Positions 1-64,000 of a stretch of DNA of 64,000 nucleotides are shown one piece after another (within the stretch, counting starts at the first letter, position 1; every line of letters starts with the position of its first letter). A program made the position numbers and the translations under genes. The DNA is from Aureispira anguillae (GTDB lineage Bacteria; Bacteroidota; Bacteroidia; Chitinophagales; Saprospiraceae), in contig NZ_AP026867.1 of the NCBI RefSeq assembly GCF_026000115.1, positions 4,762,001-4,826,000 on the forward strand, in the 5' to 3' direction. The notes under the pieces are model-generated. The model was not told the origin of the DNA and did not search any database. It saw only the letters and a list, made by a program, of their open reading frames with translations.

Positions 1-3000
1 CTATCTCCATAACAAATAGGGCTATTATTTCCTGTTAGAGGAGCTACTGGAGCTGTGTTAAAAGTAACCTGTACAAAACTACTATCTGATTGACAACCAG
101 CACTACTGGTTACTACCAAAGAATAAGAACCAGAATCTAGTGCTGCTACAGGATAAATCAAAGGATCTTTTTGGTTGGATACCATTCCATTTAATTCATG
201 CGACCATTCGTAATTGGGTCCTGTTGAAGTTGTTGTTAACCTCAACGTATCTCCTTCACAAGCTATTAAACTAAGTGGCACCAAGGGTAGTGAAGGCTTA
301 GGATTTACTTGAATAATTGTTGATCCTATTGGAGAAGCACAGCCATTTACGGTCTGAACCAAATAAATGGTGTCATTAACCGTTAAATTGGCTACTAATA
401 AGGTATCTGCGGTCCCTAAACTTATCGTTTGGTTCTCATCTGCAAACCATTCATTGGTGGCTCCCAAAACACTTGGAGCTTCTAGTATCGTTGAATCTCC
501 CTCACAAATAGGACCATTATTGATAATAATAGGTTGCGGGGGAGCAGGAAGTATATTCACAGAGATTGGTGCAGATCGTGCATTACACCCTGTTAACACA
601 TCAAAGCAAGTTACCCTCCATAAAGTAGATTGATAGTTGGTTGTAAAAGGGGCAACTGTCAATATAGAATCTGTACTTGCAGCTGTCCACATAAAGAACA
701 TGGGAGAATAAGCTTCCCAAAACAAACTATCACAAGATGGGCTCGTAGTTAGGGTGAGTGTGTCGTAAAAACAAATATCTGTTGCCCCCACGATGGTAGG
801 TGTAGTAGGAAGTGGATTTACATAAATTCGAATGGAATCATAAGCGGATAAGCATCCCGTTGTTGCATCTTCTATTTGTAAGGTATAAATTCCATCGTGT
901 ACTACATTCGCAATTGGAATTGTAACAGTACTTCCTTGTGCCATCCATCCATTGGGGCCTGTCCAATACCATGCTTGTCCTGGGGTTAGAGAAAAAAGCA
1001 TAATATTTTCTCCTGCACAAAAAGCAGGACCATTCGACCCAATCGTTGGGGCTGTTACAACAGCAGGTTCATTAACAACAATAGAATCTACGGCAATACA
1101 ACCTAAAGAATCGGTCGCCGCTACATAATACTTTCCTGTTGTTAACCCCGTAGCCGTTTGTGTTGCTTGCCCTACAGGAGTCCATAAATAAGAATAATTT
1201 GGTGCATTCGCAAAAGGTGTTCCTCCCTGCGCTACAGCGCTAGTTGTTCCATCTGCTCCACCATTACAACTAACATCTGTGCTAGTTATGATATTTATAA
1301 ATGGAAATGTTGCAGGTTCTGTAATTACGATGGTGTCAACAGCCTCGCAATTATTGGTGTCGGTTATAGAAACAATATGCATTCCAGTACAAAGTCCTGT
1401 TGCGGTTGCGGTATTTTGATTCCCTGTAGAAATAGACCAATTGTAATTATAAGAAAAACCAATGGTTCCTCCTCCCCCTACAGCTAAGGCCGATCCAGTA
1501 CAATCGCCCTTACAAGCAACATGGGTAACGGTGGCAGTGGGTATTGTTGCAGCGACAACCAAAGGCTCTGTAACTTCTATACTATCTACTCCTGCGCATC
1601 CTAAACCATCTACAACTGTTACGTGGTAAATCCCAGCACATAGTCCTGTTACACTAGAGTCGATGGAATTACTAGGGTCATCCCATTGGAAAGAATAAGG
1701 AAGCCCTCCTAGGCTATTGGCACTTGCTGTTATACTAGCATCACAGGCCCCATTACAAGAAATATCAGCACCATTATAATTCGAACTTACAAGGGTAGTT
1801 ATAGTAACTCCCCCTGGTGCTGTTAGGGTAAATGATTTCTCAACCGTACAACTATTCTCATCAATTACAGTAACCTTATAAGTCCCCGTATCTATTCCAG
1901 CTAAAACCCCAGAATCTGGCGTTGAAAAACCTGTAGACCAATCGTAAGTCAATACACCTGTTCCTCCAGTTCCTTCTACCTCTATACGTCCTGTCGTTGA
2001 GTTCATACAAACAGGAGGTAAAGTATCAATAAGGCTAACCATCAAAGAATCTGGCGATACAATATCAAATGTTGTCACAGATGTACAGCCATTATTATCA
2101 ATTGAAGTTACCGTATATGTTCTGTCTTTTAAATTGGCCACTACATAATTCGCAGATCCAGTGTAAGAACTTCCTGGCACCAAAGTATCCCACGTATAAG
2201 TATAAGGAGCAACCCCTCCAACGGTTCCTATTTCTACTTCACCATCTGTATTGCCAAAACAACGCACCCCACGGTTATTAATCGCAAAAACCTGTGGTGC
2301 CGTGGCATTACTCCCCACATAAACGCAGCTAGAATCTGAACAGCCTGTTCCTACATCTGTAACGGTGACACAGTAATTTCCTTCTGCCAAACTTGTAATT
2401 GAACTATTAAGAACATTGTTTTGAGCGGTCCCTTCAGACCATATAAAATTATATAAACCTACTGAAAAATTGGTAGTAGCACTTCCATCATTATTACAAG
2501 ATACATCTGTTGTACTTGTAGTAATAAAAGGTTTAGGATTTACCGTTACATCAAAAAACAAAACAACAGGGCAAGTCAATCCCCCTCCTACAATAGACTT
2601 CCTATACACAGATGCTGTATACGTTGTGGTATTGCTTGGATTTACAAGAACAGCACTTGCATTCTGAACAATTAGATTCGATATAGGACTCCAAATAATA
2701 GTATCCATAGCGGTCATCCCATTAACCATTAAGGTGACAGACTCTCCTTCACAAATAGTAGGATTAAATCCCCCTGAATTTACGATAGGGCTAGCACTTA
2801 CATTCAGGTAAATGGTATCAATTGGGCTTGGTCCACAACAACTGGTCTCAATATACAATTCGATGGTATAAAATCCCGCCGTATTAAAAGCTGTACTAGG
2901 TACCAATTGCACATTTCCTGGGTTGGTAATTGCTCCATCAAAATCCCAATGATACGTATCACCACTTAAGGAACTAGAGAAAGTAGCATATTCTCCTACA

Positions 3001-6000
3001 CACAATTGAAAGGTATCACTTCCTACAGGGTTGGCGCTTGTTATAATATCAGGTTGAGCCGTTCCTGAAAAAGAGATGTTGTGAAAATCAGTATAATTTG
3101 CTAATTCTAATGGTGATAAAGGAACTACTTGTAGGGCTTGAATCGTGTACCTTCCTACAGAGTCATATTGAGCAATAGGACTATTCCCCAAAAGAACTGA
3201 AGCAGGAGTAGCATGGTTTGTTGTACTTAACAGATCAAAAGTCCAATTTAATAAAACACCTAATGAGTCCTTGAATCGAATATTTTGATTCGCACAATTG
3301 ACATCCTCTACCACAATGACCCTTTGGTTGTGCAGTGCAAATGCTGAATCAGCAACAACAAGTGCGGTTCCATTTTGATAAATATCAATAGAAAAACCAT
3401 TGCTACCATTGCCGCCATTGCCACCATTACCGCCGTCACCGCCAGCTCCACCAGCTCCACCATTGCCACTATTTAGGCCATCTCCAGCCCCACCATTGCC
3501 ACCAGAGCCACCAGAGCCTCCTGTCCCACCATTCACTCCTAAAGCACCTAAGCCTCCTACATTCCCCACAATCCAACAATCTTCAATGTATCCATTTGAG
3601 CCATTATTAAAAATGGAAATCCCTAAAGAAGCACCACCACCAGCACCACCAACACCTCCAGAACCTCCTCCTCCTCCGCCGCCACCACCGCCGCCGCCGC
3701 CGCCGATAGAACTGCCGCCACCGCCGCCACCGCCACCGCTGCCAGCACTACCTCCTTGACCCGCCATTCCATTTGATCCTGTCCCCACTTGAAACCTTCC
3801 TGCAATAAAAGTACCGACACCATTTACTCCATTAGCACCAGTTGTACCAATTGACGCCGAAGTACCAGCCGTTCCCGCAGTATTAATAGCGCCTCCCTGT
3901 CCTACAATTAATACATTAGCAGCTAATGCTGTTATAGAATCCCCACTACCACCAGTACCACCAGTAGCACCTGCTGTATTAGCAGCACCACCATCTCCAC
4001 CAGCACCGCCGCCACCGCCGCCACTACTACCCAACGTTGCATGATCTCCTGGATCGCCACTATTGTTTCCTCCGTCTGCCTTTAGATTATTGCAAGAGCC
4101 ATGCCCCCCTTTTCCGCCTTTTCCGCTACCACCACCATCACTCCAAAGTTCTCCATTTTGCCCATTTTGCCCATTTTGTCCATTGCAACTATTCCCCCCA
4201 GCATCTCCCCCTGTAGCTCTTCCTGGCAAAATACGTAACCTAGTAATATTATAATCCGAAACATCATTCATATAGATGCCATAGGTTGAAACACTAGAAT
4301 CTTCCGCTACTTCAGTGGTAAGTGTTAAATCTTGCAAACGGAACCCTTTTGCATCAAAAATCTCAATGGCAGTCAAATGAGCATTAATCGCTAAAACTCC
4401 ATCTATATTGTTTTTTGTACGATTAATAACAGTAGCCCCTACCTCACTGGATTTTCGCCAATTGCTATTTTCTAAAAAGCCCCCCTCTAAGGTCATGTAA
4501 CTGGTAATGTTAATTGCACTATCAATATCATAAACCCCTGTAGCCATTTTAATGGTAACATGATTACAAGTTGCTCTACTAACCGCTTCTCGAAGGGTAA
4601 CTGGGTCTGCTTTTGTTCCTGCGCCTGTAGCTGTTCCAGTAGTAGAGACAAATAAGTTCTTACACTGTATTGTATTGGAAGGACTCCCTACCGTTAAGTT
4701 TACTGGTGTTACTGTCATACAACCTGAAATAGGATCGGTTACCGATACAGTCCAAGTATATGATCCTGATGCAATAGGAACAAGGGCAGTAATTGTTGAG
4801 CTTGTTCCCGTTTGTGTACTAGATACAGGGACAGAACTAGGGTCTACCCAAGCAAAAGTCATCCCCGTTTGATTGGTTGTTGCAGTAAGTGTAATATTGG
4901 CACCTCCACAAACATTAATATTATTGGGCGTAACAGAAACCACTGGATTTTTTGCCACTACCACTGTAACTTCATCTGTTGAAGTGCAACCATTGGCATA
5001 GGTCAAAGTAACGGTATAAGTTGTTGTTACAGCTGGATTTGCTGTAGTCGTAGCAGTATTCGGACTGGATAAACCTGTCGTTGGCGACCAAGCATAACTC
5101 ACCCCTGAAGTAGACGAAGTGGTAGCCGATAAGGTCGCTGTATTGGGTTGGCAAATTGTCACATCAGCACCAGCATCAACAGGTGGTTCTGTATTGTTAA
5201 AAACCTGAACTTTATAGGTGTAAATATTCAATGCTTCCAAAGGGCAAGCATCGTCACTGATCGTTATCGTAAAAATATGCGTTCCTAAGTCTGAAAAAGT
5301 AGGTGTCCAATTAAATTGCCCGTTGTTTCCTACTTGTGAAAATGTACTCGTAGGCATAATATCCAGATGATTGGAAGTTATGGTGACATTGTTTCCGTCG
5401 GCATCTGCTCCTGCTACAAAAAAAGATACAGGCGAATTGGGGCAAACCCTGATGGAGTCACTGCTAGAACCGTTGATTCCTGTAAGTGTTGGTGGGGTAT
5501 TGGTACAGTTGGAAATATTGAGTTGTACATCCCTAAGAACATGCCCAATAAGTACCCCTGCTCTATATTCTTCTACCAAAACACAAACAACAGCAACATG
5601 AGGAGTCGTAGCAGTATATGAAATCCCTCCTGTTTGAGGATCTATCGTTATCACATCAACAGCACCTAGTGGTTGGGCTCCTGAAAAGCCTGCATTATAG
5701 GTTACGGCAACCGTTGAAGAGTGTTTACAGTCTACCAAAGAAAAATGAAGTGAATCGCCGTCTGAATCATAAGCCCCAACATTATGAAACATTGGACTTC
5801 CCACACAACCCAAAAACCCATTGGTATTAGAAAAGGTTGGCGAATTATTCGGAATGGTCGTTGTATTTTTCAGATAGGATTGAATATGTAATTGAGTTCC
5901 CCCAGGATTAGTCAAATTTGTAATCGTATTATTTCGACAGCACAAATCCCAAGTAAAATATACGTTGGTACATACTTGAGGAATAACAACTAAGCGTTTG

Positions 6001-6326
6001 TATTCAAACAATTCAACACCATAGGTTCCCCCTCCTCCTGAACAAGCTGAAGGAGTACTGGAACAAAGTTGGCTTACTTCTGTTACGGATTGTAGAAATA
6101 ATTTAATTGACCCACTTCCACAAGAAGCCGACCAATTTACATTTTGTTTCCCAGCCATTAGGATTCCATTACAATCTCTATAAACATTTAGTGTGACCTC
6201 ATAGGTATCATTTCCTACGTATTTATAGAATAGTTCACTTCCTAGAGCATGTGTCGCTTTAGCTTCTTCAAGAGCTAGTAAAGCCACTATAAATAAGAGA
6301 TATCTAAAAGTATTTTTTATCGTCAT
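1..6326 (-). CDS. Giant secreted adhesin, SprB-like, 3' end outside window
   Basis: The frame is open from an ATG at 6326 down to base 3 with no stop, giving at least 2108 residues. A signal peptide of about 25 residues (MTIKNTFRYLLFIVALLAL) comes first. Residues about 25-290 form a module shared with the giant adhesin at 10078-20838 (ELFYKYVGNDTYEVTLNVYRDC, then a DxDGDSL motif). Ig/PKD-like domains follow. A beta-helix-like segment (about 560-700, with VTIKMATGVYDI and MTLEGGF) leads into a glycine-rich tract (about 697-979). After a PKD-like domain come SprB-type repeats (VSCNGGADG, then GxYxVxVTDxxGC). The visible end returns to the b-c-a-b Ig order of the other adhesin. It is probably a T9SS cargo displayed at the surface for adhesion or gliding. 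The C-terminal sorting domain would lie beyond the left edge, so that point is inference. Confidence 0.85.
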   Translation of the reverse strand, partial: MTIKNTFRYLLFIVALLALEEAKATHALGSELFYKYVGNDTYEVTLNVYRDCNGILMAGKQNVNWSASCGSGSIKLFLQSVTEVSQLCSSTPSACSGGGGTYGVELFEYKRLVVIPQVCTNVYFTWDLCCRNNTITNLTNPGGTQLHIQSYLKNTTTIPNNSPTFSNTNGFLGCVGSPMFHNVGAYDSDGDSLHFSLVDCKHSSTVAVTYNAGFSGAQPLGAVDVITIDPQTGGISYTATTPHVAVVCVLVEEYRAGVLIGHVLRDVQLNISNCTNTPPTLTGINGSSSDSIRVCPNSPVSFFVAGADADGNNVTITSNHLDIMPTSTFSQVGNNGQFNWTPTFSDLGTHIFTITISDDACPLEALNIYTYKVQVFNNTEPPVDAGADVTICQPNTATLSATTSSTSGVSYAWSPTTGLSSPNTATTTANPAVTTTYTVTLTYANGCTSTDEVTVVVAKNPVVSVTPNNINVCGGANITLTATTNQTGMTFAWVDPSSVPVSSTQTGTSSTITALVPIASGSYTWTVSVTDPISGCMTVTPVNLTVGSPSNTIQCKNLFVSTTGTATGAGTKADPVTLREAVSRATCNHVTIKMATGVYDIDSAINITSYMTLEGGFLENSNWRKSSEVGATVINRTKNNIDGVLAINAHLTAIEIFDAKGFRLQDLTLTTEVAEDSSVSTYGIYMNDVSDYNITRLRILPGRATGGDAGGNSCNGQNGQNGQNGELWSDGGGSGKGGKGGHGSCNNLKADGGNNSGDPGDHATLGSSGGGGGGAGGDGGAANTAGATGGTGGSGDSITALAANVLIVGQGGAINTAGTAGTSASIGTTGANGVNGVGTFIAGRFQVGTGSNGMAGQGGSAGSGGGGGGGGSSIGGGGGGGGGGGGGGSGGVGGAGGGASLGISIFNNGSNGYIEDCWIVGNVGGLGALGVNGGTGGSGGSGGNGGAGDGLNSGNGGAGGAGGDGGNGGNGGNGSNGFSIDIYQNGTALVVADSAFALHNQRVIVVEDVNCANQNIRFKDSLGVLLNWTFDLLSTTNHATPASVLLGNSPIAQYDSVGRYTIQALQVVPLSPLELANYTDFHNISFSGTAQPDIITSANPVGSDTFQLCVGEYATFSSSLSGDTYHWDFDGAITNPGNVQLVPSTAFNTAGFYTIELYIETSCCGPSPIDTIYLNVSASPIVNSGGFNPTICEGESVTLMVNGMTAMDTIIWSPISNLIVQNASAVLVNPSNTTTYTASVYRKSIVGGGLTCPVVLFFDVTVNPKPFITTSTTDVSCNNDGSATTNFSVGLYNFIWSEGTAQNNVLNSSITSLAEGNYCVTVTDVGTGCSDSSCVYVGSNATAPQVFAINNRGVRCFGNTDGEVEIGTVGGVAPYTYTWDTLVPGSSYTGSANYVVANLKDRTYTVTSIDNNGCTSVTTFDIVSPDSLMVSLIDTLPPVCMNSTTGRIEVEGTGGTGVLTYDWSTGFSTPDSGVLAGIDTGTYKVTVIDENSCTVEKSFTLTAPGGVTITTLVSSNYNGADISCNGACDASITASANSLGGLPYSFQWDDPSNSIDSSVTGLCAGIYHVTVVDGLGCAGVDSIEVTEPLVVAATIPTATVTHVACKGDCTGSALAVGGGGTIGFSYNYNWSISTGNQNTATATGLCTGMHIVSITDTNNCEAVDTIVITEPATFPFINIITSTDVSCNGGADGTTSAVAQGGTPFANAPNYSYLWTPVGQATQTATGLTTGKYYVAATDSLGCIAVDSIVVNEPAVVTAPTIGSNGPAFCAGENIMLFSLTPGQAWYWTGPNGWMAQGSTVTIPIANVVHDGIYTLQIEDATTGCLSAYDSIRIYVNPLPTTPTIVGATDICFYDTLTLTTSPSCDSLFWEAYSPMFFMWTAASTDSILTVAPFTTNYQSTLWRVTCFDVLTGCNARSAPISVNILPAPPQPIIINNGPICEGDSTILEAPSVLGATNEWFADENQTISLGTADTLLVANLTVNDTIYLVQTVNGCASPIGSTIIQVNPKPSLPLVPLSLIACEGDTLRLTTTSTGPNYEWSHELNGMVSNQKDPLIYPVAALDSGSYSLVVTSSAGCQSDSSFVQVTFNTAPVAPLTGNNSPICYGD
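3390..4240 (-). repeat. Glycine-rich low-complexity tract inside the giant adhesin
   Basis: Read on the minus strand in the adhesin frame, this stretch encodes about 280 residues dominated by GGN, GGA, GGS and GGG triplets, including an uninterrupted poly-glycine block near 3665-3740 and NGQNGQNGQNG from a 9-base microsatellite near 4157-4190. It is locally GC-rich compared with its surroundings. It sits directly after a beta-helix-like segment, so the glycine loops may be inserted between beta-helix rungs. The plus-strand proline-rich reading of the same DNA is a shadow. Confidence 0.85.
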
Positions 6327-6576
6327 AATGTTATAGTAGTAGCCCACTACTTAGTTCGTTATGCTCATGTGAACACAAGCTTGGTTTTTAGCTAACCAGA
6401 GCTTGTTACGAACAAAAAAACTACACCAAACTAATTATCAACACACTACAACTTTAAAGCCTCACATTAATAATCAATTTAATCCTTTTTTTAGCGGACT
6501 ATTGTTATAGAACTACAGAAAAGAAGCATTAGCCCCAACAAACAATTCGTTCAACAAATTTAGGTTCTAAAGTTTC

Positions 6577-8955
6577 TTATTCTATTTTTTGAAATTTGGT
6601 AATCAATACTTCTGTTCTTCTATTTTCCTGATGATCAGATTCAGAACATATTTTGCATTTATTTCTAAGTCTACCTTCTCCATAACCAACCGCCTCAATT
6701 CGATTGGCTTGAATTCCTTTTTGAATTAAGTAGGCTCTTGCGCTCTTTGCACGCTTTTCGGACAATTCTTGATTGTACAAATCAGCACCTCTGGTATCCG
6801 TATGAGAAGAAAGTTCTATTTCCATAGAGGGATATTTCTCCATTATTCGAGCGAGGTTTTCTAAATCGCTGGCTGCATCGGGGCGAATATTCCATTTGTC
6901 ATAATCATAAAAAATACTTTTCAACTCTATGACATCTCCTTCTTTTATTGATTTATCTCCTTCATTAGACAATAGAAAAGGATTTCCTACTCGATCAAAA
7001 TTTGGTTTCATAGACATCTCTAGTTGAATTGGCTTATTACAATCCTCTTCATTTAACAAAGAAATTACTTGATTGTCACTAAAGAATTTGTTCTTTTTAG
7101 ATTTGACAACATACTCACAACCACATTCTAGCGGAAAAGCAAATTCTCCATTGTCTGCAACCTCCATAACGAGTTCTTCTCCCGTACAACGGTTGAGTAA
7201 AATAACACTCGTATTAGGTAAAGGTCTATCGTATTCCATATTCAATACCCTACCCACCACATGCGTTGGCGGCAATGGCGTATTAGGATCATAAGTATAA
7301 TTTACTGGCGGTATATCTGTGGTACTATAAATTTTTCTAACTGGTGGCTCTTCTACCACCACTTCTTCTTCCAAAACAATAGAAGGATCTCGAACGAGCC
7401 CGATGCAATACTCATCTAAACCCTCTACTTCTTTGGGCATAATGAAATAATCTGAAACATCAATATAACCTTCTTTAACAACCTCTATAAAATAAGGATC
7501 ACCTGCTCTGAGTTTGCATACCGTATACCCATATTCGTTGGTTATATTCTCTACGGCTTTATCTTCTTTTTCTGTATCTTTTTTTATAATTACTTTAGCA
7601 CTTTCCAAGCGCAATCGGCTATCATCATCGTACACACAAATATCAATATTCATGGTTGGCAAAGGAGCAACATCGTCCAAACCATCTTTGATTTTAAAAG
7701 AATAAATATCATCTCCCCCACTCCCTTCTTCTCTAACAGAAGAAAAATAGCCTTCTGTTTTATCTTTATTAATGATAAAACCAAAATCATCATTTTGAGA
7801 ATTGATTGGAGAACCTACATTAAACGGAAATTCCCATAAAGAATCAGGATGATTGTACACCTGTGTGGCCATAAAGACATCCAAGCCTCCCAAACTAGAC
7901 CAGCCATTAGAAGAAAAAAACAACGTTCCATCTTGATGAATATAAGGAAACACCTCGTCGCCAGCAGTATTGATTCGAGCTCCTAAATTGATGGGTTTGC
8001 TCCATTCTCCATCTTTTAAATAAGAAGCCCACAAATCCATGCCTCCGTAGCCTCCCTTTTCGTTACTAGCAAAAACTAAAATGGTTTCCGACTTTGTCAA
8101 AGCAGGATGCGCCTGATCTATATCGGTATGGTTAAATGGTAATTCTTTTTCATTTGCCCATTCACCACTAATCAATTCGGCTGTATAAAGATTCAATTTT
8201 GTTGTTCCATCTTTGCTTTTCCCCCTTTTGCCTTTGTACAAATCATTTCTAGTAAAAAAGATTCTTTTTTGGTCTTTGGTAAAAACACAGGGACCTTCAT
8301 GTAATTCTGTATTTAATTCATCGGCAAACAATTCTGGTTTTCCCAAACTACCGTCTTCTTCACGAGGGGCATAGTACAAATCCATGTAATTATCATTGAT
8401 CCAACGATCTCGAGCTTCCCCCTTGGTACGAGTAGAGACAAACAAAAGCCCTTTATTATAATACATGGGGCTAAATTCTAATTTATCAGAATTTAAAACG
8501 CCTTCATTTTGGATAGCTACAGGACCAATAGAACGCAACTCTGCTATTTTGTTGCAAGCTTCCCAGCCCAATTTAGCACGTTGATCATAAGACCTTCCTT
8601 TGGCTTTAGCCTTTAGGCGTTCATCACAAATGCGAAAATGATTTCGAGCATTGAGATAATCCCCATTGGTTTGCAGCGCTTGCGCATAATACAAATGGAA
8701 TAAAGGCTCATTGTCTTCTTGTTCGATCAGTACGGCATACAATTGTTCAGCCGTTCGGCTATCTCCTGTTTTTCTACTACTTTTTGCCATGCGAATAATC
8801 GTAGGGCGATCCAATTTAGCGAGATCCTCTTTACTTTGCATCTCCAAATAAACGCCATAGCCCTTGGATTCAAATTCCTTATCAGCTTTTCCTTTTTGAG
8901 CAATTAGCGAATTGGTCAGCAATAAAGTTAGTAGTATAAGTATTTTATTTTTCAT
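6577..8955 (-). CDS. PorE-like T9SS envelope protein (TPR, PD40, CarboxypepD_reg-type, OmpA domains)
   Basis: The 792-residue product starts with a signal peptide (MKNKILILLTLLLTNSLIAQ). TPR-like helices follow (about 40-120), then five PD40/WD40-like blades around residues 155-430, each with a pattern such as FSPMYYNKGLLFVSTR or FFSSNGWSSLGGLDVF. Next come beta-sandwich segments, including a carboxypeptidase-regulatory-like domain (HVVGRVLNMEYDRPLPNTSV). The C-terminal OmpA-like domain has IELSSHTDTRGADLYNQELS and NRRTEV. This order matches PorE of the type IX secretion system, which binds peptidoglycan and works with PorP. The gene lies 146 bp downstream of a porP/sprF-like gene, which supports the reading. 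OmpA-PD40 proteins are abundant in this phylum, so exact orthology is uncertain. Confidence 0.8.
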   Translation of the reverse strand: MKNKILILLTLLLTNSLIAQKGKADKEFESKGYGVYLEMQSKEDLAKLDRPTIIRMAKSSRKTGDSRTAEQLYAVLIEQEDNEPLFHLYYAQALQTNGDYLNARNHFRICDERLKAKAKGRSYDQRAKLGWEACNKIAELRSIGPVAIQNEGVLNSDKLEFSPMYYNKGLLFVSTRTKGEARDRWINDNYMDLYYAPREEDGSLGKPELFADELNTELHEGPCVFTKDQKRIFFTRNDLYKGKRGKSKDGTTKLNLYTAELISGEWANEKELPFNHTDIDQAHPALTKSETILVFASNEKGGYGGMDLWASYLKDGEWSKPINLGARINTAGDEVFPYIHQDGTLFFSSNGWSSLGGLDVFMATQVYNHPDSLWEFPFNVGSPINSQNDDFGFIINKDKTEGYFSSVREEGSGGDDIYSFKIKDGLDDVAPLPTMNIDICVYDDDSRLRLESAKVIIKKDTEKEDKAVENITNEYGYTVCKLRAGDPYFIEVVKEGYIDVSDYFIMPKEVEGLDEYCIGLVRDPSIVLEEEVVVEEPPVRKIYSTTDIPPVNYTYDPNTPLPPTHVVGRVLNMEYDRPLPNTSVILLNRCTGEELVMEVADNGEFAFPLECGCEYVVKSKKNKFFSDNQVISLLNEEDCNKPIQLEMSMKPNFDRVGNPFLLSNEGDKSIKEGDVIELKSIFYDYDKWNIRPDAASDLENLARIMEKYPSMEIELSSHTDTRGADLYNQELSEKRAKSARAYLIQKGIQANRIEAVGYGEGRLRNKCKICSESDHQENRRTEVLITKFQKIE

Positions 8956-9101
8956 TCAATATCAAGTTTGTGAAGGACGGAATATGGGGTATCTATAATC
9001 TAAAGTTAAACATAGTTTCAACTGCTTACTTTGCAATTCTTTGTGTTTCACTCAAAGGTTGTTATACTCAATGGATTACAGCGCCAAGTAATAGATCTAT
9101 C

Positions 9102-10025
9102 CTAAAAAAATCGTGGATTGTGTACTTTTTCTGCTTTTTTCAAAAAACAATATTCCACCATCGCCTCAATCGTCCCTGCATTATATCGCTGCAATTGAGT
9201 GACGGTAATATCATAGGCAAATGCAATTTGTATTTGGGGCGCAATTCTCCACTGAATCAATATATCAAATGAATCTCCCAATCGATACGTAACGCCTGCC
9301 AAAATTTTTTGAAAAAAGACAAAACTTAAATTAATATCCATGTCTAAAGGAGCATTGGCAACATACTTAAATAAAACATTTGGTTGTATTTGTATATTTT
9401 TAGCAATATCAAAAGATAAACCTCCCATCAAAAAAAAGTGTTGCCTCAACTTAGGCTCTATATTTACGGCAGTATTGGCACTAAAATCTAATTTATTTTC
9501 AAAAATATGTGGCACTGAAAAACCTGCATACCAGTGTTTGGATTGATAATAAACTCCTGCTCCAAAATTAGGCATAACTTTACTGCTTACCCCTCCAGGA
9601 ATAGAATTATCAAAAGCCTGTGTAGGGTCTGCCTCATCCCACCTTATTTGCAGATAAGAAATAGATCCTCTTAAACCAATGTTCAAAAAGTTATTATTTT
9701 TGAAGCGAATAATATAGGCATAATTGGTTTCTATATCAACCTTATCGGTAAAACCAATTTGATCGTAAGTAATCGAAAGCCCCAAACCTAAGCGATTTTT
9801 CCATACGGCACCATGTGCATTTAAAGTAGCCGTTTGAGGAGCTCGTTCTATACCAATCCATTGCTTGCGGTAAATTGCCGATAGGCAAATGTTCTTTTTG
9901 CTCCCTGCATAAGCTGGATTAAAGTAAATTTTATTGAACATAAATTGTGTGTACTGCGCATCTTGTTGCGCATAACTGGTAGAACACAACCAGAGTAATA
10001 ATAAAAGTAATGTGTACTGTTTCAT
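9102..10025 (-). CDS. PorP/SprF family type IX secretion membrane protein
   Basis: The 307-residue product has a signal peptide (MKQYTLLLLLLWLCSTSYAQ) followed by the PorP/SprF hallmark QDAQYTQFMFNKIYFNPAYAGS. The remainder is alternating beta-strand sequence of an outer-membrane barrel. Length and opening motif fit the family (about 300-340 residues). SprF-type proteins assist secretion or surface attachment of the adhesin encoded immediately upstream, as in the sprB-sprF pair of Flavobacterium. Here the giant adhesin ends only 52 bp upstream, so the two are probably co-transcribed. PorP is also known to associate with PorE, whose likely homologue follows. Confidence 0.9.
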   Translation of the reverse strand: MKQYTLLLLLLWLCSTSYAQQDAQYTQFMFNKIYFNPAYAGSKKNICLSAIYRKQWIGIERAPQTATLNAHGAVWKNRLGLGLSITYDQIGFTDKVDIETNYAYIIRFKNNNFLNIGLRGSISYLQIRWDEADPTQAFDNSIPGGVSSKVMPNFGAGVYYQSKHWYAGFSVPHIFENKLDFSANTAVNIEPKLRQHFFLMGGLSFDIAKNIQIQPNVLFKYVANAPLDMDINLSFVFFQKILAGVTYRLGDSFDILIQWRIAPQIQIAFAYDITVTQLQRYNAGTIEAMVEYCFLKKAEKVHNPRFF

Positions 10026-10077
10026 ATGTTGCTTTTTTAGTTTTCCTCTATTCTATTATCGTAGCCCATGACTTATT

Positions 10078-10340
10078 TTAACGTCGAATTTCTACCGATC
10101 CTTGGAGTTGTCGCCCATTTTCTATTTTTATAATATAAAAATACGTTCCATCAGGCAATGCTTTACCTAAGTGCGTTCCATCCCATTGATTCTGGTAATT
10201 ATCGGTCTCATACACCAAATCACCCCATCTATTAAATACATTCAACCAAGCTGCCTGATTTCCTTCCAAACAAGGGATTTCAAATACATCATTTACGCCA
10301 TCCCCATTGGGGGTAAAAATATTTGGTATATCACAATCTC
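10078..10340 (-). other. T9SS/gliding-motility C-terminal sorting domain of the adhesin
   Basis: The final residues follow the family pattern: IPNIFTPNGDGVNDVF, then FNRWGDLVYE, then QWDGTHLGKALPDGTYFYII, ending in VEIRR. This matches the gliding motility-associated C-terminal domain (CHU_C/TIGR04131 type) that directs export by the type IX system. In-frame position at the extreme C-terminus supports the call. Confidence 0.9.
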
Positions 10341-13300
10341 CAACTGGCAATACCTCTAAAACAACTAGAGCAGTATCACAATTCGCTGGGCAAGCAGGGT
10401 TACAGAGCTCATAAATAAATTGCTGTGCTCCCATAACTCCTTGCAAATTTAATTCAAATTGACCATTGTTTAAATTAATCATCTGTCCATTGCTCATAGG
10501 AGTATGAATATAAATATCCCAATTATTGGTCAAGATATCATTAGGGATCACATTAACAACAACAGTAGCATTGCTGGTGAGACTACCTAAATTATCAGGA
10601 TTCGCAATTGGATTCGCACCTCCCAAAACAATTAGCATACTGTCTGAAGCATAGTTTAGACAAGCCCCATTTGATAAAGTCCACACCAACAAAGTCGTAT
10701 CTTGCAATAAATTGGTAACAATCGTATTGTGTTGGCTTGGTGTTATAATAATTGCTGAAGAAGTTGTTGTCCACAAGCCTGTTCCTACACTCGGATTGGT
10801 CGCAGACAAGACAATGGTATCTTGATGACAAGTTATAATATCGGTTCCTGCAACAGCAGGAATTGTTGGTGCTATATCAATCGCTATTGCCACCGTATCC
10901 GTTGAATGGACACCACAATCTCCATTTTCAAATTCCCAGACAAATTGATAACGGTTCCCAGGATTCAAACCATTAATAGCGGTGGAAGGGTTACTCGCAT
11001 TTACAATTGTAACGCCTAAATTGGCTTGCGCTATAGTTTGAGTCCATCTCCCCGTACTACTTGTAGGTGTATTCCCCGAAAGCATTGCGATTGAATCTCC
11101 ACAAAGATGCTGATCTATTCCTGCATTCGCAATATCTGAACTTAGAGCCGTGACGCTAACAACAACCGAATCGGTAGAAATACTAGGACAAGTAGCATTT
11201 GATAAAGTCCAATAAAAGGTATGCGTTCCTACTGATAAATTAGCGACTAAAGTACTGGCTTGATTAGGGTTAACTAGAATGGCTCCCGAATTAGTCGTCC
11301 ACGTCCCAATTACATTAACACTAGGCGGTACAGCTGTTAGTGTTGTTGAATCTAGAGCGCATAAGCTTTGATCGGGTCCTGCTACTGCTATTGCTGTGCT
11401 ATTAGGATAAACTGTCACTACGGTAGCACTCGAACTAGTTGAACAACCGTTTATGGTTGCCATCACATAATAACTTCCCGTATCAGCTAAGGTAACATTT
11501 GTCAAGGTGTAATTTTGTCCCTGCCCAACACTAGTATTGGATGGAAGCTTAAACCATTCATACGTTGCCCCAACAATAGCGGAAGCCATCAATAAAATAC
11601 TGTCTCCTGTACAAGCAGGGCTATTGTTAATCACAATAGGTGTATTAGGAATTGGATTCACAACTACCTGTACATTTCCAGAGGACGATTGGCAAGCATT
11701 ACTATCTATTATAGATAGAGAATAGGTTCCTGAATCTAAAATGGAAGCGGCAAATGCAGTAGGGTTTTGCAAGTTTGAGGTAAAACCATTGGGTCCTGTC
11801 CAATGATAAGCATTTGCAACCGTTGATGTCGTTAATGCTAATGAATCTCCCTCACACAATATAATATTAGTAGGCAACACTGGTGTTAAAGGCACTGGAT
11901 GGACAACCACCCTCGTTGAGTCATAGGCTATACAGCCTGTCACCGTATCCATTACTTGGGCATAAAAAGTTGTTGTAGTGCTAATATAAGGTAGAATAGG
12001 ATTTAGACCTGTTGCAACAGCATTACTCATTGAAGCATCCGTGTACCAAGTAACAAAAGGGCTTGTGCCTGAAGTTGAAGAGGCTCCAATTGAAAGTTCT
12101 ACCGTATCTCCCAAACAGATGGGGCCAGTATTAGAAATGGCATTAATGGCTGGTGCAGCATCAATTGTCACAGCAATTGTATTCGAAGTTGCCCGACAGC
12201 CTGTTAGGGTATCTATACAGATCATGTACCAGTTATTGGTTCCATAATTTGAATCGGATGGAGGAATGAAGGTCGTACTGCCTATTGTCCATAAATGATT
12301 CACTCCACCAGGGCTACCCAAAGTAGCAGGGTTATTACCATAAGGCCCAATCCATTGAGCTTGGCCGCATTGCCCGCTAGAACTCAATCGTAAGGTATCT
12401 CCATCACAAAGAGGACTATTGCTGACAATCACTGGGCTTACAGGCAAAGGGTTAATACTAAGATGGAATGAAGCTGTTGCTGACAAGCAATTATTCGTAT
12501 CCCGAACCATCAAACTATAGGTTCCTGAATCTAAAACGGTAGCGCTTGTTGTTACAGTCGAAGATTGGAGGCTGTCCGAAAAACCATTGCTGCTAGTCCA
12601 ATAATAAGTACTAGCAAGGGTTGGCGTTGTTAAAATAATATGGTCTCCCTCACAATATTGGGTATCTGTTGGTACAATCGGCGCATTACCCAATGGTAAT
12701 ACGGTCACAGGACTAGGTATGGGAGCTGAGGTACAGCCCCCTCCGTTTGTAATCACTAAATAAAAAGTTGTATCACTGATAATCCCACCAATGGTTGGAT
12801 TTTGTCCAGTTCCTGAAATATTGGTCAATAGAGAATCTGCATACCAAGTATAACTGGCTAATGCTCCTGCGGTAGGCGTATTCAAAAGCACATCTCCCCC
12901 TATACAAACAGGACCGTTATTAAAAGTTGCCTGTGTATCAGGAGTGGTATAGATTATTACAACACTAGGATTCGATTCGCTCCAACAACCTGTTGTTGTA
13001 TCCATACACTGCAATCTCCACAAACCACCTGAATAGTTTGAATCGCTAGAAGCGATGGCTACATTCGCACCAGCAACCACTCCATTAGGTCCTACCCACT
13101 GCATAGAATCACAATGGCTGGCAGTACTATCTGAATTTAAAAACAAAGAATCGCCTGCACACAAATAAACAAATCCGCCGATGGTAGGTGGTGTGGGCAA
13201 ACTATCAACCGTTACTTGAAGCGTAGCAGGAGCAGAATTGCAACCATTTATCGACTGAGTAGATAAGCTATATGTTCCTGTATGAACAGAAGTAGCATTA

Positions 13301-16300
13301 AAGATAGTAGGATTCGCCCGATTCGAACTATAATTATTGGGACCTGTCCAATGATACCCCGCTGCTAGCGTTCCTGTCGATAAACGAATGGCATCGCCTT
13401 CGCAAATTTGTATATCTGCTCCTACCAAAGGAGCTATAACCATTGGATGCACCAACACCTGTGTTGAAGCGATAGTAGACGAACAACCATTGGTGTCAAC
13501 AGCCGTTACATAAAAAGTGCTATCGCTTAAAATGCTATCAACCCAAATGCTTCTGCTTGTTCCAATCGTATCGGTTAACAAAGAATCTGAGTACCAAAAA
13601 TAGTTGGCTCCTGCAACAATACTTGCTGTTAATTGAACACTGTCACCAATACATATTGGTCCATTATTAATGGTATTAATGGTTGGTAGGGTTTGAATGG
13701 TACTCGTAATAATGTTAGATCCTGTTTGACAAGTTGTTGTGGTATCCACACAGAATAGCTGCCAGTTTCCACTAAGATAATGCAAGCTATCTGCTGGAAT
13801 CGTCGCATTCATTCCAGTTATCGTACTATTTCCTGGTCCTATCCAATAAGCAGCGTCACAAGTTCCTGTTGTAGTAGCGTTTAGATATAAGGTATCTCCA
13901 TTACAAATGGGACTAAGGCTCGTGGCTATTGGTGCTAAAGGGGAAGCATGAACAGCAATGTGAAGCACAGTACTAGGAGAAGTACAACCGTTAACTCCTT
14001 CAATTGTCAATTGGTACAAGCCTGAATCGGCTGGACTAAGTGGACCAATTGTTGGGTTTTGTTGATAAGAGAAAACGCCATTGGGTCCTGTCCATGTATA
14101 TCCCGAAGCAGCATTCGTAGTCAATGATAATAAATCCCCTACACAGTTATTGGTATCGGCAACAATTGGAGGACTAGACAAAGGCGGATGAACAGATACA
14201 AAATTAGTATCCATAAAATAACCACATCCTGCATTCGTACGAATGACCAATCCAAAAAAGGTATCGCTAACAATATTAGGAATGCTAATCGTTTGTCCAT
14301 AGCCTATAATTGTAGTATCGCTTCGATACCAAACATAAGTCCTAGCTCCCGAAATTTGAGTCGTAGCCAAGGTAACACTATCCCCTATACATACAGGTCC
14401 TGTATTTAGTATGATTCCAGGGTTGGGTATTGTATCTATGGTAATAATTGTATCGGCTATGGATTCACAACCTGTTATGGTATTGGTATAGATCAATCTC
14501 CACAATCCTGCTTTATAATGAATGCTACTGTTTAAGATGTGGATGATCGAATCGTTTAAAATAGTATTAATAGGCGTTGTCCATTGCGAGATAATGTTAG
14601 GCGAACCTGGACTGCATCCCAAGGTCATGGTATCGCCTTGGCAGATGGTATCATCTGCAAAAATAATTGGTAAAGGCGGAGGAAGATTAACACTTACTTT
14701 TATAAAAGCACTAGGAGCAACACAGCCATTTGTGTCAATTAAGGTTAGTGTATAAATTCCTGTATCGGCTAAGGTTGCCGCTGGAATAATTGGATTTTGA
14801 AGCGTTGCATTAAAGCCATTAGGATGTGTCCACCAATAAGCATCTGCGGGGGTACTACTTGTTAAGGCAATAGGTTCGCCTGCACAAACAGTAATATCTG
14901 CCCCTACAATTGGTATGGGGGGAACAGGCAAAGACAATGCGGTATCAGATGCAATAGGAGCGGTACAAGCATTTACTGTCTGCTGTAAAAAAACAACGGA
15001 ATCACTCGTTATATTATGAATAATTAATGTATCTCCAGCCCCTATAGAGTCCGTTAGTAAGGCATCAGAATACCAAATATTCGTAGCCCCCAAAACAGGT
15101 AACGTAGTAAATACAGCACTGTCCCCATAACAAATTGGATTGTTATTATCAATAATTGGCAAACTTGGGGCTGGCACTAAATTGACAAAAACGGCATTAG
15201 AAGAATCAAAACATCCAGAGGTTGTATCGTAGCACAACAAAGTCCAAGTGGTATTCGTGTATCCACTATCCAATGTATTTAGCGTCAATTGATTTCCTGC
15301 ATTAGCAATTGTACGAACAGGACTAAGCCATGCCATACTATCACAATTACTGCTAGAAGTTAAAACAATAGGACTGCCATAACATATATTTCCACCTCCA
15401 ACAATAGTTGGCTTAGTTGGCAAAGCATTTACCCTTACATAAACAGAGTCACTTGGCGATGCACAGCCATTCGAATCTATCACTACTACAGTATAAAAAC
15501 CTGCTTGATTCACAGTAGCAGTTGAAATCGTTGGAAATTTATCAATAGAAACAAAGCCATTGGGGCCTGTCCAAGAATAATCATATCCAACCATAGGGTA
15601 CCCCAATTCTAACAGCATAAAACTGCCTCCCTCACACAAAACAGAATCAACTGTTGTTGCATTGGGAACGATTGGTGGAGTACTTAAGAAAATGGTTGTT
15701 GAGCCAATAGAACTGCACCCCAAGGCATCCGTAACCTGTACATAAAAGGTAGAATCAGTAATAATATTATCCACTACAATAGTAGTTCCTGTGCCTATTG
15801 TGTCTATCATTAAAGAATCCGTAGACCAAAGGTAAGTAGATGGATTTGTTTGTTGAGGAATTGATAACGTAGCACTTCCATTAAAACAAACAGGGCCACT
15901 ATTCGTTGGAGTGATGCCTATGGGTAATGGATTGACGCTTACTTGAAAAGCATCTGAATAAGGAGAAACACAACCTGTTGTCCGATCAAAACACCTTACC
16001 TGCCAATGCTCTAAAGTATCATAGCCTACCATTCCTGGACCTATTGTAAGATAAGGGCTTCCAACTACCGAAACAAGGGCTGAAAAAGCGAGGTTGTTCC
16101 AAACAAGACTATCGCATGTTGGTCCCTCCAAACGAATGCTGTCTCCTTGACACAATACACTCGTTCCTGTAATCACTGGTTTTTGTGGCAATGACTGAAC
16201 CAATATAAAAATAGAAGTATCCAAAGATACGCAACCATTAACATCTACAGCATTTAGAAAATAAGTTCCTGTATGAATGGTATCTATAGGTGAAATAAAT

Positions 16301-19300
16301 GGTGCGATACCTGTGTCCACATATCCATTGGGTCCCGTCCAATTGTAAGTAAAACTTAAATTAGTGGGCGGATTGATACCAAATTGGATAAAACTTGAAC
16401 TACACAGCGTATCCTCTTGTGCCATGATATTCGGTGGATTGGTTTTGGGGATAACGCTAACATGGGTGGTATCAAAATTGCTACAACCGTTTACCGTAAC
16501 TACTCCATAAAATATCGTATCGTTATTCAATCCAGCAATCGTAACAGTGGGAACAGTATCAATAAGCGTGCTGTCCAATGCATACCACTGATAAGAAGCT
16601 CCTGCAACTAAGGACATGCTCAAATCGACATCTCCTCCTTCACAAATAGGGCTAGTGTTCGCCAAAATAGGCAAGGCAGGAATAGATTTAATGGTTATGG
16701 TTAGTGGATTAGATCTACTGGCGCAGCCTGTAACGGTATCCATACACAGAACCGTCCAATTGCCGTTTTGATAATCAGGGTGCAAGCTGTCTATCACAAT
16801 ACTATCCCCTGCCAAAAACAACACGCCTGTTGGTCCTTCCCACTCTAATTTTCCACAAGTGGTATTGGATGAAATAAATAGGCTGTCACCAGCACAAATA
16901 GCAGTACTTTGAGCAGTAATAATTGGTGCCAAAGGTAATGCATGTACGATTACCTGTACTGCCGTATCCTCAGAGGAACAAAGGTTAGCATCTTTGATGC
17001 TTAATGTATATTTTCCACTATCTGCAAGTGTTGCAGGATAAATAAAAGGATTCTGTTGGTTGGAATAAAAGCCATTAGGTCCTGTCCATGTATAAGCGGT
17101 CTGAGGAGCTGTCATAAACCGTATACTATCCAACTCACAAACTTCTATGCTATTGGGTAGCGCAGGAGTTGGAGGCTGAGGATAAACCAAAACATGGGTC
17201 GTATCCGAATTGGTACAGCCATTGATTTCAATAGACAAAAGAAATAGGCTGTCTGTTGTAATATTAGGAATAGTAACCAAAGCACCAGCATTAATATAAA
17301 GCGTTGAATCAGCCGTATACCATTTATAAGTTGCTCCTCCAATCATTGGAGTCGATAATGTAACACTTTCACCAATACATACAGGGCTATTATTATTAAT
17401 TGTTGGGCGGTTAGGAATTCTTCGTATTCTTGCAGTGTGGCTAAGAGAAACTAAGGATTGGCAATTGGTGGTTGTATTGATACACTGTGCCCTCCAAATC
17501 CCCCCATCTATGTAATTGGGATCTCCAGGTAGAATAATAATGGTATCTATGTCTACAAAAGTTGCCCCAAATGGGTCCACCCATTCTATGCTATCACAAG
17601 CCCCCAAAGCAACTAGCATTAGGGATTCTCCTTCACAAATTGGAGGTCCAACAAGAGTAGGTGGCGTAGGCTGCGGTTGAACGGTAATAAAAACAGAGGT
17701 GTCTGGAACAGGGCATCCATTGGTGTCAACTATAGATAAAAGATAGGCTCCTGTATTTAATGCGATTACAGCTATATTTTGTGCATTAATAATACCACCA
17801 CTAGGAACGGTCCAAAAATAATCATCTGCTGGGCTGGTTGTTCCTAAGAAAATGGTATCTCCCTCACAAACATCAAAATCAGGACTAATATTGGGTTGAG
17901 CAGATGGTGGGTGTACCTCCACTAATGTTTGTCCGACAGAAAAACAATTGGCTCGCTGTGTTGCCACATAAAAAATAGAATCTGTGGTGATGTTAGGAAT
18001 AATCACACTAGGTCCTACTCCTCCAACAATTGGAATGGTTAGTAATGAATCTGCATACCACTGATAACTAGCTCCCCCCAATAGCGCTGCTCCTACTCGT
18101 ACACTGTCTCCTATACAAATGGGACCATTATTAAAGGTAGATACAATTGGAGGCACTGGATTGATTTGCACATTCACAACATTAGAACTATCTATACAAC
18201 CTGTTAGCGTATCCACACATAAGAAGATCCAATCTCCAGCAAGATAGTTGGAGGTAGCAGCAGCAATACTTAAAGTGTCTGTAGTCTGTATAATAATTGC
18301 TCCATTTGGTGCTATCCAATGGCTTTCATCACAGCCCCCGATATGGAATAATTGCAAGGTTTCCCCTTCACAAATAGGGCTATTAGAGACTGCCGTTGGA
18401 GCAATCGGTTTAGGATGAATGGTAACGTGAACAGAGGTGTCCAATGATCGGCAACCATTGGTATCAACAATTGCTAAATTATAAATTCCTGAATCAGCCA
18501 AAATACTTGGATCAATAGAAAAATCTGGTTGATTGGGTAACACTCGTGTTGCATGCGTCCATAAAAACGAATCGACACTTGTTGAGTTGGTATACAAATA
18601 AATTTCATCTCCTTCACAAATGGTTAAATCAGGTGAAATATCAGGAGTTGCTGCTGGTGGAAGCACCTGTACAGAAATAGCTTCTATGGTAGATCGACAA
18701 CCATTGGGGGTTCTATATTGTACATAAAAAGTAGTGTCTGTGGTTACTCCTACGATGGATATTGTTGGTCCTGAATTCACAAAAAAGGTTCCTCCAGGAT
18801 TAGAATACCAATTGGCATTAGCGGTAAGCACTAATGGCGCTGAAAGTTTTAGGGTATCTCCTATGCAAATAGGCCCATTGCTGGTTGGTACAGGTGGTGG
18901 AGGGGTAGGGTCTACCACAACAAATTCAGGATCTGAGGTAGTTATACAACCTGCTACCGTATCAATACATTGCAACACCCACATCCCTGTTCTATAATTG
19001 GCATCTCCTGGGTACACCTCTACAAAACTAGGCGTACCAGGTTGAGGTCCCATGGGCCCTATCCAAGAGAAGCTATCACAAGAAACCCATAATAGTTCAT
19101 CAATCCTAAAAGCATTTCCAGAACAAGTTGTACCTGGACCAGCAATAAAAGGAGCTGAAGGCATAGCATGAACATCTACATAAATAGAATCATATCCAGA
19201 ATAACATCCTGTAATCGTATCTTCTATCTGTAAATAATAATATCCTTCATGAATCGAAGTTGCTCCATAAATACTAGGATTTTGTAAATTAGAAAGAAAA

Positions 19301-20838
19301 CCATTGGGACCATTCCAATGGTAGCGTATAGGTCCTAACGAAGCAGAAAAAAGATGAATATCCCCCCCATGACAAAGATGTGTTGTCGTGGTTTGAGTAT
19401 CAATAAGAGCCATAGGCAAAGCAAGGACATTAACAACAACTTGATCCGTGGAAGTAGTCCCATCTGAATTGGTCGCTAATACTTGATAAGTCGTTGTTGT
19501 TGGGGGCGAAGCTTTGGGATTTTTAAGGGTAGCATCTGACAAGCCTATTGCTGGTGTCCATTGGTAAGTAACTGCTCCAGAAGTTACATCCAGTTGGGCT
19601 GAATCGCCTAAACAAATCGTTAGGTCTGGTCCTGCATCAACCACGCCACTACTTGCAGCAGGAAGAACACGAACCGTATAAGTGGTTACAGCTTTCCCCA
19701 AACGAGGACAATTCCCATCTTCAATTTCTAAGGTAAAAAGATGTTCGCCTAAGTCCGCAGCAGTTGGCACCCAATTAAAAACGCCTCGAATTGCATGGGG
19801 GCCTATAGTAGGATCGGGCTGCTGGGCAAAAGTGGCTCCAGCAATAGAATTCTCATAGGTCAAATCTAGAATCGTTGCATTGTTATTGTTTAGATCATTG
19901 GCAATCACATAAAAGCTCAAAGGCTTATTTTCCAATGCATTAATTTGATACTTTGTAGATCCATTTATTCCTGTAATAGTTGGCAGTGTATTGGTACAGG
20001 TTCCCATTTTGAGCTGAACATCACGCACAATAGAACCTATTTTAACTCCCCCTCTATATTCATCTACTTGCACACAAGTAAGCACATTGTTGTTAGCACC
20101 ATTAGCATTGAATGTAATAGCACCAGTTTGGGGATCAATGGATAAGTTGGGTAGATTGGATGAAAAAGGATTTACTCCAGAATAAGTTCCGCTGTAATCA
20201 ACACTAAGTCCTACTGATTTTTGGCAATCGACCAAGGCATAAACCAAAGAATCGCCATCTGCATCGATCGCTCTATTATTATAGGTTACTACCTGATTGA
20301 GACAAGTAAAAAATAGCGGTTCATACAAAAATTCAGGTGCGCTATTGTTGGTTCCTATCATAGCATCTAGGCTTGCTTCTATATGTATGCCCTGCATAGC
20401 GGGAAGCGTTAAGGTGTTAATTCCTGCTTGTCGATGAAAGTAATCCCAAGAAAAAACAACATCACTACAGGTATTAGTGATGGTAGCTAGGCCTTTGTAT
20501 TGGTAGTGTTCAATACCTAAGAAATTTCCTCCATTGCACGTATTGGCAGAATCTAAACAAATTGGCGAAATATCACTTGGAAAACCACTTTGAAGGTTGA
20601 CCAACATGGTTCCTGAACTAATACCACAACTGGGAGCTGTTATATTGATCGTTTGATTAGCTCCTAGCGGTAATTTCGAACAATCGGCATAGACATCAAG
20701 CACAACCTCATAAGTATTGGTTGTAAGATATTGATAACTAAGCTCTGCTCCTTTCACAGATTGTCCCTGTATTGCCTGTTGACAAAAAACTACAATAAAG
20801 CCAATAAATATAATTAAGTGTAAAATTTTTGAATTCAT
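10078..20838 (-). CDS. Giant Ig-repeat adhesin with gliding-motility/T9SS C-terminal domain
   Basis: The protein has 3586 residues. The N-terminus carries a signal peptide (about 1-25) and a module shared with the adhesin at 1-6326. Two Ig-like domains lie at about 400-563. From about 564 to 3070 there are thirty Ig/PKD-like domains of about 83 residues arranged as ten c-a-b triads. An extra Ig domain and three AGxD-type domains follow (about 3070-3410), then a spacer. The last 80-85 residues are the gliding-motility-associated C-terminal domain (IPNIFTPNGDGVNDVFEIP, LNVFNRWGDLVYE, LPDGTYFYII), a T9SS sorting signal. It should be exported through T9SS and held at the cell surface. The porP/sprF-like gene follows 52 bp downstream. 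The ATG at 20838 precedes a good signal peptide. Binding target is unknown. Confidence 0.92.
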   Translation of the reverse strand: MNSKILHLIIFIGFIVVFCQQAIQGQSVKGAELSYQYLTTNTYEVVLDVYADCSKLPLGANQTINITAPSCGISSGTMLVNLQSGFPSDISPICLDSANTCNGGNFLGIEHYQYKGLATITNTCSDVVFSWDYFHRQAGINTLTLPAMQGIHIEASLDAMIGTNNSAPEFLYEPLFFTCLNQVVTYNNRAIDADGDSLVYALVDCQKSVGLSVDYSGTYSGVNPFSSNLPNLSIDPQTGAITFNANGANNNVLTCVQVDEYRGGVKIGSIVRDVQLKMGTCTNTLPTITGINGSTKYQINALENKPLSFYVIANDLNNNNATILDLTYENSIAGATFAQQPDPTIGPHAIRGVFNWVPTAADLGEHLFTLEIEDGNCPRLGKAVTTYTVRVLPAASSGVVDAGPDLTICLGDSAQLDVTSGAVTYQWTPAIGLSDATLKNPKASPPTTTTYQVLATNSDGTTSTDQVVVNVLALPMALIDTQTTTTHLCHGGDIHLFSASLGPIRYHWNGPNGFLSNLQNPSIYGATSIHEGYYYLQIEDTITGCYSGYDSIYVDVHAMPSAPFIAGPGTTCSGNAFRIDELLWVSCDSFSWIGPMGPQPGTPSFVEVYPGDANYRTGMWVLQCIDTVAGCITTSDPEFVVVDPTPPPPVPTSNGPICIGDTLKLSAPLVLTANANWYSNPGGTFFVNSGPTISIVGVTTDTTFYVQYRTPNGCRSTIEAISVQVLPPAATPDISPDLTICEGDEIYLYTNSTSVDSFLWTHATRVLPNQPDFSIDPSILADSGIYNLAIVDTNGCRSLDTSVHVTIHPKPIAPTAVSNSPICEGETLQLFHIGGCDESHWIAPNGAIIIQTTDTLSIAAATSNYLAGDWIFLCVDTLTGCIDSSNVVNVQINPVPPIVSTFNNGPICIGDSVRVGAALLGGASYQWYADSLLTIPIVGGVGPSVIIPNITTDSIFYVATQRANCFSVGQTLVEVHPPSAQPNISPDFDVCEGDTIFLGTTSPADDYFWTVPSGGIINAQNIAVIALNTGAYLLSIVDTNGCPVPDTSVFITVQPQPTPPTLVGPPICEGESLMLVALGACDSIEWVDPFGATFVDIDTIIILPGDPNYIDGGIWRAQCINTTTNCQSLVSLSHTARIRRIPNRPTINNNSPVCIGESVTLSTPMIGGATYKWYTADSTLYINAGALVTIPNITTDSLFLLSIEINGCTNSDTTHVLVYPQPPTPALPNSIEVCELDSIRFMTAPQTAYTWTGPNGFYSNQQNPFIYPATLADSGKYTLSIKDANLCSSEDTAVQVIVHALPLAPIITAQSTAICAGDSLFISSNTTCGKLEWEGPTGVLFLAGDSIVIDSLHPDYQNGNWTVLCMDTVTGCASRSNPLTITIKSIPALPILANTSPICEGGDVDLSMSLVAGASYQWYALDSTLIDTVPTVTIAGLNNDTIFYGVVTVNGCSNFDTTHVSVIPKTNPPNIMAQEDTLCSSSFIQFGINPPTNLSFTYNWTGPNGYVDTGIAPFISPIDTIHTGTYFLNAVDVNGCVSLDTSIFILVQSLPQKPVITGTSVLCQGDSIRLEGPTCDSLVWNNLAFSALVSVVGSPYLTIGPGMVGYDTLEHWQVRCFDRTTGCVSPYSDAFQVSVNPLPIGITPTNSGPVCFNGSATLSIPQQTNPSTYLWSTDSLMIDTIGTGTTIVVDNIITDSTFYVQVTDALGCSSIGSTTIFLSTPPIVPNATTVDSVLCEGGSFMLLELGYPMVGYDYSWTGPNGFVSIDKFPTISTATVNQAGFYTVVVIDSNGCASPSDSVYVRVNALPTKPTIVGGGNICYGSPIVLTSSSNCDSMAWLSPVRTIANAGNQLTLNTLDSGYTNTTWTLLCYDTTSGCFDSSNAVFVNLVPAPSLPIIDNNNPICYGDSAVFTTLPVLGATNIWYSDALLTDSIGAGDTLIIHNITSDSVVFLQQTVNACTAPIASDTALSLPVPPIPIVGADITVCAGEPIALTSSTPADAYWWTHPNGFNATLQNPIIPAATLADTGIYTLTLIDTNGCVAPSAFIKVSVNLPPPLPIIFADDTICQGDTMTLGCSPGSPNIISQWTTPINTILNDSIIHILNSSIHYKAGLWRLIYTNTITGCESIADTIITIDTIPNPGIILNTGPVCIGDSVTLATTQISGARTYVWYRSDTTIIGYGQTISIPNIVSDTFFGLVIRTNAGCGYFMDTNFVSVHPPLSSPPIVADTNNCVGDLLSLTTNAASGYTWTGPNGVFSYQQNPTIGPLSPADSGLYQLTIEGVNGCTSPSTVLHIAVHASPLAPIATSLSPICNGDTLYLNATTTGTCDAAYWIGPGNSTITGMNATIPADSLHYLSGNWQLFCVDTTTTCQTGSNIITSTIQTLPTINTINNGPICIGDSVQLTASIVAGANYFWYSDSLLTDTIGTSRSIWVDSILSDSTFYVTAVDTNGCSSTIASTQVLVHPMVIAPLVGADIQICEGDAIRLSTGTLAAGYHWTGPNNYSSNRANPTIFNATSVHTGTYSLSTQSINGCNSAPATLQVTVDSLPTPPTIGGFVYLCAGDSLFLNSDSTASHCDSMQWVGPNGVVAGANVAIASSDSNYSGGLWRLQCMDTTTGCWSESNPSVVIIYTTPDTQATFNNGPVCIGGDVLLNTPTAGALASYTWYADSLLTNISGTGQNPTIGGIISDTTFYLVITNGGGCTSAPIPSPVTVLPLGNAPIVPTDTQYCEGDHIILTTPTLASTYYWTSSNGFSDSLQSSTVTTSATVLDSGTYSLMVRDTNNCLSATASFHLSINPLPVSPVIVSNSPLCDGDTLRLSSSGQCGQAQWIGPYGNNPATLGSPGGVNHLWTIGSTTFIPPSDSNYGTNNWYMICIDTLTGCRATSNTIAVTIDAAPAINAISNTGPICLGDTVELSIGASSTSGTSPFVTWYTDASMSNAVATGLNPILPYISTTTTFYAQVMDTVTGCIAYDSTRVVVHPVPLTPVLPTNIILCEGDSLALTTSTVANAYHWTGPNGFTSNLQNPTAFAASILDSGTYSLSIIDSNACQSSSGNVQVVVNPIPNTPIVINNSPACTGDSILLMASAIVGATYEWFKLPSNTSVGQGQNYTLTNVTLADTGSYYVMATINGCSTSSSATVVTVYPNSTAIAVAGPDQSLCALDSTTLTAVPPSVNVIGTWTTNSGAILVNPNQASTLVANLSVGTHTFYWTLSNATCPSISTDSVVVSVTALSSDIANAGIDQHLCGDSIAMLSGNTPTSSTGRWTQTIAQANLGVTIVNASNPSTAINGLNPGNRYQFVWEFENGDCGVHSTDTVAIAIDIAPTIPAVAGTDIITCHQDTIVLSATNPSVGTGLWTTTSSAIIITPSQHNTIVTNLLQDTTLLVWTLSNGACLNYASDSMLIVLGGANPIANPDNLGSLTSNATVVVNVIPNDILTNNWDIYIHTPMSNGQMINLNNGQFELNLQGVMGAQQFIYELCNPACPANCDTALVVLEVLPVGDCDIPNIFTPNGDGVNDVFEIPCLEGNQAAWLNVFNRWGDLVYETDNYQNQWDGTHLGKALPDGTYFYIIKIENGRQLQGSVEIRR
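11628..19149 (-). repeat. Ten-fold higher-order repeat (c-a-b Ig triads) within the adhesin
   Basis: Boundaries are approximate. Type c modules have ICxGDxLxL, then CDSxxW, then GxWxLxCxDTxTGC. Type a modules have GPICIGDSVxL, WYxxDS, then ITTDSxFY. Type b modules have CEGDxIxL, then WTGPNGF, QNPxI and DSGxYxLxIxDxNGC. They occur strictly as c-a-b ten times, at about 250 residues or 750 bp per triad. The copies are diverged at DNA level, so recent slippage is unlikely. Confidence 0.85.
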
Positions 20839-21029
20839 ATACTACAAGCTATTTGGGGCAAATAATTACGAAATACTTTGACCAATTAAGTGCTCTATTA
20901 AAGTGCTATTTTGCTTATCTATGGTGTTGAATATTGAGACTCTAGGTAGTGGGGTAGTGTCTAAAGGCTAGTGGGTAAACATTTTTCTTTACCAAAAAAC
21001 GAACATAACGAACATTTTATAACCTCCTA

Positions 21030-22064
21030 TTAATCATCTTCTTTAAATAAAAACGCACCACTAGTTACAATTAGTACAATTCTATTATTAATAGCGTGTT
21101 CTCTTTTTGTACAAGTAACTCCATCAACACAATGATTTAAAATTTCATCTTCTCCTTTCATTTCAAAAAAGAACTGTTCTTCTGTAACACCTCGTTCAAT
21201 TAATTCTTGCTGTACCAGTGCAGCCCTTTTTTTTGAAAGTAGTAAATTTAATCGGTCGCTTTTTCTAGAATCAGTATGGATTTGCAGTTCCATTTTAACC
21301 TCTGGATTATCTTTTAGGATTCGAACAAGTGTATCCAGCCATATTTCACTTGATAAGCGATGTGTCCGATCTATAAACCGTAAATTGTAAGATTTTAGGG
21401 CAAAAACATCTCCTGCTCGATAATTGGGTTTGGGAGCATTAGGGACAAAATTATAGACGAATGGAATGTTTCCCGAATTGGTAGCAAGTGCTTCTTGTTT
21501 TATATTAACAACAGTATCAATCATTCCTTCAATAAACACATGAAGTTCATAATCATTATCTTTGACAGCCTTTATATCATAATTTCCTGTAGCATCCAGT
21601 TGTTCTGTACGAGTATAATTGGTAGTTGTATTTGTTAATGTTACCTGTCCTTTAGTGCCATTTGGTATCGCAATATTACCTTTAATGGATATAATATTTC
21701 TAGGACGTAAGCTAATTCCTTTCTTATTTTGATGAGTACGAGAAAAATTAGTAGTTTTTAGTTTGGACAATTGTGTATAATATCCATCTTTGGTTGTCTG
21801 TATCAAATAACTCTTATTGGGGATCAAAGAAACCGTAATCATACCTGCACTATCCGATATAAATTCACCAATAAAAGTGCTGACAGGACGTTTTTTATTG
21901 CCAAAATCTTCCTGAAGCACCAAAGAAATTTTAGCTCCATATACAGGAGCATGAAAAGCCGCATTACCTACATAAATTGCAGTAGGAACAGTTGGTATAT
22001 TCTCTTGTGCAGTTGCAGTACAAGCCACTAGTAATATAAATAAAAAATATATATTATTTTGCAT
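21030..22064 (-). CDS. OmpA-domain envelope protein with CarboxypepD_reg-like region
   Basis: The 344-residue product begins MQNNIYFLFILLVACTATAQ. This can be read as a signal peptide cleaved after TAQ or as a lipobox (LVAC), so lipoprotein status is open. Residues about 60-210 look like two small beta-sandwich domains (ISLVLQED..; GNIAIPNGTKGQVTLTN). The C-terminal part from about 220 is OmpA-like, with NPEVKMELQIHTDSRKSDR, LSKKRAALVQQELIERGV and INNRIVLIV. The histidine/aspartate pattern is that of peptidoglycan-binding domains. It begins 14 bp after the stop of the TPR-CHAT gene, which indicates an operon, and lies upstream of the giant adhesin. Confidence 0.82.
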   Translation of the reverse strand: MQNNIYFLFILLVACTATAQENIPTVPTAIYVGNAAFHAPVYGAKISLVLQEDFGNKKRPVSTFIGEFISDSAGMITVSLIPNKSYLIQTTKDGYYTQLSKLKTTNFSRTHQNKKGISLRPRNIISIKGNIAIPNGTKGQVTLTNTTTNYTRTEQLDATGNYDIKAVKDNDYELHVFIEGMIDTVVNIKQEALATNSGNIPFVYNFVPNAPKPNYRAGDVFALKSYNLRFIDRTHRLSSEIWLDTLVRILKDNPEVKMELQIHTDSRKSDRLNLLLSKKRAALVQQELIERGVTEEQFFFEMKGEDEILNHCVDGVTCTKREHAINNRIVLIVTSGAFLFKEDD

Positions 22065-22078
22065 AAATCATATTTTTA

Positions 22079-25000
22079 TTAATTTCTTTTTTTCTGCCAA
22101 AATAGCCCCCCTAACACTACTATTACAAAAGCAATCAATCCCCAATACTTCCATTCAATCCCCGAAGAGAGAATTTGTAAGCTATGCAATTGATCTGGCG
22201 TTCCAACCAAAATCAACCCACTCCAAAAATAAGGCACACAAATTAAGCCTGAGCCAGCGTCCAAAAAATTTAATTTAGCATATTGTAATGCTTGTGCTTT
22301 GGGCATTCCCTGCATTAAATAAGTATAAAAATTCTCCATTAATATTTGTGTAGCCTGATCAGATACAGGCCAGAGTGTCATTGCTATATTAGGACAGCCT
22401 GCGTAGGCAAAGCCACGTGCTACCGACATTGCGCCCTCTCCTTTTTGTATCGTTCCTACCCCTGTATTACAAGCGCTCAATGCAACTAACTCTGCATTAA
22501 GCTGCATATTATAAAGTTCGTAAGTATGCAACAAGCCATCTTCATTATCATCTCCTAATAATACCAAACTTGAATACAGCGGGTATTTATGGTTGAGGAT
22601 TCCATGCGTAGCAAAATGCAAGACTCCATACTTACTCGCCTCTGCTTTAAAAATCGCTTCTGTTGCATCAAAACCAGTATAAGAGGCTCCCTTTGTTAAA
22701 CTTCCTATTTTTTTCACTTCTAAGGCAGCATTATCCAAAGGAGAAAGCAATAAGTCCTGATATTTACTTTGTTGGTGTCGATTGGTTAACGTAAATGATT
22801 TAACATTCGAAAAATCGGGCGCAAACCCCATAAATCCATCTGGAACATTAGAATAATCATGTTCCTTCGCTTCCAAATATAAGGTAGCAGAATAATTATA
22901 GGCAATTGCAGCCTTTCTAATCAAGTAAGGCACTTCTTTATAAACACTATAATCTTTTGTTTTGCTACTTGAAAACGACTGTGAAATAATTGCTGTTGGA
23001 ATCAACTCAAAGGGCAAGTAATTGAGTTCTGCATCAGGAATAACAACAATAGATCGATCATCCAAATGCTTTTCAATAGGTTTTATTAATGTCTCATACC
23101 AAATATTGCTATACTTCACAAAATCATTAGGATTTTCCCCTTTTAGAGAGCGAATATATTTTGTAATAGAACGCCCTAAACGTTGTGGTGTAGCGATCGT
23201 TCTATAGACGATTTTTTCTTGCTCAACCAACATAATATGGATAAGAGAATCAACAACTACATAATTCAGTAAAATTTCCTTATCCCCCATTCGCTTTTGC
23301 AATTCTTGACAATCAATAGGACGCTGCTTGTATTTTAGGTCATAATATTCGGGATAGGTTTTTTCAATATAGTCTAAATAATCAGGATACTTTTTTTCTG
23401 CTTCTGCAAGTTCTTTCTCTAGCTTTTCTAGCCGTTTTTTATCCATATCTTTCCCTTTCTTAGCCTCATAATAAATCTCTCCACTCAGATAGGCAATTTC
23501 TGTTTTTAGCTTATTTTCTTTTTCTACAACCCAATCAGGAACCCTTGATACTTTTTGAGCTCTCAATTGTTGTACCGCCTGAAGCAGTAGCGAGCTTTTG
23601 GAATTCTCAATATAATTGAATAAACGATAAAGATAAGATTGTTCTTTTGTTTGTGTATACAAACGGCTGGTCGTTTGTATTGCTTGGTGGCTAATTGCTT
23701 GTGACAATTCGGATAGTTTATACCTAGCTCCCTCTGTACGATAAGTCGCTCTCAGTTTTACCAACATTTCCATTGCCAAATCTGAAATACTGAGTGCATG
23801 TAGCAGTTGCTTTCTCGTTGGGCTTCCCTTCTGGATATATAAATGATAGACCACAGTAGCTTTGGTAATGGTAGCATATAACAATTCATAGGGATAATTT
23901 GCTTCTTGTGGAATTGGTAAATCTACACCACTAATTACCCTCGCATTTTCTAGTGTTGCGGCATTAATAGAACGATTGATAAATTCCAAAGCCTCGTTAT
24001 AATTGAATTGTTGAATCGCTATTTCACTCATAAATCGAGTTGCCTCGGCAACTAAGGCGTGTTTTTCAGGATAAGTAACCGCCATAAGTTCTAAAGCGCT
24101 GGCATAATAAACTTTAGATTTATCATAATTACGAGCTGAAAAATATAGCGCTCCTTTAGCCATATAAATTTCAATTTTAGCAACATCTCGTTCTTTGCTA
24201 GGCAATCGGCTAATTAAACGTTCTGCCCGCTCATAATTCAATAAAGCAATGTTAAAATTCTCACTCAAAGCAGGATTCCCTAAATGTTCAATTTTTTCTA
24301 AATCATAATGCACCAGCTCTTGATCTAATGACCAACTTGGGGTAATGTTTTTGACTGTTTTTTTGTACCAATACAAGGACTTGCCCGTAATTTCCAACTC
24401 TTTACAAATCTTCCCTTGCTGGAGTAAACCATTATAAATATCTCTTGCAGAACCCCCGATACCCAATTGAATAGACAAAGCTTCTCCATTTTGTTCCAAA
24501 GCATCTTGATAATCCTTGATACTCATGGCTATAATGGCCAACATTGCTTTGGTTTCTGCCCGTTCCTTGGGGCTCAAATCATACGTAAGGGCATCATTAA
24601 GGTGCTTATAAGCCGTTTCATACTCCGTATACTGATACAAAGAACGACCTGTTTTAAAGTTAAGTGTTCCTCGTTGGCTAGAATCTGCCGTATTCAACAA
24701 ATTGCCATATCGAGTAGCTGCATCTGCTGGCGGTAAAATATCGTCATACAAACGTCCTGCTTCTATCTGGTATTTATTTAGTAAATCTTGGTTTTGATCC
24801 TCCGCAGGTAGTTTATTGGCATTTTTCAGCAATTCCTCAAAAACATTTAGAGCGGCTTCTTTATCTCCCCTTCTCAAATATAAATCCCCAAGCGTCTGTT
24901 GCAATTCAATATTAAAAATAGGAGATACATATTCAGGATTTTTAAGTGCTACCGCTCCTGCTTCTTCCAAAAAAACAGTAGCTTCTTTTTGTTCGTCATA

Positions 25001-25381
25001 ATACAAATGATATTTCCCCAAACACAACCTCAAATAAGCACGTGTAGCCTCATTATGCTTTGTTTGTGCATTGTACAACTCCTCTGCTCTCTTAAAGGCT
25101 AAAAAAGCTTTTTTGGGTTGCTTTTTATTGAGCAATACAATCGCTTCCATCGCTTTTGCTGCAATATAACCATTAATGTCTCCATTGTTTTCATAACGAT
25201 TGGCTGAACGCTCAAAGGTTGCTTCACCGCCTTTGAGGTTTCCTTTATAAAACTTTTTTTCACCATTTCTAAATATGGTATAAGCCCCCTTACTCTTACC
25301 TGTAGAAGGCAATTGAGCAAGCAAATTATTCGTTTGAAAAAGAAATAAAAAGATAATAAATTTAATGTATATTTTCATCAT
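22079..25381 (-). CDS. Secreted, membrane-anchored TPR-CHAT caspase-like protein
   Basis: This is a 1100-residue protein. A signal peptide (MMKIYIKFIIFLFLFQTNNLLAQ) is followed by TPR-like helices to about residue 560, a lysine/glutamate-rich coiled coil (about 600-680), and a CHAT domain (about 740-1060). The probable catalytic histidine is H926 in LHFATHG and the cysteine is C971 in LVALSACNTGVG. The downstream family features GEGAMSVARGFAYAGCPNIAMTLWPVSD are intact. A single transmembrane helix near 1075-1095 with a KKRN tail ends the protein, so the CHAT domain probably faces the periplasm. CHAT proteases are known in signalling and in Craspase-type systems, but here the partner genes are envelope and T9SS genes. 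Substrate and activator are unknown. Confidence 0.88.
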   Translation of the reverse strand: MMKIYIKFIIFLFLFQTNNLLAQLPSTGKSKGAYTIFRNGEKKFYKGNLKGGEATFERSANRYENNGDINGYIAAKAMEAIVLLNKKQPKKAFLAFKRAEELYNAQTKHNEATRAYLRLCLGKYHLYYDEQKEATVFLEEAGAVALKNPEYVSPIFNIELQQTLGDLYLRRGDKEAALNVFEELLKNANKLPAEDQNQDLLNKYQIEAGRLYDDILPPADAATRYGNLLNTADSSQRGTLNFKTGRSLYQYTEYETAYKHLNDALTYDLSPKERAETKAMLAIIAMSIKDYQDALEQNGEALSIQLGIGGSARDIYNGLLQQGKICKELEITGKSLYWYKKTVKNITPSWSLDQELVHYDLEKIEHLGNPALSENFNIALLNYERAERLISRLPSKERDVAKIEIYMAKGALYFSARNYDKSKVYYASALELMAVTYPEKHALVAEATRFMSEIAIQQFNYNEALEFINRSINAATLENARVISGVDLPIPQEANYPYELLYATITKATVVYHLYIQKGSPTRKQLLHALSISDLAMEMLVKLRATYRTEGARYKLSELSQAISHQAIQTTSRLYTQTKEQSYLYRLFNYIENSKSSLLLQAVQQLRAQKVSRVPDWVVEKENKLKTEIAYLSGEIYYEAKKGKDMDKKRLEKLEKELAEAEKKYPDYLDYIEKTYPEYYDLKYKQRPIDCQELQKRMGDKEILLNYVVVDSLIHIMLVEQEKIVYRTIATPQRLGRSITKYIRSLKGENPNDFVKYSNIWYETLIKPIEKHLDDRSIVVIPDAELNYLPFELIPTAIISQSFSSSKTKDYSVYKEVPYLIRKAAIAYNYSATLYLEAKEHDYSNVPDGFMGFAPDFSNVKSFTLTNRHQQSKYQDLLLSPLDNAALEVKKIGSLTKGASYTGFDATEAIFKAEASKYGVLHFATHGILNHKYPLYSSLVLLGDDNEDGLLHTYELYNMQLNAELVALSACNTGVGTIQKGEGAMSVARGFAYAGCPNIAMTLWPVSDQATQILMENFYTYLMQGMPKAQALQYAKLNFLDAGSGLICVPYFWSGLILVGTPDQLHSLQILSSGIEWKYWGLIAFVIVVLGGLFWQKKRN

Positions 25382-25914
25382 ATATTACGATTACAAGGAG
25401 ATATTTTTCATTGGAAATTTGGGCTTGGAATACTATAAAAGTTACGTTTTATTTCAATAAAATCTACAGATTGCTTGTTTTTTTTCTTCAAAAAAAGTAC
25501 CATTGCCTACCCAACAATAACACAACCCAATCAATAGAATTATGGAGAAATGATCGTCTTAATAAAGATATTTGATGGAGCAATACAATATTATATCCGT
25601 ATGTTTTTTATTCCAACTATATCTTACTATAAAAACACTCCATAAAATACTAACTTACAATTACTTATTTTTATTTTATGATACCCCAAATAGCTTTTAG
25701 AATGGCAAATACTAATTACCTATATTAAGTTTTAGTATAAACAATTAATATATGTCCTAATTTACTAGTTTTTATAGCATTAGCACATTCTAAATGTATT
25801 GATGCAAATATGCTACGAAAAAATTAAACGGACAAATTAGAACTTCTTTTCTAGAGATTTTCACAATATTATTTACATAAATTTATAATCTAAATATATC
25901 GTAACTTTTTTCTT
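25382..25914. other. AT-rich intergenic region, divergent promoters expected
   Basis: It lies between the divergent TPR-CHAT gene and the thymidine kinase gene. I see no credible ORF, RNA gene or perfect TAnnTTTG element. The region is strongly AT-rich and should carry both promoters. Confidence 0.5.
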
Positions 25915-26493
25915 ATGGCTGGTAAATTAAGCTTAATTTTAGGTCCCATGTTTTCGGGCAAAAGTACTATTTTATTAACAAGATATAGACGTTATCAAAT
26001 TGCAGGTAAAAAATGCCTATTAATCAAATATGCCAACGATACTCGTTATAGCGGTTCTGAAGAAATGCTTGTAACACACGATCAAATTAGCTACAAAGCA
26101 ACTTCATGTCATAAATTGGAAGAAGTTCATAACTTTATTCAAGATTATGATGTTATTTGTATTGATGAAATTCAATTTTATGCCGATGCACACCTTTATT
26201 GTGATCAATGGGCCAACAATGGTAAAATAGTTGAAGTTTGTGGTTTAAATGGGGACTATCGCCGAAAACCTTTTGAGCAAATTAGTTTACTAATACCGCT
26301 TTCTGACGATATTAGCTATGTCACTGCTGTTTGTAAAGAAACAGGCAAGGATGCATCGTTTACAATGCGTTTGTCTAATGAAAAAGAACAAGAAGTTATT
26401 GGTAGTACAGACAAATACCAAGCAGTTTCTAGAGAACGCTATTTAAAGGGAATGTGCAATAAGACAAATGACAAAATTACTAACGTTTTATAG
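25915..26493 (+). CDS. tdk: Thymidine kinase, TK1/poxvirus-like subtype
   Basis: The 192-residue enzyme phosphorylates thymidine to dTMP using ATP. The P-loop is GPMFSGKS (10-17). KCLLIKYANDTRYS and THD follow, and the acidic motif is DEIQF (84-88). RRKPF and the EKEQEVIGSTDKYQAV lasso complete the fold. These motifs look closer to eukaryotic TK1 and poxvirus kinases than to the longer bacterial Tdk type. The zinc cysteines of that group (CxxC and VCRxC) are mostly missing: the window has C140-K-E-T and V-S172-R-E-R. The gene stands alone between AT-rich gaps, with a strong terminator downstream and a MITE-like sequence just after it, which fits acquisition by transfer. A symbol of tdk is reasonable; subtype assignment is from recalled sequences and needs a tree. 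Confidence 0.9.
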   Translation: MAGKLSLILGPMFSGKSTILLTRYRRYQIAGKKCLLIKYANDTRYSGSEEMLVTHDQISYKATSCHKLEEVHNFIQDYDVICIDEIQFYADAHLYCDQWANNGKIVEVCGLNGDYRRKPFEQISLLIPLSDDISYVTAVCKETGKDASFTMRLSNEKEQEVIGSTDKYQAVSRERYLKGMCNKTNDKITNVL

Positions 26494-26510
26494 TACGAAG
26501 ATTTGCAAAA

Positions 26511-26596
26511 GAAGTTGTTTAAAATGATACTAATTCTCCGCTAGCGTTTTTAATTTTTTTTTTAGAAGCTCTAATAAAACAGCTAAACAACTGCTT
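26511..26596. mobile_element. MITE-like element related to the one at 42544-42706
   Basis: The left end GAAGTTGTTTAAAAT is mirrored by AGCTAAACAACTGCTT (reverse complement AAGCAGTTGTTTAGCT) at the right end. The GAAGTTGTTTAA core is shared with the larger element. It is short and imperfect, so this may be a decayed copy. Confidence 0.4.
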
Positions 26597-26603
26597 ATCA
26601 AAT

Positions 26604-26648
26604 ACAAAAGTCATTCTTGGATCTGTTTACCCAAGAATGACTTTTTTT
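26604..26648 (+). terminator. Intrinsic terminator downstream of tdk
   Basis: A perfect 15-bp stem (26606-26620 with 26631-26645) has a 10-nt loop and runs into a T tract. It lies about 110 bp after the tdk stop. The A run at the left side lets it also work for the convergent ftsY. Confidence 0.85.
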
Positions 26649-26715
26649 AAGAAAAAAAAGACAATGGTCTAATACCCTGCGAATTAAGTTCTATTTAATT
26701 TAAAAATGCTATCTC

Positions 26716-27696
26716 CTAGTTTTTGAAAAAAGAATCGACAAATTCACGCTTATCAAATTCTTGTAGATGTTGCATTCCCTCTCCTACCCCAATATACTTA
26801 ATAGGTATATTAAATTGATCGCTAATTCCAATAACAACCCCTCCTTTTGCCGTTCCATCTAATTTGGTTACGGTCAAAGATGTAATACCATCGTTGGTTA
26901 CAGAAGCAAAATGTTTGGCTTGCTCATACGCATTTTGTCCAGTAGAACCATCCAAGACCAACATTACCTCATGAGGAGCACCAGGGATTTGTTTCCCAAT
27001 AGATTTATTAATTTTTTCGAGCTCCTTCATTAAGCCCTTTTTGTTGTGCAATCGCCCTGCGGTATCAATAAAAACAACATCGTGATCATTTTCATTGGCA
27101 TAACGAACCGTCTCATAAGCAACAGCAGCAGGATCGGCATGCATTCCTTTGCTATAAAAATCACAACCAACACGATTTGCCCAGATCTCCAATTGGTCAA
27201 CAGCAGCAGCACGGAAAGTATCGCCAGCCCCCAACAAAACCTTTTTGCCAGCTTCTTTGTATTTATTGGCTAATTTGCCAATAGAAGTTGTTTTTCCTAC
27301 ACCATTTACACCAATAACCATAATAACATAAGGTTTTTTGCCCTCTGGCAACTCGTAGGTAACCTTATCATCCGAATTATTAAGTGCCAATAATTGCACA
27401 ATTTCATCCCTCAATATTTCATTGAGTTCTTTAGTGGTAACATATTTATCACGAGCAACCCTAGCCTCTATTCGTTGAATAATCTTGATGGTTGTTTCGA
27501 CCCCTACATCTGAAGCGATTAAAATATCCTCCAGATCATCTAAAACCTCTTCGTCAATGGTGGTACGCCCAGCAAAAGTTGTGGCTAATTTACCAAAAAA
27601 ACCTTTTCTTGACTTCTCTAAACCATTATCAAGATCTTCTTTAAGTTGTTCCTTTTCTTCCTCTTTTTTTCCAAAGAGTTTTTTGAAAAATCCCAT
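26716..27696 (-). CDS. ftsY: Signal recognition particle receptor FtsY
   Basis: The 326-residue GTPase docks SRP-ribosome complexes at the membrane for co-translational insertion. A charged N-terminal helix (FGKKEEEKEQLKEDL) is followed by the NG domain: G1 IGVNGVGKTTSIGKLA, G3 DTAGRL, and G4/G5 TKLDGTAKGG. Length is short because the acidic A domain is minimal, as is common in Bacteroidota. It lies directly downstream of the rpmB-rpmG-DUF4295 unit, but a terminator-like hairpin at 27731-27756 separates them. No membrane segment is visible. Confidence 0.96.
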   Translation of the reverse strand: MGFFKKLFGKKEEEKEQLKEDLDNGLEKSRKGFFGKLATTFAGRTTIDEEVLDDLEDILIASDVGVETTIKIIQRIEARVARDKYVTTKELNEILRDEIVQLLALNNSDDKVTYELPEGKKPYVIMVIGVNGVGKTTSIGKLANKYKEAGKKVLLGAGDTFRAAAVDQLEIWANRVGCDFYSKGMHADPAAVAYETVRYANENDHDVVFIDTAGRLHNKKGLMKELEKINKSIGKQIPGAPHEVMLVLDGSTGQNAYEQAKHFASVTNDGITSLTVTKLDGTAKGGVVIGISDQFNIPIKYIGVGEGMQHLQEFDKREFVDSFFKN

Positions 27697-27729
27697 AGCG
27701 TGTTTCTAATTATAAATAGGTGTAAGCAC

Positions 27730-27756
27730 AAAAAGCTTCTCCAAGTACGGAGAAGC
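27730..27756 (-). terminator. Terminator between DUF4295 gene and ftsY
   Basis: On the minus strand GCTTCTCC pairs with GGAGAAGC around a 6-nt loop, followed by TTTTT. It closes the rpmB-rpmG-DUF4295 unit; some readthrough into ftsY is possible. Confidence 0.75.
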
Positions 27757-27791
27757 CTATTGTATAATATCTTTAAAATTTACAAGCTAAA

Positions 27792-27968
27792 TTATTTAGC
27801 TGCAAAGAATTCTTTTACTTGATCTTTATGAATGATTACTTCTTTATAAGAAATCTTTCCAGTAATAGGATCTTTAGTAGATTTAACACACTTAACGTGA
27901 TCTTTTCCCGAGCCTGCATTTGCCGCACGTTGTGCGACCCTTGCGTTCTTTGATACCTTCTTAGCCAT
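27792..27968 (-). CDS. DUF4295 small basic protein
   Basis: The 58-residue product begins MAKKVSKNARVAQRAANAGS and ends VKEFFAAK. It matches the Bacteroidota-specific DUF4295 family, which is consistently encoded next to the rpmB-rpmG pair. The composition (lysine-rich, cytosolic, no signal) suggests a ribosome-associated protein, but that is inference from context. The ATG at 27968 lies 2 bp after the rpmG stop, indicating tight translational coupling. Too short for many gene finders. Confidence 0.92.
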   Translation of the reverse strand: MAKKVSKNARVAQRAANAGSGKDHVKCVKSTKDPITGKISYKEVIIHKDQVKEFFAAK

Positions 27969-27970
27969 AA

Positions 27971-28159
27971 TTATTTAATTTCTTTATGTATAGTATATTT
28001 TTTTAGGATAGGATTGAATTTTTTCAATTCCATACGGTCAGGTGTATTTTTACGATTTTTCATCGTAATATAACGAGAAGTACCTGGCATACCAGTAGAT
28101 TTATGCTCTGTACATTCTAAGATAACCTGTACACGATTCCCTTTGCTCTTCTTAGCCAT
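27971..28159 (-). CDS. rpmG: 50S ribosomal protein bL33
   Basis: The 62-residue product reads [20 protein letters not shown], then [21 protein letters not shown], then [18 protein letters not shown]. These are the standard bL33 signatures. It lacks the CxxC zinc pairs of the C+ form (only one Cys), so it is the zinc-independent version. It lies 35 bp downstream of rpmB and 2 bp upstream of the DUF4295 gene, in the usual Bacteroidota order. Confidence 0.97.
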
Positions 28160-28194
28160 AACTTATAATGATTTTAATCTTTTTCGAGAATTGC

Positions 28195-28596
28195 TTATTT
28201 GATAATGCTAGAAAGTTTTACTTTTCTATTATTTTGCCCTTCTGGCTCATAAGTAATAGAATAAGATTTATGTCCATTTGCATCAACATGCTCTACTCTC
28301 CTATAACCACGCTTTGCTTTTTTAGCAGCTTCAGTAGTTTTATCATTTTCTACCCAAACCTTAGGATCAAATCCAGCAGCCAATTGTTGTTTTAGATACT
28401 TAAATGTACCAATTTTCTCCATATTGCGTAGCGCTCTAGTGGTCAATTTTACTTTAATCCAAGAGTTGATCTCTTTAACATAGATGCGTTTAGTTTGCAA
28501 GTTCGGATTAAAGCGTCTTTTTGTTCTACGCTTTGAGTGAGAAACATTATTACCTACTAAAGGTTTTGTTCCAGTTAATTGGCATATTTTAGACAT
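28195..28596 (-). CDS. rpmB: 50S ribosomal protein bL28 with long C-terminal extension
   Basis: The first 80 or so residues are canonical bL28: SKICQLTGTKPLVGNNVSHS, then KRRFNPNLQTKRIYV, then VKLTTRALRNMEKIG. The usual protein stops at about 78-80 residues, but this one continues to 133 with a charged tail (VWVENDKTTEAAKKAKRGYRR, then HKSYSITYEPEGQNNRKVKL). No frameshift is needed, since the tail is in frame and ends 35 bp before rpmG. The tail may be a lineage-specific ribosomal extension. A GC-rich hairpin lies in the leader. The product acts in the large subunit. Confidence 0.95.
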   Translation of the reverse strand: MSKICQLTGTKPLVGNNVSHSKRRTKRRFNPNLQTKRIYVKEINSWIKVKLTTRALRNMEKIGTFKYLKQQLAAGFDPKVWVENDKTTEAAKKAKRGYRRVEHVDANGHKSYSITYEPEGQNNRKVKLSSIIK

Positions 28597-28605
28597 GACT
28601 TTCTT

Positions 28606-28632
28606 CTAATTTAAAACGTCCCGCCACTAAAT
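28606..28632 (-). promoter_or_regulatory. GC-rich hairpin between tRNA-Arg and rpmB
   Basis: On the minus strand GTCCCGTCC pairs with GGCGGGAC around ATTTAGT, with a single T bulge, then TTTTAAATT. It is either a processing or attenuation hairpin after the tRNA or a leader structure for the ribosomal protein operon. Sequence alone does not decide. Confidence 0.5.
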
Positions 28633-28670
28633 GGACGGGACTGATTGTTTTATTATTATCTCCTATTCTT

Positions 28671-28747
28671 TGGTGACTTCAGAGGGAGTCGAACCCCCAA
28701 CCTCCTGATCCGTAGTCAGGTGCTCTATCCAATTGAGCTATGAAGCC
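28671..28747 (-). tRNA. tRNA-Arg (ACG), CCA encoded
   Basis: The minus strand folds as a cloverleaf. The acceptor is GGCTTCA paired with TGAAGTC with one G-T wobble. The D arm contains AGCTCAATTGGATAGAGC, the anticodon arm is CCTGA-CTACGGA-TCAGG with anticodon ACG, and the T arm has GGTTCGACTCC. CCA is encoded at 28671-28673. The ACG anticodon is normally deaminated to ICG by TadA and reads CGU, CGC and CGA. It appears to head the rpmB transcription unit. Confidence 0.95.
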
Positions 28748-28827
28748 GTGCTTATTGCTATTAGGTTGACTAAGATTTTAAAAACTTCTTTCGTTTTGTC
28801 TGTATTACTTAGCTCCTTAAGCGGTTG

Positions 28828-28858
28828 CAAATATACGAACAGATTTTAAACTTGCAAA
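28828..28858 (-). promoter_or_regulatory. Bacteroidota-type promoter for tRNA-Arg/rpmB unit
   Basis: On the minus strand a TTTG (-33 box) is followed after exactly 19 nt by TATATTTG, a perfect TAnnTTTG (-7 box) of the Bacteroidota sigma factor. It lies about 80 bp upstream of the tRNA 5' end. Confidence 0.75.
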
Positions 28859-29010
28859 CTTTTCAACAAAAAAAAAGACTTTTTTTCTAAAAAAAATAAC
28901 CCCTCAAAACTTCTCCCCTTCAAATCAACACTAATAATCAACAATATAGCTCAAAAAAGTTATTTTAAAAATAATTTAAAACAATCTTCTTTTTTTATTT
29001 TAGGTAGCTT

Positions 29011-29433
29011 TTACTCTTTAAAGAATTTGGGCTTTTCTTGTCTTTTGGCCTTCCCTTGGGTAGAATGTTTACCCGCTACTGTTTTGGTAGCATGTGGCAC
29101 TAAGGTCAATCGTTCTTTACTAATTAGCACACCCGTTGCCGAACAAATACCATAGGTTTTATTTTTGATACGAATTAGTGCATATTCTAGATTGCGAATA
29201 AATTTTTGTTGACGAGCTGCCAATTTGCTCAAATGTTCTCTCTGCCAATTTGAGGCTCCATCGTCAAACGTTCCTGCACGATTTTCATCTCCACTATTAT
29301 TTAGCTCTCTCAATTGATCCTTCAAATCTTCCAATTGAAGTTTAGCATCGTGCAACTTTTCGTTGATCATAACTTCAAATTCTGCTAAGTCCTCATCACT
29401 ATATCTAGTTTTCTTTTTATTGTCTTCACTCAT
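29011..29433 (-). CDS. DksA/TraR family zinc-finger-like protein
   Basis: The 140-residue product has an N-terminal coiled-coil region (DLAEFEVMINEKLHDAKLQLEDLKDQL) and the family core ENRAGTFDDGASNWQREHLS, then LEYALIRIKNKTYGIC. The C-terminal motif YGICSATGVLISKERLTLVPHA keeps the shape of the TraR/DksA zinc finger but retains only one cysteine, as is frequent in Bacteroidota. DksA proteins bind RNA polymerase through the secondary channel and mediate the stringent response; that role here is inferred from family. It stands alone with long gaps on both sides. Confidence 0.87.
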   Translation of the reverse strand: MSEDNKKKTRYSDEDLAEFEVMINEKLHDAKLQLEDLKDQLRELNNSGDENRAGTFDDGASNWQREHLSKLAARQQKFIRNLEYALIRIKNKTYGICSATGVLISKERLTLVPHATKTVAGKHSTQGKAKRQEKPKFFKE

Positions 29434-30029
29434 AGATGTCTAAATTTAAGTTCTATAAATATCTTGTTTTAGGGATTTCTTATTTTTAATTAAGAAACAA
29501 AACGTTTTAATTCTACTTATAATGTAATGCACAAGAAACGGACAATTATACCGCAAAGTTTCAAAAAGTAGAAATTAATTTCATTATTTTTTCTTTACCC
29601 AACACTGCATTTGTCTTCCCATAAATTTCACAGCATTTTGTTGCAACAAAAACAAAAACAAGCAAATGAACTATCAATCAAAGACTTAAACCCTTAATAA
29701 ATATTTTTTTTCAATGATTAATTGCTAGTTATGTATCTATTTTTTTTGTTAATTTAACATTAATTGTTTTTTTGTCAAAACCAACAAATAATTCGATTTG
29801 ATTAAAAATCAAGGCTTCTATACAACTGTTTTTTCTCCATAAAATAGACCTGCATTAATTCCTTATTTTGGGTATAAAAATTACAACTCACACTCGTTAT
29901 AAAATCCAAATTAACGCTTCTCCTATAAAAAAAAGAGGTTAGATTTAGCCCTCCACACAGAGTCCCAAATCTAACCTCTACCCTTACAATATCAACCTCA
30001 TTAACAGGTTAATAAAATGTATTCGCAAT
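29434..30029. other. AT-rich intergenic region
   Basis: Between gltX and the DksA-like gene, both minus strand. Apart from the gltX terminator at its left end, I see no ORF or RNA gene. The DksA-like promoter is expected here; the nearest match to a -7 box has spacing one base too long. Confidence 0.5.
29925..29979 (-). terminator. gltX intrinsic terminator
   Basis: On the minus strand AGAGGTTAGATTT pairs with AAATCTAACCTCT (29967-29979 with 29934-29946, 13 bp perfect) around a 20-nt loop, followed by a run of T residues. It lies about 50 bp after the gltX stop. Confidence 0.85.
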
Positions 30030-31802
30030 TTATTTCACCAACTTTTTTTCACAAAAATCAATGAATGCCAACAAACGTTTTATCGTTTCATTTTTCCCCA
30101 AAACCTCCATAATTTCATAAATACTAGGTCCACCCATTTCACCAGAAAGTCCCAATCTTAATATCGGTAAGATCTCCCCTTTTCTATCTGCAATGGTAGG
30201 TTCAAGAATAGCCTCAATATAAATAGAGACAAGATGATCTGCGGATGAAATAATTTCGATCAAGCGATTCATAAATGCTTTTTGTTCATCTCCCCACTTA
30301 TTTAATATTTTTTTCTGAAAGTTCTTTTGATGCCTTTCTGCAACTGCTTCCAAATCTAAATCGTTAAAAAAGTAACTTCCCTGTGCATAAAAATCCGTGG
30401 TATAATTGATACGCATTTTGAGCAATTCGGCAATACGTTCTAGTTTCTTTTCCTCAACAACAACCTTATGAGCATCTAAAGTAGGTCTAACCAAGACCAC
30501 TAAATCGGCATTCTCCATTTGGGCTAGATATTGCTTATTAAACCATTTTGCTTTTTCAAAATTAAATCGAGCGCCCGAAGAAGATACTCGATCCATGGTA
30601 AAGCTATTAATCATTTCTTCTTTAGAATAAATTTCTTGTTCTGTCCCATCGTTCCAACCCAATAAGGCTAAAATATTCAATACAGCTTCAGACAAAAAGC
30701 CCCATTCTCTAAACCCTCTAAAGCTATCGGCTTCGGTCTCTCCCTTCCAATCCAATGGAAATACAGGCATGCCTAAACGATCACCATCTCGCTTGCTCAA
30801 TTTGCCATACATGCTATTTCTCAAAAATAACTTAATCTCCTTTTGAAGATTAGAATCTTTTTTCTCATTGATTCTAATACGCTCAGAAACGTTTTTAAAA
30901 TCTTGGAGCAAAGGCTGAATTGTTTTTGCTACTTGATCCTTTTTAGCAGCATAAGCAGTATGCTTAATCAAAAATTCATTGGTAAAGCGTTCTGTAAATG
31001 CTTGAATTGATCGTTTGTTGAGATAAGCGGTTGGCTCTGGCTTCAAAATCAACGGTAAATGTGCAAAAATAGGCATGGCATCTGCCCAACCCAAAAATTG
31101 ATACAACAAAACATGCAAAGGAGTAGAAGGCAACCATTCTTCACCACGAATAACATGTGTAATTTTCATGTGATAATCGTCTACGATATTTGCCAAATGA
31201 TAAGTCGGCATTCCATCATTCTTGAGCATTACCTTATCATCCATTTCAGCACAGTTAAAAGTAACCACGCCACGAACCATATCTTCAAAAGTAACATTTC
31301 CCTCCGCAGGGATCATCACTCGTACTATTTTGGGTGCCCCTTCTGCCTCCAAGGCTTTGCATTCCTCGGCTGACAAACTCAATGAATTTTTCATTTGCAT
31401 ACGAGTAACCGCATCATATTTAAATTTTGTTCCTTGGGCTTCTGCTTTTTCTCTAGCTTCTGTTAGTTCCTCTTCGGTATCATAAGCATAATAACCGTGT
31501 CCATTCTCAATCAATTGGTTCGCAAACTTCTCGTAAATTCCTGTTGCTTTGCGTTCTGATTGGCGATAAGGACCATAAGCTCCTCCTTTTGATGGGCTTT
31601 CATCAAATTCTAACCCTAACCATTCTAAGGCATCTATAATGTATTGTTCTGCCCCCTCTACATATCGAGTTTGGTCGGTATCTTCAATACGAAGTATAAA
31701 GGTTCCCCCATGTTTTTTGGCCAATAAATAGTTGTACAAAGCTGTACGAACGCCTCCTATATGTAAGGCTCCAGTTGGACTCGGTGCAAAACGAACACGC
31801 AT
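30030..31802 (-). CDS. gltX: Glutamate--tRNA ligase
   Basis: The 590-residue class I enzyme charges tRNA-Glu. The HIGH motif appears in FAPSPTGALHIGGVRTAL (residues 6-23), followed by RIEDTDQTRYVEG. The KMSKS-type motif is GKLSKRDGDRLG (333-344). The C-terminal anticodon-binding helices follow. The family is usually about 500 residues; the excess is explained by a charged insertion of about 75 residues (256-332) directly before the KLSKR loop, between LPLILKP and MYGKLSKRDG. Start ATG at 31802 gives the expected MRVRFAPSPTG. The gene is divergent from glnS, and a promoter candidate lies about 95 bp upstream. Confidence 0.96.
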   Translation of the reverse strand: MRVRFAPSPTGALHIGGVRTALYNYLLAKKHGGTFILRIEDTDQTRYVEGAEQYIIDALEWLGLEFDESPSKGGAYGPYRQSERKATGIYEKFANQLIENGHGYYAYDTEEELTEAREKAEAQGTKFKYDAVTRMQMKNSLSLSAEECKALEAEGAPKIVRVMIPAEGNVTFEDMVRGVVTFNCAEMDDKVMLKNDGMPTYHLANIVDDYHMKITHVIRGEEWLPSTPLHVLLYQFLGWADAMPIFAHLPLILKPEPTAYLNKRSIQAFTERFTNEFLIKHTAYAAKKDQVAKTIQPLLQDFKNVSERIRINEKKDSNLQKEIKLFLRNSMYGKLSKRDGDRLGMPVFPLDWKGETEADSFRGFREWGFLSEAVLNILALLGWNDGTEQEIYSKEEMINSFTMDRVSSSGARFNFEKAKWFNKQYLAQMENADLVVLVRPTLDAHKVVVEEKKLERIAELLKMRINYTTDFYAQGSYFFNDLDLEAVAERHQKNFQKKILNKWGDEQKAFMNRLIEIISSADHLVSIYIEAILEPTIADRKGEILPILRLGLSGEMGGPSIYEIMEVLGKNETIKRLLAFIDFCEKKLVK

Positions 31803-31898
31803 CTTAAATTTATTTTGTTGGTTATGAATTGTTATTCTTCAATACTTCAGGGCAATTTTTTGTTCTTTTAGCAACAATCGCTACTCCCCAAAGTAGAG

Positions 31899-31906
31899 CA
31901 AATATA
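31899..31906 (-). promoter_or_regulatory. Candidate -7 box for gltX
   Basis: The minus strand reads TATATTTG, a perfect TAnnTTTG match about 97 bp upstream of the gltX start. A TTG lies about 22 nt further upstream, a loose -33 match. Confidence 0.45.
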
Positions 31907-32126
31907 CAAAAAAGTTAGGTACATATAACAAGTGACTAAGTAGTTTAGTTTTACCGATGTTTTTTGTTGTACAGAATGTTCTTTTTTTTATAAAGGCAAA
32001 ACAATTGGGAACTAAATTTAGCAATTTAGCATTGCTATAGCTTTTATCCTTAAATCTTATCAAGATTACGAATTATCCCATTTAAGAATTGAAGAGTTTT
32101 AATAGACAAGTCTAATAAAAAAATTC

Positions 32127-32134
32127 TAACTTTG
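32127..32134 (+). promoter_or_regulatory. Candidate -7 box for glnS
   Basis: TAACTTTG is a perfect TAnnTTTG match 37 bp upstream of the glnS ATG, a typical distance. No clear TTTG was seen at -33. Confidence 0.5.
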
Positions 32135-32170
32135 GGTTTTTAGTAAAAAAATCTAATCGACTACTTACAA

Positions 32171-33883
32171 ATGAGTCACGAAAATAACAACGCGCCCAAA
32201 ACAGAATCGCTAAATTTCATTGAGCGCATTATAGAAGAACACAATACAACTGGTAAATTTGATAATCGAGTCCTTACTCGTTTTCCTCCTGAACCCAATG
32301 GCTATTTACACATTGGACATGCCAAAGCAATCTGTGTAAATTTTGGTATTGCAGATAAGTACAATGGAAAAACGAATTTGCGCTTTGATGACACCAACCC
32401 ACTTACCGAAAAAACAGATTTTGTCAATGCCATCCAAAAGGACATCAAGTGGTTAGGCTTTGACTGGGAAGATCGTCTGTTTTTTACTTCTGATTATTTT
32501 GACACCTTATATGAATATGCGGTTAAATTGATCCAAGAAGGCTTGGCTTATGTTGATTTCTCTAGCTCGGAAACGATGGACGACGAAAAACGAAAAGGTC
32601 AGGAGAGTAAATACCGCAACACAACTGTTGAAACGAATCTAGCAGAGTTTGAAAAGATGAAAAATGGAGCCTATGAAAATGGGGTTTGTGTCTTGCGTCT
32701 AAAAGTAGACATGAAGGCAGATAATCGTCACATGCGTGATCCTATTATTTATCGTATCATCAACGCTCCTCACCACCGTACAGGGGATAAATGGTGCATT
32801 TACCCGATGTATGATTGGGCTCATGGGCAATCCGATTCTATTGAAGGCATTACTCATTCTTTGTGTTCTTTAGAATTTGAAAATCATCGTCCGTTATACG
32901 ATTGGTGTCAAGAAAAATTAGAAATTTATCGTTCACAACAAATTGAGTTCTCACGCCTCAACCTTGATTATACCGTTACGAGTAAACGAAAGTTGAAAGA
33001 ATTGATAGAAGAAGGTCATGTAAAAGACTGGGATGATCCTCGTATGCCAACACTTTCTGGAATGCGTCGTAGAGGATATACCCCTGCTGCTATCCGTGAT
33101 TTTATTCATCGTGCAGGGGTTTCTAAAAGAGATCAATTTATTGCCTTGTCTTCTTTAGAAGGAAGCGTTCGAGACGATCTTAATCAAATTGCTCCTCGTG
33201 TTATGAGCGTTTTAGATCCTCTAAAAGTTGTCATTACCAACTATCCTGAAGGGCAGATAGAAGATTTGACCATTGCCTACCATCAAAAGGATGAAAGTAT
33301 GGGGAGTCGTCAAGTTCCTTTTTCTAGAGAGATTTATATTGAGAAAGAAGATTTTGCCATCGAAGCCAATAAAAAATGGCGCCGCTTAGCTCCAGGTCGA
33401 GATGTTCGTCTAAAAGGGGCTTATATTCTTCATTGTACCGATTACAAAACCGATGAAAACGGAGCCGTAATAGAAGTGCATTGTGCGTATTATGAAAACA
33501 GTCGTTCAGGACAAGATACCAGTGGTATTAAGGCAAAAGGCGTGTTGCATTGGGTATCTATTGAGCAAGCTGTACCCGCACAAGTGCATTTGTACGATCG
33601 TTTATTTAGTGATCCCAAACCTACTGGGCACAAAGAAACCGTTACTGATGCCAATGGAAAAGAAGTGGAACGTAGCGTAGATTTTAAACAGTTTTTGAAT
33701 CCCAACTCTCTAAAAACAATTACGGCTTATGTTGAGCCTAGTTTGGCAACAGCACAAGTACTGGATAAATTTCAATTCATGCGTTTGGGGTATTTTTGCG
33801 TGGATAAAGATTCAACAGCAGATCAGTTAATTTTTAACAGAACTGTTACCTTAAAAGATTCTTGGGCGAAACAAAATAAATAG
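32171..33883 (+). CDS. glnS: Glutamine--tRNA ligase
   Basis: The 570-residue class I synthetase charges tRNA-Gln directly. The HIGH motif is in PPEPNGYLHIGHAKAI (about 38-53), DDTNPLTEK follows, and the KMSKS-type motif is VTSKRKLKELI. WCIYPMYDWAHGQSDSIEGITHSLC is characteristic of GlnRS. The C-terminal beta-barrel anticodon-binding domain (SREIYIEKEDF.., then APGRDVRLKGAYIL) is present. Length is as expected. The Shine-Dalgarno is weak, as usual in this phylum. A hairpin terminator follows the stop. Confidence 0.97.
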   Translation: MSHENNNAPKTESLNFIERIIEEHNTTGKFDNRVLTRFPPEPNGYLHIGHAKAICVNFGIADKYNGKTNLRFDDTNPLTEKTDFVNAIQKDIKWLGFDWEDRLFFTSDYFDTLYEYAVKLIQEGLAYVDFSSSETMDDEKRKGQESKYRNTTVETNLAEFEKMKNGAYENGVCVLRLKVDMKADNRHMRDPIIYRIINAPHHRTGDKWCIYPMYDWAHGQSDSIEGITHSLCSLEFENHRPLYDWCQEKLEIYRSQQIEFSRLNLDYTVTSKRKLKELIEEGHVKDWDDPRMPTLSGMRRRGYTPAAIRDFIHRAGVSKRDQFIALSSLEGSVRDDLNQIAPRVMSVLDPLKVVITNYPEGQIEDLTIAYHQKDESMGSRQVPFSREIYIEKEDFAIEANKKWRRLAPGRDVRLKGAYILHCTDYKTDENGAVIEVHCAYYENSRSGQDTSGIKAKGVLHWVSIEQAVPAQVHLYDRLFSDPKPTGHKETVTDANGKEVERSVDFKQFLNPNSLKTITAYVEPSLATAQVLDKFQFMRLGYFCVDKDSTADQLIFNRTVTLKDSWAKQNK

Positions 33884-33904
33884 CCGCTAAATCAATCGTT
33901 TTTC

Positions 33905-33946
33905 TTAAACGAATTATGTGTTGTCTTAACGCATAATTCGTTTTTT
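33905..33946 (+). terminator. glnS intrinsic terminator
   Basis: AAACGAATTATG (33907-33918) pairs with CATAATTCGTTT (33932-33943), extendable inward with a G-T pair, and is followed by T residues. It lies 24 bp after glnS and can serve the convergent TPR gene as well. Confidence 0.8.
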
Positions 33947-34482
33947 TATGCCTCTAAATCTGTCCATAAGTCTTGGGCTGACAAATGATAATTTCCTCGC
34001 TCATCAATGACTTCTTTTAACAATTGTTTGGTACGATTCCAATTGCCATATTCTGCATTCAGCAACGCTAAAAACCAAGCAGCATCCAAAGCAAAAACAG
34101 ATTCTTTGAAGCCATAAACTAAATCTAAATTTTCCTGTGCCAAGCTATATTCTTTTTCCTGCAAATAGATAAGACCAATTCTCAACAATAATTCCATATT
34201 ATTGGGATCTTCTTGCAATAAATTTTGATAATGCGCTAAAGCGACCAACCTTTTTCCTTCTCTAAATCGTTTATCTATACGAGCAATCGCTCCTCCTGTT
34301 ATTGCCGTCTTATTTGACGGTTCCAACACCACAACTCCTCTATGGGCATATAAAGATAGGTCAACTTTATTCATATAGATATGAACCTTATTAATTGCAG
34401 CAGTAGACTTCCAATAAGCATACCCAGAACTAATTAGCAGAACAATAAAAATTGTAATAATAAAAATTGTTGTTTTGGTCAT
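33946..34482 (-). CDS. Membrane-anchored TPR protein
   Basis: I chose the ATG at 34482 (MTKTTIFIITIFIVLLISSG) rather than an upstream TTG because it begins directly with a transmembrane or uncleaved signal segment. The 178-residue product then has TPR-like helices (about 70-170: KRLVALAHYQNLLQEDPNNMELLLRIGLIYLQEKEYSLAQENLD). It is probably an inner-membrane protein with the TPR part facing the periplasm, providing a protein-binding scaffold. No partner is suggested by its position, convergent with glnS and divergent from the DUF5686-type gene. Confidence 0.75.
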   Translation of the reverse strand: MTKTTIFIITIFIVLLISSGYAYWKSTAAINKVHIYMNKVDLSLYAHRGVVVLEPSNKTAITGGAIARIDKRFREGKRLVALAHYQNLLQEDPNNMELLLRIGLIYLQEKEYSLAQENLDLVYGFKESVFALDAAWFLALLNAEYGNWNRTKQLLKEVIDERGNYHLSAQDLWTDLEA

Positions 34483-34782
34483 ATTTTTGATAGAATAAAG
34501 CAATAGTGGAAAACTAGTCCTTAAAATTGCTAATAAACGAGTTAAAAGACAAATTAGTTGCCAATAATTAGATACTTTTTAAGGATTAAATCTACTGCTT
34601 CTGCTTATCAATCCTTGGTCTTATGCTATCTTATCCATTATAAATAAAATAGTCATATAGTCAGGGAACCTATCAAGCGCTCTAAAATTTAATACACAAT
34701 TAATTTTTTTTATGTAATTTAGTTTTTTACTAAAACCATTTAGATATAAGACTCATATCTACACCTTTGCGAACCATTACTA

Positions 34783-37353
34783 ATGAAATACACAATTCTA
34801 ATCCTTTTTCTATTTCTTTTTTTTACAACTACTATTCAAGCCCAAACAATTACCATTACAGGCACTGTCATTGATGATGATACGGAAGAGGCCATGCCTT
34901 TTTGTAATGTTTATGTATTGGGAACAAGCAATGGTGTAACAACCGATATCGATGGCAATTATACCCTTCAATTGGATCCCTCCGAAGGAGATAGCTTAGC
35001 CACTAACTCACTGGGTTATGCCGATGTTATCAAAGCCATTGACAAGTCCAAAACAGAACAAGTTATTCATTTCCGTATGAAGTCGGGTACTTTGGATATT
35101 GGGGTAGAAGTTACTGTCTTGGCTGGGGAAAACCCTGCTAATGAAATCATTCGTCAAATTATAGCGCATAAAAAGCAGAATGATCTAGAAAAAGTAGTTA
35201 CCTCCTATGAGGCAGAAATGTATACAAAGGTTGAACTAGACTTGGTGAATATCACTAAGGAAATGAAGGATATGAAAATTTTCAAAAAGCTTCAATTTAT
35301 TTTTGATAATATTGACACCGTATCCGATGTTAAACCATTCTTACCTGCTTATGTAGCGGAGCGTATTTATGACGTTTTTTACATTAAGGATTTGGAACGC
35401 AAAGAAGTGCTTCAAGCACAACGGGTTTCTGGGGTAAAAAATCAAACGGTTATCGATTTTATTGGTAGTATGAATGAAGAATACAACATTTATAACAATA
35501 CCATGAAATTGTTAGGCAAAGAGTTTATCAGCCCTTTTTCAAATTCGGGTTTAGCCTTCTATGAATATTATATCATGGATAGCACACAAGTAAAGGGGCA
35601 ATGGAGCTACAAACTAAAATTTAAACCCAAAGACAAAAGTGGCAATACCTTTTATGGTGATTTTTGGGTCTCTATGGAAAATTATGCCTTGTTATTAGTT
35701 AATATGCGCATGAATCCTGAGGCAAATATCAATTTGGTTAATCGTATTATTATTTATCAAGAATACAACCCTTATAATGAAAAATATTGGATTCCCACCA
35801 AACAAAAGACCGTTATTGATTTTGCCACGACCAAAAAAGACAAAGGGCTAGGAATCATTGGTCGAAAAACCGTATCCTACAAAGATTTTGACATCGATAA
35901 ATCTAATGCAAAGGAGACTTTTTTGGAGCAAGACCCCGAAGAAATTCGTTATGAAGAACTAGAAAAAGTAGATACCTTTTGGGATAAGAATCGTCATGAG
36001 TCATTGTCCAAAAACGAGGCAGGGGTTTACAAAATGGTAGACAGTGTCCAAAATATTCCTGTTTTCAAAACAGTAGCCGAAATTGTAGAAATTGTGGTGA
36101 GTGGTTACAAGGTCTTTGGTCCTATCAAAATAGGTCCCTACTCTAAGTTGTTTACTTGGAATGACGTAGAAGGGATTCGCCTAAGCCTAGGTCTAGGAAC
36201 GAGTAATGCCCTAAGCAAGAAGTTTCAAATCTATGGTTATGCTGGTTATGGTTTTAAAGATAAGCGTTGGAAATATGGTGGCAATATGCAGTATGTTTTT
36301 AATCGTTATCGCCGTGCGGCTATTGGAGCTAGTTTTATCAATGATGTTACGTTTGAAAATAGAAATACGGAAGAACGCAAAACACAAAGTTTATTTTCAG
36401 GTTGGCTCCGTCGTTATGTTCCTCAAAAGATGATGTATATCCAAGAAGGTAAAGTTTGGTTTCAATATGCTTGGAAACGAGGTTTTTCTAATCGAATTGC
36501 TATTCTGCATCGCCGTCTAAACCCTGTTGGGTTCCAACATACTCGTTTGGGTGGATTAAATTTCAAGTTTTTAGAAAACAATCACGAAAGCCTAGGTCGT
36601 ATTGATACCATCACACAAATTCGTTCTACAGAGGTGGTGCTAAAAGCACGTTTTGCTTATAAAGAACGCAAAATATCTGGACCATTCAAGGATGTTAGCT
36701 TAGGTTCTAAATTTCCTATCATTAACTTGCAATATACCTTTGGCGTAAAAGGAATATTAAAGTCTCAATTTAATTTTCACAAAGTTCGTTTGGGAATCAA
36801 ACATTGGTTTTATACCAGCCCTGTTGGATGGATTGAATATGAGGCAGAAGTTGGTAAAATATTTAGTTTCAAACCACTCCCCTATTTATTGCTCGAAACG
36901 CATCCAGGCAATGAAGCTTATTTCTATAATAAAACTTCATTTAATAGCATGAATAGTTTTGAGTTTGTGAGTGACTTTTTTGTCCATGCTAGAATTGAAC
37001 ACCATTGGGATGGCTTTTTGTTAAATCGCATTCCGTTTATTAGAAAATGGTTAAAATGGAGATTGGTAACAGCCGTTCGTGGCTCTTGGGGGACACTATC
37101 CCACAAAAACAAAAATGCCAACCGCTTAAATCATTACGACAGAAACATCAAACGTTCTAAAGACAGGCAAAAACCATTTAATGAAGGTGCTTTTTATGGT
37201 AGTTTCGACAAAGGTCCTTATGCTGAGGCAAGTATTGGCATCGAAAATATATTTCAATTTATACGGGTAGATGCTTTGTGGCGAATTACTTATTTGGACA
37301 ACAGGGATGCTCAATTGTTTTCGGTACGGGTTACCCTAAACTTTTCATTCTAA
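34783..37353 (+). CDS. DUF5686/carboxypeptidase-regulatory outer-membrane protein
   Basis: The 856-residue protein has a signal peptide (MKYTILILFLFLFFTTTIQAQ) and a CarboxypepD_reg-like domain (TITGTVIDDDTEEAMPFCNVYVLGTSNGVTTDIDGNY, about 24-110). A long DUF5686 region follows (LAGENPANEIIRQIIAHKKQNDLEKVVTSYEAEMYTKVE). The C-terminal half is beta-barrel-like and ends in aromatic FSF, as outer-membrane barrels do. The family is widespread in Bacteroidota and of uncertain function; some are TonB-linked but no plug is visible. Start ATG at 34783 lies downstream of an imperfect -7 box (CACCTTTG). The gene is monocistronic as far as I can see. Confidence 0.85.
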   Translation: MKYTILILFLFLFFTTTIQAQTITITGTVIDDDTEEAMPFCNVYVLGTSNGVTTDIDGNYTLQLDPSEGDSLATNSLGYADVIKAIDKSKTEQVIHFRMKSGTLDIGVEVTVLAGENPANEIIRQIIAHKKQNDLEKVVTSYEAEMYTKVELDLVNITKEMKDMKIFKKLQFIFDNIDTVSDVKPFLPAYVAERIYDVFYIKDLERKEVLQAQRVSGVKNQTVIDFIGSMNEEYNIYNNTMKLLGKEFISPFSNSGLAFYEYYIMDSTQVKGQWSYKLKFKPKDKSGNTFYGDFWVSMENYALLLVNMRMNPEANINLVNRIIIYQEYNPYNEKYWIPTKQKTVIDFATTKKDKGLGIIGRKTVSYKDFDIDKSNAKETFLEQDPEEIRYEELEKVDTFWDKNRHESLSKNEAGVYKMVDSVQNIPVFKTVAEIVEIVVSGYKVFGPIKIGPYSKLFTWNDVEGIRLSLGLGTSNALSKKFQIYGYAGYGFKDKRWKYGGNMQYVFNRYRRAAIGASFINDVTFENRNTEERKTQSLFSGWLRRYVPQKMMYIQEGKVWFQYAWKRGFSNRIAILHRRLNPVGFQHTRLGGLNFKFLENNHESLGRIDTITQIRSTEVVLKARFAYKERKISGPFKDVSLGSKFPIINLQYTFGVKGILKSQFNFHKVRLGIKHWFYTSPVGWIEYEAEVGKIFSFKPLPYLLLETHPGNEAYFYNKTSFNSMNSFEFVSDFFVHARIEHHWDGFLLNRIPFIRKWLKWRLVTAVRGSWGTLSHKNKNANRLNHYDRNIKRSKDRQKPFNEGAFYGSFDKGPYAEASIGIENIFQFIRVDALWRITYLDNRDAQLFSVRVTLNFSF

Positions 37354-37762
37354 GGTATTTTGTTCCTTTTCTGGCTGTTGATCTGATTATTTGAAGCGAT
37401 TCTTGCTCTTCAACAATGTGCTCATCGCTAATAAAGGGTTCTATTATATCTTTTTAGAAAACAGCTATAGGCGGTAAGTCAATACAGGACTTACCGCCTA
37501 TAATAAAAGTAGTAGACTAGGACTGTATTCTACAAGATTAAGTCTATCTTCCTATTATACCATAAAGCTTCAAGCCAAGATCAAGGCTAATTCATTAGAA
37601 ATTTATTTTTTTTCCATATTTATAGCTGGTCAATTTTGTTTCCTAGTTGATAATCCTTAATTTAAATACAGGACTTGTTTTCCTATCTCATTTCTTCCCA
37701 ATTGTTTCAAGCGTGCCCAATTTTTTAATCGTAAGTATTTTAAGTTACTTCAAAAAATATCT
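37354..37762. other. Intergenic region with a perfect inverted repeat
   Basis: No gene is supported. It contains a perfect 15-bp inverted repeat at 37466-37502 (see entry). Confidence 0.6.
37466..37502. terminator. Perfect 15-bp hairpin after the DUF5686-type gene
   Basis: TATAGGCGGTAAGTC pairs perfectly with GACTTACCGCCTATA around AATACAG. There is no T tract on the plus strand, though the minus-strand side has TTTT, so terminator function is uncertain. It could also be an mRNA-stabilising structure. Confidence 0.55.
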
Positions 37763-39193
37763 ATGCACAAGCTTTTACTATTTGTCCTACTTTTTTCTAG
37801 CTATTCTACCATAGCTCAACGCAACAATGTATTACTAACAGGTACCATCAACAACGACTCCATTGGAGAGGTCTTATTAGAAATCAACAAACGTTATATT
37901 AATAATACGGTAGAAGAATATAGCGCAACGCTTAATGCCACGCATAATTTTGGTTTAGCTTGTCGTATTGAAATTCCTCAATTGGTGACGCTGCATTATG
38001 GCAATCAACAATGTCAACTTTTTTTAGAACCCAATGATTCTTTGTACATAGAATTTGATAGCCAAACCTTTCCGCATCAAATAAGTTTTGGACAACGAGC
38101 TAAAGACAATAACATTTTGTTGCAAAATTATCAAAAACAATTCCCCAAAGATCCTATCCTATTCAAATATCGTCAATATCGAAAAGGAATTCATTATTAC
38201 AAAATTCACGAAGACTTGGACAAGATCATGCAACAAAACAGTCCTACTGAATTTTTAGCGAGAATAGAAACAGAACGACAAAAAAAGGAATCCATGTATC
38301 AGCTTTTTGCGAAAGAACCTGGTCGAAACCTTAGCCCTGATTTTGTTACATTTTTACAAACGGAATTCAATTATGATAAGTGGCTAAAGTTGCTGACTTA
38401 TGGAGATGTTTACAAAGGTCGTCACCGTTTAGATTCTACCTTTTTGGGTTTTCTAGATAGTGTTTTGGTCCTAAATGATCGATCATTGGGCAATCAAAAT
38501 TATCGTGATTTTATTACTGCTTTTGTCCATTATCGCTGCCGCCACCGTCCCAATACCGATCCAAGTATTTACATTCAATTGTATAATTATAGTAAACATT
38601 ACTTAGAGGGAAGAACCAAATATTTTACAATGGCTCAGTTTTTAGCATTGGCACTGCGCAAAGAAAACCCAAAAATAGTGTTACCAATCTACGAAGATTT
38701 TATCAAAGAAAATCCGTACTACGAGCTTGATCGGGTAGTCTTAGACCCTTTTCAGAAAGCCAATCAATTTGCAGCAGGAACACCTGCACCTAATTTCACC
38801 TTGACCAATATAGAGGGCAAGCCAGTTAGTTTAGCTCAATTTAAGGGAAAGGTCGTTTATCTAGATTTCTGGGCATCCTGGTGTCGTCCTTGTATGCAAA
38901 AAATAGAAATTTTGCAGGCATTTGAGCCTAAATTTGCAGGCAAAGAAGTGGTTTTTCTCCATATTTCATTGGATCGTTCCAAAAGCAAATGGGAAGAAAC
39001 CGTGCATGAAAATGAATTTAAAGGGCAACACTTATATTTTGATCCCCTGTCTTCTCAAATTACAACAGATTATGAAATTTTATCCGTTCCCAAATTTTTC
39101 CTAATTACCAAAGAAGGAAACTTTGCCTATACCCCCACTTCTTTTGATTCCAAAGATTTAGAATTAACCTTATTAAAATTATTGCAGAACTAA
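37763..39193 (+). CDS. TlpA-like thioredoxin-fold disulfide protein
   Basis: The 476-residue product has a signal peptide (MHKLLLFVLLFSSYSTIAQ), a beta-rich N-terminal region resembling DUF4369 (about 24-110), a helical middle, and a C-terminal AhpC/TSA-Redoxin domain (about 335-475). APNFTLTNIEGKPVSLAQFKGKVVYLDFWASWCRPC places the redox CRPC motif near residue 374, followed by the cis-Pro loop VPKFFLI. Such proteins act in the periplasm or as lipid-free secreted reductases for cytochrome c maturation or oxidative folding. Substrate is unknown. No operon partner is evident. Confidence 0.87.
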   Translation: MHKLLLFVLLFSSYSTIAQRNNVLLTGTINNDSIGEVLLEINKRYINNTVEEYSATLNATHNFGLACRIEIPQLVTLHYGNQQCQLFLEPNDSLYIEFDSQTFPHQISFGQRAKDNNILLQNYQKQFPKDPILFKYRQYRKGIHYYKIHEDLDKIMQQNSPTEFLARIETERQKKESMYQLFAKEPGRNLSPDFVTFLQTEFNYDKWLKLLTYGDVYKGRHRLDSTFLGFLDSVLVLNDRSLGNQNYRDFITAFVHYRCRHRPNTDPSIYIQLYNYSKHYLEGRTKYFTMAQFLALALRKENPKIVLPIYEDFIKENPYYELDRVVLDPFQKANQFAAGTPAPNFTLTNIEGKPVSLAQFKGKVVYLDFWASWCRPCMQKIEILQAFEPKFAGKEVVFLHISLDRSKSKWEETVHENEFKGQHLYFDPLSSQITTDYEILSVPKFFLITKEGNFAYTPTSFDSKDLELTLLKLLQN

Positions 39194-39380
39194 GTGGCAT
39201 TTTAAAACAAAAAATTAAAAACTAGCGCATGAACTGGGCAACCTTAAGCCTACAATAGCATACAGGTGTACTTAGTACAAATTAGCGTTAAATTATAAGT
39301 GAAAATTCCTAGAAATTGTTTTATTTTGCCCTGCAAAAAAATTTAAGAGGCTGTTTTCTCTCATTTAATCAACTATTATA

Positions 39381-40487
39381 ATGGCTGATACTAATTTTTA
39401 TAAGCTAAAAGTAAAAGGTGTTCAAACCGATACCGACAATGCAGTCGTACTTAGCTTTGATGTTCCGAATAATCTAAAAGAAAGTTTTCAATATACACAT
39501 GGTCAATATGTAACCTTAAAATTCATGTTCCGAGGCAAACAAGAGCGTAGAGCTTATTCCCTATGTTCTAGCCCTAGCATGGATAAAGATCTAAAAATTG
39601 GCGTTAAACGCGTTTTCAAAGGTTTGGTTTCTAACCATATCAATGACAACGTTACCGTAGGCACTGAAATTGAAGTAATGCCTCCACAGGGACACTTTAA
39701 TACACCGTTGGATGCCAACCAAACCAAAGATTATTTTTTATTGTGCTCAGGATCGGGCGTTACTCCCATGCTTTCTATTCTCAAATCTATTTTAGAGGAA
39801 GAACCTAAAAGCCAAATTTGTTTGCTTTATGGGAATAGAAATGAGGACACCATCATGTTCAAAGAAGAATTGGATCAATTAAGCAAACGCTATGCTGGAC
39901 AACTTCACGTTGTGCATACGCTTTCTAGACCCAAAGAACGTAAGGAAGGAGGCATTTTTGGCTTTTTTGCCAAAAAAGTCATTGACTGGGAAGGGCTAAA
40001 AGGTCGTATTGATGCCAAAACCATTAAGGATATTTATAACAAATATCATCGTGGCAATACAGCGGTTGAGTGTTTTATGTGTGGTCCTCAAGGAATGATG
40101 CGCACCGCAGAAGATACCTTCAAAGGATTGGGGGTTGAAGACAAAAACATACACATCGAATGGTTTGTAACAGAAGATAATGTAACCGATGGCTCTAAAG
40201 GAAATGGCATTGGTGCTAAAGCTGTGGTGACCATGAATGGCAAAAAGATTGAATTAACTTTGGAACCCAACGAATCAATTCTAGATGGCTTGCTCAGAAT
40301 TGATGAAGATCCTCCTTATTCTTGTATGAGTGGAGCTTGTTCTACTTGTGTTTGCAAAATAGTTAGTGGGGAAGCTGAAATGGAGCGTTGCTTAGCATTG
40401 AGTGATGACGAAGTGAAAAATGGCTATTTATTGAGCTGTTCTGCCATCCCTACAACAGAGGAAATTGAGGTTAACTTTGATGTTTAG
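39381..40487 (+). CDS. PaaE-like flavin/2Fe-2S ferredoxin reductase
   Basis: The 368-residue cytosolic protein has three modules. A FAD-binding barrel carries the RRAYSLCSSP motif (about 54-63). An NAD(P) domain carries LLCSGSGVTPMLSILKSIL and CGPQGMM. A C-terminal plant-type 2Fe-2S domain carries CMSGACSTCVCKIVSGE, with a fourth cysteine in LLSCSA. This is the architecture of phenylacetate-CoA epoxidase reductase PaaE and hybrid-cluster-protein reductases. No paaABC oxygenase genes are nearby, so it is more likely a general electron-transfer reductase than a phenylacetate pathway component. It ends just before a bidirectional terminator. Confidence 0.9.
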   Translation: MADTNFYKLKVKGVQTDTDNAVVLSFDVPNNLKESFQYTHGQYVTLKFMFRGKQERRAYSLCSSPSMDKDLKIGVKRVFKGLVSNHINDNVTVGTEIEVMPPQGHFNTPLDANQTKDYFLLCSGSGVTPMLSILKSILEEEPKSQICLLYGNRNEDTIMFKEELDQLSKRYAGQLHVVHTLSRPKERKEGGIFGFFAKKVIDWEGLKGRIDAKTIKDIYNKYHRGNTAVECFMCGPQGMMRTAEDTFKGLGVEDKNIHIEWFVTEDNVTDGSKGNGIGAKAVVTMNGKKIELTLEPNESILDGLLRIDEDPPYSCMSGACSTCVCKIVSGEAEMERCLALSDDEVKNGYLLSCSAIPTTEEIEVNFDV

Positions 40488-40512
40488 GGTATTTCTAGCA
40501 TTGATGCTTTTA

Positions 40513-40554
40513 CTAAAAAATCCTGTTCCACTACTGCGGAACAGGATTTTTTTT
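40513..40554. terminator. Bidirectional intrinsic terminator
   Basis: AAAAAATCCTGTTCC pairs perfectly with GGAACAGGATTTTTT around an 8-nt loop, with T tracts on both strands. It separates the convergent reductase and DoxX/BT_3928 genes. Confidence 0.9.
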
Positions 40555-40571
40555 ATTGTTGTTTAAGGCTA

Positions 40572-41921
40572 TTATTTCATATAACTTCCTGCAATTTCTG
40601 CATAGGTAGGAATATGTTTGTGATGCCATTTTTTAACTACTTTTCCATCCTTCATCAAGACCAAACCAGGATTGGCACGAACGATTGTTTTTAACAATTT
40701 ATCGTCTGCGGTATGAAATTCATAGGCTCCATTCACATCGTGACGAAACTCATCCACAGTTTGTTTGTGGGTATAATAATACAATGCACGAGTAGCATAG
40801 CCTTCTTTTTCGGCTTGAGCAGCAATTTCTCCAATCTGTCTAAAAGCATTTTTATCGGCTTTGTCCAAATCGCCTCCTACCACCAAAAAGTTATACTTAC
40901 TTTCGTCTAAGATTTCTGGAAATTCAAAATACTGAATTTGAGAAGTACAACCTTCCTTAATCATATTTCGCTGCGTCTTATCTTTTTGGCTCTCCCATAC
41001 ATTTTCGCCAGCAGCATCTTTTTCTTCCCATAAATAAGGAAACTGGCTTAACTCTGTAGCCTTAACCACTTGTTCTTTTCCTGTTTCTTTATTTTTATAC
41101 GTATAAATTGTTTCTACAACTGCTGTATTAGCTGCACATTCTTCTTTAGCTGCTCTTAAATCCATTCCCTCTGCAAAGGGTCTAAAATCAACCATTGGCT
41201 TATTAAAATAGAAATTTTGCAAGCAGAACCAAGATGCAATAATTGTTAGCCCCCAGCCAACCAATGTCCTTACATTGGCAGGTCCTAATTTTTTATCTCT
41301 TGGCAACAATTCTTTTAGTTTATTGGTGTTTAAGACTAAGAAAATTGCCAAAACAGTATAAATAATATCCTTGATAAATGTTTCAATTGGCTTTAATTTC
41401 AGAAAATCACCAAAGCAACCACAATCTGTAATACGAATATTGCCATCGCTAAAGTTTTCCCAGTTGGCAAAATCTAGAAAACCAACTTGTTCTGATTTGG
41501 AGGTGTAGCCAGTCAAATAATTAAACCCTGTCAAAAAGGTAAAGAAGAGCATCATCAATAAGGTCGTCCAAGTGGTTTTACGTTGCCCTAACCCCAAAAT
41601 CAAACTTACCCCTAAGACCAATTCTAAGACTAACATTACCAAAGAAAACGCCAAGGCATAGTCATGCATAACGTCCATAAAAGGCAAACCTTGTATATCA
41701 AACTCTGTAAAATAATCTTTCATTTTGTAGGCTGTTCCCAATGGATCAACCGCCTTAACCAAACCCGAAAAGATCAGCAAAGACCCTACAAAATACTGAA
41801 TTAACCATTGCAAAGGATGCGTAACAGGATGCTCTTTAAGTTTTGAATGCCCTACACCCAATGTTGCCGTCAAAACAATTGCAACAATCCCGATATAGAG
41901 AAATAAAGTATAAATTGTCAT
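40572..41921 (-). CDS. DoxX/BT_3928 family membrane protein
   Basis: The 449-residue product begins with several membrane helices (about 5-25, 45-65, 90-110, 120-140, 195-215). The DoxX-like part is YFVGSLLIFSGLVKAVDPLGTAYKMKDYF and the following ITDCGCFGDFLKL resembles the MauE/DoxX cysteine motif. After residue 235 a soluble region ends in a thioredoxin-like segment (LVLMKDGKVVKKWHHKHIPT). The BT_3928 family commonly pairs with DUF1599 in Bacteroidota; here the gene begins 29 bp after the DUF1599 stop. A quinone or disulfide-related membrane redox role is inference from DoxX/MauE. Confidence 0.85.
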   Translation of the reverse strand: MTIYTLFLYIGIVAIVLTATLGVGHSKLKEHPVTHPLQWLIQYFVGSLLIFSGLVKAVDPLGTAYKMKDYFTEFDIQGLPFMDVMHDYALAFSLVMLVLELVLGVSLILGLGQRKTTWTTLLMMLFFTFLTGFNYLTGYTSKSEQVGFLDFANWENFSDGNIRITDCGCFGDFLKLKPIETFIKDIIYTVLAIFLVLNTNKLKELLPRDKKLGPANVRTLVGWGLTIIASWFCLQNFYFNKPMVDFRPFAEGMDLRAAKEECAANTAVVETIYTYKNKETGKEQVVKATELSQFPYLWEEKDAAGENVWESQKDKTQRNMIKEGCTSQIQYFEFPEILDESKYNFLVVGGDLDKADKNAFRQIGEIAAQAEKEGYATRALYYYTHKQTVDEFRHDVNGAYEFHTADDKLLKTIVRANPGLVLMKDGKVVKKWHHKHIPTYAEIAGSYMK

Positions 41922-41950
41922 GTTTTTTATTTTTATGAACGTGAGTTATT

Positions 41951-42514
41951 TTAGTTTTTATTTGTATTCTCCTCCTCTTCCGCCATTTTGATCAGTGCAA
42001 ATACAGCATAATTAATAATATCCTGATAATTGGCATCCAAGCCTTCCGAAACGAGCGTTTTCCCTTCATTATCTTCTATTTGTTTGACTCTAAAAATCTT
42101 CATCAAAATCAAATCCGTCAGGGAGCTTCTACGCATATCTCTCCAAGCCTCTCCATAATCGTGATTTTTAGCCTTCATTAATTCAAAGGTAGCATCATGG
42201 TATTTATCATATAAGCCCGTAACCACTTCCTCACTCAACTCCAAAGGTGTGTTTTCGTCCAATTCTAACTGAATGAGTGCCATAATACAATAGTTGACCA
42301 ATCCAATATATTCGCTCTTAACGCCTTCATCTACTTTCATCAAACCATTAACCTCTATACTGCGAATGCGTTTTGCTTTGATAAAGATTTGATCGGTTAG
42401 CGAGGAAGGACGCAAAATCCGCCAAGCGGTTCCATAATCTTTGTTCTTTTTAAGAAAGAGATTTCGACAAGTTGTTGTTTCCTTTAAATATTGTTCAAAC
42501 GTGTAATTAGACAC
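41951..42514 (-). CDS. DUF1599 protein with two copies of the domain
   Basis: The 187-residue product contains two related halves. The first has KKNKDYGTAWRILRPSSLTDQIFIKAKRI, the second has AKNHDYGEAWRDMRRSSLTDLILMKIFRV, and each ends in an IxYxxxALIxLE/KM helix. Both keep the DYGxAWR signature. The family is related to nucleotide-modification-associated domains, but its function in Bacteroidota is not established. It is cytosolic with no signal. It is transcribed ahead of the BT_3928-type gene, and its promoter region contains the inverted-repeat element at 42544-42706. Confidence 0.88.
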   Translation of the reverse strand: MSNYTFEQYLKETTTCRNLFLKKNKDYGTAWRILRPSSLTDQIFIKAKRIRSIEVNGLMKVDEGVKSEYIGLVNYCIMALIQLELDENTPLELSEEVVTGLYDKYHDATFELMKAKNHDYGEAWRDMRRSSLTDLILMKIFRVKQIEDNEGKTLVSEGLDANYQDIINYAVFALIKMAEEEENTNKN

Positions 42515-42543
42515 AATTTTATTTATTTTGAGTGATTAGATAC

Positions 42544-42706
42544 TGAAGTTGTTTAAAAATGGAGTTTTGTTGATAATGAGTACTAATTTTTAGATAAACA
42601 AGGCAAAAATTTTCTTCATAGCAGCGCTATGGAGCAAATTTTTAACGCAGAGTAGCTAAAAAATTAGCTTTCATTAGTGATGTAAGGCTATTCTTAAACA
42701 ACTTCA
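42544..42706. mobile_element. MITE-like inverted-repeat element (163 bp)
   Basis: The ends are TGAAGTTGTTTAAAAAT on the left and, in reverse complement, TGAAGTTGTTTAAGAAT on the right (16 of 17 identical). An internal near-palindrome AAAATTTTCTTCATAGC / GCTATGGAGCAAATTTT (15 of 17) occupies the centre. The direct repeat TGATTAGA flanks it at 42533-42540 and 42711-42718, three to four bases outside the arms. There is no ORF, so it would be non-autonomous. Related ends occur at 26511 and 55362. Confidence 0.6.
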
Positions 42707-42780
42707 CTGATGATTAGAGTGCATTGTAGCACCATGATGGTAAAGATAGAAAGTTTTAACTAAAATTTTAGTTAACAAAC

Positions 42781-43002
42781 TTATAAAATCTTGTTGATGC
42801 TATTTTCTATGTTGCAAAGCTTGTTCTTACAATCCTGTACTAACTGATTAGCCGTCTCAATATCTTGAATCAAATCGTCCAAACTTCCCATTTGGTTATC
42901 GATATTTTTTAAGATACTTTTTAACGCATTCAAGTTACTTTCATAAGTATCTAAATTTACCTTTTTTTCGTTTCCATCAAGATTTCCGTTATTAGTAACC
43001 AT
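42781..43002 (-). CDS. Small coiled-coil hypothetical protein
   Basis: The 73-residue product (MVTNNGNLDGNEKKVNLDTY, then SLDDLIQDIETANQLVQDCKNKLCNIENSINKIL) shows heptad spacing of I/L residues and two cysteines five residues apart. I recognise no family. It is probably cytosolic because no signal or membrane segment is visible. It sits alone between the MITE-like element and a 377-bp gap, so its expression is uncertain. Confidence 0.55.
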   Translation of the reverse strand: MVTNNGNLDGNEKKVNLDTYESNLNALKSILKNIDNQMGSLDDLIQDIETANQLVQDCKNKLCNIENSINKIL

Positions 43003-43379
43003 ATATTCAGTGTTTTTTTTGTTATCTTACGTAGGAATACTTTATCTAAGTCAGAAATTTAAATTATACAATAAATATAAGATTTAAATAATTATTATAA
43101 GTACTCAGACATGTATAGATAAACATTAACGTTCTGCAAAGTTATTTTTTGAAAAGTAAAGACATAAAAACTGTATAACTTTATTTTAGTTTTTACAACT
43201 ATTCCCAAGATTTTTATTAAAATTCATCTTTATTTGGGCTTAGCTTACCTCCTGATATTAATATTTAGGCACATTTAGTTTTCAAATTCCATTATCAATT
43301 GCACGAGTACTATACCCCAAAAATAAGTACTTGATTATATAAAGTATTCGCAGCTCTAAATGTAATAAAAAATGGGAAT
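43003..43379. other. AT-rich intergenic region
   Basis: It separates the divergent coiled-coil gene and the secreted protein gene at 43380. I see no RNA gene, repeat or clear promoter. Confidence 0.5.
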
Positions 43380-43871
43380 ATGAACTACCTTTTTGTCCTG
43401 CTCTTTTTTGTGTTTGGGACATCCACCACCAATGCCCAAGATTGGAAAGAACTTAGCCAGTCTTCCTTGAATCTCAAATATCAACTACCACACGAATGGT
43501 ATGTAGGCGGTTATGCCTTGGACAAAAATTGTAATTATACGGGCACCACTCTAAATGCATCGAAGAACCAAGGGATCAATATGGTCATTTTTTCGTCGAA
43601 GCAAATAAGTATTGATAGCTTAAAAAATAAACAAGTATGGGGCTATAATTTTGCTCCTTCATTGGCAAAGCCAGAAATAATAGAAACCAATTTTTTGAGT
43701 TTTGAAAAAACACTTTCTACCTGGACAGAAGATAAGGAGACTACTGTATTTCGCTTTGCCTCTTCTGGCAGTGACTCTAACTATTTGATATATTTTTGGG
43801 GGAAACTTGAAGATATTACTAAAAATTCTAGTATCATTGAACATATACTAGAATCTATCCAAACACTTTAA
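43380..43871 (+). CDS. Small secreted hypothetical protein
   Basis: The 163-residue product has a signal peptide (MNYLFVLLFFVFGTSTTNAQ) followed by about 140 residues starting DWKELSQSSLNLKYQLPHEWYVGG, which resembles the start of proteins with a PsbP/DUF1795-like fold. Family assignment is not secure. It precedes the SUI1 gene by 21 bp on the same strand and may be co-transcribed with it, although no functional link is obvious. Confidence 0.68.
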   Translation: MNYLFVLLFFVFGTSTTNAQDWKELSQSSLNLKYQLPHEWYVGGYALDKNCNYTGTTLNASKNQGINMVIFSSKQISIDSLKNKQVWGYNFAPSLAKPEIIETNFLSFEKTLSTWTEDKETTVFRFASSGSDSNYLIYFWGKLEDITKNSSIIEHILESIQTL

Positions 43872-43892
43872 GTGTTCTTATTTTGATAAATT

Positions 43893-44237
43893 ATGGCAAA
43901 AAAAAACAAAAAACGTACCTTCTACTCTACCAATCCCGATGCAGAGTGGTATGACGAGGAAGATGATGCGATGGAAGAAACCCTTCCTGTGCAACAACAA
44001 AAACTACGTGTTATGCGTGATCGCAAACAACGAAAAGGCAAGGAAGTTACACTAGTGACTGGTTTTGTAGGAGATGAGGATGATTTAAAAACCTTGGGAA
44101 AAACGCTTAAAGCCAAATGTGGGGTTGGCGGAAGCATAAAAAATAACGAAATCATACTGCAAGGAAACTGGGTTGAAAAAGTAGTTGACCTGCTCAAAAA
44201 TATGGGCTACACCCAAACGAAACGAGTTGGGGGCTAA
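43893..44237 (+). CDS. SUI1/YciH-type translation initiation factor
   Basis: The 114-residue product has a disordered acidic N-terminus (AEWYDEEDDAMEETLP) and a SUI1/eIF1 domain from about 40: KEVTLVTGFVGDEDDLKTLGKTLKAKCGVGGSIKNNEIILQG, ending MGYTQTKRVGG. The KCGVGG motif is diagnostic. Bacterial YciH proteins are eIF1 homologues that influence start-codon selection; the role in this phylum is inferred. A strong hairpin follows 18 bp after the stop. Confidence 0.92.
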   Translation: MAKKNKKRTFYSTNPDAEWYDEEDDAMEETLPVQQQKLRVMRDRKQRKGKEVTLVTGFVGDEDDLKTLGKTLKAKCGVGGSIKNNEIILQGNWVEKVVDLLKNMGYTQTKRVGG

Positions 44238-44255
44238 TTATTCCCTATGCTAGTT

Positions 44256-44320
44256 TTTTGAGTTAAAAATTTGGTAACATGGCAACAAACGCTTTTGAAA
44301 ACCAAATTTTTAACTCAAAA
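44256..44320. terminator. Perfect 20-bp hairpin between convergent genes
   Basis: TTTTGAGTTAAAAATTTGGT (44256-44275) pairs perfectly with 44301-44320 around a 25-nt loop. It lies between the SUI1 gene and the CpeT-like gene and probably terminates both. Confidence 0.75.
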
Positions 44321-44348
44321 CAAAAAATCTATTTTTGTTAGAATATTG

Positions 44349-45074
44349 TTAGTTTTTAGCAGCAATTTTACTAAGCACCTTCAAGCCCATATCTCTCCTT
44401 ACCAATAAATTAGGGCGTTTTTTTATCGCCAATTCTGTTTGTGTATTTTTATCATAAAAGGTAGCTTTTACCTCATAAAAATTAGGCGATACATCATACC
44501 TATTTTGACGCAAACATTTATGTTCCTTATCCTCATATTGCTCAGAATATCCTATAAAATTTGCCATCGATTTTTTTACATAACGAACCTTCTTTTCTAG
44601 TAATACCAAACTATCAGTATTAATCTTTTCATTCAGGACTTGCGCATTGAGAACATCCTCTAGTTTTAAGAACATTTCTGTTTTGGGCTTGTAATACAAG
44701 ACATCAAAGGTATCTCTAGACAACTGCTTAATTTCTTTGATAGAAGTATAGATAGGTTGGTCAGGTAAGGACGTCATAAATTCATAGCTATACATCCAGT
44801 AGCCGTCCTTGTCAACATCCCCCAAAGGTACATTATAAAGCACAACGCTATCTCCTTCTGAAACAGTCCAAGACTCCAAATCGGTATCGGGGTCTCCCTT
44901 ATGAGCAATAAAAGTGCCCTGCATCAAATGATGCAATCGAACAATATTTCGCTGTAAATCTTGGTAGTACTGTGCCTCAAAAATAGTTGGTGACAACTCA
45001 GATGTCGTCTTAGATGCAGTACTACATCCCACCAATAGCCCTAGTACAATAACGCCTAAAATAAACTTTATCAT
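44349..45074 (-). CDS. CpeT/CpcT-like lipoprotein
   Basis: The 241-residue product has a lipoprotein signal (MIKFILGVIVLGLLVGC, lipobox LVGC at residues 14-17). The body matches CpeT/CpcT (DUF1001): LMQGTFIAHKGDPDTDLESWTVSEGDSVVLYNVPL, then RLxxDTFDVLYYKP, and a cluster ECLRQNRYDVSPNFYEVKATFYDKNT. In cyanobacteria this family attaches bilins to phycobiliproteins; non-photosynthetic bacteria have homologues of unknown function, so no bilin role is proposed. Convergent with the SUI1 gene; long gap upstream. Confidence 0.8.
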   Translation of the reverse strand: MIKFILGVIVLGLLVGCSTASKTTSELSPTIFEAQYYQDLQRNIVRLHHLMQGTFIAHKGDPDTDLESWTVSEGDSVVLYNVPLGDVDKDGYWMYSYEFMTSLPDQPIYTSIKEIKQLSRDTFDVLYYKPKTEMFLKLEDVLNAQVLNEKINTDSLVLLEKKVRYVKKSMANFIGYSEQYEDKEHKCLRQNRYDVSPNFYEVKATFYDKNTQTELAIKKRPNLLVRRDMGLKVLSKIAAKN

Positions 45075-45675
45075 TTTTCTATCTTCTAATAACGATTATT
45101 CACCCCAATTATACTTTTCAGGGCAATTGTTTGTAATAAGTCTTTGCTAATATTTCTACATAGTAACAAACTAGGGTCTTGTTTTCTATCGAGTTTTATC
45201 TTTTTTTTTTGAGTATAAAGATTTAGCGCTTATGTTACAACACTGATAACGAATACAATAAGACTCAACCACAATCTTTATCCAAATGGGTAATCTATTT
45301 TTTTGCAAAGGTAATAGATTTTTTATGGATATATTAAACTTTCTTTCTATTGCCTTCAATAGTGTTTAATCATCCTTATCCGCTATAAATCCATCCGACA
45401 ATGCTCTCTGGAGACTAAACTTCTGATTAGCAACGCAATAAAAAAAACAATATGAATAAAAATCGATACGCATCCTTAATCTTATTTTTTATTTTTATAG
45501 TGTAAAAAATAAGACGGTCTTTTCCTGCACCAACAGGACAACAAAAAGGATAATCCACGATGCAAAGATCTACTTTTGGGTTTAGCTTAAAATCAATGAA
45601 GAATTAAGTTGTTGTTAAATTTATAATCGACCACGACAACTGCCGCAAAGAACACTTTAGCGAATGGGTATCCGC
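45075..45675. other. Intergenic region, AT-rich, one weak promoter-like match
   Basis: It lies upstream of the CpeT-like gene and downstream of the WD40-caspase gene. TACCTTTG occurs on the minus strand at 45306-45313 (a -7 match without a clear -33 box). An 11-bp AT hairpin (45481-45491 with 45503-45513) is present. I see no ORF or RNA gene. Confidence 0.5.
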
Positions 45676-48600
45676 TTATTTATTGCCTATGACCTTCCCA
45701 TTTCCTAATTGGTGTTTTACTTTAAACAAAACAAAGTCGTTTAAGGTATTCTCACTACGAGTAGTCGGATGCTGTTTTCCATCGGTCAAGGCAACCACCT
45801 GAAGGGTAACATAATCTTTTAATTCGGAGACATAAACCAAGCCATCCCTATTACGGTCTGCATCTCCAGAGGTCAAGCCCTGCAAAATAGCATAGGTGAA
45901 AACGCCATTGTTCCAATCCTCAGATTCTAACGCAAATTCATAACCACCTGCTGCCGAAATAACCGTAGCCCCTGTTCCTTTGGATACATCACCAAACAAC
46001 GTCTTCATATAGGTAAATGAGTTTTTCAGCCCTGCTTTAGGACGCACCAAAGTAGTCCCAGATTTGTGATTGATGCTAACATTCGTATTGGTTGCAGCAA
46101 TGGACGAACGAGTTACGGCTTCATCCTTGTCTACTTCTCCCGAATGGCAAGCATCAATCATAATCAATCGATTTCGGCAAGCCATTCCATCCAATATATG
46201 ATTAATCGCATCATAGGGTAAACCTTTTACTTGAGGGTTTTCAAAATCAACATCGTGCATGGCCAAATAATAATCTAAATTATCATCCAATAAACCATGA
46301 GAAGAGATGTAGATAAGCACTTGGTCATCAATGCCCGCCTTAGCCAAAAATTGTGCAGCTTTTAAAACATTTTCTTTAGTAGCCATCTCGTTGTACAGTT
46401 GCTCCGTGTGTACTTGATCAAAATAGTTAGAGGTTTTAAATTTATCAATAAGGTCGGTAGCATCCTTGGTGGCAAATTTTAGATTTCGTTCTTCATTAAC
46501 AAACTCTGATACACCAATTGTAAAAATGTATAAATTAGGCTTCTTTTGAGTAGTTGGGGTGTAGTTTACCTGAAAGCTTTCCCGCAAGCTTTCCATTCCC
46601 TGTTCATTAAAAACAGATATTTTGACCAAATTTTTGCCCACACTTAGATTAATATCCAACTCTTGATCAATATCATTGGTATATTGCTTTTTTAGCGAAA
46701 TGCCCTTTAATGCTGGAGCAGGAACATCATTAATATAAACAGAGATTCGATCTAGTTTGTACCGCTCATCCCAAGCCTTAACATTCAGTTTTAGTTTTTT
46801 TTCATTGGTCGTAACGGGTAATTCAACTTTATTGGTCAATTCTATATTGGGCAAAGCGAGTTCTCCTGTTAGGTTTTCTGGTGTAAATCCCATTTTGCTC
46901 AAGCGTTTTTCCCAAGCTTTGGTATATAGTTTAACGGCATACTTAGACACTCCCAAACTCCTGAGTACTTTGTCGGGGCGATTAAATTGTACATCAAACT
47001 GATCAAAGGTGTACAAATGATTTTTGTAACGAAAACCAATGCCATCCGTATTTCCCTTTGACGATTTATAATAATTATCTGGCGACAAAATAATATAATC
47101 CATTTCTTCCATAGCAATCAAAGAGCCCACTTCTTGACAAGTTTCTAGGTCCCAAATTTTGATAAATCCATCCTGTGCCGTAGAGTAAATTTTCTTGCCC
47201 TTCGTTCCAAACCACACAAATTTGATTTCGCCATGATGCCCTGGCATTTCACAACGCATCTTTTTCGCTGCCCAATCCCATACAACAACATTAAATTCTA
47301 CCTCATTAAAATAGCCCCCCTGCCCTGTTACTAAATACTGACCGTCCTCGCTAAAATCTGCTGAAAACAAAATTCCCTCTTTGCCTGTTCGAAAAATCGC
47401 TCCTTTTTGTCCCGTGACATAATCCCACTCAAACCACGTCATTTCAGCCTTCATTTTTCGAGCATCCATATCGTATTCTGGTTGAGTCTGACTTATTAAT
47501 AGTTTAGTTGAATTAGGAACAAAATCCAATAAAAATTCATAGCCAATTTGAGAAGGAATGGTTTGTATCCGCTGCCCCGTCTCTACCTCCCAACAAGTAA
47601 TTTCAGAACTGTTGATCTGTGCGATAATATGGTTGCCATCAGGGCTCATTTTTAGACTTTTGAACCCTGGCATTTCAGTTGTCTTAAATTCTATTTCTTT
47701 GCCAATTTGTTTTTTGTTGGTCACATCCCATACTCTAAAAAAATACCTATTCTTAGTATAGTCCTTTAAATCAACAAAAACTTCTTGTGTCAGCATTCTC
47801 GTTCCATCCTTATTAAATGCAATCTCTGATAAGGCATCAACAGCCGTGGTTTCAAAGATAGGTTGAATGGTTTTGGCATTAAAAACAGTTAGAACTGGTT
47901 TTTCTTTATCTCCAACGACCCAAGTTCCAAAAACACGACCATCAGGGCTGGCACTGGCCACTCCAGAGGTAGGAATATACCGTTCTAAATCTCCCTCTTT
48001 CATATTCCAAACCCTAATTCCTGGATATTTGTTATACACAGAGTTGATCAGATATTTAGCATTAGCGCCCACAGAAAGATGCGTAGACATTTTAAAATAG
48101 CCTTTCAATCTTCCTAATTCTTTGTTGTGTTTAAAATCAAATAGAGTGCCCCCCATAAAAGTTATTGGTTGCAAACCTAGTCCTTTCGATTCATTGATCA
48201 TCCCTGCCACTCCTACCATGGTATTATCTGGGCTGATTGCCATATCAAAAGCAGTTCCTATTTTATAGACTCCCTTTTTCATTTGCTCAACGTCCGAAGT
48301 AGTAGAACCATTCATCAAGCGTTTAAATTTGCCATTTTTTGTACCATAAACAGCAATTGCGCCTGTCCGATCCATCACCAATAAATCTCTATTGGAAGGA
48401 GTAAAAGCCATTTCTAGTAGATTCTGCTCGGCAAACTTAAAGTCCGTTATGATTTTTTTGGTCTCTAAATCCCAAATCGTAATCATTTTGTTGGCCATGC
48501 TAAAACCTGCAACCCGCTTTCCATTTGGGCTAATTGCAATATTCATCAACGCCTCTTCATGATTAGCCATCAACTCCCCTTCTATCGTCTTGCTTTTGTA

Positions 48601-49158
48601 ATTATAAATGGCTAATGCATTAATTTTTGCTGCTGCTCTAGTAATCAAATGTTTTCCATCATTGGTCAGGCGAATTTCTGTATCAGGGATGCTACCATGC
48701 TTAGAAACTTCTTTTCCCGAAAGAACATCCAACTCTATAATTTCTCCCGCCTTCATTACTAGAACATGGGTTGTATTGGGAATATAAGTAAACTCCCTAG
48801 TATATAGATCTAGTTTGGTGCGTTTTACAATTTCCCCTGTGGCATGTTTCCAAGCAATCAAGGTTCCTTTGCCATCTATACTAATAATATATTGGTTATC
48901 ACTCGTATATTCTGCCTTCCAAATGTCCCCCGTATGCCCATACAGCACCCTGAACTCTTGGCATAGACTTCTATCCCATATTCGCACGGTTTTATCCATC
49001 CCAGCAGTAACCACAAAACGATTATTGGGGCTAAAATTAATGGTATAAACATTGGAAATATGTCCGCTAGTTACTACTATCTCTGGTTTTTCCTGTGCTG
49101 ATATTTTGTTTAGTAAAAAGCAAAAAAAGGCAATCAATAGGTAATATTTTATAGGCAT
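45676..49158 (-). CDS. Secreted WD40-repeat caspase-like (peptidase C14) protein
   Basis: The 1160-residue product has a signal peptide (MPIKYYLLIAFFCFLLNKISAQ) followed by WD40 propeller repeats from about 30 to 720, with clear blades near each end (VYTINFSPNNRFVVTAGMDKTVRIWD; KGKKIYSTAQDGFIKIWDLE). An Ig-like region (about 760-860) follows, then a caspase-like domain (about 875-1140). The catalytic dyad is H954 in IYISSHG and C1004 in IMIDACHSG, both intact. Orthocaspases of this type cleave after basic residues, but specificity here is unknown. Both the sensor propeller and protease would act in the periplasm or outside. It resembles WD40-caspases of cyanobacteria and Bacteroidota. No operon partner is visible. 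Confidence 0.92.
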   Translation of the reverse strand: MPIKYYLLIAFFCFLLNKISAQEKPEIVVTSGHISNVYTINFSPNNRFVVTAGMDKTVRIWDRSLCQEFRVLYGHTGDIWKAEYTSDNQYIISIDGKGTLIAWKHATGEIVKRTKLDLYTREFTYIPNTTHVLVMKAGEIIELDVLSGKEVSKHGSIPDTEIRLTNDGKHLITRAAAKINALAIYNYKSKTIEGELMANHEEALMNIAISPNGKRVAGFSMANKMITIWDLETKKIITDFKFAEQNLLEMAFTPSNRDLLVMDRTGAIAVYGTKNGKFKRLMNGSTTSDVEQMKKGVYKIGTAFDMAISPDNTMVGVAGMINESKGLGLQPITFMGGTLFDFKHNKELGRLKGYFKMSTHLSVGANAKYLINSVYNKYPGIRVWNMKEGDLERYIPTSGVASASPDGRVFGTWVVGDKEKPVLTVFNAKTIQPIFETTAVDALSEIAFNKDGTRMLTQEVFVDLKDYTKNRYFFRVWDVTNKKQIGKEIEFKTTEMPGFKSLKMSPDGNHIIAQINSSEITCWEVETGQRIQTIPSQIGYEFLLDFVPNSTKLLISQTQPEYDMDARKMKAEMTWFEWDYVTGQKGAIFRTGKEGILFSADFSEDGQYLVTGQGGYFNEVEFNVVVWDWAAKKMRCEMPGHHGEIKFVWFGTKGKKIYSTAQDGFIKIWDLETCQEVGSLIAMEEMDYIILSPDNYYKSSKGNTDGIGFRYKNHLYTFDQFDVQFNRPDKVLRSLGVSKYAVKLYTKAWEKRLSKMGFTPENLTGELALPNIELTNKVELPVTTNEKKLKLNVKAWDERYKLDRISVYINDVPAPALKGISLKKQYTNDIDQELDINLSVGKNLVKISVFNEQGMESLRESFQVNYTPTTQKKPNLYIFTIGVSEFVNEERNLKFATKDATDLIDKFKTSNYFDQVHTEQLYNEMATKENVLKAAQFLAKAGIDDQVLIYISSHGLLDDNLDYYLAMHDVDFENPQVKGLPYDAINHILDGMACRNRLIMIDACHSGEVDKDEAVTRSSIAATNTNVSINHKSGTTLVRPKAGLKNSFTYMKTLFGDVSKGTGATVISAAGGYEFALESEDWNNGVFTYAILQGLTSGDADRNRDGLVYVSELKDYVTLQVVALTDGKQHPTTRSENTLNDFVLFKVKHQLGNGKVIGNK

Positions 49159-49196
49159 AACATTCTATTTTTCTTTCATTGACAATAGGATATAAT

Positions 49197-49245
49197 TTTT
49201 AAGTCGTATGTTGCTTGCTTCAACAACAAAACATACGACTTAAAA
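49197..49245. terminator. Perfect 16-bp inverted repeat
   Basis: TTTTAAGTCGTATGTT (49197-49212) pairs perfectly with AACATACGACTTAAAA (49230-49245). It lies between two minus-strand genes, so it may terminate the upstream membrane-protein gene, but the T tract is weak. Confidence 0.55.
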
Positions 49246-49279
49246 CAAAATGCTCAATGAGCAGTACAAATTCAATCCG

Positions 49280-49906
49280 TTAAATCCATTCTTTTACAGC
49301 AGCGGTAGATAGAAGTCCTAAAAATATAGGTGCCCAAAACACAGGATACCCTACTTTTACAGCATCGATAAATGCCATTTGTGTACTCCAAAGGGGTAAG
49401 CATTCAATACAAATTAAGCTAGCAGGCACAACAGATATAATGGCAACCATTATTGTTATGATATGCATACCATCTGTACTGTTGTGAAAATGTCGTATTG
49501 GAATAAAATAAACCATTGCCCATAAAATAACCACTCCCATTAATTTCCAAATAGAGCCTGCAATGACATTCTGATTTCCCATCATAAGCCCTTTGGTGTA
49601 TAGGGTATAAAAAATTCCTTTGGCGGTAAAATAAGTTCCCAAACTAATTGCATATAGCAACAGTGCATAAATGACAATCCAGACTACTGGTACTTTTAAT
49701 TCTACAATTATTGGCAATAAAAAAGCAGCAACAACCAGCCCCGTTATAATATAAATCACAACTAGGGGTTGCTTGATCCAGTTTAGCCCTTGCCAACCAA
49801 CTACTTGATGCAATTCATACCACCATAATAATAGACAACATCCCCCCAATAAAACAGGGATAATTAATAAAGCAATATCTTTTAAGGTTAGTTGTTGATG
49901 AGCCAT
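49280..49906 (-). CDS. Multi-pass membrane protein, unknown family
   Basis: The 208-residue product has about six membrane helices (for example LLIIPVLLGGCCLLLWW, VVIYIITGLVVAAFLLPIIV, IVIYALLLYAISL, LMGVVILWAMVYFI, IITIMVAIISVVPASLICIE, PVFWAPIFLGLLSTAA). Yip1-type spacing is suggestive but no diagnostic motif was seen, so I leave it unassigned. A hairpin between it and the WD40-caspase gene suggests separate transcription. Confidence 0.75.
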   Translation of the reverse strand: MAHQQLTLKDIALLIIPVLLGGCCLLLWWYELHQVVGWQGLNWIKQPLVVIYIITGLVVAAFLLPIIVELKVPVVWIVIYALLLYAISLGTYFTAKGIFYTLYTKGLMMGNQNVIAGSIWKLMGVVILWAMVYFIPIRHFHNSTDGMHIITIMVAIISVVPASLICIECLPLWSTQMAFIDAVKVGYPVFWAPIFLGLLSTAAVKEWI

Positions 49907-50239
49907 TGATTATAAAATTGCAGAATTACAAGAGACTAGCATAATAAGCTTGGAGTAAGTACAAAACTGGATAAATTTTAAACCTATGCTTAGGAATCAA
50001 AAGAAAATTAAGGCTTTTCTGAATTTTTAGTGCTAATTTTGGAATTTATTTTCAAAATAGTAGTTATCTATATATCGTCTATAAATTCTATTGGGCGATC
50101 TTTTTCATTACGCTATGTCAAAAATGCAACTCAATTCGACGAACATTTGTTGCCTTGTATGACAACATGTCTTTCTGTTTTATGAAGTCTTTAATACAAA
50201 ATCATAGCGTATTTAATAATAACAATAATCAAATATAGT
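49907..50239. other. Divergent intergenic region before rbfA
   Basis: AT-rich, no ORF or RNA gene. It must contain the divergent promoters for the membrane-protein gene and rbfA, but I found no perfect TAnnTTTG match. Confidence 0.5.
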
Positions 50240-50677
50240 TTGGAACAAACAAAAAAACAACGCCAAGTCGGCACCTTAATACAGCATGAATTCAGCACAA
50301 TTTTACAATCAGAAGGTGCTTTTTTGTATGGAGTAGATCCATTGGTCACTGTAACGAATGTCAAAATGAGTTCAGACTTAGGAATTGCTTATATTTATGT
50401 TAGTGTTTATAATGTACCTTACAAGCAAGAAGTCGTTAAGGAACTTTGGGAAAACCTATCCTACCTGAGAGGGCAATTGGGAAAACGGATTCGCAAACAA
50501 GTACGTCGAATTCCTATGCTTAAGTTTTTTATTGATGATACGTTAGATGAAGTAGAACATATTGATAACCTTTTCTCTAAGATTCACTCTGAAAAAAACA
50601 CGCAAAATCGTTCGATGAAGGAGGCTATGGAAGCTAGGAAAAAATTAGAAGAATTAAATAATGACGAAGAGGAGTAA
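50240..50677 (+). CDS. rbfA: Ribosome-binding factor A, apparent TTG start
   Basis: The 145-residue product matches RbfA (TKKQRQVGTLIQHEFSTIL, then VTVTNVKMSSDLGIAYIYVSVY, LSYLRGQLGKRIRKQVRRIPMLKFFIDDTLDEVEHIDNLF). It binds the 30S subunit during late 16S processing and cold adaptation. The first in-frame codon giving the full N-terminus (LEQTKKQRQ) is TTG at 50240; no upstream ATG is available and the first in-frame ATG would remove conserved residues. A TTG start is unusual and may lower translation. A charged tail (MKEAMEARKKLEELNNDEEE) ends the protein. Confidence 0.92.
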   Translation: MEQTKKQRQVGTLIQHEFSTILQSEGAFLYGVDPLVTVTNVKMSSDLGIAYIYVSVYNVPYKQEVVKELWENLSYLRGQLGKRIRKQVRRIPMLKFFIDDTLDEVEHIDNLFSKIHSEKNTQNRSMKEAMEARKKLEELNNDEEE

Positions 50678-50709
50678 AATATTTTTCCAATTTATTTAGT
50701 TTAAACATA

Positions 50710-50773
50710 TAAGCAACTAAGCAAAAGTAATTCTGCTTAGTTGCTTAGGAATGTAGTCGCTTGCTACATTCCT
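50710..50773. promoter_or_regulatory. Two tandem perfect hairpins between rbfA and the permease gene
   Basis: TAAGCAACTAAGCA (50710-50723) pairs with TGCTTAGTTGCTTA (50734-50747), and immediately after it AGGAATGTAG (50747-50756) pairs with CTACATTCCT (50764-50773). They share base 50747, so the stems abut. No T tract follows, so attenuation or mRNA protection is as likely as termination. Confidence 0.6.
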
Positions 50774-50790
50774 AATGTAATTTTGTGACT

Positions 50791-52041
50791 ATGAATCTAC
50801 CTTTCAAGTTTGCCAGACGCTATGTTTTCTCCAAGAAATCAACCAATGCGATCAATATTATATCAGGGATTGCTGTTTTTGGGATAGCCATAGGAAGTAT
50901 GGCATTGATTATAATCATGTCTGTATTTAATGGTTTTGAGAGCTTATTGGGTGGTTTTATTGGCAACTTTAAACCCGATGTAAAAATCACTACTGTCGAG
51001 GGAAAGGTCTTTGTTCCCGATAGTAGCTTGATCCATCAAATTCGTTTATTGGACGGGGTTACGGCTGTTTCTCAGACGCTAGAAGAAATTGCACTGCTAG
51101 AATATGATGGAATTCAAAACATTGCCAATTTAAAAGGAGTAGATCATAATTATACACAAGTAACAGCAATTGACACCTGCCTAAAAAAAAACCACCAATA
51201 TCAAGTTTATGATTCGCTCAGTCAGGTTAACTATGCTGTTGTAGGCGCTAATTTAGAATATGCCCTCAATATCTCCGTAGGGCAAGCTTTCAATCGTCCT
51301 ATTACTGTTTATATGCCCAAACGAACGGGTAGAATGTCAACAAACCCAACCAAAAAGCCGTTCAAAAAACGCAAGGTTTACCCTGCTGCAATCTACGCCA
51401 TTCAACAATCGGAGTACGACGATTATGCCATTACAAATTTGCCCTTTGTTCAAGATATTACTTCTTATAAATCGGGTGAAATTTCAGCACTAGAACTCAA
51501 ACTTAACAACACTATAGATGAAGCGATTACACTAGAATCGATCCGACAAATAATGGGCGATCAATTTCTTGTCCAAAATCGCTATCAGCAAGATGAAGCT
51601 TTATACAACATTACCCAATTAGAAAAATATGTTGCTTACCTTATTTTTGCCTTTACGCTTGTTTTAGTTGCTTTTAATATGGTTGGAGCTTTGTGGATGC
51701 TTGTTTTAGACAAGAAGAAAGATATTTCGACCCTAAAAGCAATGGGGGCAACCAATCAACTGGTGCGTCAAATTTTTATTGCAGAGGGCTTTTTACTCTC
51801 TTTTCTAGGTTTGTCTCTGGGCTGCTTTATGGCAATTGTACTTTGTTATTTACAACAAAAATATGGCTTGGTTCAACTGAGTGGTGGATCTGGTGATTTT
51901 ATTATAGATGCCTACCCTGTTGAAATGCGATTGGGGGATTTTATTGTTGTTATTCTTACCGTTTTGGGAATTGGAACGAGTGCCGCTTGGATTCCAGCTC
52001 AAAGAGCTAGTAAAATAGGGAACGTATTAAGGAAGGGATAA
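50791..52041 (+). CDS. LolC/LolE-type FtsX-family permease
   Basis: I start at ATG 50791 (MNLPFKFARRYVFSKKSTN) rather than the GTG six bases earlier. The 416-residue product has the family layout: an N-terminal helix (about 20-45, AINIISGIAVFGIAIGSMALIIIMSVFNGF), a long periplasmic domain, and three C-terminal helices (VAYLIFAFTLVLVAFNMVGALWMLV, FLLSFLGLSLGCFMAIVL, FIVVILTVLGIGTSAAWIPA). The DKKKDISTLKAMGATNQLVRQIF motif is typical of LolC/E coupling sites. Lipoprotein release is the usual role, but the ATPase LolD is not adjacent, so substrate is inferred. A small membrane-protein gene follows 26 bp downstream. Confidence 0.87.
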   Translation: MNLPFKFARRYVFSKKSTNAINIISGIAVFGIAIGSMALIIIMSVFNGFESLLGGFIGNFKPDVKITTVEGKVFVPDSSLIHQIRLLDGVTAVSQTLEEIALLEYDGIQNIANLKGVDHNYTQVTAIDTCLKKNHQYQVYDSLSQVNYAVVGANLEYALNISVGQAFNRPITVYMPKRTGRMSTNPTKKPFKKRKVYPAAIYAIQQSEYDDYAITNLPFVQDITSYKSGEISALELKLNNTIDEAITLESIRQIMGDQFLVQNRYQQDEALYNITQLEKYVAYLIFAFTLVLVAFNMVGALWMLVLDKKKDISTLKAMGATNQLVRQIFIAEGFLLSFLGLSLGCFMAIVLCYLQQKYGLVQLSGGSGDFIIDAYPVEMRLGDFIVVILTVLGIGTSAAWIPAQRASKIGNVLRKG

Positions 52042-52067
52042 GCTAGTATTCATTTAAAATTAGCACT

Positions 52068-52451
52068 ATGAATCCAGAATTATTAGACTTTGACACTCCT
52101 CAGCAGCCAAACACTTTTGAACGATTGCTTGCTTTTATCCAAGCCGTTCCGCTCTATCAAAAGGTCTTAGCGATTCTGCTCTTTGCTTTAGGAGATGCAC
52201 TTATTATCTTTTTTAAAGCCTCCAAACCTTTTGAATGGATAGAAATCGCTCAAGTTTGGGGAGGCTTACTCCTACTCATTGTTTTTTTTAGCAGTCTTTT
52301 AAAAGCTTTTTTGTTGGGAATTAATTTTTTATACCAAAAAATAACTGGAAAGACCAGCCAATTAACAGCCCTAAACAGTTCTAGTATTACCTTAATGGTA
52401 GCTTTTTTAAGCTTCATCACCTTACTCATTCTAGCCTACTTTATTGATTAG
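52068..52451 (+). CDS. Small three-helix membrane protein
   Basis: The 127-residue product has hydrophobic segments near residues 33-50 (VLAILLFALGDALIIFF), 65-85 (GGLLLLIVFFSSLLKAFLLGI) and 105-126 (SITLMVAFLSFITLLILAYFI). No known family is recognised. It lies 26 bp after the permease gene and likely shares its mRNA; a role with the permease or ABC exporter is only positional inference. Confidence 0.68.
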   Translation: MNPELLDFDTPQQPNTFERLLAFIQAVPLYQKVLAILLFALGDALIIFFKASKPFEWIEIAQVWGGLLLLIVFFSSLLKAFLLGINFLYQKITGKTSQLTALNSSSITLMVAFLSFITLLILAYFID

Positions 52452-52600
52452 TCATTCCCTCTTTTTCAACTATTGCCCTGATTTTCAGCAAAAACAACGT
52501 CTACCATAACCTTTCTTTTAATAAAAGTGCCTTGGTGCTAAACAAAATAGGAGCAAAAGTTATTTAGTGAGAAGTAAGATTCATTCCTAAAAAAACAATC

Positions 52601-54340
52601 ATGAGCGAAAGAAAAAATGTTAGTTTTAGTTGGGCGTTAAGAACGATTGTTTGGCCCCGCAGAAAAACCATAGCAATTGGTTTAGTCCTAATTGTCATTA
52701 GCCGATTAGCCAGTTTAGTATTGCCTTGGGCCAGTAAATATTTGATGGATGAAGTCATTGTCCACAAAGATATTGATCTATTAAAGTATCTTTTGGCAGG
52801 AGTAACCTTAGCCATTTTGGTTCAAGCGATTACTTCTTTTTTACTGACCAAAATATTAAGTATTGAAGCACAGCACCTCATTGCCAAATTTAGAGCAAGA
52901 GTTCAACGAAAAATTCTATCTCTTCCCATTAGCTTTTTTGACAACAACAAATCAGGAGCCTTAGTTTCTCGAATTATGAACGATGTAGAAGGGGTGAGAA
53001 ATTTAGTTGGTACAGGCTTGGTTCAACTTGTAGGTGGAACCTTTACGGCGATTGTTTCTTTTGTCTTATTGATACAAATTAATGCCACCATGACATTTTT
53101 TGTCTTGGTTCCAATATCTATTTTTGCGGTTATCGCCCTAAAAGCCTTTGGGTATATTCGTCCTATATTCCGAACCCGTGGCAAAATCAGTGCTGAAGTA
53201 ACAGGTCGGCTAACAGAAACCCTCAATGGAGTACGAGTCATCAAGGGATTCAACGCCGAAACACAAGAAAATAAAACCTTTGAAGATGGCGTAGAACGTC
53301 TATTTGAAAACATCAAAAAAAGCATGACCTCAACAGCCTTGGTTACTAGCTCGGCAACCTTTTTATTGGGGCTAACCACCACGGGTATCATGGGAATTGG
53401 AGGGTATTTAATGATCCAAGATCAAATGACTTTTGGTGATTTTCTATCTTTTACCCTCTATTTGGGCTTAATGATCTCGCCAATTGTACAAATGAGCAAT
53501 ATTGGCAGTCAGTTGACAGAGGCTTTAGCGGGCTTAGATCGAACAGAGGAAATTATGAAAATGGCAGAAGAGGATAACCCTGAAGTTCGCAACATTCATA
53601 CCGATACAATCGATGGGGAAATTGTTTTTGATGACATTCATTTTTCATACGAAGAAAGCAAAGAAGTATTGCATGGTATTAATTTTTCTGCTGCCGCAGG
53701 TTCGGTCACGGCTCTAGTGGGTTCCTCTGGTTCTGGTAAATCTACCATAGCTAGTTTAGCTGCTTCTTTTTTAAATCCTTCTTCGGGAACCATTACCATT
53801 GATGGGCACAATTTGGCTCAGGTAAATCTAAAAAGTTACCGTCAACATCTAGGGGTGGTGCTCCAAGACGATTTTTTATTTGAAGGAACCATCCGAGAGA
53901 ATATTCTCTTTCCTAGACCCAATGCCAGTGAAGAAGAGCTACAAGCAGCCGTCAAAAATGCCTATGTCAATGAATTTACCGATCGTTTTGAAGAGGGCTT
54001 AGAAACGGTTATTGGCGAGCGAGGTGTCAAATTATCAGGTGGACAAAAACAACGCATTTCCATTGCTAGAGCATTGTTGGCAGATCCTCAAATTATCATT
54101 TTGGACGAAGCAACCTCTAATCTCGATACCGAAAGTGAGGTCTTGATTCAAAAAAGTTTGGATGTGCTGATGAAAAATAGAACCACCTTTGTTATTGCCC
54201 ATCGTCTAAGCACCATTCGTCAAGCAGATCAAATACTAGTAATCGAAAATGGAAAAATCAAAGAGCGAGGCAATCACGATGAGTTAATTGCCAAACAAGG
54301 ACGTTATTATGAGTTGTTCACTTACCAAAGCAGGATTTAA
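52601..54340 (+). CDS. MsbA-like ABC exporter half-transporter
   Basis: The 579-residue protein has six membrane helices in the N-terminal half (about 20-310) and a nucleotide-binding domain from about 340. Walker A is GSSGSGKST, the signature is LSGGQKQRIS, Walker B is IIILDEATSNLD, the Q-loop is VVLQDDF and the H-loop is AHRLS. The intracellular loop VSRIMNDVEGVRN fits the lipid/drug exporter group. It would act as a homodimer in the inner membrane. MsbA-type lipid export is possible but substrate cannot be read from sequence. The start ATG follows an AT-rich leader with no strong Shine-Dalgarno. Confidence 0.93.
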   Translation: MSERKNVSFSWALRTIVWPRRKTIAIGLVLIVISRLASLVLPWASKYLMDEVIVHKDIDLLKYLLAGVTLAILVQAITSFLLTKILSIEAQHLIAKFRARVQRKILSLPISFFDNNKSGALVSRIMNDVEGVRNLVGTGLVQLVGGTFTAIVSFVLLIQINATMTFFVLVPISIFAVIALKAFGYIRPIFRTRGKISAEVTGRLTETLNGVRVIKGFNAETQENKTFEDGVERLFENIKKSMTSTALVTSSATFLLGLTTTGIMGIGGYLMIQDQMTFGDFLSFTLYLGLMISPIVQMSNIGSQLTEALAGLDRTEEIMKMAEEDNPEVRNIHTDTIDGEIVFDDIHFSYEESKEVLHGINFSAAAGSVTALVGSSGSGKSTIASLAASFLNPSSGTITIDGHNLAQVNLKSYRQHLGVVLQDDFLFEGTIRENILFPRPNASEEELQAAVKNAYVNEFTDRFEEGLETVIGERGVKLSGGQKQRISIARALLADPQIIILDEATSNLDTESEVLIQKSLDVLMKNRTTFVIAHRLSTIRQADQILVIENGKIKERGNHDELIAKQGRYYELFTYQSRI

Positions 54341-54380
54341 TACACAGTACATTTAAACATAGGGCGCTTTGGTTCTAATT

Positions 54381-54845
54381 TTATGCCCCAATTGAATTTT
54401 TGACTTTGTCTTGTTCTACTTGGCGGGTAACGTCATCTTCTGAAATGATAAATTCTTGCTTTTTGATCATTAACTTCCACCAAGTTTTAGTTTTTATCAA
54501 ATTTCCTGCATGTTTTTCAAGACGATAACAAAGTTCAATATTGGGCTCTTCTTTATCATTTATAATCCGACTCAATTTTGTATAATGAATGGCTAAATCT
54601 TTTGCTATTTCACGCCTTGGCTTTTTGAGGATACGAATGTACTCTTCGAGGTATTTTCCAAACGTTTTTTCAAAAGAAAAACCATCCTCTTTTAAATAAT
54701 CCTCTATAAGAAAACGCAAGCGCATGACATCAGCTAAAATTCTATCTTCTTCAGAAGTCTCTTTTAGCTTTTTCATCCGCAAAATGCTAATTTTGTCCTG
54801 CACTTCTTTTGCTTTTTTTTCAGATAGTTCAGCAGGAATCAACAT
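54381..54845 (-). CDS. Helix-turn-helix protein with frameshifted 5' end
   Basis: The annotated frame begins at ATG 54845 (MLIPAELSEKKAKEVQDKIS) and gives 154 residues. LRFLIEDYLK and SFEKTFGKYLEEYI precede an HTH-type region RREIAKDLAIHYTKLSRIINDKEEP, then LCYRLEKHAGNLI. It resembles a Bacteroidota family of HTH proteins sometimes annotated as HigA-like antitoxins. Homologues as I recall them begin further upstream with a KYTxEEI motif. That motif is in frame here (54846-54881) but has no start codon. An ATG at 54910 begins MKYEKIYQALRKN in a different frame. A single -1 slip at the A5 run (54873-54877) would join them. A programmed shift, an indel or a sequencing error are all possible. No toxin gene is adjacent. 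Confidence 0.7.
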   Translation of the reverse strand: MLIPAELSEKKAKEVQDKISILRMKKLKETSEEDRILADVMRLRFLIEDYLKEDGFSFEKTFGKYLEEYIRILKKPRREIAKDLAIHYTKLSRIINDKEEPNIELCYRLEKHAGNLIKTKTWWKLMIKKQEFIISEDDVTRQVEQDKVKNSIGA

Positions 54846-54913
54846 AGCGTCTACTATTTCCTCTTTGGTATATTTTTCCTTAACGCTTGATATATTTTTT
54901 CGTATTTCATGTT

Positions 54914-54925
54914 ACAAATATTTGT
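54914..54925. promoter_or_regulatory. 12-bp palindrome upstream of HTH gene
   Basis: ACAAATATTTGT is a perfect palindrome directly before the ATG at 54910. It could be an operator for autoregulation by the HTH protein. Chance is also plausible in such AT-rich DNA. Confidence 0.3.
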
Positions 54926-55477
54926 CGATATCAAAATGTACACTCATTAAAAATAGACCTTTTTTAGATAGTATCCAACATAAAGCACATCGATTGATTT
55001 ACTCAGCCGAACTAATACGTAAATACCTTTAGCGTACGAAAGAATTCATAACAATACTTTCTACATCAGAAGATTTAGGGAATCCTTATTCTTCAACAAT
55101 CACTTTTGTTTTTAGAATATTATGGAATACGCTCGTAATTTCTTATATATGTAACTGAATTCCTTAAGGAAGTGTTAATTTTTTTGTTTACGAATTTTAT
55201 ACTTGTATAAAATTGGGTCCTACACCCTGCTTTTTTTTACAAAAGCAAGTAAAACCTCCCCCCAAAAAATAACTTTTACTCATAACATTTTTCGTCTCTA
55301 AAAACACATTATTTAACCAACATACTATTTCTTTGAAATGTCTTTTGGAACCCAAAAGAATTGAAGTTGTTTAAGAATGGAATTGCATTAAAAATAGTAC
55401 TCATTTAGAATATTAGCTTATTTTTATACAACTCCATGGTATGCAAAACCATTTCATAGATGCTAAAAACAAAAAGT
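54926..55477. other. Intergenic region with a MITE-like remnant
   Basis: It lies between the divergent HTH gene and the first paralog. No gene is supported. A decayed inverted-repeat element occupies 55362-55435. Confidence 0.5.
55362..55435. mobile_element. Decayed MITE-like copy
   Basis: The left end TGAAGTTGTTTAAGAATGGA matches the right-end arm of the element at 42544-42706 for its first 17 bases. The right end ATTTTTATACAACTCC reads GGAGTTGTATAAAAAT in reverse complement, 14 of 16 matching the arm. No direct repeat was found. Confidence 0.45.
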
Positions 55478-57919
55478 ATGAGACAGAACTTACGTTATTT
55501 ACTATGCCTAATAATAGGTATAGGTATCTTGCTACCCACAGCAGATGCACAGCTAGTTAACTATGAAGAAACTTGGCAGGAATTTCTAAAAAACCCCAAG
55601 ACTTCTGCGATTAGTAAATTGACAGAGCCTAGCAAAGATCAAGTGGCCAATTATCTTAAGTATTGCTTGATGTATGCCAACTCTCATTTCTGTGCAGATG
55701 ACTTAACCAATTCTGAGAAAATGATGCGAGAAGTTGCTGCAATTAGCTCAGATGCGCATGCCAAGATTCCTGGTTTTGCAGAAAAATATGCTGACTTAAA
55801 GGTCAAAATTTCGGCTTATAAAGCTTGTGGAAAACTATGGATTCGCTTTACAGAAGGGGAAGCAGTAGATATTGCTGAATTGGAAAAAGAGGCCGTAAAA
55901 GATGCCAAAAAGGTCTGCGAAAAGGGAACGCTTTGCAAGTATTTCTACATGACTTCTATGCATTATTACTGCCAAGGTGACCTAAAAAAATCTAGAGGGC
56001 ATTTTGAAAATCGGGTTCAAAAATTGGTGGATAAAACGTCTTTTGAGCCTTCTGATGTACAAGGAATGGAGGAACGGGTTAAAATGATGAAAAAACTTTG
56101 GGCTGGAATTGACAAATTAGATCCTGCTTGGGCTAAATTAATTGAGACCGACCAATCTCCTGGTTTTGATACAGAACTGCCTTTGATTGAGTGCTACTCC
56201 ATTCCCAATATGAAGGAATATATCCTAAGAGCAAGCGCTGATCTTTGTACGGTTGGGGATGAAATGTTAAAAAAAATCAAGGCGCTACAAAAAACCAATA
56301 CTCACTCGATTCCTTCTGATGTCGCTGATAAAATCGAATGGTTAGAAAAGGCTGTTACAGAAAACAACAACGGCTTGGCTACCCTAAACAAAGCTTGGAA
56401 AAAATTCTTGCCTGAAAGCAAACCTAGTGGGATCGACTATGGGCATGAATTTGTTTGTGATCGTGCCGCAGAGGTCAAAGCCTATATTATGGATGGCTTC
56501 GCAGATCCTTGTGGAGGTGGCAAAACTGCTTTGGACAAAATTGAGGAAATTAAAAAAGAACACAACCCTTCTTTGGATACTGAAACAATGACTAAACTCA
56601 AGCAACTAAAAGCTAGAGTTAATAAGGAAGCTGAAAATCTAGCAAAACTCAATGAAGCTTGGGAAGATTTTGTACCTGATGATAAAGTAAAAGGTAAATT
56701 AGATTTTGTATTTGAATATTGCGATAAAGAAGCTCAAATCAAGGCCTATGTCATTGATGGTACGGTTAATTTCTGCGAAAAGGGCAAACAGCGTTTGGAG
56801 GATATTGCAGCACTACGGGATAGTGATGCTCCTGAATTAGCCGATGTCGTTCTTAAAAAAATAGACAATCTACAGGCTAAACAAGATGAGGCGGACCAAG
56901 ATTTAGCAGATTTAAATGCCGCTTGGACCTTGTATATAGAAACGGACAACGTCATGAAATGGGAAGAGGGTTACCCATCCAAGGACAGTGGAACGGTTAG
57001 AGATAATATCCGTTTGGTAAAATTCTACTGCGATAAAATTGCTCAAACCAAATCTTGGGTCATAAAAGGGCAATTGGATCCTTGCGAAAAGGGAGAACCT
57101 TATTTGAAAAAAATTGAAAAACTAAAAGCAGATCATAGCCTAAGTTATGATAAAGAATTAGCTTGCCAGATTAGCCGTTTGCGCAACAAAGTTTATCAAT
57201 GTAAATATTGGACTTTGGTGCTTAAAGCTTGGAAAATTACACACGAAGAATGTGAGCGTTTTGGTCCTGCTTCTTCCAAAATTATGTATGAAGACCTAAA
57301 CTCTGAAGAATCGCCTTGTGAAACTAGAGTCTCTTATAAACAACTTGGAAAAATTGGGATTCAATACACGATTACGACTATTCTTTGTCAGAAAATCAAC
57401 TTGGCGCAGATGGGCGATCCTGAGTATTATAAAAAAATTGCTACTTGGGTAAATACAGAAGTATTAACTAAATATTGTAATACCACCAATTGGCGATGCA
57501 AAAAAGATTTCTTCATTTACCTAGAGGGTCATACCGATGGGCATCGATTTAGTGGTGCTACTTATGACAAATCCTTGGATGTCCCAGAAGGAACGCCTTA
57601 TACGCATTTTATTGGCAAACCTAACGGTGCAGGAGCCGATACGCTCCAAAAAGAAACACGTAACATCACTTCTCAATTAAAATCAAATATGGAATTGGGA
57701 ATTGCTAGAGCTTGGACAGTCAAGCAACAATTGGATTTTATGAAGGTTCCGATTACCATTGGCGCTTACGAGCATCCTTCAGATGAAAAGGATAAAGATT
57801 ATCGCCGTATCGAGATCGAACTAAATATTACCAACCTAATGTTGGATTTTTATGAAAAGACCTTAAAAGAGTTGGTAGATGAATCGGGAATTGGGGATCG
57901 TCCTCGATTGGGCTGTTAG
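55478..57919 (+). CDS. Secreted cysteine-repeat protein with OmpA-like C-terminus (paralog 1)
   Basis: I chose ATG 55478 (MRQNLRYLLCLIIGIGILLP) because the paralogs start right before the signal peptide; an ATG at 55460 would add six residues. The 813-residue product has a signal peptide, then six units of about 88 residues. Each unit carries an AW/TW-type aromatic, then a CDK or CDR motif (FEYCDKEAQIKAYVIDG or FVCDRAAEVKAYIMDG), then a second cysteine (NFCEKG or DPCGGG) about 16 residues later, then helical sequence. The last about 230 residues contain an OmpA-like domain (LEGHTDGHRFSG, then ELGIARAWTVKQQLDF, GAYEHPSDEKDKDYRRIEIELN), expanded by an internal loop. Probably periplasmic and peptidoglycan-linked. 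The repeat family is not one I recognise. Confidence 0.82.
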   Translation: MRQNLRYLLCLIIGIGILLPTADAQLVNYEETWQEFLKNPKTSAISKLTEPSKDQVANYLKYCLMYANSHFCADDLTNSEKMMREVAAISSDAHAKIPGFAEKYADLKVKISAYKACGKLWIRFTEGEAVDIAELEKEAVKDAKKVCEKGTLCKYFYMTSMHYYCQGDLKKSRGHFENRVQKLVDKTSFEPSDVQGMEERVKMMKKLWAGIDKLDPAWAKLIETDQSPGFDTELPLIECYSIPNMKEYILRASADLCTVGDEMLKKIKALQKTNTHSIPSDVADKIEWLEKAVTENNNGLATLNKAWKKFLPESKPSGIDYGHEFVCDRAAEVKAYIMDGFADPCGGGKTALDKIEEIKKEHNPSLDTETMTKLKQLKARVNKEAENLAKLNEAWEDFVPDDKVKGKLDFVFEYCDKEAQIKAYVIDGTVNFCEKGKQRLEDIAALRDSDAPELADVVLKKIDNLQAKQDEADQDLADLNAAWTLYIETDNVMKWEEGYPSKDSGTVRDNIRLVKFYCDKIAQTKSWVIKGQLDPCEKGEPYLKKIEKLKADHSLSYDKELACQISRLRNKVYQCKYWTLVLKAWKITHEECERFGPASSKIMYEDLNSEESPCETRVSYKQLGKIGIQYTITTILCQKINLAQMGDPEYYKKIATWVNTEVLTKYCNTTNWRCKKDFFIYLEGHTDGHRFSGATYDKSLDVPEGTPYTHFIGKPNGAGADTLQKETRNITSQLKSNMELGIARAWTVKQQLDFMKVPITIGAYEHPSDEKDKDYRRIEIELNITNLMLDFYEKTLKELVDESGIGDRPRLGC

Positions 57920-58312
57920 CTTTAATTCTTCCCTTTTTACACAATAATACTAAGAACGTTCATGTTAACTTTATGTTGATGTGGACGTTCTGCATTTGGA
58001 TTCATAATCATTTACTTGGAGACAAATTTAAGTCCTAGCGTTTGGAAACAATTGCCCAACTCTTCTTTTTTTGGGTTGGTTATTGCATAGAGTTAAGAAG
58101 TATCGTTCCTTGACAAGTCGTGTACACTATTAAACAACCCAATCCTCTTATTACTACTTTTGTTAAAAATTACAGGTAGTAAATCGTTAAAGCTTACCCT
58201 TTGTTATAGTTCGTCACACGATTTATCAAAGAACTAGAAGTATTATTAGACAACTTCGTTAATTACCTTAATTTTACAACACACTAGACTATTTTACAAT
58301 ACTATTATAACT
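57920..58312. other. Intergenic region between paralogs 1 and 2
   Basis: Apart from the long hairpin at 57953-57991, nothing is supported here. The size suggests that paralog 2 has its own promoter, but no perfect TAnnTTTG box was found. Confidence 0.5.
57953..57991 (+). terminator. Long wobble-rich RNA hairpin after paralog 1
   Basis: As plus-strand RNA, 57953-57969 pairs with 57975-57991 over 17 positions including five G-U pairs, around the loop TTTAT. It starts 34 bases after the stop. It is not followed by a T tract, so its terminator role is uncertain. Confidence 0.55.
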
Positions 58313-60541
58313 ATGAACTTGAACAAACATTTTTTATTCTATCTCTGCTTGGGTTTTGCTTTTTTGATGCCTAGTATTGTACAGGCGCAACTCGTCAATA
58401 TGGAAGAAACTTGGCAAGAGTTTTTGAGCAATAAAAAAACAGCCAATATTTCTGAGTTAAGAAAGCCTGAAAAATCACAACCTGCCAACTACATCAAGTA
58501 TTCGTTAATCTATGCCAACACTTATTTTTGTGGTGATAACATAGAGGGTGCAGATGAAATGATGCGAGAAATTGAATCCATGGGCAAAACGGTCTGGGAT
58601 AGAGTTCCTGGCTTTGAAGAACGTTATCTTGGCTTAAAAGAAAACATCAAGGCTTATAAGGCTTTGGACCCTGTTTGGGAAAAATTCTTGAACAATAAAA
58701 CCAGTGTTTCTAAGGAGGATGTAGAAGCCTTTCCCGAAGCCAAAAAGATTTGTGAACGTGGTACTTTGTGCAAGTATTTTTACATGATTTCACACGATTA
58801 TTTTTGCAACAAAAACTTGGACAAAGCTAGAGAAGTTTTTGATAGTCGCATTCGAAAATTAGTAGCTACAACCTTCAATCCTAAAGATATAGAAGGCTTG
58901 GGGGATGAAGTGGAGCGCATGACTCAATTTTGGGATGGAATGGATGAATTAACACCTGCTTGGGAAGCCTATATGGAAACCGACATTTCGCCAGGAATGG
59001 ATGCAGAATTACCCATTATTGGTTGTTATGTGATTCCTAATATGAAGGCTTGTATCCTAAAAGCTACCTATGACATTTGTGGGGTTGGCGAAAAAATGTT
59101 GGCAAAATTAAAAGACCTTCAGGATAAGAGCAATGATCCAATCCCTTCTGAAATCATTGAAAAAATGGAATTGATAGAAGAAGAAGTACGGGTTATTAAA
59201 AAGGACTTGGCGGTTTTGAATACCTACTGGAAAAAATTCACCAAAACGAATAAATTACCAACTGGGGTAACCTACAAATATGTATTTGCTTGTGATCGAG
59301 AAGCAGAGGTCAAAGCTTATTTAATGGATGGCTTAATTGACCCTTGTATGAATGGAGCCAAAGCTTTGGAAAATATTTCTAAAGTACGAAAAACACACAA
59401 ACCTGCCCTAGGAAAAGTGACCTTAGAAAAATTAAAAGAGCTAAAAGCTTTGGTCAAAGTTGAAAGCGGCGATGTTACCATTTTAAATGAGGCATGGGAG
59501 GATTTCTTGCCTGATAATAAGTTATCAGACAGCTATGATTTGTCGTTCCAATATTGTGATAAACTCGCAGAAATTAAAGCCTTTATTATTGATGGAACAG
59601 TTAATATCTGTGAAAAAGGAGAACAACGTCTGGACGACATTGAAAATGTACTGGACGAAAATGAGGTGGAAGTAGATGCCGAAACACAACGTAAATTGGA
59701 TGCGTTGCAAGAACAATCTGGAAAACTGTCTGCTAAACAAAATGTTCTGAACAAAGCTTGGGATTTTCTATTGGCTAATAATAAGGTCAGTGACGACTTC
59801 GAATACGATTATGAGTTTAGTTGCGATAGAGAATTGGAAGTTAAAGCTTATTTATTGGATGGTTATACCAATCCTTGTTTGAGCGGCAAATATGGCTTGG
59901 CAGAAGTGGAAAAGGTCATGGCTAAATACAATCCTAAATTGAGCGATGAAACCTTGGCGCAAATCAAAAAATTAAAGAGTCGATTGGCAAATGAAGGGGG
60001 CAATGTCAAGACACTAACCAAAGCTTGGGAAGATTTTGTGCCAGATAATAAGCTATCGGGCGAGATTAATTTTATATTTGACTATTGTGATAAAATTGCA
60101 GAATGCCGTGCTTATATTATTGATGGCACTATCAATTTCTGTGCCCGTGGCAAAGAGCGTCTAGAAGATATTTATCAATTGCAAGAAGATTATCTCTTGA
60201 CCTTAGATCAAACGATGGAAGATAAATTGGAAACCTTGCACAAGATGGTTGAACAAGGCAAACCTAGTGTCGAAGAACTGGACAAAGCTTGGGAAATTTG
60301 TATTAGCATGGATCACTTTGTAAAAGTCGATCGCAGCAAAATTCAATTGGCGGATGTGTATTGCGATCCTATTTCTAAAACAAAGGCTTGGGTCATGAAA
60401 GGGCTTCTAAATCCTTGTAAAGAAGGTGATGGTTATCTGTCTAAAATTGACTATCTAAAACAAAAAGAGGCTGTGGTTTATGGCGAAGAGTTGGATTATC
60501 AAGTGGAGTTGCTGCGAGTGAATGTAGGTAAGTGCAAGTAG
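58313..60541 (+). CDS. Secreted cysteine-repeat protein lacking OmpA domain (paralog 2)
   Basis: The 742-residue product starts MNLNKHFLFYLCLGFAFLMP and is cleaved near VQAQ-LVNMEETWQEFL. It contains eight repeat units with alternating CDR (FACDREAEVKAYLMDG, FSCDRELEVKAYLLDG) and CDK (FQYCDKLAEIKAFIIDG, FDYCDKIAECRAYIIDG) forms, so two CDR-CDK pairs where paralog 1 has one. The final unit ends at VNVGKCK, and the OmpA-like domain is absent. The stop is real in this sequence, since the next 26 bases begin a hairpin. It may be a soluble partner of the OmpA-bearing paralogs. Recent duplication within the array is inferred from the shared pattern. Confidence 0.82.
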   Translation: MNLNKHFLFYLCLGFAFLMPSIVQAQLVNMEETWQEFLSNKKTANISELRKPEKSQPANYIKYSLIYANTYFCGDNIEGADEMMREIESMGKTVWDRVPGFEERYLGLKENIKAYKALDPVWEKFLNNKTSVSKEDVEAFPEAKKICERGTLCKYFYMISHDYFCNKNLDKAREVFDSRIRKLVATTFNPKDIEGLGDEVERMTQFWDGMDELTPAWEAYMETDISPGMDAELPIIGCYVIPNMKACILKATYDICGVGEKMLAKLKDLQDKSNDPIPSEIIEKMELIEEEVRVIKKDLAVLNTYWKKFTKTNKLPTGVTYKYVFACDREAEVKAYLMDGLIDPCMNGAKALENISKVRKTHKPALGKVTLEKLKELKALVKVESGDVTILNEAWEDFLPDNKLSDSYDLSFQYCDKLAEIKAFIIDGTVNICEKGEQRLDDIENVLDENEVEVDAETQRKLDALQEQSGKLSAKQNVLNKAWDFLLANNKVSDDFEYDYEFSCDRELEVKAYLLDGYTNPCLSGKYGLAEVEKVMAKYNPKLSDETLAQIKKLKSRLANEGGNVKTLTKAWEDFVPDNKLSGEINFIFDYCDKIAECRAYIIDGTINFCARGKERLEDIYQLQEDYLLTLDQTMEDKLETLHKMVEQGKPSVEELDKAWEICISMDHFVKVDRSKIQLADVYCDPISKTKAWVMKGLLNPCKEGDGYLSKIDYLKQKEAVVYGEELDYQVELLRVNVGKCK

Positions 60542-60566
60542 ATTTTTTGATTTGAACATTATTGGG

Positions 60567-60599
60567 TTTGAAGATGAGCCAATGCTGCTCATCTTCAAA
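60567..60599 (+). terminator. Hairpin between paralogs 2 and 3
   Basis: TTTGAAGATGAGC (60567-60579) pairs perfectly with GCTCATCTTCAAA (60587-60599) around CAATGCT. It starts 26 bases after the stop of paralog 2 and ends 30 bases before the start of paralog 3. Without a T tract, it may attenuate rather than terminate. Confidence 0.6.
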
Positions 60600-60629
60600 T
60601 TGAATACTATTAATAAATACGATAAAACT

Positions 60630-63593
60630 ATGAATGTAAATCGACCTTTCTCATTCCTATTCCTTTTGGGAGTAACCTTATTGTTACCCCATTTTGCCCA
60701 AGCACAATTGGTCAATATGGAAGAAACATGGCGAGAGTTTTTGGGCAATCAAAAGACCTCTAATGTCTCCAAATTAGTAAAGCCTGAAAAATCACAGCCC
60801 GCCAACTATATTAAGTATTGTCTGATGTATGCCAACTCTTATTTTTGTGCCGATAATATTCCAAGTGCCGATAAGATGATGCGAGAAATTACCACCATCA
60901 ATCCAGAGGTACAAGCTAAGGTTCCAGGTTTTAAGGAACGCTATGAAGGAATGAAGGTCAAAATCAAAGCGTATAAAGATTTGGTTCCTGTATGGCAACG
61001 TTTCTTAGCAGATAAAGGTAGCATAACTAGAAAGGATATTGCTGCTGTTCCTGAAGCAAAAAAGGTCTGTGAAAAAGGAACGTTGTGCAAGTTCTTTTAT
61101 ATGACAGCACATGCTTATTATTGTGAGGCTAACTTAGAAGATGCTCGGCATCATTTTGAAAATCGAGTGCTTAAGCTTGCCAAAACAAGTTTTGATCCTA
61201 AAAATGTAGCTGGTCTAAATGAAGAAATTGAAATGATGAAACTTGTTTGGGCTGGGATTGATGAATTAACTCCTGTTTGGTCCAAATTTATTGAAACGGA
61301 TCAATCTCCTGGTTTTGAGACAGAAATTCCTGTTATTGCATGTTATACGGTTCCTAATATAAAAGTTTGTTTACTGAGAGCTGCTGCTGATTTTTGTGGT
61401 ACAGGTGCTGAAATGTTAGAAAAAATCAAAGCCTTACAAGCCAGTATGTCTCACGATGTTCCAGGTGATGTCGCCGATAAAATTGCATGGTTAGAGGCTG
61501 CGGTTAATAAGAGCAATAAAGAGTTAGCAAATCTCAATAACATTTGGGATAAATTTACCCCAAAAGAGCAATTACCCAATGGTGCTACCTATGCGCACAT
61601 TTTTGTTTGTGATCGTTTGGCGGAAGTAAAAGCTTATTTGATGGATGGTTTAAGCAATCCTTGTACAGCAGGGGAAGCTGCCCTAGACAGCATTGCTAGA
61701 ATTCGCAAAGACCATAAACCCAGCTTAGACGATGTTTGTACTTCTAAATTAAAAAAACTAAAAAGCTTGGTCAATAATGAAGCCGCAGCTATTGCTAAAC
61801 TAAATAAAGCTTGGGAAGATTTTTTGCCTGACCATAAACTATCTAATCCTGCTGATTTTGGCTTTGAATATTGTGATAAAACGGCTTTAACAAAAGCCTA
61901 TACTATGGATGGCATTCTGAATATTTGCGATCGTGGTCAACAACGTTTGGACGATATTGAAACGGTTCGTGCAGAATACACCCCAAGCTTAGATGCTAAA
62001 ACTACTGAAAAAATTGACTTTCTCCAGAAAGAAGTGGAGCGTCTCAACCAAGAGGCCGCAGATTTAAAGAAGGCTTGGCAATATTTGGTAGACAATGACA
62101 AAGTAAACACTGCCCTTCAATACAAACATGAATTTATTTGTGATCGAGAGGCAGAAGTACAGTCTTATCTTTTAGATGGTTTAACCGATCCTTGTGCTAG
62201 TGGAAAAGATGCTTTGGCTGAAATTGAAAAAGTCATGAGTGCACATAATCCAACGCTAAGTTCTACGACCTTAGCACAGCTTAATAAATTAAAAAATAGC
62301 GTTAAAAACGAAACCAATAATTTGGCAGCACTCAACAAAACTTGGAAAGACTTTGTGCCTGATGATAAATTGTCTGCTCCTTTGGATATTGCCTTTGAAT
62401 ATTGCGATAAAATTGCGCAAATTCGTGCTTATATCATTGATGGTACCGTCAATTTTTGTGCTCAATCGGAACAACGCCTAGCAGATGCCCTTGAGTTAAA
62501 AACAAGCTTTTCTTTGTCATTGGATGCTACTACGCAAAGCAAATTGGATCAGTTGGACAAAAAGGTAAAACAAGCCGCAAAAGATTTGGAAGATTTGGGA
62601 GCAGCTTGGACGCTTTATACGCAAACAGATACCCTCACGTCTTGGCCAGAGGGCTATCCTGATCCTGATACCCTTGTTCGTGATCAAATTCGTTTGGTGG
62701 ATTTTTATTGTGACAAAATTGCGCAAACCAAATCTTGGGCCATCAAAGGCTTGTTGGACCCTTGCGAAAAAGGAGATGCTTACCTCGCCAAAATTAATGC
62801 CCTAAAAACCAAACATGGGCTTTCTTATGACAACGACTTAGCTTGTCAAGTACATCGCCTAAAAGGCAAAGTTTACCAATGTAAGTACTGGACTTTAGTT
62901 CGTGAAGCTCGACGAGTAACGCATCTGGAACGTGAAACATTTGGTCCTAAATCTGCTCAGATCATGTATGGCGAGCTCAATTCGGACAAACAGCCTTGTG
63001 AAACGACGGTTGTTTATGAACCATTGGGCTATATTGGGGTGCGTTATACCGTTGCTCCTCACCTTTGTCAAAAAACCAATTTGGCTAAAATGGGAGATCC
63101 CGAATATTACAAAAAAATTGCGTCTTGGGTAGACGATGAAGTATTGAGTAAATACTGTGAATCGAATATGCGTTGCAAAGAGGATTTCTTTATTTATTTG
63201 GAAGGACATACGGATGGCTATCGTTTTTCGGGGCGCAAATACGATCAATCTTTAGACATTCCTCAAGGAACTCCTTATACGCATTTTTTGGGTGATAAAG
63301 ATGGAACGGTTGATACGTTACAAAAAGAAACTCGACATATTACACGAGAGCTAAAATCAAATATGGAATTGGGAATTGCTCGTGCTTGGACAGTCAAAGC
63401 TCAGTTGGATTTTATGAATGTTCCCATTACAATTGGGGCTTATGAACACCCTGAGACTGAAAAAGGGGGAGAATTCCGAAAAATTGATATTGAATTAAAT
63501 ATTACTAATTTGCTGCTTGATTTTTATGAAAAAACACTCAATCGTTTGGTCAAAGAGTCGGGCATTGGAAAACGACCAGCTAGAGGCTGCTAA
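60630..63593 (+). CDS. Secreted cysteine-repeat protein with OmpA-like C-terminus (paralog 3)
   Basis: I start at ATG 60630 (MNVNRPFSFLFLLGVTLLLP), which is directly before a signal peptide; the longer frame from 60552 would put 26 charged residues ahead of it and run through the hairpin. The 987-residue product has eight cysteine-repeat units, again with two CDR-CDK pairs (FVCDRLAEVKAYLMDG, FEYCDKTALTKAYTMDG, FICDREAEVQSYLLDG, FEYCDKIAQIRAYIIDG). The C-terminal OmpA-like part is very close to that of paralog 1 (LEGHTDGYRFSGRKYDQSL, ELGIARAWTVKAQLDF, GAYEHPETEKGGEFRKIDIE). A terminator follows. Confidence 0.85.
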   Translation: MNVNRPFSFLFLLGVTLLLPHFAQAQLVNMEETWREFLGNQKTSNVSKLVKPEKSQPANYIKYCLMYANSYFCADNIPSADKMMREITTINPEVQAKVPGFKERYEGMKVKIKAYKDLVPVWQRFLADKGSITRKDIAAVPEAKKVCEKGTLCKFFYMTAHAYYCEANLEDARHHFENRVLKLAKTSFDPKNVAGLNEEIEMMKLVWAGIDELTPVWSKFIETDQSPGFETEIPVIACYTVPNIKVCLLRAAADFCGTGAEMLEKIKALQASMSHDVPGDVADKIAWLEAAVNKSNKELANLNNIWDKFTPKEQLPNGATYAHIFVCDRLAEVKAYLMDGLSNPCTAGEAALDSIARIRKDHKPSLDDVCTSKLKKLKSLVNNEAAAIAKLNKAWEDFLPDHKLSNPADFGFEYCDKTALTKAYTMDGILNICDRGQQRLDDIETVRAEYTPSLDAKTTEKIDFLQKEVERLNQEAADLKKAWQYLVDNDKVNTALQYKHEFICDREAEVQSYLLDGLTDPCASGKDALAEIEKVMSAHNPTLSSTTLAQLNKLKNSVKNETNNLAALNKTWKDFVPDDKLSAPLDIAFEYCDKIAQIRAYIIDGTVNFCAQSEQRLADALELKTSFSLSLDATTQSKLDQLDKKVKQAAKDLEDLGAAWTLYTQTDTLTSWPEGYPDPDTLVRDQIRLVDFYCDKIAQTKSWAIKGLLDPCEKGDAYLAKINALKTKHGLSYDNDLACQVHRLKGKVYQCKYWTLVREARRVTHLERETFGPKSAQIMYGELNSDKQPCETTVVYEPLGYIGVRYTVAPHLCQKTNLAKMGDPEYYKKIASWVDDEVLSKYCESNMRCKEDFFIYLEGHTDGYRFSGRKYDQSLDIPQGTPYTHFLGDKDGTVDTLQKETRHITRELKSNMELGIARAWTVKAQLDFMNVPITIGAYEHPETEKGGEFRKIDIELNITNLLLDFYEKTLNRLVKESGIGKRPARGC

Positions 63594-63627
63594 GTGCTCT
63601 CTAACAATTTGATCTTAACTTTTATTT

Positions 63628-63668
63628 TGAAGGCGCAATGAAATAACTTACATTGCGCCTTTATTTTT
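63628..63668 (+). terminator. Intrinsic terminator after paralog 3
   Basis: AGGCGCAATG pairs perfectly with CATTGCGCCT (63631-63640 with 63651-63660), extended by an A-T pair, and is followed by TTATTTTTT. It is a canonical terminator. Confidence 0.88.
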
Positions 63669-63705
63669 TGCCAAAAATCAATCATTATTCAACAAAATAA
63701 CAAGC

Positions 63706-64000
63706 ATGAAGTCAATTCTTATCGCCACTCTCCTACTCCTTATTTCATTACAATTTGCTTTAGGTCAGGGCTTAAAAATAGCTACCTTCAATTGTGAATT
63801 CCTAGTCAAAAGAAAAGTACATATGAAATATGGGCTGCCTTTTAACATGAAATATGCCTCAAAAGCTGCTAAACAAGAATGGCAAGACGATCGTTTTAGA
63901 CAAAAAAAGTTTGACGAAGCAACAGAAGCTGTAGCCAAACACCTAAAAACACTCCATGCAGATGTATTGGGATTAACAGAGGTAGGTAATGAAGCAGAAG
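63706..64000 (+). CDS. Endonuclease/exonuclease/phosphatase family protein, truncated by window edge
   Basis: The visible 98 residues begin MKSILIATLLLLISLQFALG, a signal peptide, followed by KIATFNCEFLVKRK. The N of the TFN motif and the later DVLGLTEVGNE are the first two metal-site signatures of the EEP superfamily. The 3' end lies outside the window, so the catalytic histidine cannot be checked. It is likely a secreted metal-dependent phosphodiesterase or nuclease. Confidence 0.75.
   Translation, partial: MKSILIATLLLLISLQFALGQGLKIATFNCEFLVKRKVHMKYGLPFNMKYASKAAKQEWQDDRFRQKKFDEATEAVAKHLKTLHADVLGLTEVGNEAE

Follow-up and report, generated by a model that had tools for sequence, protein, structure and literature searches.

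A family of two-cysteine repeat proteins in Aureispira anguillae, predicted to form alpha-solenoids and extended by a two-unit block

In the Hcp proteins, successive repeats of an alpha-solenoid are joined by disulfides, each running from the end of one repeat to the beginning of the following one, as described in PMC3851747. Alpha-helical repeats are also described in CagY of Helicobacter pylori, where two motif types with regular cysteines change in length by in-frame duplication or deletion (PMC2581425). PG1058 of Porphyromonas gingivalis is presented in PMC5053529 as a periplasmic protein with a TPR N terminus and an OmpA_C-like, putatively wall-binding C terminus; that account lists three TPRs, a CRD, and a beta-propeller among its parts and places its anchor on the inner leaflet of the outer membrane. 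In OmpA of A. baumannii, diaminopimelate is reported to be bound by Asp271 and Arg286 (PMC5974059). The locus described here, from Aureispira anguillae, resembles each of these systems in part. It lies in a stretch of 64,000 nucleotides (NZ_AP026867.1, positions 4,762,001 to 4,826,000, forward strand), referred to as the window, and all positions are those of the window unless another contig or locus is named. The array at 55478-63593 consists of three complete genes, P1, P2, and P3, arranged head to tail:

55478..57919, plus strand: P1, 813 aa; signal-peptide-like N terminus, six units, OmpA/MotB-like C-terminal domain
55565..56386, plus strand: P1 units u0-u2, the N-terminal three (u0 without the first repeat cysteine)
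56387..56914, plus strand: P1 two-unit block in single copy, u3 (CDR) and u4 (CDK)
56915..57205, plus strand: P1 terminal unit u5, with extra cysteines +27 and +39 past its second cysteine
57206..57916, plus strand: P1 C-terminal region; remainder of the long helix, then a mixed alpha/beta OmpA/MotB-like domain
58313..60541, plus strand: P2, 742 aa; signal-peptide-like N terminus, eight units, without the OmpA-like C-terminal domain
59219..60280, plus strand: P2 units u3-u6, two copies of the CDR-CDK block
60281..60538, plus strand: P2 terminal unit u7 (+39 cysteine kept, without the +27 cysteine)
60630..63593, plus strand: P3, 987 aa; signal-peptide-like N terminus, eight units, OmpA/MotB-like C-terminal domain
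61536..62597, plus strand: P3 units u3-u6, two copies of the CDR-CDK block
62601..62885, plus strand: P3 terminal unit u7
62886..63590, plus strand: P3 C-terminal region, OmpA/MotB-like by homology to P1

The longest ORF of P1 opens 18 bases upstream of 55478, and a start equivalent to 55478 was present in all six other Aureispira P1 orthologs found. The P3 frame opens with TTG at 60552; the other Aureispira P3 orthologs found (n = 5) comprise four of 987 aa and one of 985 aa. A candidate promoter motif, TAnnTTTG, was dropped, having one match within 300 bases upstream (before P2) and none with a correctly spaced TTG.

The original prediction was of a repeat of about 88 residues with two cysteines, in six, eight, and eight units. 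These counts are right for P1, P2, and P3, and the repeat stands far above chance. Built from the six units of P1 alone, a unit profile detected eight repeats in each of the other two proteins, at 38.2-65.5 bits in P2 and at 40.5-71.2 bits in P3, while the best single domain in 2000 shuffled versions of P2/P3 scored 7.8 bits (1668 gave any score). Each unit runs from a W..F step through a loop, a cysteine, helix A, the second cysteine, and helix B to a long helix C, the helices being predicted. The second cysteine, thought to follow about 16 residues later, is spaced 18 positions from the first in P1, P2, and P3. At the DNA level, copies recur every 531 nt, which equals 177 residues or two units.

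Comparison with domain libraries did not place the unit in any named family. No match reached the curated Pfam or NCBIfam cut-offs, the unit corresponded to no named family in the libraries searched, and PDB sequence searches gave nothing convincing (best E 1.3 for P3 and 0.17 for the unit profile; no match for the family profile). Sel1 had no Pfam match in the three proteins at E up to 10, and PD40, CRD, and TPR had none above the Pfam cut-off. Several weaker matches were rejected and are taken as chance or as an effect of helical repetitive composition: a B3 DNA-binding domain (Pfam) in P2 (E 2.1e-6, 28 bits, under the cut-off of 30.1), PHM7_cyt and FBF1 (Pfam; under cut-off or misleading) in P3, alpha-xenorhabdolysin subunit A (NCBIfam; E 1.4e-6, 27.8 bits against a cut-off of 125) in P3, and a PHROG tail tape measure protein, also in P3 (E 7e-4). 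In the literature search, no paper on the repeat family was recognised among the matches listed. By the searches made, the P1-P3 family is a new sequence family with an architecture of a known kind.

Restriction to one lineage had been named as support for a new family, and the repeat was seen in one bacterial family only among the genomes sampled. The family profile matched 57 of 348 genomes of the same GTDB family, counting that of the window, and these matches fall in 23 of 112 genera. The family, order, class, phylum, and relative samples overlap; all 10 matches among 298 genomes of the order sample and all 12 among 40 relatives belong to the window's GTDB family, and the single match in each of the class and phylum samples (1/395 each) is the window's own genome. 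With the unit profile alone, the order sample again gave 10/298, all of that family, and the phylum sample 1/213; in the window's genome this profile matched 16 places, all within P1, P2, and P3. Of the named homologous loci (n = 7; 48-82% identity), five belong to Aureispira sp. CCB-QB1 and Aureispira MAGs together and two to Saprospiraceae MAGs. Among viral contigs, 70 stretches fitted a pattern and none was confirmed, and plasmids gave no match to P1.

All eight other Aureispira genomes sampled matched. The nine Aureispira genomes carry three intact genes in six cases, two in G007, and one each in G002 and G005. Genome G005 also has decayed fragments with stop codons (contig C7, 24432-24759) that match the C-terminal part of the family and lie beside an intact seven-unit P2; this is paralog loss within Aureispira.

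The comparison of unit number drew on 46 of the 57 matching genomes, which supplied 61 family proteins with a minimum length of 480 residues. Shorter frames were dropped, and 11 matching genomes were left out (ten not retrieved in full, and G149 with only a cut-off frame). Five units occur in 30 proteins, six in 15, seven in three, and eight in 13; a long C-terminal region is present in 17/30, 15/15, 0/3, and 8/13 of these, respectively. The extra units of P2 and P3 are one CDR-CDK block, as the 531-nt recurrence, the unit tree, and the block identities indicate, which bears out the proposal that expansion occurs by a two-unit block. In the unit tree (FastTree, midpoint rooted, built from short units, u2 onwards, of 14 of the 46 genomes), Aureispira P2 and P3 have their second-block units nested in the u3-type and u4-type clades. 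The second-block copies of P2 and P3 mostly cluster together, which suggests that the block was duplicated before P2 and P3 split.

In G002 and G044, units of the two blocks pair with each other. Sister units are u3/u5 (0.916) and u4/u6 (0.993) in G002, and u3/u5 (0.992) and u4/u6 (0.894) in G044. Between the two blocks of G044, identity is 86% at the protein level and 87% at the DNA level, the latter ungapped over 528 nt, while in 15 of 16 two-block proteins the identity between blocks is 29-59%. The u5 of P3 in G004 clusters with its own u3 (0.713), contrary to the second-block grouping, and in G002 the pairs may have arisen when gene conversion acted on an older duplication. Because of these two cases, the number of independent duplications is given as a range: the corresponding two-unit block appears from the tree to have been copied independently two to three times. 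Compared by description, the CagY repeat region is similar in its helical tandem repeats of two types, its regular cysteines, and its change in length through in-frame gain or loss of copies. It differs in having A and B motifs of 38-39 residues, against 88 for the P1-P3 repeat, and longer arrays, and in being part of a type IV secretion protein (PMC2581425).

AlphaFold2 models were made for P1 and P3 (19 sequences; mean pLDDT 81.2 and 81.4, pTM 0.46 and 0.38, respectively). Both are predicted all-helical solenoids through the repeats, with three helices per unit, of which A is short and C long. Foldseek listed many alpha-solenoids (TPR, SLR, and HEAT-type), but no match of either model went below E 0.001, and query TM-scores among the matches listed were at most 0.15; the solenoid is accordingly left without an assigned fold. 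A solenoid of this type could be an adaptor of the TPR/SLR kind that binds ligands or proteins, with a specific client held in its groove; rigidity and length would then be secondary, and the paralogs would differ in client. Partial matches of the P1 model included the SLR protein c5321, the TPR protein P58IPK, and Ctr9, which we take to be a TPR protein. Weak TPR matches in N-terminal parts (TPR_MalT, E 0.081; TPR_2, E 0.068; all under the Pfam cut-off) and the divergence of the two blocks in nearly all two-block proteins point the same way. However, neither model had a fold match below E 0.001, HEAT-type and other solenoids were listed as well, and a conserved partner gene was not established. 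We regard the adaptor explanation as unlikely.

The search for a partner covered 20 loci in 18 non-Aureispira genomes, with ORF listings judged by eye, and no gene recurred beside the family gene across several genera. A small basic protein adjoins the family gene in G127 and G257, which belong to one genus. Genes read by us as subtilisin-like proteases lie directly downstream of the single family gene in G236 (L094:5117-6772) and within 5.4 kb of the single family gene in G002 (L040:13241-16635). Inside Aureispira, an endonuclease/exonuclease/phosphatase-like gene follows the array in 8/9 genomes by eye, the window's copy being the one checked with Pfam. In G004 one ORF lies between the family genes and this gene, and in G002 it was not found after the family gene within the stretch examined. 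The window's copy, 3' of the array, encodes a secreted-looking Exo_endo_phos (Pfam) protein and spans 63706-64000 and beyond (L035:12706-13686). Upstream of the array, 54381-54845 on the minus strand encodes a 154-aa protein for which Pfam gave nothing at E up to 0.001. Farther away, type IX secretion-linked genes (Pfam) occupy 3-25381: a 2115-aa SprB-repeat/Ig protein running off the window, an OmpA-PD40 protein, a PorP/SprF protein, a 3586-aa Ig_7 protein with a CHU_C domain, an OmpA protein, and a CHAT-TPR protein.

Cysteines are distributed regularly in the 365 units of the 61 proteins. The first unit has the second repeat cysteine only in 61/61 proteins. Both cysteines are present in 300 of the 304 non-first units (180/180 u1, u2, and complete last units, and 120/124 remaining middle units), and the four exceptions keep the first cysteine only. 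Three of the exceptions are the last unit of seven-unit P2 orthologs, in which the terminal unit is absent and the second cysteine is gone. The fourth is the internal u3 of G128, which has no second cysteine and is followed by a unit that retains its first; this unit fits neither intra-unit nor inter-unit pairing. A further cysteine follows the second cysteine of the complete last unit at +39 in 57 of 58 proteins and at +40 in the 58th. Optional cysteines at u6 column 29 and u7 column 6 occur together in the five eight-unit P2 proteins, that of the window among them, and the pair is in none of the other 56. The three truncated P2 orthologs probably represent one event, and the five P2 proteins with the optional pair probably another.

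It had been suggested that each unit forms one disulfide of its own. The units would then be independent, bead-like modules, each closed by a bond between cysteines 18 apart, in what would otherwise be the same periplasmic scaffold. The presence of both cysteines in almost every non-first unit and their near-constant spacing agree with this arrangement, which nevertheless leaves the lone second cysteine of the first unit and the cysteine at +39 or +40 unexplained. The models also argue against it: the first cysteine lies two residues before helix A (about 14 residues), and helix B begins at the second cysteine or directly after it. The two cysteines of one unit, flanking helix A in an antiparallel hairpin, would then be about a helix length apart. 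A chain that opens with a "second" cysteine and closes with a "first-like" cysteine is what would be expected if unit n bonds unit n+1, not of bonds within a unit. The disulfides probably pair neighbouring units, given this end-of-chain pattern and the predicted helices, and the one-disulfide-per-unit arrangement is probably wrong; bead-like modules seem to us quite improbable.

Pairing between neighbours would resemble that of Helicobacter HcpB and HcpC, which are Sel1-like and stapled between repeats according to PMC3851747, the likeness being drawn from the cysteines at the ends of the P1-P3 chains. Unlike the P1-P3 units of 88 residues and three helices, Sel1-like repeats have 36-38 residues and two helices. 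P1-P3 also differ from Hcp proteins in lacking a Pfam Sel1 match and in the OmpA-like C-terminal domain of two paralogs. The cysteine count of the mature chain is even in only 33 of 61 proteins, so some cysteines must be free, and an even count, considered as evidence for disulfides, was discarded. In the window's genome, DsbB and VKOR gave no match, and the sole DSBA-family match (G000:C1:4253051-4253653, L137) has a CGWC motif and no clear signal peptide by eye.

The C-terminal domain had been described as OmpA-like in two members. P1 and P3 do have a C-terminal domain that P2 lacks, but the resemblance to OmpA is remote and is missed by Pfam. This part of the models is mixed alpha/beta and has the lowest confidence. 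With the P1 domain, Foldseek returned periplasmic domains of MotB, 2zov (probability 0.95, TMt 0.49, E 0.25) and 3s03 (probability 0.80, TMt 0.50, E 0.75); with the P3 model, no MotB or OmpA entry was among the 50 matches listed. PF00691 (OmpA) did not match the domain at E up to 10. The window's genome (C1 and C2) has 53 PF00691 places, and the P1 and P3 domains are not among them. Profile-profile comparison with 14 OmpA-type stretches of the same genome, picked by regular expression from 25 loci, gave a weak match (probability 36.5%, E 3.7e-4). The strict OmpA motif LSx2RAx2Vx3L occurs in 0/40 C-terminal domains and the relaxed form L[SGA]x2RAx2Vx3L in 38/40. The Asp of GHTD is present in 38/40 (Glu in the other two) and the Arg of RAW in 40/40; from the motif, these residues would correspond to Asp271 and Arg286 of OmpA. 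The predicted P1 fold, the Asp and Arg, and the relaxed motif would be shared with OmpA_C-like/MotB domains of PF00691, from which the P1/P3 domain differs in being missed by the Pfam model, in having G or A for the motif S, and in four further conserved cysteines. The resemblance is weak, and we regard a divergent wall-binding domain of OmpA/MotB type as probable.

PG1058, also named PorE, is a parallel in overall layout within the phylum as far as its description goes, with helical repeats, an OmpA_C-like end, and a periplasmic place that P1 and P3 would share. P1-P3 differ from it in having no propeller, CRD, or lipobox, and in being built of a repeat missed by Pfam. Regarding export, the N terminus of each protein is hydrophobic and ends in A-x-A-Q or similar by eye. 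A crude AxA-Q pattern was found in 24 of 61 relatives, and no lipobox-like pattern occurs in the first 45 residues of any of the 61 proteins. A periplasmic scaffold, as first proposed, is plausible.

The proteins might instead have their place outside the cell or on its surface and serve matrix, gliding, or prey capture, for instance, with a C-terminal domain that does not anchor them to the wall. The genus Aureispira is filamentous, moves by gliding, and is described as prey-catching. This lifestyle, the large proteins with type IX secretion-linked domains in the same window, and the suitability of cysteine-rich stapling for an extracellular place all speak for a surface role. Against it, Pfam and NCBIfam scans found no type IX sorting domain in P1-P3, the putative wall-binding Asp and Arg are retained, and the genes are spread over 23 of the 112 genera sampled. 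We consider a surface role very unlikely.

The explanation we prefer, with a probability of about 0.48, is that the proteins are exported periplasmic alpha-solenoids, stapled between neighbouring units, anchored by the C-terminal domain in P1 and P3 or free in P2, and lengthened by the two-unit block. Each 88-residue unit would consist of three helices, A (short), B, and C (long), the last closing in the aromatic W..F step. The cysteine at the start of helix B in unit n would most likely bond the cysteine that immediately precedes helix A in unit n+1, stapling every junction, and the terminal unit would close the chain with its own +39 cysteine. In P1 and P3 the rod would end in the divergent OmpA/MotB-like domain, which retains the putative peptidoglycan-gripping residues; the rod may thus be anchored to the wall, its solenoid surface being open to a partner in the envelope. 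P2 would be the unanchored form, and rod length would shift by gain of a two-unit block. A more elaborate version, which we think unlikely, is that the wall-anchored rod has its length set in steps of two disulfide-linked units. The pair and not the single unit would then be the structural and functional step, separate lineages would have reached eight units by duplicating the corresponding block, and rods of different length, some anchored (P1, P3) and others not (P2), would jointly span or space the envelope.

This analysis delimits a protein family that no searched library recognises and that was seen in only one bacterial family, which includes Aureispira. It also provides a testable hypothesis, junction-by-junction disulfide stapling of a large alpha-solenoid whose length changes in two-unit steps. 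If true, this would add a separate case to the stapling principle of the Hcp proteins, and the family would be a candidate for a length-setting element in the envelope.
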